From positions 1 through 20,111 of the forward strand of contig CANKON010000001.1 of the NCBI GenBank assembly GCA_947484105.1: 20,111 nt of DNA, read 5' to 3'. Of this stretch, positions 1 to 20,111 are shown in pieces. Each line of letters opens with the position of its first letter. Positions within the stretch are counted from its first letter, which is position 1. The position numbers and the translations under genes were made by a program. The notes beneath the pieces were generated by a model. The model made no database searches and was not told the DNA's origin. It saw only the letters and a list, made by a program, of their open reading frames with translations. The stretch is from Methylococcaceae bacterium. Its GTDB lineage: Bacteria; Pseudomonadota; Gammaproteobacteria; Methylococcales; Methylomonadaceae.

Positions 1-307
1 AACTATTTTCAACCTCACGAGTAATTTCACTCAAAATATGACGTAATTTTTCATCGTTGGCGTGGACACGTTCAGCAGCTGATAATGTGCGTGATGCTTT
101 ATTTTTCTGAATGATGAACCATTGCGAACTTAGCATAACCATTGTTGCAATGCCTAAAAACACCACGTTTTCATAATCACCAAAGAGTGCATTTAAATCG
201 GCGTTAAACACCGCAACACACCCAATAATTAGAAGCATTATAAAACCTGTCATTAACATGACTTTTTCAGCTCTAAATTGCATGATGTTTTCAGATTTTG
301 TTGTCAT
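1..307 (-). CDS. partial membrane protein with two N-terminal helices (5' end only)
   Basis: I translated this edge fragment by hand. An ATG at 307 opens a frame that stays open for 102 codons and runs off the left edge. The protein starts MTTKSENIMQFRAEK and then has two hydrophobic segments, roughly residues 16-37 and 49-67, separated by a short DLNALFGDYEN-type loop. A charged, probably helical stretch containing KLRHILSEITREVENS follows. This is a membrane hairpin with the rest of the protein in the cytoplasm. The start lies 6 bases after the stop of the preceding CheY gene, so it belongs to the same transcript. Position at the end of a che operon and a helical linker after the membrane hairpin fit a chemoreceptor or other membrane sensor, but no signalling domain is inside the window. 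I see the frame and the helices; the receptor role is inference. Confidence 0.7.
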   Translation of the reverse strand, partial: MTTKSENIMQFRAEKVMLMTGFIMLLIIGCVAVFNADLNALFGDYENVVFLGIATMVMLSSQWFIIQKNKASRTLSAAERVHANDEKLRHILSEITREVENS

Positions 308-313
308 AAAAAC

Positions 314-682
314 CTAAGCCCCAGGCACAACTTGTTTAATAATTTTAAGTAAATCCGTACCACCAACAGGTTTTACGAGCCAACCTGTTGCACCTGCTTT
401 TTTACCTTCTTCGCGCATTCCAACTTGACTTTCAGTTGTCAATGTCAAAATTGGCGTGAAACGCAGAATTGCGCGAGCTTTTTTAATGAGTTCAAGACCG
501 CCCATATTGGGCATATTGATGTCGGTAATAATTAAATCGGGTTTTAAGCCAGCGGTTAATTTTGCTAGTGCTTTAACACCATCTGAGGCGGTTTCAACTT
601 TATAACCCGCCATTTCAAGTGTTCCCTTAACGCTCATAACCATCGTTGCAGAATCGTCTACGATTAAAATCGTTTTTGCCAT
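314..682 (-). CDS. cheY: CheY-like single-domain response regulator (first of a twin pair)
   Basis: A 122-residue protein that is only a receiver domain. It has the acidic pair D9-D10, the phospho-acceptor D54 in LIITDINMPNM, a conserved Thr around 82, and K104 in GWLVKP. There is no output domain, so it should act by binding a partner such as a flagellar motor switch protein or another signalling protein, or serve as a phosphate sink. The GATGWLVKP signature is shared with its neighbour at 704..1081, and the two look like products of a tandem duplication. The ATG at 682 is preceded by AAGGAG with an 8-base spacer, a strong site. It is 21 bases behind its twin and 6 bases ahead of a membrane protein gene. 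CheA at 1411 is the likely phosphodonor. The family is certain; the output target is unknown. Confidence 0.93.
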   Translation of the reverse strand: MAKTILIVDDSATMVMSVKGTLEMAGYKVETASDGVKALAKLTAGLKPDLIITDINMPNMGGLELIKKARAILRFTPILTLTTESQVGMREEGKKAGATGWLVKPVGGTDLLKIIKQVVPGA

Positions 683-703
683 AGTGAATACTCCTTAATT
701 TCC

Positions 704-1081
704 TTAATTTTTATGCTGTAATAGTTGGTTGATTATGGCCACTAACTCTTTGCCAGGAACGGGTTTGACTAACCAGCCTGTTGCACCCACTTTTTTGCTT
801 TCTTCGCGTAAATGCTTTTGCGTCGTCGTTGTAAAAGCAAGAATCGGTTTAAAACGAAATTTAGTCATTGCACGAATGTTTTTAATAAGTTCAATGCCGT
901 TCATATTTGGCATACTCATATCCGTAATGATTAAATCAGGATTTAAGCCTTGTTCTAATCTTGCCAATGCAAGCACGCCATCTAATGCCGTTTCAACAAC
1001 GAAGCCTTCAAACTCTAAGCTATGTTTCAAACTCATTAACATGGTTTCAGAGTCATCTACGAGAAAAATAAGTTTTGCCAT
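704..1081 (-). CDS. cheY: CheY-like single-domain response regulator (second of a twin pair)
   Basis: A 125-residue stand-alone receiver. Residues D9-D10, D54 (LIITDMSMPNM) and K106 (GWLVKP) form the usual phosphorylation pocket, so it should be phosphorylatable. It is clearly the sister of the next gene (314..682): both begin MAK, share PDLIITD and GATGWLVKPV, and keep the same spacing. It differs by a two-residue insertion before strand 4 and a TTTT run where the twin has LTTE, on the face that CheY proteins use for partner recognition. That suggests divergence of partners after duplication. It lies 90 bases after the STAS-like gene, the longest gap in block A, and a weak hairpin sits in that gap. 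Its ribosome site is weaker (GGAAAG) than that of its twin. Confidence 0.93.
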   Translation of the reverse strand: MAKLIFLVDDSETMLMSLKHSLEFEGFVVETALDGVLALARLEQGLNPDLIITDMSMPNMNGIELIKNIRAMTKFRFKPILAFTTTTQKHLREESKKVGATGWLVKPVPGKELVAIINQLLQHKN

Positions 1082-1117
1082 TTTAGCTTTCCAAATGTGT
1101 GTTTAAAAATTTTTACC

Positions 1118-1138
1118 AAAAAACGTATGTACGTCCTT
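1118..1138 (-). terminator. possible weak hairpin terminator or attenuator
   Basis: Read on the minus strand, AAGG-ACGTACATACGT-TTTTTT can fold into a short stem. It has an ACGT/ACGT core with an ACAT loop, two G-U pairs and two A-U pairs outside, and a T run follows. It sits in the 90-base gap between the STAS-like gene and the twin cheY genes. The stem is weak, so partial termination or no function is possible. Found by eye only. Confidence 0.3.
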
Positions 1139-1171
1139 AACGATAAGCATTTTAACGCACTTTTAAATAAT

Positions 1172-1408
1172 TCAATTCGCCAATGCCCAATTCAACCATT
1201 TTTGCAAATTTTCATCTTTGGATTCTGCGGCAATCGTAGGCTTTACTACCATTAAAACTTGCAAATTTGCTGCATGAATGTGTGTACAAGCCGCTAAATT
1301 GATTTTACCTTTTGGATTTTTCACCAACCAATCAAGCAAACCTTCTGCATCTTCAACGCTGACGTTTTCACTGAAAATGGCTAATGCTTTTTTATATTCA
1401 ATGCCCAT
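1172..1408 (-). CDS. small STAS-like protein of the che operon
   Basis: A 78-residue protein starting 2 bases after the CheA stop, with a GGGAG site about 11 bases upstream of its ATG. The pattern resembles a compact STAS (anti-sigma-factor-antagonist type) domain: FSENVSVEDAEGLLDWL, then a short loop, then INLAACTHIHAANLQVLM. In a STAS fold this last part would be the central strand and the helix carrying the usual Ser or Thr switch site. No obvious Ser/Thr sits at the exact DxS position, so phospho-switching is uncertain. STAS proteins normally bind partner proteins. In this position it may modulate CheA or connect the array to a phosphatase or regulator. The gene is well supported by its context and ribosome site; the STAS assignment comes from pattern recognition and is moderate. 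Confidence 0.75.
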   Translation of the reverse strand: MGIEYKKALAIFSENVSVEDAEGLLDWLVKNPKGKINLAACTHIHAANLQVLMVVKPTIAAESKDENLQKWLNWALAN

Positions 1409-1410
1409 AA

Positions 1411-4194
1411 CTAAATTAGCTCCCGAGGATTTAAAACCATCAAAACAGAACCATCACCAAGCAACGCTGCGCCTGAATACCCAGATAAACCGCCTAAAAT
1501 ACCTACCATCGGTTTCAAAATAATATCGACCGTTTCACGGAAATCATCAACCAAAATGCCCACATTTTCACCGTGAACACGCACAATCAATGTTGCAAAT
1601 TCCTTGTCTTCGTTGGCCACTTGTTCAACATTTTGTGCGAGCAAATCGTTTAATGAAAGCAACGGCACAATGCGACCGCGTAAAACAGTAGTTTGTTTTT
1701 GTTTGATATTGCGAATTTGATTGAATGGCACGCGCACCGTTTCAACAACCATATCCATCGGTACGCCAAAGATTTGTTTATTTGACTCAATGATCATGAC
1801 ATTTGTCACCGCCATTGAAAGTGGCAATGATAAAAATAAGCGTGTGCCTTTGCCTGTTTGGCTTTCAATACCAACCGTGCCATTGACTTTTTCAACCGCC
1901 GAGCGAACAACGTCCATGCCAACACCACGACCCGATAAATCTGAAATCACATCAGCCGTTGAAAAACCTGCGGCAAAAACTAAATTCACCGCGTCTTGAT
2001 CGCTGATGCGTTCAAGTGTGGTTTCATCAATTAAGCCTTTTTCATAGGCTTTATTTTTAATCACGTCAGGGTCAATACCTTTACCGTCATCAATAATTTC
2101 AATTAACACACGGTCTGATTCTTGACTTGCACGAATGAGCAATTTGCCTTCAGCAGGTTTGCCTGCAGCGGCTCGTACTTCAGGCGATTCCAAACCGTGA
2201 TCCAAACTGTTTCGCACAATATGAATCAACGGATCGGCTAATGCTTCAATGATATTTTTATCCGCTTCAGTGGTTTCACCTTCTAAAACAAGGTGAACTT
2301 CTTTACCGAGTTTGCGTGAAATATCGCGCACCATGCGTGGGAATCGTTGAAAAATAAACGACACAGGCATCATACGAACTTGCATGATTGTGTCTTGCAT
2401 TTCTTCTGCAACACGGTTAATGACGGCATATTGTGCTTTGATTTCACGCGACAATTCACGCACGCCAAAAACAGTTTCAGCACGATTTGCCAAATACGGT
2501 AACGCATTTTTGGCAACAACCATTTCGCCGATTAAATTCATTAAACGATCAATTTTTTCTTGATCGACTTTAAGCGTTTTCGATGCTGCTGCGCTAGCAT
2601 CTTCTGAACGACGATTAAATTTGATTTCAGGCGAGGCATCCAATTTTTCAGTATTTGCTTCAGACTCTGTTGCCTTGAGTGCAATCGGTTTTTGTGTTTC
2701 TTGAATTACCTCATCATTGGTAATTTGTGCTGGAGTAGTTATTTCAGCCGTTTCAACCGTTTCTTCAACGAGACTTTCAAAGTCTTTGCTATACGTTTCT
2801 AACCAAACAAGTAGAGGCTCTGAACTGCTTTGAGCAAGCGCATCGTTTAACGCTTCGTCTAAGTTTTCAAGGGCTTCATTTTTGTGTAACGCTTGGCAGC
2901 AACCTTTTAATGTTAAAGCAACCGCTTTTAAACGCCCTACAAGCCATGCATTATTTGTGTTAGGTAGATTTAAAATCTCTTTTTGCGAATGAATAATTGC
3001 ATTAACTCGTGCTTGCTCTTCTTTTGATAAATGCACGCTGTTTGATTCAGTGGGTTCATCAATTTTTGCATTTGTCACAGTTTCAACATGAACAGTATCA
3101 TTTTCTGCCAACAATTTTTCATCAGAAACAACGCTTTCAATTATTGGAATTGTGAGAGAAAAAGTGTGTAAAGATTCCAGCAACGCGCTGTGCAATGCGC
3201 CATTAGTTTCATCGAGTTCTAATATCAAAAGTAGCCAACGCAAAGCAGATGAACACCATAAAGCAGGTGACGATAATTCAAGCATCGTGCTGGTTAATTG
3301 ACGCAAGCCTTCGGTATTATTTTTGGCTAATAATGTTTGCGCTTGCTCAATAAAATCATCATAGACAGGCTCATTATTGTGTTCACCCATTGGCGAAATT
3401 AAGTCATTTGCTTGTGTAATGATTTCAAAGCGCACTTCTTCTGGTACATAACGAAATAACTCGTGTAATTCGGAAATATCTGCGCTGGTTATAACTTGAA
3501 ATGTTAATTTGCAATCATAAGCATCCATTTCAGCTAGCGGTGCATTATTTGAAGTCGTAATTGAACTCCAAATAACTTCTGGAATTTGACGCACTAAAAA
3601 GAACGGATCCTCGCCTTTGAAAAAACATTCTGGATCTGGCGTGTACATAAGCCAAATTACAGAATTACCGATTTTTAAATCACGATACGATTGCATCGCA
3701 GTCGCCTCGGGCAATTCCAATTCTGACACATTGAATTCAACACTTTCTTCTAATGCGCCACTGCTTTCAAGCAAAATGGCAACCGCTTCTGAATCAGAAC
3801 CTAGGTTAGTATCAATAATTAACGCGCGTAACGCTTTTGCAAGTGCAGCAGATGTATTGGTATATTGATTACTCAGCTCACCAGTCCCTTCAATTTCATC
3901 AATTAACACACTGACAAAATCCATTGCCTCAAGCAATTGATCCGCTAATGTTTGCGAATAATTAACTCGTCCGTTTCGCACGGAATCCATTAAGTCTTCA
4001 CTTGCGTGCAGAACGCGCGTCATTTCTGGAAAGTCGAATAAACCGCTGTTGCCTTTTAAGGTATGCACAAAACGAAATAATTCCACCATAAATTCGGTGT
4101 TATCGGGTTCGTCTTCGAGTTGCATCAATTTTTCACCAATGCCTTGCAGGAAATCACGTGATTCCGATAAAAATTGTTCTAATAACGCATTCAT
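1411..4194 (-). CDS. cheA: chemotaxis histidine kinase CheA, catalytically complete
   Basis: This is the main kinase of the cluster. It should autophosphorylate on its N-terminal Hpt domain and pass the phosphate to the CheY-like proteins and CheB. Residues below are counted from an upstream GTG (4203); subtract 3 for the ATG chosen here. Hpt is at 5-105 with H47 in HTLKGN. A probable regulatory/docking region at about 180-265 contains CFFKGEDPFFL. A low-complexity linker covers about 360-540, the dimerisation helices about 543-625, and the ATPase about 635-795. All boxes of the ATPase are present: HIVRNSLDHG (N), DDGKGID (G1), GFSTA (F), SGRGVGMD (G2) and GKGTRLF (G3). A CheW-like P5 domain ends the protein. 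I chose the ATG at 4194 because it follows the RR stop by one base and GAGGG lies 8 bases upstream. The GTG would sit on top of the ribosome site. Confidence 0.96.
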   Translation of the reverse strand: MNALLEQFLSESRDFLQGIGEKLMQLEDEPDNTEFMVELFRFVHTLKGNSGLFDFPEMTRVLHASEDLMDSVRNGRVNYSQTLADQLLEAMDFVSVLIDEIEGTGELSNQYTNTSAALAKALRALIIDTNLGSDSEAVAILLESSGALEESVEFNVSELELPEATAMQSYRDLKIGNSVIWLMYTPDPECFFKGEDPFFLVRQIPEVIWSSITTSNNAPLAEMDAYDCKLTFQVITSADISELHELFRYVPEEVRFEIITQANDLISPMGEHNNEPVYDDFIEQAQTLLAKNNTEGLRQLTSTMLELSSPALWCSSALRWLLLILELDETNGALHSALLESLHTFSLTIPIIESVVSDEKLLAENDTVHVETVTNAKIDEPTESNSVHLSKEEQARVNAIIHSQKEILNLPNTNNAWLVGRLKAVALTLKGCCQALHKNEALENLDEALNDALAQSSSEPLLVWLETYSKDFESLVEETVETAEITTPAQITNDEVIQETQKPIALKATESEANTEKLDASPEIKFNRRSEDASAAASKTLKVDQEKIDRLMNLIGEMVVAKNALPYLANRAETVFGVRELSREIKAQYAVINRVAEEMQDTIMQVRMMPVSFIFQRFPRMVRDISRKLGKEVHLVLEGETTEADKNIIEALADPLIHIVRNSLDHGLESPEVRAAAGKPAEGKLLIRASQESDRVLIEIIDDGKGIDPDVIKNKAYEKGLIDETTLERISDQDAVNLVFAAGFSTADVISDLSGRGVGMDVVRSAVEKVNGTVGIESQTGKGTRLFLSLPLSMAVTNVMIIESNKQIFGVPMDMVVETVRVPFNQIRNIKQKQTTVLRGRIVPLLSLNDLLAQNVEQVANEDKEFATLIVRVHGENVGILVDDFRETVDIILKPMVGILGGLSGYSGAALLGDGSVLMVLNPRELI

Positions 4195-4195
4195 T

Positions 4196-4567
4196 TTATG
4201 CACCCTCTCCTAATAATAAACGGGTGTAACTCAGTAAGTCGTTGGGTCTGACAGGTTTTACCAAATACAAATTTGCCCCTGCGCTATACGCTAACACTTG
4301 ATCATTTGACGCGCTTTCGGTCGAAACCATAATGGCGGGAACTTGATTGATGTCTTTTTGGCTGCGAACTTCTTTTAAAAATCCATAACCGTCCATTTTT
4401 GGCATATTGATGTCAACAATATATAAATCGAAATGCGTCGTTAAGGCTTTTTCTAAGGCTTCAATTCCGTTAATCGCTTCTTCAGTGTGATAACCTGCCT
4501 CAATTAAAATGTTGCAGTGATACATACGAACCGTTGCCGCATCATCAATGACTAAGATATTTTTCAT
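4196..4567 (-). CDS. cheY: CheY-like single-domain response regulator between cheR and cheA
   Basis: A 123-residue receiver-only protein with D8-D9, phospho-acceptor D52 (VDINMPKMDG), an S/T pair at 82-83 and K104 (YLVKPV). Every residue needed for phosphorylation is there. The gene overlaps the cheR stop by 4 bases (ATGA), so translation is coupled. GGAGG sits at the end of cheR, and cheA starts one base after the RR stop. This tight cheR-cheY-cheA coupling makes it the most likely primary partner of the CheA at 1411. Its sequence differs clearly from the twin CheY pair, which suggests a separate output or an adaptation role. Receiver identity is certain; which protein it controls cannot be read here. 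Confidence 0.94.
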   Translation of the reverse strand: MKNILVIDDAATVRMYHCNILIEAGYHTEEAINGIEALEKALTTHFDLYIVDINMPKMDGYGFLKEVRSQKDINQVPAIMVSTESASNDQVLAYSAGANLYLVKPVRPNDLLSYTRLLLGEGA

Positions 4568-5406
4568 CTGTCCTCCACAGGTTTTTGATACACAATCGCT
4601 TCAGGGAATTTTTGCACTTTGAATAATGATGAGATTCGACTCATCGATTCTGAATGTCCTAAACAGACAAAACCACCTGTTTTCATTGCATCAAAAAAGA
4701 CCTCGGCAGCTTGGCGGCGCGATATATCATCAAAATAAATCAATAAATTACGGCAAAAAATGACATCGATATTGCGATAAGAACGCACTTCGAGCGGATT
4801 CATAATGTTGACGCGAGTAAATTCAACAGCCTGACGTAAATCTTCACAAATTTGATAACCGCCATTTTTGTAATTGAAATACTTCGTTAAAATTTTATCA
4901 GGCAAGTTTTGTACCGAACGCGGGGAATAATGTCCTTTTTGCGCTTGGGAAATAATTTGTGTATCGATGTCAGAAGAAATAATTTCAACATCATAATTTT
5001 CAATATCGCGCCAATACTCAAGCAAATAAATTGCAATCGAATAAGGCTCTTCACCTGAAGATGATGGCACAGACCAAATGCGAATTGGGGAGTTATCTGT
5101 TTTTGCTTTCGTAATCGCTGGCAAAATGGAATTGACTAGGCACTTAAATTGATATTCTTCACGGAAAAAATAGGTTTCATTAACCGTCATTAAATTGACA
5201 AGTTTTTGCAATTCATCGCCTGAACTTTCAAAACGTAATTTCACAAAATAGCCGCGAAATGTTTTCGAGTCCGTTTCTTCAATACGTTCAACAAGTCGTT
5301 TATCGACAAAATACCGTTTGGAATTATCGAATTGAATGCCAGTTTTTCGATAAAAAAACTCTCGAAATTTAGCAAAATCATCTTCACTAATCGTAATATC
5401 TGACAT
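4564..5406 (-). CDS. cheR: chemoreceptor methyltransferase CheR
   Basis: An S-adenosylmethionine-dependent methyltransferase that adds methyl groups to glutamates of chemoreceptors for adaptation, opposed by CheB. The 280-residue protein has the N-terminal helical CheR domain (about 1-75), the TVNETYFFRE motif near 75-83, and an SAM-binding loop near 112-121 in the variant form WSVPSSSGEEPYS. The usual form of that loop is WSAxCSTGEEPYS. FCRNLLIYFD is near 218-227 and GHSES near the C terminus. No TPR extension is present. I chose the ATG at 5406, which lies one base after the HEAT gene stop with GGGCAAGG about 9 bases upstream. A TTG at 5427 would add only 7 residues and overlap the previous gene. 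None of the visible receptors ends in an NWETF-type tether. Confidence 0.96.
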   Translation of the reverse strand: MSDITISEDDFAKFREFFYRKTGIQFDNSKRYFVDKRLVERIEETDSKTFRGYFVKLRFESSGDELQKLVNLMTVNETYFFREEYQFKCLVNSILPAITKAKTDNSPIRIWSVPSSSGEEPYSIAIYLLEYWRDIENYDVEIISSDIDTQIISQAQKGHYSPRSVQNLPDKILTKYFNYKNGGYQICEDLRQAVEFTRVNIMNPLEVRSYRNIDVIFCRNLLIYFDDISRRQAAEVFFDAMKTGGFVCLGHSESMSRISSLFKVQKFPEAIVYQKPVEDR

Positions 5407-5407
5407 A

Positions 5408-6037
5408 TCAACGATCGCCTTGCCCAATTCGTTTCAATGCCAATTCGACAGAAAAACAAATATAAGGCTCATCAGCAAAACGTATTTTTAAATGCTCTAA
5501 CGCATTTAAAGAAAGTTCCGTACCCACTTCACTAAGTAAATCAACAGCCGTTGCACAAACGTTAACGTGTTCATCCTGTTCGATAACTTGAATTAACCAT
5601 TTTTCAACGTCTTCATGATGAAGTGATTCCAAAATGTTGACTGCGAAAATTCGCACGTCAGAATCGGAATCATTTAACAAACTGTCAATAATTGGCGCGA
5701 CTTGTTCAGGGATATTTTTCAACACTTCAATGGCTTCGTTACGCAATGACGCTTCATCACTACGCAAACATTCAACAATACCTGTGATGGCTTGCTCATC
5801 ACCGATTTGCGCTAAAGTATCTAAAATTGCGGTGCGAACATTGGGATGCGCTTCAATTTTTAAACGCGCAACAAGCGGCGCACTAGCCTGAGAAAACTGC
5901 ACTAAATCACGCGCTGCCCAACGACGTGCCGTTTGATTTTCGTTATTTAATTCAGCGCATAAACCGTCGAAATCACGCGAGGCGGTGCGTTCATCTTCAT
6001 TAACAACTTGTGGGGCGGTTTGTTTTATAAATGCCAT
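5408..6037 (-). CDS. HEAT-repeat protein between cheB and cheR
   Basis: A 209-residue, mostly helical protein with about five HEAT-like repeats from residue 32 to the end. The repeat periodicity is seen in ARRWAARDLVQFS, PNVRTAILDTLAQIG, ASLRNEAIEVLKNIP, SDVRIFAVNILESLH and VNVCATAVDLLSEVG at roughly 31-residue steps. There is no signal peptide, membrane helix or catalytic motif, so it is probably a cytoplasmic scaffold or adaptor. It has a good AGGAG site 6 bases before the ATG and lies 12 bases after cheB and 1 base before cheR. That placement between the two adaptation enzymes suggests it helps recruit or regulate them, or links them to the receptor array. The repeat class is clear; the partner is inference. 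Confidence 0.9.
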   Translation of the reverse strand: MAFIKQTAPQVVNEDERTASRDFDGLCAELNNENQTARRWAARDLVQFSQASAPLVARLKIEAHPNVRTAILDTLAQIGDEQAITGIVECLRSDEASLRNEAIEVLKNIPEQVAPIIDSLLNDSDSDVRIFAVNILESLHHEDVEKWLIQVIEQDEHVNVCATAVDLLSEVGTELSLNALEHLKIRFADEPYICFSVELALKRIGQGDR

Positions 6038-6049
6038 GTTTTTCTCCTA

Positions 6050-7105
6050 TTACGACCACGCTAAAATTTGTCTAGTGACTCTATCGGAAGGTAAAACAAC
6101 CGTTGCCCCACCTTTTTTAATCAATTCAGCAGGCATTCCAAACACGACACACGATGATTCACTCTCAGCAATTGTCTTGCCACCACGTTTTTTTATTTCG
6201 GCAAATGCGTCTGAACCGTCATAGCCCATGCCTGTTAGCATGACGGCAATCACTTTTGACGCTTCATAATTTTCTAAAACAGAGCGTCCGAGTAATTCAA
6301 CGGATGGATGCCACAAAAATTCTTTGTTTTCAGGTTTCGGAATAATCGTCGGTTTGCCGCCGCGTTGCGCGACAGTCATATCCGCGCCGCCTTTACCAAT
6401 GTAAATAAACCCTGCTTCAATCGTTGTTGGCTTTGCGGCTTCTACTACTGTGAGTTCACACAAATCATTCATTCGATTGGCAAACGGTAACGTGAAACTA
6501 GACGGCATGTGTTGTGCCACTAATACGGGATACGGATAATCAGCGGGAAATAGCGGCAAAATATCCTCAAGTGTTCGAGGACCGCCCGTTGAAACACCGA
6601 TAACAACAATGCCATTGCTCGCCACACCACCGCGTCGAATAATTGACGGGCGTTCGGGTTTTGGTTTTTCAAAAATCGGGCGTGTTGATGCAACTGAACG
6701 AGTCGTTTTAATTTTTGACTTTGCCGCTTCTCTGACTTTACTGACTAATTCTTTCTTAATGTCATCAATGGTCAGTGAAATTGTACCGCTAGGTTTTGCA
6801 ACATAATCAACCGCGCCTAATGCAAGCGCTTCAAAAGTGGCTAACGCCCCTTTTTCTGTCAGCGAAGAAACCATAATTACAGGGACTGACCGCTCTGCCA
6901 TAATGAGCGACAAAGCAGTCAAACCATCCATTTCAGGCATATTGATGTCTAATGTCACAACATCTGGCGCAAAAAATTTATTTTCTTCAACCGCTTCTTT
7001 GCCATTACGCGCAAAGCGAATTTCAAAATCGCCTTCTTCACTGAACATCGTGCTAAGTTGGCGACGCATTAACGCTGAATCGTCAACAATCAAAAGTTTA
7101 ATCAT
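6050..7105 (-). CDS. cheB: receptor methylesterase/deamidase CheB
   Basis: A two-domain enzyme that removes methyl groups from, and deamidates, chemoreceptors after phosphorylation by CheA. The receiver domain is at 1-120 with D9-D10, phospho-acceptor D53 (TLDINMPEMDG) and K104 (YVAKPSG). A linker covers about 121-160 and the esterase about 163-348. The catalytic triad is visible as S172 in GVSTGGP, H199 in AQHMPSSF and D296 in TGMGYDGSDA. Length (351) is normal for the family. The start has AAGGAG about 9 bases upstream, and the gene begins 15 bases after cheW. It forms the adaptation pair with cheR two genes downstream, with the HEAT-repeat protein between them. Confidence 0.97.
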   Translation of the reverse strand: MIKLLIVDDSALMRRQLSTMFSEEGDFEIRFARNGKEAVEENKFFAPDVVTLDINMPEMDGLTALSLIMAERSVPVIMVSSLTEKGALATFEALALGAVDYVAKPSGTISLTIDDIKKELVSKVREAAKSKIKTTRSVASTRPIFEKPKPERPSIIRRGGVASNGIVVIGVSTGGPRTLEDILPLFPADYPYPVLVAQHMPSSFTLPFANRMNDLCELTVVEAAKPTTIEAGFIYIGKGGADMTVAQRGGKPTIIPKPENKEFLWHPSVELLGRSVLENYEASKVIAVMLTGMGYDGSDAFAEIKKRGGKTIAESESSCVVFGMPAELIKKGGATVVLPSDRVTRQILAWS

Positions 7106-7120
7106 GCCTAAAATCTCCTT

Positions 7121-8662
7121 TTATTTAGCTGACAATGCGGCAAGCCCAGCGCGATCTTGGGCTTCAAGTAATTGCGCTGGTTCAATTAATAAAATTAAAC
7201 GTTTTTGTTTTTCCAAATTCGCCACACGCGAAATCAAATTCATTTGACTAGATGATAAATTGGGAGCTGGTTCAATCGCAGATTTGGGTACTTTCAGCAC
7301 TTCGGCAACCGAATCCACAATGAAACCTGTCCGCAAACCATCAAACAAAAACACCATAATGCGTTGTTGTTCTGTACGCTCAATCGTTGGCAAACCTAAA
7401 CGACGACGTTGGTCAATCACAGGTAAAACCGCGCCACGCAAATTGATAACCCCTTCAACAAAACTGGGCGATTTTGGAACGTGTGTTAATTCTTCGGGAA
7501 CACGGACAATTTCTTGCACGCTTTCAATTGGCACGCCAAATTCTTCACGGTCTAAACGAAATACAACCATTTGTTCATCATCTTCAATGCCTGCTCTTTC
7601 TGCATTGCTACCCATAGATTCATCCTGTACTTGATCAATAGAATTTAATGCTTCACGCACAGAACTGTGGCGGAACATATTTTCAGCAGAAATAATTGAT
7701 ACTAATCGTTTGCCATTATCTAAACGGCAAATTTCAGTAATTTCTGACAAATCACCTTCACGCCCAAGCATTGAAGGCATGGCATCAACGTAATTTTTCG
7801 ATACGCGTAATACTTCGTTCACGGTATCCATTACTACGCCAACTGACGAATTTCCCACAGCAACGACCACAATGCGGCTGTGTTCATCTGCTGCATGAAA
7901 CGGCAAGTTGAACATTTTTCGCAAACTCACTAGCGGCAACATTCGTTGACGCAGTGTCATCACGCCTAAAACGTGCGAATCAGAATGCGGCACATGAATA
8001 ATGTTTTCAGGTACTTGGACAATTTCTTGTACATCTTCAATGCTAATTGCGTATTCTTGTTCTGCAACAGTAAAACTGACGAGTTGTAATTCATCACTGA
8101 ATTTTGCATCTTCGAGATTTTCTTCTTGACGCAATAACGCTTGCGCGGCAGTACTTGTCGATAATTTCGCAATATCGGAAAATTCATTAGCAATCAATTT
8201 AGCAAAGTCCAACACCATAATCATGGCGTGACCGCCAACATCTTTAATCAACCCCGTTAATAATTCGGTATCGACTGTGCCACTAATTGAACTCACATCT
8301 TCAATTTTACTGATTTCAACGCCCACCACACTTGCAACCGTATCGACTACAAATCCCAACGGTTGCCCTAAATCAATCACAATGGCACGAGTTGCATCGT
8401 TGTACTCTTGTTCTTCAAAACCAAAAATACGACGCAATGAAATAATAGGTAACACCTTGCCGCGTAAATTTGCCAAACCATCAAGCGTATCGGGGGCAAG
8501 CGGTACGCGTACCACAGACGGCACCCGAATAATCTCTTGCACGGGTGCCATATCAACAGCAAACACTTCATCGCCCGCAATAAATGTGACGAACTGACGC
8601 ACATTCGATTCATGCAAAAAGTCGTTTTCTTCCTGTTGTTCGTTCATAACTTCGTTAGACAT
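7121..8662 (-). CDS. cheW: triple CheW coupling protein
   Basis: CheW links chemoreceptors to CheA. This 513-residue protein has three CheW domains in a row instead of one, at about residues 20-160, 190-335 and 363-502. Each repeats the same pattern: a V-F-x-V/I strand, VQEI(I/V)xVP, then the receptor/kinase-contact segment. That segment reads NLRGKVLP in domain 1, TLRQRMLP in domain 2 and NLRGAVLP in domain 3. Domains 1 and 3 therefore keep the canonical RG, while domain 2 has RQ, so its contacts may differ. Linkers of about 30 residues are acidic. It follows the double-tip receptor by 30 bases with a strong AAGGAG site. One protein with three coupling modules could crosslink several receptor tips and CheA P5 domains. 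Confidence 0.96.
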   Translation of the reverse strand: MSNEVMNEQQEENDFLHESNVRQFVTFIAGDEVFAVDMAPVQEIIRVPSVVRVPLAPDTLDGLANLRGKVLPIISLRRIFGFEEQEYNDATRAIVIDLGQPLGFVVDTVASVVGVEISKIEDVSSISGTVDTELLTGLIKDVGGHAMIMVLDFAKLIANEFSDIAKLSTSTAAQALLRQEENLEDAKFSDELQLVSFTVAEQEYAISIEDVQEIVQVPENIIHVPHSDSHVLGVMTLRQRMLPLVSLRKMFNLPFHAADEHSRIVVVAVGNSSVGVVMDTVNEVLRVSKNYVDAMPSMLGREGDLSEITEICRLDNGKRLVSIISAENMFRHSSVREALNSIDQVQDESMGSNAERAGIEDDEQMVVFRLDREEFGVPIESVQEIVRVPEELTHVPKSPSFVEGVINLRGAVLPVIDQRRRLGLPTIERTEQQRIMVFLFDGLRTGFIVDSVAEVLKVPKSAIEPAPNLSSSQMNLISRVANLEKQKRLILLIEPAQLLEAQDRAGLAALSAK

Positions 8663-8692
8663 AACAATCTCCTTTTTAGATTGAGGGAAACG

Positions 8693-10618
8693 TTACGCGC
8701 TTTGTAATTCGTCAGCGAGTGAAGCGATTTCTTCTATCGCGGCGGATAATTCTTCTGCACCTTGTGATTGTTGCGTTGCAGCGGCAGCGGCTTCAGTTGC
8801 TGCTTTTTCGGCTTCTTGCGCGGCGGCTGAAATTTGTTCAACGCCTGTTTTAACTTGAACGATTGCAGAGGCAATTTCATCAGAAGCCGATAAAATTTCT
8901 TGTGCGCCTGTTTCAATACCTTTCACATCACGTTCAATGACATTTAAACTTTCAGTACTCGCTTTTGATTTTTCAACTTCAGCTTGAGCGCGTACAACGA
9001 TTTCAGCTAAATCTTTGCCAACAACACCGATTTGATCTTGAACGGCTTTGACTAAATCTTTAATGCGATCAGCGTTTTCAGCTGAGTCATGCGCTAAATT
9101 ACGAATGTCAGTTGCGACAACAACGAAACCTTTACCAAATTCACCTGCTCTTGCCGCTTCGATTGAGCCATTGACAGCAAGCATATTGGTTTGAATTGAA
9201 ACGGTTGCAATTGCATCAACGATTTTATCAATGCGGCGCGAGAGCAATTCCAAATCAGTGACTTGTTTAATGCTATCTTGGGTGCTGGACATCGACGCGC
9301 TAATACCTGTAATCAACGAATCTACTAACGTTTTATTTGTCGCCAACATATCTTGCATATTGCGAACACCTTCTAAACCTTTAGTGCTTTTTTCTTGCGC
9401 AAGGTCTAAGCCTTTTTGAATTTGTGACAATGCCGCCGCTGACTCTTCCGTTGCCGCCGCTTGTGAACGTGCGCCATCACGAATTTGACTAATTGCTGCC
9501 ATAATTTGCGTGCCTGAACGGTTAATTTCTTGCACCGCTGATGATAATTCTTCAGCAGCTGAAGCCACTTCTTCAGCACTTTTTGCAATATCGGTTGAGG
9601 TTTTTAAATCTTCAGCAAGTTCTGACAAACTTTGCGCGAGTTGTTCACATTCTGATAAGGCTTGTGATTGTTCATCAACGGTTTTACTTGCTTCTTCCGC
9701 CGCCGCTGATTGTTCTTCCGCCGCAGTTGCAATCGCTTCTGAGCCTTGCAGAGCTTGTTGTGAAGCTGTTACGGATTGCTGTGCGCCTGTTGCCACTTCA
9801 CGAATCCCTTTTAAAACTTCGGTACTTTCAAAACCAATTTTTTTCAATTGCTCATTGATTAAACGACCATTTTCAACTTCCGCTTCAACCGTTTTTGCTG
9901 ACGTGTTAATGCCATCAGCGATAATTTTTACTTCTTTTTGAATTTGGGCGACTAAATCTTGAATTTGTTTCGCGCTTTTTTCTGACGTTTCTGCCAACGT
10001 GCGTACTTCATCTGCCACAACAGCAAAACCTTTACCGTGTTGCCCTGCTCTTGCCGCTTCAATTGCCGCGTTTAACGCCAATAAATTGGTTTGATCTGCA
10101 ATTCGTGCCACTGCTTTGACGATGTCGCCAATGTTTGCCGCTTGGCTTTCGAGTTCATTTACCATTTCAACCGATGCGGCTTGACGTTTTGCCGCCATGC
10201 CAACGTTTACAACTAAATCGCTGATGTCATTGGACACTCTGCCGATTAAACTTCCTGCATTGTCGCCACGAACTTGGCTTGCTTCCGCGCTTTGTAATTG
10301 ACGAGTAATCGCGCCAACAACTTGTTTTAAAGCAACGGTTGATTCTTCGGCTGCGCCTGAAGCTTCTTCTGCCCCTGCCGCAATTTGATCAGCAGCGCGT
10401 TTTAATTCTTCTGCCGCTGATGCGGCTTCATTGATACCTGATGATAATTGACCTGTTGCAGCTGCAACGCGCTCTGCGGCTTGTTGTTGTTTTGCAAAAG
10501 TACGCGCTTTTTTGCGCTGCGCTTCTGCATCACGGCTAGTTGCCGCGTTAGAGGTTGAAGATGATGATGAACCGCTTCTGCCTGTTGAAGCGTTTGATGA
10601 TTTTTTCATGAGAGCCAT
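8693..10618 (-). CDS. soluble chemoreceptor with two signalling tips (DosM-like)
   Basis: A 641-residue methyl-accepting protein without signal peptide, membrane helix or ligand-binding domain. After a basic, Ser-rich N terminus (about 1-40) it is almost all coiled coil, rich in Ala and Glu. Two separate hairpin tips are visible. Tip 1 is at about 173-206 ([30 protein letters not shown]) and tip 2 at about 473-506 ([30 protein letters not shown]). Their QTN motifs are exactly 300 residues apart. EE/QQ-rich segments around 297-311, 351-363 and 618-635 could be methylation sites. DosM of Vibrio cholerae, from memory, has two signalling domains and holds a cytoplasmic CheA array together; I infer the same here. 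It is the first gene of block A, with AAGG 8 bases before its ATG. Confidence 0.93.
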
Positions 10619-10860
10619 AACGAGTACCTTTTAAAGTTAAAAATTAAAGAATTGCGAAGCTGAATTCTACGACCTAGTGTATCGACAACAAACAAACATT
10701 ATTAAAAAAATTAGTGCTTTGTGTTTGCAATAAAAAGCAGTATTTATGCCATTTTTCAAAAAAATAATTTTGATAGACAAGAATTAAGAAAAGTTCGTTT
10801 TAATCTGAAAAACTACTCTAAAATACTCCCATAAAATCAAGTATTAACGGTACTAACTGC
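10619..10860. promoter_or_regulatory. divergent intergenic region, AT-rich
   Basis: This 242-base gap separates the start of block A (minus) from the PAS histidine kinase (plus), so it must hold promoters for both directions. It is very AT-rich with several A and T runs. No open frame in it looks real. A sigma-54-like match facing block A is listed separately. For the kinase, TAAAAT boxes occur near 10819 and 10832, but neither has a convincing -35 box. Confidence 0.6.
10736..10751 (-). promoter_or_regulatory. candidate sigma-54 (-24/-12) promoter for block A
   Basis: On the minus strand this site reads TGGCATAAATACTGCT. It has GG and GC separated by exactly 10 bases, and the TGGCA and TGC blocks of the sigma-54 consensus. 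Transcription would start near 10725, leaving a leader of about 107 bases before the double-tip receptor. One by-eye match in AT-rich DNA can be chance, and no enhancer-binding protein gene is in the window. Confidence 0.35.
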
Positions 10861-12363
10861 ATGAAAAATCAAATAAACCAAGCATTCATTGATTCGTTAA
10901 ATGATGCCTCAATTATCACGGTCACAGATTTAGACGGGAAAATTGTGTTTGTAAATCAGAAATTTTGTGACATTTCAGGCTACAGTGAAGATGAACTTTT
11001 AGGAAAAACACATCGCGTCGTAAATTCTCAAACACACTCCAAACAATTTTTTGAAGAAATGTGGCGAGTAATAAAATCAGGTGATTCATGGTTTGGAGAG
11101 GTGTGTAATCGTAAAAAAACGGGGGAATTATATTGGGTTCAAGCAACGATTTTTCCTATTTTAGACAATCAAACTAAAGCCCCCATTTATTATTCAGCAA
11201 TACGCTTTGATATTACGCAACGCAAAGAAGCAGAAATTCTCACTCAACGACTTGCATCAAATTACAATGCCGTCATTGAAGTGACAGACGGTTTTTGTCA
11301 TATCAACGCATCTGGAACATTTTTAGAAGTGAGTGATGGCTATTGCACATTATCAGGTTACGACCGCGACGAACTTTTAGGTACTAACTTACTCAGTCTA
11401 AATAGCTATTTTTCACTCAATCTCCTTGAACTCAATACCATTTTGCAAAATCAAGGCAAATCAATCAGATTAGAGCAGAGACGTAAAAATGGCTCGATAT
11501 GGATTGCTGAAATTACCGCTTCTTATTCCACGTTAAATGATGGCTCACTGTTTTTATTTTTACACGATATTACAGAGCGCGATGTCATTGAAAAAAACAA
11601 TCAAGAATTACGTCATCAAGTTAATCAAATGCAAAAACTCGATAGCATTGGACGTTTAACAGCAGGCGTTGCCCACGATTTCAATAACATTTTAGCGGGA
11701 ATTTTAGGTTATAACGAAATCAACAAAATGATTGTTGAAGATATGGCAAATGGCGAAGACAAACAGGATTTAGAAAATAATTTTGTTCAAATTGAAGGGG
11801 GTATCAAACACGGTGCGGATTTAATTGAAAAAATGCTGATGTATTGTGGACAAAATACAGCCAAAAAAGCCATTGAAATAAAGCCCACAGTCCAAATCAT
11901 TGAAGAAACCTTAGAAATTATCAAACCAGCATTTACCAGCAAATTCAGCATTGAACTTGAATTAGATAACGAAATTCCCATCATTCAAATCGATAGTACC
12001 GATTTAGCACAAATTGTGACAAATTTACTCATCAATGCTCGTGATTCCATGAAACCCAACGGCGGCAAAATTTTTCTTAAACTCAACAAATTGACAAATA
12101 TCGATACACAATGCAGCGCGTGTGTTGGAAAAATTCAAGGGGATTTTATTGAATTAAGCGTTGCAGATAGCGGAACAGGTATTTCACCTGATATTTTGTC
12201 TAAAATTTTTGACCCTTTTTTTACAACAAAAGAAGTCGGACAAGGAACAGGACTGGGGTTATCGGTCATTAGCGGCATTGTTCACAATGCAGACGCTCAT
12301 GTCATCGTAGATTCTGTTGAAAACCAAGGAACAACTTTTCGTTTATTGTTCGCGTTGAAATGA
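10861..12363 (+). CDS. soluble PAS-PAS sensor histidine kinase
   Basis: A 500-residue cytoplasmic kinase and the only complete plus-strand gene. PAS 1 is at about 10-122 (GYSEDELLGKTHRVVNSQTH, YWVQATIFPI, DITQRKEAE). PAS 2 is at about 130-242 (GYDRDELLGTNLLSL, DITERDVIE). The HisKA helix follows with phospho-acceptor H272 in GVAHDFNNILAGILGY. The ATPase has N box NLLINARDSM (about 388-397), G1 ADSGTG, F box IFDPFFTTK and G2 GQGTGLGLSVI. A CxxC pair (CSAC, 418-421) lies just before the G1 box. No membrane helix is visible, so it senses an internal signal such as redox state, oxygen or a metabolite. It converges on the response regulator at 12416, its likely partner. Its ribosome site is weak. 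Confidence 0.93.
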   Translation: MKNQINQAFIDSLNDASIITVTDLDGKIVFVNQKFCDISGYSEDELLGKTHRVVNSQTHSKQFFEEMWRVIKSGDSWFGEVCNRKKTGELYWVQATIFPILDNQTKAPIYYSAIRFDITQRKEAEILTQRLASNYNAVIEVTDGFCHINASGTFLEVSDGYCTLSGYDRDELLGTNLLSLNSYFSLNLLELNTILQNQGKSIRLEQRRKNGSIWIAEITASYSTLNDGSLFLFLHDITERDVIEKNNQELRHQVNQMQKLDSIGRLTAGVAHDFNNILAGILGYNEINKMIVEDMANGEDKQDLENNFVQIEGGIKHGADLIEKMLMYCGQNTAKKAIEIKPTVQIIEETLEIIKPAFTSKFSIELELDNEIPIIQIDSTDLAQIVTNLLINARDSMKPNGGKIFLKLNKLTNIDTQCSACVGKIQGDFIELSVADSGTGISPDILSKIFDPFFTTKEVGQGTGLGLSVISGIVHNADAHVIVDSVENQGTTFRLLFALK

Positions 12364-12370
12364 TTTTAGA

Positions 12371-12409
12371 ATGCCAGTAAATACAAGCTTTACGCACGTT
12401 TATTGGCAT
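12371..12409. terminator. inverted repeat between convergent kinase and regulator
   Basis: ATGCCAGTAAA at 12371-12381 is complementary to TTTATTGGCAT at 12399-12409. There is one G-T pair and a 17-base loop. It sits in the 52-base gap between the two convergent stops, where a bidirectional terminator is expected. No clear T run follows on either strand, so termination efficiency is doubtful. Confidence 0.4.
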
Positions 12410-12415
12410 AAAAAT

Positions 12416-12787
12416 TTAGTGCGAAAGCAATCTGTCAACCGCTTCGAGTAATTGTTCATTCGTAAAAGGTTTTTTCAACACAGCTTGCACACCTAATGTG
12501 TGAGCGGATTGTAAATTAAATTCAGCGGTAATCGTATTGCGACCGCCTGAAATAGCAATAATTGGCACTTTTGAATTGTGTTCAATTAGATCCACGATTA
12601 AATCAATCCCATCAACGTTGGGCATCAGAATATCCGTAATAATCAAATCAAATTTTTGTTCCTTGCAAAAATTTAAGGCTTGTTGCCCATCGTTTGCAAT
12701 AACAACGTTGTGATGATGACCACGAAGTATTTTTGCAAGCATGATTGGATATTGCTCATCATCATCTGCAACCAAAATGTTTGCCAT
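12416..12787 (-). CDS. single-domain response regulator, likely partner of the PAS kinase
   Basis: A 123-residue receiver with the acidic triplet D8-D10, phospho-acceptor D52 (TDILMPNVDG), a Ser near 80 (IAISGG) and K106 (LKKPF). The ISGG motif after strand 4 is typical of receivers paired with hybrid or soluble PAS kinases and differs from the TTES/STES type of the CheY proteins in block A. It has no DNA-binding or enzymatic output. It faces the soluble PAS kinase across a 52-base convergent gap and lies 63 bases from the Aer-like receptor gene. It could pass the kinase signal to the receptor array or motor. Its ATG has a strong AAGGAG site 8 bases upstream and a TATAAT box further up. Confidence 0.92.
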   Translation of the reverse strand: MANILVADDDEQYPIMLAKILRGHHHNVVIANDGQQALNFCKEQKFDLIITDILMPNVDGIDLIVDLIEHNSKVPIIAISGGRNTITAEFNLQSAHTLGVQAVLKKPFTNEQLLEAVDRLLSH

Positions 12788-12825
12788 TATTTTTCTCCTT
12801 AAATTTTTATCAATTTTATTAGGGT

Positions 12826-12831
12826 ATTATA
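12826..12831 (-). promoter_or_regulatory. candidate -10 box for the response regulator gene
   Basis: The minus strand has a perfect TATAAT here, about 39 bases before the ATG at 12787. The -35 region (TTAAAT, overlapping the previous stop codon) is poor. It suggests that the regulator can be transcribed apart from the receptor gene. Confidence 0.35.
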
Positions 12832-12850
12832 ACCAAAAAAACTCACTCAT

Positions 12851-15565
12851 TTAAAACAACTGAAAATCCACTTCATTTTTCTGAACTTTAAAATACGCCG
12901 TTTTTTCAGAGAGCGATTTCATTTCCTCTTCTAGTGAAGCCGAAGAATTTGCCGCCGCAACAACCAACTCCGAATTTTGCTTAACGATATTTTCCGTTTC
13001 CATAATCGCAGAATTAACTTGCTCAATTGCCAAACTTTGTTCCGAACACGCTTGAGCAATTGTTGCCATCATTGCTGTGACATTTTCAATTGAATATGCA
13101 ATTTCTTGCATAATTTTTCCCGCATTACCTACAAATTCACCGCCATGTTCAATTTTTTCTTCTGAATCAGTAATGAGATTTTTAATCTCTTTTGCAGCAC
13201 CTGCTGATAATTGCGCTAAATTTCTTACTTCACTGGCAACGACTGCAAAGCCTTTACCTTGATCGCCTGCTCTTGCCGCTTCAACGGCAGCATTTAATGC
13301 CAAGATGTTGGTTTGAAACGCAATGCCATCAATGACAGAAATAATATCGCCTACTTTTAAAGAGGACGTGTGAATTTCTTCCATTGTATTCACGACGCTA
13401 TGAATAACTTTCAAGCCTTTATTTGCCACTTCAAAAACACTTTTTATCGCAACGTTCGCTTCTTTTGCCGCCTCATCATTTTGTTCAACGGCTGTTTTTA
13501 ATTCTGCAATGGCTGAAACAGTTTGCTCTAAATTCTGCGTTTGTGATTGTGTGCGATTGGCTAAATTATTATTCCCCTCGTTAATTTCTTGAATGTTGTA
13601 ATTCACTTTTTCAATCGCGCTATTCAAATCAAAGACAACGGTATTGAGTTGCAAGACGGCTAAATTGGCATCTTGGGTCAAAATATCAAAATCACCTCGA
13701 TATTGACGTTCAATTTTTTCCGTTAAATCGCCTTGCACCATATTAGAAAAGACACGTTTGAAATCATCAAAACCACTTTCACAAACTTCTAATAATTTAT
13801 TCAAATCTTCGGTTAAGGTTTTGTAAAAACCTATTTTCTTTTGTTCGTCAAAACGATTATGAAACCGCCCATTTATCGCATCATTTACGATGAGCGAAAT
13901 TTCATTTTCAACCCCGATACGCATTGTTAAATCTTCCCATTCAACTACCGAGCCTAAGCGATGCCCAAATTGGTTAATAATCGGACTAATAGTTAAATGA
14001 ACATTATGACCGCCAATTACCACATCGAATGTAGCAGGCTCATGCAAATTATCGAGTAACGTGCTGTATGGCGCAGGATCTTTATGGAACGCATCAACAG
14101 GTTGTCCGACAAGTTTTGATGATTTAAAGTCGGGGAACTGTTTGCATATATCTTCTTCCGTTTCTTTTAACAAAGCGTAAGCCGCTTTATTTGCATAAAT
14201 AATTTTACGATTAGTATCTGCAATTAAAACCGCTGTTGTCACGTTATCCAAACCAATCAAAACGGATAAATGATCGTTTGATGCTTTTTTCTCCATATCA
14301 ATAACTGACCCTAATCGCACAGACATGGCTTTCATTACGTCTAGCATTTCACCAATTTCATTTTGCAAAACCGTTTCAACAGGTTGCAAGTAATGTCCTT
14401 GAGAAATCGCTTTTAGCGTCTTTTTTGCATATTCAATCGGTTTGGTAATGTCTTTCAACATCAGCCAAAGCAACGCAAATGTGACACTCAAAAGGAAAAA
14501 TAACGTACTGAAAACATACATTCTTTCTCTATCGATGATATTACCCGCGTTTATTTCAGACTGACTAATCTGACTTTCTAATTCTTTTTCAAGCGATTCA
14601 ACTAAAAAATTAAAATCTCCAAATTCGTCTGTACTGAGATCTTTTGTGATTGAATCAATAGTGTGCATACTTTGATCAGTACGTTGATAATTTTTAAGCT
14701 CATCGCTGTATCTAAGTAAATTTTCGTTATGCAATGCTAATAAACGTTCAACTTGTTTTGTTGATTTTTGCTGCATCATCAACATATTTTGTAGATTTTC
14801 TAAATCCTGAAGAGAATTTTTATATTTTTCAAAAAACGTATTTTTATATAACGCAAAATCGTTGGTATCTTGTCCACGCACCAGAATGTTTTGCCATTCT
14901 CTGACGGCAGATTTTAAATTAAACCTTGCTTGTCGAGCGAGTGTAATCGTTTTTGAGGTGTCTTTGAACGCTTGAACTGTATTGTTGAACACATTGTCAA
15001 GTCGATTGATATTGTAATAATCAATGCCACTTACTGAAATAAACGCCAGTGACATGAATAACGCAAGACCCCATATTTTGCGCTTGATTTTTATATCTGA
15101 AAATTTACGTTTGCATTTACTAAAAAAATCTCCATCAACAATGTTTCCAGCGATGATTGAGCCTTTAAACGTCCCCGCATTCATCGCGTCATAAATTGGC
15201 ATTATCCCTTTGACATCGTTCATATCGGGATTGCGATGCACCGCTATATAACCAATCACCATTTCACGTTGAAACATCGGCGTAATACTTGCGCGAACCC
15301 AATAAAAACCGCCGTCTTTCCTTTTATTTTTAACCAGTCCTGTCCAAGTATGTTTTTTGGAAAGTGTTTTCCATAAATCGGCATACACCTGTTTTGGCAT
15401 ATCAGGATGGCGAATGATATTGTGAGAATTACCAATTAAATCTTCTTTTGCATAACCTGTAATGCGAAGCAAATCATCATTAACGGACGTAATAATGCCA
15501 TTTTTGTCGGTGTATGACATGATCAAATCATGTTCGGTTAAAACATACTCTTCGTTGCTATTCAT
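12851..15565 (-). CDS. Aer-like PAS membrane chemoreceptor (methyl-accepting protein)
   Basis: A 904-residue receptor. PAS 1 (about 10-113) closely follows the Aer type: GNSHNIIRHPDMPK, KNKRKDGGFYWVRAS. Residues R52, H53 and D55 match positions important for FAD in Aer, so redox or energy sensing is likely. TM1 is at about 163-182. A periplasmic four-helix-type segment (183-347) follows, then TM2 at about 349-370, HAMP at 371-425 and PAS 2 at about 430-550. Two more HAMP-like segments (about 555-650, with AINGRFHNRF and MVQGDLTEKI) come before the signalling hairpin, whose tip is at 746-783 (FQTNILALNAAVEAARAG). It has one tip, unlike the double-tip receptor, and no C-terminal NWETF tether. 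A canonical PAS before TM1 means that sensing is cytoplasmic. It sits 172 bases after the second CheA gene. The upstream ribosome site is poor. Confidence 0.95.
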   Translation of the reverse strand: MNSNEEYVLTEHDLIMSYTDKNGIITSVNDDLLRITGYAKEDLIGNSHNIIRHPDMPKQVYADLWKTLSKKHTWTGLVKNKRKDGGFYWVRASITPMFQREMVIGYIAVHRNPDMNDVKGIMPIYDAMNAGTFKGSIIAGNIVDGDFFSKCKRKFSDIKIKRKIWGLALFMSLAFISVSGIDYYNINRLDNVFNNTVQAFKDTSKTITLARQARFNLKSAVREWQNILVRGQDTNDFALYKNTFFEKYKNSLQDLENLQNMLMMQQKSTKQVERLLALHNENLLRYSDELKNYQRTDQSMHTIDSITKDLSTDEFGDFNFLVESLEKELESQISQSEINAGNIIDRERMYVFSTLFFLLSVTFALLWLMLKDITKPIEYAKKTLKAISQGHYLQPVETVLQNEIGEMLDVMKAMSVRLGSVIDMEKKASNDHLSVLIGLDNVTTAVLIADTNRKIIYANKAAYALLKETEEDICKQFPDFKSSKLVGQPVDAFHKDPAPYSTLLDNLHEPATFDVVIGGHNVHLTISPIINQFGHRLGSVVEWEDLTMRIGVENEISLIVNDAINGRFHNRFDEQKKIGFYKTLTEDLNKLLEVCESGFDDFKRVFSNMVQGDLTEKIERQYRGDFDILTQDANLAVLQLNTVVFDLNSAIEKVNYNIQEINEGNNNLANRTQSQTQNLEQTVSAIAELKTAVEQNDEAAKEANVAIKSVFEVANKGLKVIHSVVNTMEEIHTSSLKVGDIISVIDGIAFQTNILALNAAVEAARAGDQGKGFAVVASEVRNLAQLSAGAAKEIKNLITDSEEKIEHGGEFVGNAGKIMQEIAYSIENVTAMMATIAQACSEQSLAIEQVNSAIMETENIVKQNSELVVAAANSSASLEEEMKSLSEKTAYFKVQKNEVDFQLF

Positions 15566-15604
15566 TTTAATGGTTACTCGGTTTTTTACGTATCTGGTGT
15601 TTTG

Positions 15605-15735
15605 TAAAGCAAGCTCTCTTCCAGCCTTTCAGGCTGCCCACCTCCAAAGAAAGGGGCGAAAGATTAAAAAGCGTGCTTTTATTGGTTTACCCTTTTTGGA
15701 GACGGGCGGCGCAATAGCGCGGGGGAGATGCTTTA
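15605..15735. repeat. MITE- or REP-like structured noncoding element
   Basis: A 131-base element bounded by TAAAGCA (15605-15611) and its perfect inverted copy TGCTTTA (15729-15735). It is visibly richer in G and C than the surroundings. Inside are a 6-bp stem with a 3-base loop (15622-15636), a longer imperfect pair CTCCAAAGAAAGGG / CCCTTTTTGGAG (15642-15655 with 15690-15701), and GCGC-AATA-GCGC (15709-15720). It starts 2 bases after the stop of the second CheA gene. If the outer TA is a target duplication, a Tc1/IS630-type MITE is possible. No transposase is nearby. Confidence 0.5.
15667..15680 (-). terminator. candidate terminator of the second CheA gene
   Basis: On the minus strand AAAAGC-AC-GCTTTT forms a short stem followed by a further T and TTAATC. 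It lies about 58 bases after the CheA-like stop codon and inside the structured element. The stem has few GC pairs, so termination may be partial. Confidence 0.35.
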
Positions 15736-15737
15736 AA

Positions 15738-18700
15738 CTAAATACTGTTTGTGTCAAAAATGGCGTTAATGTCTAAAACTAAACCCACATCGCTGCTTCC
15801 CAATAATGTGCAACCAATCACTCCGCGAATATGGGATAAATAACCTTGCAATGGACGCGATAAAACATTTTGTTGCCCAATCAATTCACTCACTTTTATA
15901 GCAACTCGCTGTTCTTCTTTACCAATGACAACAAATAACTGTTTTTCTTCATCGGCAAAATCGTTAGTTTCTTGATTATTTTGATGACTGCCTTTTAAAA
16001 ACTGCACAGGAATAGTGTCGTTATTTTCTAAATGCAGCATAAAACCGCTTTCATCAGCAGATACGCTCATTAAATTATTTTTATCAATACGAATAATGCG
16101 CTGTATGGCATCAATGGGAATAACGTAATGCACGGCGTTAATTCTGACGACCATGCCTTCAAGTAACAGCATGGTTAGCGACATGGTGAGCGTAAAACGC
16201 AAACCGCCTGTTGGCAGATTGGTTATCCAAATGTTGCCGCCATGCAGTTGCAACGTGTCACGCATTTTTGAAAAATCAACGCTATTTTCACTGTCTTCGT
16301 CGTTAAACGTTACGCCGTAAGCGGGATTGAAAATAGATTCTAATTGATTGGCTAAACCTAACTGTGCGGCTCTGCGAGCGACATTTTGTGTATCAATGCC
16401 AATGCCGTCATCTTCAATAATAATTTTGACGTGATCGTCATTTTCAATCAGCACAACGCGCAATTTGGCTTGTTCATTCTTGCCGCTTTCAACGCGCTGT
16501 TCTTGGGTTTCAATGCTTTGCGTCATGCAAAATGTCAACAATGTTCGCAACGGGGCTTTTAAATTTTCAAGCATCGTAAAATCAAGCGACACATCATCGC
16601 CTTCGGTGCTGAAATTAACGGCGCGATTTTTTTGCCGAGCTGTGCTTTCAACAAAAGGATAAAGCGGTTTTAAAAGCTGCATTGCCGAGCGCATACGCCC
16701 CGCAATCGCTTCTTCTTGCAACTGTTCCATTAAGGCGTTGGTTTGCACTTCAATTTGAATGAGCTTTTCAACTTTGTCTTGCCAAAGCAAAAGATATTGG
16801 CGCACATCATCTTTGGCTTGCGTCCAATGTCCATCAACGGCATTTAATTTAACGTCGATATTTTTAGCTAAATCTTCTTCAACTAAATCACGCAACAAAT
16901 GGCGCATCATGGCTTGATTGGTAACAAGTTCACCGATGGATTCAAGCATATCGCACGACATTTGTCCTTGATTTGCTAAAGGCAAACCATCTGACGTTTT
17001 CGCTAATTCAGATTGCCGAAGACGGTTCGTTTCATCACCGACAGTTTTATGATCTTCTAAAACATGGGTGACAAATAATGATTTACCGCTGTGGTCGAGG
17101 TTAATTAAAACTTCTTTGAATTGCGTTGGATTGAGATTTGTTGAAATCAAAAAATCAAACAACGTGCGATTACCTTCAAAAACAGTCACGTTGCTAATTG
17201 CCGTCACAGAATCTGAACTGACCCATGTCAAAAAATTTGTCGCTAATTCTTCGTCTTGTTCTAAATCTGTTCGGACGATGAAAAAGTGTTTGTTTGCGTC
17301 TAAATCATCAGCGGCAATTTTGACGCTTTCCGTTGTGAGAATTTTATGGAACGGTTGTGGTAATGCTAAACGTGCTTCAATCATTGATGCTGAAACTACT
17401 GCGCCACTCGATACAAATACCGCTGACGTTGCATCGTCTAATAATTTTTCAATTTGTCCCATGTCAGGTGCAATGCCTGATTCAAGACTGCTTAACACTA
17501 ATTCAATGCCGCTTACAAAGGATTTTGCAATGTGCAACATAAAGCCATCGACAACCATATCACCGTTGGTAATGCGTGCGAATAAATCCATTAACGACAT
17601 ACTGAGTTGTGCAGCAGTTTCTAATCCGTAATGCTGGCAAGCGTAATAAATTTTCCGTAACGCTTCATTGATGCGCGTGCAGTTATATTCAACGTTTGAG
17701 CGATTTTTAATGCTTTCTAAAATGTTATTGATAATAAGCAAATTTGCAAAAACGTGTTTGCTACATAAATAACCGAGCATCGTTTGTGTATGTGAATTAA
17801 CGCGCGTTTGCCCTTCAAAAATCACATTTTCAATTGCAATCAACGCTTCAAATAACCAAAACAAAAAATCTTGCACATTTTGATGGGTGAGCACGACGTG
17901 GCGATTCGGTTCGATAAATTCATCAATTAACGACACTAATTGCACAAAATCTAACGGTTCAGCTAAATTTTTAATTTCTTCTAACGCAGCAATAAATTGT
18001 GGGCTGTTAAATTCCGCCGAGTCATAAACCGCTTTAACTAATTGAAGTGGTTTTTTTATTTCATCGAAAAAATTAGCAATTTCTGGCGTTGCCAAATTAT
18101 TAGCATTTACGCCATCAAGAAGCGCGGAAGCAGACTCATTTTGTGCAGGCAATTTTTTTCCAAAATCTTGCAACAGCAAATTTTTTAATTGATCAAAAAC
18201 ATTTTCTGCATCGGATTTTTCAAATGTTGACGCGCTTAAAAATTCCTCTAAAACTTTTTCCCATTTTAGAAAGCCCAATTGTTGCGCGGCAGAATTTATA
18301 TGTTCAGCTTGTTCGCGTAACTCTGATTGTGAATTTTCTTCGTCAAATTGATTTAGTGTTTGTTGCATTTCAAGCAAAGTTTCACTTGTCAGCGTAGCGA
18401 ACATATCTCGATAAACAGGGTCATCTGCCAAATCAATCGGATTAAAAATTATTGCCGTTTCAGAAACAAAAGACGCACTTTCAAATAAATCGTCAATTTC
18501 TTCTGTTACGCCTTCAAGCAAAGCGTAAGCAGGTAATTCCACAGGTAATTCTTTTTGAAAGTCTTGTAACAATAAATTTTTTAACTGTTCAAATACATTT
18601 TCAGCGTCTGATTTTTGAAAAGTTGATGCGGTTAAAAATTCACTTAAAACTTTTTCCCATGCAAAAAAACTTAATTGTTGAGCCGCAAAATTGATGTGTT

Positions 18701-19544
18701 CAGCTTGTTCGAGTAATTCTGTTTGTGAATTTTCGTTAAATTTTTCTAACGTTTGACGCATTTCAACCAATGTTTCACTTGCAAGCATCGCAAACAAATC
18801 TCGATAAACGGGGTCTTGCGCTAAATCAACTGGATTAAAAATTATCGCCGTGTCAGAAACAAACGACGCATTGCTAAATAATTCGTCTAATTCTTCGGTG
18901 GCTTCCAATTCATTAACGTAAATTGGTGAATCTTCCGTTTGGGTTACTTCTTCAAGAATATCTTCTGCGCTGGCTTGATATTCGACAATTTCAATGCTGT
19001 CTTCAACTTGCGCTTCGGTTTTAGTTTTTGTTTTTTTAGATTTGGTGGGTTTTGCAGCGGCAAAAAAATCATCTTCGATTTCGATTTTTTCTTCTGATTT
19101 TTTAATTTGTTCGGTTGGTTTTTGTTCAACTTCTGGCGTTTCAATACCGTGACAACGCGCTATTTTTTGTTTTAAACGTTCAACTAATTCCGCGCTATTT
19201 TCAGGATTTGCATCTTGTTGAGATTCGCACGTTTTAGTGAGCATATCATTTAAAACATCAATAATTTCAAGCAATAAATCCGTAATTTCGTTATCAAGTG
19301 GCACGCCTTCGTCGCGCACAATACCAATTAAATCTTCCGCAACATGAGCGCGAGATTCAATGACAGCTAATCCCATCACACGCGAATTGCCCTTAAATGT
19401 GTGAACAGAACGAAATAAACTTGAAATGGTTTCTTTATCGGACGGCGATTTTTTCAAAAACAAAACGGCTTCTTCGGCCGCTTGCAAGGATTGTTGACCT
19501 TCGTCAGCATAGAGTTCCCAAATTTCATTTACTTCATCAGACAT
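15738..19544 (-). CDS. giant CheA-like protein with degenerate kinase core
   Basis: A 1268-residue protein. Hpt is at 1-105 with intact H48 in HTFKGN. An acidic/basic linker covers about 135-215. Two tandem copies of a helical repeat lie at about 217-334 and 347-464. A long helical region follows (about 490-850), then dimerisation-like helices (about 862-965), an ATPase-like domain (about 975-1122) and a CheW-like C terminus (about 1125-1265). Compared with the CheA at 1411, the N box is gone: HIVRNSLDHG is replaced by TLLTFCMTQS (1001-1010). G2 is also gone, with SENSVD in place of SGRGVGMD. G1 (DDGIGID) remains. ATP hydrolysis is therefore doubtful. It may be a scaffold and phosphate acceptor served by the other CheA. 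It follows the receiver gene by 37 bases with a poor ribosome site. Confidence 0.92.
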   Translation of the reverse strand: MSDEVNEIWELYADEGQQSLQAAEEAVLFLKKSPSDKETISSLFRSVHTFKGNSRVMGLAVIESRAHVAEDLIGIVRDEGVPLDNEITDLLLEIIDVLNDMLTKTCESQQDANPENSAELVERLKQKIARCHGIETPEVEQKPTEQIKKSEEKIEIEDDFFAAAKPTKSKKTKTKTEAQVEDSIEIVEYQASAEDILEEVTQTEDSPIYVNELEATEELDELFSNASFVSDTAIIFNPVDLAQDPVYRDLFAMLASETLVEMRQTLEKFNENSQTELLEQAEHINFAAQQLSFFAWEKVLSEFLTASTFQKSDAENVFEQLKNLLLQDFQKELPVELPAYALLEGVTEEIDDLFESASFVSETAIIFNPIDLADDPVYRDMFATLTSETLLEMQQTLNQFDEENSQSELREQAEHINSAAQQLGFLKWEKVLEEFLSASTFEKSDAENVFDQLKNLLLQDFGKKLPAQNESASALLDGVNANNLATPEIANFFDEIKKPLQLVKAVYDSAEFNSPQFIAALEEIKNLAEPLDFVQLVSLIDEFIEPNRHVVLTHQNVQDFLFWLFEALIAIENVIFEGQTRVNSHTQTMLGYLCSKHVFANLLIINNILESIKNRSNVEYNCTRINEALRKIYYACQHYGLETAAQLSMSLMDLFARITNGDMVVDGFMLHIAKSFVSGIELVLSSLESGIAPDMGQIEKLLDDATSAVFVSSGAVVSASMIEARLALPQPFHKILTTESVKIAADDLDANKHFFIVRTDLEQDEELATNFLTWVSSDSVTAISNVTVFEGNRTLFDFLISTNLNPTQFKEVLINLDHSGKSLFVTHVLEDHKTVGDETNRLRQSELAKTSDGLPLANQGQMSCDMLESIGELVTNQAMMRHLLRDLVEEDLAKNIDVKLNAVDGHWTQAKDDVRQYLLLWQDKVEKLIQIEVQTNALMEQLQEEAIAGRMRSAMQLLKPLYPFVESTARQKNRAVNFSTEGDDVSLDFTMLENLKAPLRTLLTFCMTQSIETQEQRVESGKNEQAKLRVVLIENDDHVKIIIEDDGIGIDTQNVARRAAQLGLANQLESIFNPAYGVTFNDEDSENSVDFSKMRDTLQLHGGNIWITNLPTGGLRFTLTMSLTMLLLEGMVVRINAVHYVIPIDAIQRIIRIDKNNLMSVSADESGFMLHLENNDTIPVQFLKGSHQNNQETNDFADEEKQLFVVIGKEEQRVAIKVSELIGQQNVLSRPLQGYLSHIRGVIGCTLLGSSDVGLVLDINAIFDTNSI
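18153..18896 (-). repeat. tandem internal duplication in the CheA-like gene
   Basis: Two direct copies, about 354 bases each with a 390-base period, encode residues 217-334 and 347-464. Shared landmarks are TEE(L/I)D(E/D)LF, AIIFNP(V/I)DLA, DPVYRD, AEHIN-AAQQL, WEKVL-EFL-AS and NVF-QLKNLLLQDF. Both the protein and the DNA remain clearly alike, so the duplication is fairly recent. Confidence 0.9.
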
Positions 19545-19581
19545 TTCACACCGTACCGTTAATTTTTTATGACTTAAATTT

Positions 19582-19986
19582 TTAGATGCCTAAAACTTTT
19601 TTAATCGTTTGTTGCATTTCTGCGCCGCGTTTTTCGGCTAAATCGAGTGAAACTGCACCTGACGGTTTGGTAATAATTGCATCTGCGCCAAGCATTCTGG
19701 CTTTTGCAGCATAAGGCGACCCCGCAATTGCCACTGACGATAAAATCACAATTTTGGCTTTGGTGCGTAATCGCGCAAGACGCAAAAACTCTAAACCGTC
19801 CATTTCGGGCATTTCAATATCAAGCAAAATTAACGCTAAATCTTTATGTTTATCTAATTCTTCCAAGGCTTTTTTACCATTTTCTGCTGTTGCGACAACT
19901 GAAAAATTTGCCCATTTGCTAACAAGATTTCGAGTAACATTTCGCATCATCACTGAATCATCAACAATCATCACGTTATAAGCCAT
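19582..19986 (-). CDS. CheY/CheB-type receiver protein preceding the CheA-like gene
   Basis: A 134-residue receiver-only protein with D9-D10, phospho-acceptor D56 (LLDIEMPEMDG), an SS pair near 83-84 and K107 (ITKPSG). It resembles the receiver half of CheB (VDDSVMMR, ILSSVAIAGSPYAAKA, KPSGAVSLDLA) more than the stand-alone CheY proteins of block A. It ends about 27 residues after KPSG with no esterase domain, so it is either a CheY derived from a CheB receiver or a truncated CheB that now acts alone. AAGGAG lies 8 bases before its ATG, a strong site. With only 37 bases to the giant CheA-like gene, the two are co-transcribed and probably exchange phosphate. Confidence 0.92.
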   Translation of the reverse strand: MAYNVMIVDDSVMMRNVTRNLVSKWANFSVVATAENGKKALEELDKHKDLALILLDIEMPEMDGLEFLRLARLRTKAKIVILSSVAIAGSPYAAKARMLGADAIITKPSGAVSLDLAEKRGAEMQQTIKKVLGI

Positions 19987-20022
19987 TTATCTCTCTCCTT
20001 TTTAGTTTTTATTATTTTCAAA

Positions 20023-20046
20023 TGGGAGTGATGAATTTCACTCCCA
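20023..20046. terminator. perfect 9-bp stem-loop upstream of the receiver gene
   Basis: TGGGAGTGA / TCACTCCCA with a 6-base loop (TGAATT) is a perfect stem in the 73-base gap between the edge gene and the receiver. It could terminate the edge gene, although the minus strand lacks a clear T run after it and the T-rich side lies on the plus strand. An operator for a dimeric regulator is an alternative. Confidence 0.5.
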
Positions 20047-20059
20047 CGTTTTAACATTT

Positions 20060-20111
20060 TTAGAAATGCCCAAAACCGCGTTCGTCTTGGTCAAGCGGCA
20101 TCACTTGTTTA
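20060..20111 (-). CDS. 3' end of an upstream gene (partial)
   Basis: A minus-strand frame comes in from the right edge and ends with TAA at 20060-20062, giving the C terminus KQVMPLDQDERGFGHF. I do not recognise the family from 16 residues. The hairpin directly after the stop supports a real gene end. Location upstream of a receiver and a CheA-like gene suggests another signalling component, but that is only a guess. Confidence 0.45.
   Translation of the reverse strand, partial: KQVMPLDQDERGFGHF

Follow-up and report, generated by a model that had tools for sequence, protein, structure and literature searches.

How can a CheA protein that has lost much of its ATP site take part in signaling, and which kinase would supply its phosphate? 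Both questions are raised by the window analyzed here, a stretch of 20,111 nucleotides from a Methylococcaceae bacterium, in which the gene for a canonical CheA of 930 residues is accompanied by one for a second CheA of 1268 residues. The original prediction held that the second protein is a pseudokinase that may accept phosphate from the first, much as CheA3 and CheA4 of Rhodobacter share the job. The split of CheA into CheA3 and CheA4 has so far been treated as a curiosity of the Rhodobacteraceae. In the accessible part of PMC2829493, the CheA3 architecture is described as very rare; excerpts of PMC10782961 report the CheA3/CheA4 pair in twenty other Rhodobacteraceae genomes and present the CheA3 of R. 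sphaeroides with a dead HATPase and extra Hpt domains, called largely nonfunctional; and a 2023 survey, in the portion available, sets the origin of the system within the Rhodobacteraceae. In PMC6759762, as far as its accessible text goes, CheA3 and CheA4 denote Azospirillum paralogues. A partial literature search, with most subscription journals outside it, returned no paper on CheA3/CheA4 in Methylococcales.

Judged by its sequence, the 1268-residue protein is the CheA3-type half of a split CheA. The best explanation of the data as a whole, and one that we hold to be very probable, is that it is phosphorylated by CheA4 and passes the phosphate on to CheY6.

Domain layout and the ATP site

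The reading frame of the cheA3-type gene is uninterrupted, and Pfam matches in the protein cover residues 7–98 (Hpt), 1021–1123 (HATPase_c) and 1129–1264 (CheW). Its features, together with the neighboring gene and the comparison protein, are as follows.

15738..19544, minus strand: cheA3-type gene, 1268 residues, with P1, degenerate Hpt-like repeats, P2-like unit, P3, dead P4 and P5 (CheW-like)
19149..19544, minus strand: P1 (Hpt), residues 1–132; Pfam Hpt 4.8e-11, best PDB match 3kyi_A at 8.2e-37
19401-19403, minus strand: codon of His48, the predicted phosphorylation site in P1
19383-19403, minus strand: HTFKGNS, which contains His48; retained in the CheA3-type protein
18555..18812, minus strand: helical Hpt-like repeat, residues 245–330; predicted four-helix unit, weak fold match
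18159..18419, minus strand: helical Hpt-like repeat, residues 376–462; tandem copy of the repeat at residues 245–330
17478..18086, minus strand: two modeled four-helix Hpt-like units, residues 487–577 and 585–689; weak fold match
17055..17390, minus strand: P2-like alpha/beta unit, residues 719–830; predicted secondary structure, without firm fold match
16695..16973, minus strand: P3-like dimerization helices, residues 858–950, from the structure model; no Pfam match to H-kinase_dim anywhere in the protein
16167..16694, minus strand: P4 HATPase fold without N and G2 boxes, residues 951–1126; HATPase_c 9e-9, Foldseek
16509..16553, minus strand: N-box position, residues 998–1012, PLRTLLTFCMTQSIE, by alignment
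16392..16415, minus strand: G1 box EDDGIGID, residues 1044–1051, retained, by alignment
16269..16307, minus strand: acidic stretch FNDEDSENSVDFS in place of GRGVG (ATP lid / G2 box), residues 1080–1092, by alignment
15753..16166, minus strand: P5 (CheW-like), residues 1127–1264; Pfam CheW 1.2e-12
19582..19986, minus strand: cheY6-type response regulator, 134 residues, with Met13 and Asp56, upstream of cheA3
1411..4203, minus strand: canonical CheA, 930 residues, in a separate cluster, with intact N and GRGVG boxes

The original prediction concerned positions 16197-16550, which correspond to residues 999–1116 of the open reading frame, and its description of this span proved accurate. When aligned to the canonical CheA, residues T1001, T1004, F1005, T1008, Q1009 and S1010, whose codons fall between 16515 and 16544, stand opposite H661, R664, N665, D668, H669 and G670 of the N box; the acidic run occupies the place of GRGVG; and both the DDGIGID motif and the Hpt histidine are kept. 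The alignment therefore places in this protein neither the N box (H-R-N-D-H-G) nor the GRGVG box of an active kinase, and the 1268-residue CheA is predicted to be unable to use ATP for phosphorylating itself. The proposed pseudokinase character and the role as phosphate acceptor are thus both supported at the level of sequence.

The loss is conserved. CheA3-type proteins were found at 21 loci, comprising 15 from Methylococcales, four from Rhodobacteraceae and one each from genomes G835 and G1170, and 18 of these were aligned, those of G015, G487 and G1170 being omitted as frame-broken, split or partial. Intact frames among the relatives range from 1018 to 1350 residues; in G467 (L129:8216-11453) and G015 (L025:3470-7158) the gene lies in two frames, reflecting either assembly error or a real frameshift. 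An intact N box occurs in none of the 18 aligned proteins. All 18 have another residue in place of the N-box Asn and lack GRGVG, with DDG retained in every one, so the loss of the boxes is more than chance. The P1 histidine is present in all 16 rows that cover P1. Traces of the N box survive as both histidines in G454, the second histidine in G567, G533 and G535, and an Asp-His pair in L033; of the G2 box, G835 and G467 retain a GxGV remnant. In CheA4, the N, G1 and G2 boxes are intact in 13 of 13 aligned proteins. The 32 canonical CheA rows of the same alignment were chosen beforehand by their N-box motif and therefore constitute no independent control.

Could the protein still be an active kinase with an unusual ATP site in which the N-box Asn is dispensable? 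The DDG kept in all 18 aligned proteins, the single N-box residues left in some relatives and the well-predicted P4 fold would fit such a reading, which we nevertheless consider very improbable, because the N-box Asn and GRGVG are missing in 18 of 18 proteins, the segment between DDG and P5 falls 7–45 residues short of that in CheA4, and the CheA3 of R. sphaeroides, according to the accessible text of PMC2817712, does not autophosphorylate.

Relationship to CheA3 and CheY6

The likeness to the Rhodobacter CheA3/CheA4 pair that had been proposed turned out to be closer than an analogy, with the protein emerging as a CheA3 relative by sequence, by neighboring gene and by gene order in relatives; the part that found no support is the window's canonical CheA as its phosphate donor. 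The top PDB match of the whole protein is the P1 domain of R. sphaeroides CheA3 (3kyi_A; 3kyj has an identical chain sequence), with which P1 shares 68 of 130 residues. Among the CheA3-P1/CheY6 contact residues named in the available part of PMC2817712, Ile11, Leu14, Tyr15, His51, Asn56, Arg58 and Val59 are unchanged, and Leu60 is replaced by Met. The adjacent response regulator has its best matches in the two CheY6 chains (3kyj_B at 3.5e-41 and the other at 4.9e-40), the best non-CheY6 match following at 8.3e-16. It is 55% identical to R. sphaeroides CheY6 and keeps Asp56, the KPSG loop and Met13, the residue to which the accessible text of PMC2817712 attributes CheA3 specificity; contact residues Ala12, Leu16 and Tyr17 are replaced by V, N and V.

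The protein, its long middle region included, can be aligned from P1 to P5 with the CheA3 of four Rhodobacteraceae at 31–35% identity, with gaps at a tandem repeat and in P4; it is through these four loci, not R. sphaeroides CheA3, that the likeness of the middle to the '794-residue' region of CheA3 was assessed. The repeat is a duplication within residues 220–480, whose two units are 73% identical over 128 residues. A model of residues 200–870 built from five sequences (pLDDT 71.7, pTM 0.38) contains four four-helix units and one alpha/beta unit. Foldseek with the middle region returned nothing under 1e-3, the best relevant matches (CheA P1 and P1-P2) having E values of 0.06–0.1, and since these reach 0.06 at best, the reading of the middle as Hpt and P2 domains is weak here. 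HHpred on R. sphaeroides CheA3, as given in the accessible part of PMC10782961, agrees with that reading.

In a tree of the P3-P5 region, the CheA3 (17 sequences, support 100/100) and the CheA4 (13 sequences, 100/99) each form one clade that spans classes, apart from the 32 canonical CheA. A sister relationship between the two clades was not accepted as firm, with support of 88/90 and long branches meeting.

CheA4, gene order and distribution

In eight relatives (L123, L124, L125, L127, L128, L034, L035 and L136) the genes run in the order cheA4-cheR-cheB-cheW-(ppfA)-tlpT-cheY6-cheA3, with a permuted version in L023, and this operon order is common to methanotrophs, Rhodobacteraceae and G835. 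Pfam identifies CheR, CheB, CheW, MCP, a ParA-like ATPase and a CheA4 with P3-P4-P5 in L125 and L127, a gene content also given for cheOp3 of R. sphaeroides in the accessible parts of PMC7277832 and PMC10924463. CheA4 accompanies CheA3 closely: within the window's genus it occurs in 5 of 7 genomes with CheA3 and 0 of 11 without, and outside the genus in 14 of 14 and 0 of 33, which amounts to 19/21 against 0/44 among related genomes that are not independent trials. The two CheA3-containing genomes without a CheA4 match are G001 and the window's own, G000. CheA4, CheB2 and TlpT were not found in the latter assembly, which is 72.5% complete; the window's contig stops at 20111, 125 bases past cheY6, and in G001 the contig with ppfA-cheW-cheB stops 81 bases past the cheB match.

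These observations bear on the identity of the phosphodonor, which had been proposed to be the window's other CheA. The canonical protein has a P4 with all boxes, and its gene lies within 20 kb of cheA3. It belongs, however, to another cluster, one that has CheY, CheR, CheB and triple CheW genes of its own, and a dedicated CheA4 tracks CheA3 across genomes as described; moreover, G011 and G016 encode a CheA that resembles the canonical one in size and match pattern, yet have no CheA3-type match. That the canonical CheA is the donor is therefore decidedly unlikely. As CheA4 both keeps the catalytic boxes and tracks CheA3, it is probably the phosphodonor of the window's CheA3. Also in the window are an open reading frame of 513 residues (7121-8662) with three consecutive CheW domains in three Pfam stretches, a HEAT-repeat protein of 209 residues (5408-6037; HEAT_2 1.4e-26) encoded in the canonical cluster between its cheR and cheB genes, and a receptor of 641 residues (8693-10618) with two MCP signaling stretches by Pfam and no membrane segment by eye.

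The CheA3-type protein is sparsely distributed. It is present in 7 of 18 genomes of the window's genus and, at E 1e-50 or better, in 15 of 301 Methylococcales genomes, representing 6 of 50 genera and two families. A sample of the class contained it in 1 of 369 genomes (the window's own) and one of the phylum in 2 of 398 (the window's own and G835), and it occurs in 2 of 248 genomes of the family of G835. Four Rhodobacteraceae in the older sense (L032-L035) came from the best 80 of 538 CheY6 matches across the contig collection; the loci do not include R. sphaeroides itself. Among 26 genomes searched in the window's surroundings, 20 gave a match to the methane monooxygenase marker pmoA (PF02461), and on this basis we take the window to come from a Methylococcales methanotroph, although its own incomplete assembly gave no match.

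A concatenated tree of the cluster in 19 genomes (G487 dropped for scant data, five rows at most about half filled) separates the Methylococcales (100/99) from the Rhodobacteraceae and G835. It gives no direction of transfer, because all Methylococcales rows stand on one side. Forcing family f1 together was rejected (p 0.0025), and this failure of the family to hold together suggests that the cluster has moved within the Methylococcales.

In some genomes the cluster also lies close to flagellar genes, among which FliF, FliG and the ATPase were assigned by Pfam and fliH and fliJ by eye. In the genomes of L032, L034 and L035, cheA4 and fliF are ~2.4 kb apart, with fliG and fliI next after fliF, and in G551, fliF, fliG and a flagellar ATPase come after cheA3. 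The 20,111-base window contains no flagellar genes; the fliF of its genome sits on contig C197. In the FliF tree, the cheOp3-linked copy of Rhodobacteraceae sits on a long branch among the gammaproteobacterial sequences (100/100). A gammaproteobacterial origin of Fla1 is proposed in the accessible text of PMC7277832, with which PMC12363192, in its available part, disagrees, having the flagellar clusters of Rhodobacterales taken from other alphaproteobacterial orders. Methylococcales as the donor of Rhodobacter Fla1 were considered and not retained, the FliF tree not resolving the Rhodobacteraceae copy as their neighbor. The FliF of G454 (L165), a genome assembled as a single contig of 4,703,534 bases, belongs to a different gammaproteobacterial group than the other 19 Methylococcales rows; since it groups apart, the flagellum of G454 may have another origin, despite the CheA3 cluster.

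The dead P4, the proposed mechanism and known systems

The stretch from the N box to P5 comprises 137 residues in the window's CheA3, 133–140 in ten other methanotroph CheA3, 130 in G835, 109 in G533 and G535, and 90–91 in the four Rhodobacteraceae, compared to 147 in CheA4. By these lengths, P4 is less eroded in most methanotrophs than in the Rhodobacteraceae, with G533 and G535 in between. An AlphaFold2 model of residues 858–1268 from 32 sequences has a pLDDT of 85, with the ATP lid (residues 1073–1085) under 50; its best Foldseek match is the CheA 1b3q_A at 4e-30, and isolated P4 structures reach TM scores (by target) of up to 0.85. By the Nei-Gojobori method, P4 gave dN/dS ratios of 0.071 (window–G009), 0.066 (G003–G004), 0.088 (G551–G465) and 0.226 (G533–G535), and P5 gave 0.063, 0.035, 0.112 and 0.087 for the same pairs, with synonymous sites near saturation in window–G009 and G003–G004; window–G008 yielded no ratio for P4. 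The cheA3-type gene, including P4, is under purifying selection, although P4 by its sequence cannot be a kinase.

Two readings in terms of decay can be weighed against these values. The gene as a whole might be a decaying pseudogene, as could be argued from the two relatives in which it lies in two frames (G467, L129; G015, L025); with an open frame of 1268 residues and dN/dS far below 1, we find this hardly credible. Alternatively, the dead domains might be debris, P4 having drifted without function after duplication, which is how the accessible text of PMC10782961 reads the R. sphaeroides protein. P4 has lost length in the four Rhodobacteraceae, G533 and G535, and in the G533–G535 pair it has the highest dN/dS of five regions, i.e., it is the least constrained. 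Against this, P4 ratios are 0.066–0.226 in the four methanotroph pairs and, for three of them, differ from those of P5 by no more than about two-fold, making debris an unlikely description.

On how phosphate travels and in which direction, on the phosphatase, on membership in an array and on control of the motor, we infer the following scheme, with the protein as a CheA3. A separate short CheA4 (P3-P4-P5, about 406 residues) probably phosphorylates His48 of P1, and phosphorylated P1 would then be the donor for the neighboring CheY6, whose probable target is the flagellar motor. The CheA3 of R. sphaeroides is reportedly a phosphatase (a 2008 finding of Porter, through others' citations), and by analogy the long middle part here probably also dephosphorylates CheY6. 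As a conserved module of structural or regulatory function, P3, the dead P4 and P5 would anchor CheA3 in a cytoplasmic array of TlpT and CheW4, whose position may be set by the ParA-like PpfA. Going further, the dead P4 might be a constrained regulatory part that links receptor state or DDG-bound nucleotide to the CheY6 phosphatase, and R. sphaeroides might have acquired its split kinase jointly with the foreign Fla1 flagellum, the donor being a gammaproteobacterial relative of these methanotrophs, in which the less eroded form persists; this combined proposal is tentative, and we rate it as possible rather than probable.

New in this work are the gammaproteobacterial (Methylococcales) home of the system, the less eroded P4 in most of its members, the constraint on P4 and the joint occurrence with CheA4. 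The methanotrophs thereby provide another lineage for studying the role of CheA3's dead domains, their less eroded sequences should be useful for mapping the CheA3 phosphatase, and they offer a concrete place to seek the source of R. sphaeroides Fla1, whose origin has been ascribed to an unnamed gammaproteobacterium. We predict that steering in some methanotrophs depends on a split kinase within a cytoplasmic array.

Compared with known systems, the protein shares the domain order P1...P3-P4-P5 with the canonical 930-residue CheA, in which the N and GRGVG boxes lost from the CheA3 type are intact. The counterpart of R. sphaeroides CheA4, a P3-P4-P5 kinase, is carried in the operon by relatives and was not found in the window's incomplete assembly; the CheA4 of G533 and of the four Rhodobacteraceae genomes are 55–60% identical. 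The window's regulator differs from R. sphaeroides CheY6 at contact residues 12, 16 and 17. With R. sphaeroides CheA3 and its cheOp3, compared through P1 and the four related Rhodobacteraceae loci only, the protein has in common a P1 with the CheY6 pocket, a long middle, a dead P4, P5 and a neighboring cheY6, as well as the operon content of its relatives. It is set apart from the CheA3 of R. (Cereibacter) sphaeroides by a P4 of near full length, by a tandem Hpt-like copy and by its home in another bacterial class.
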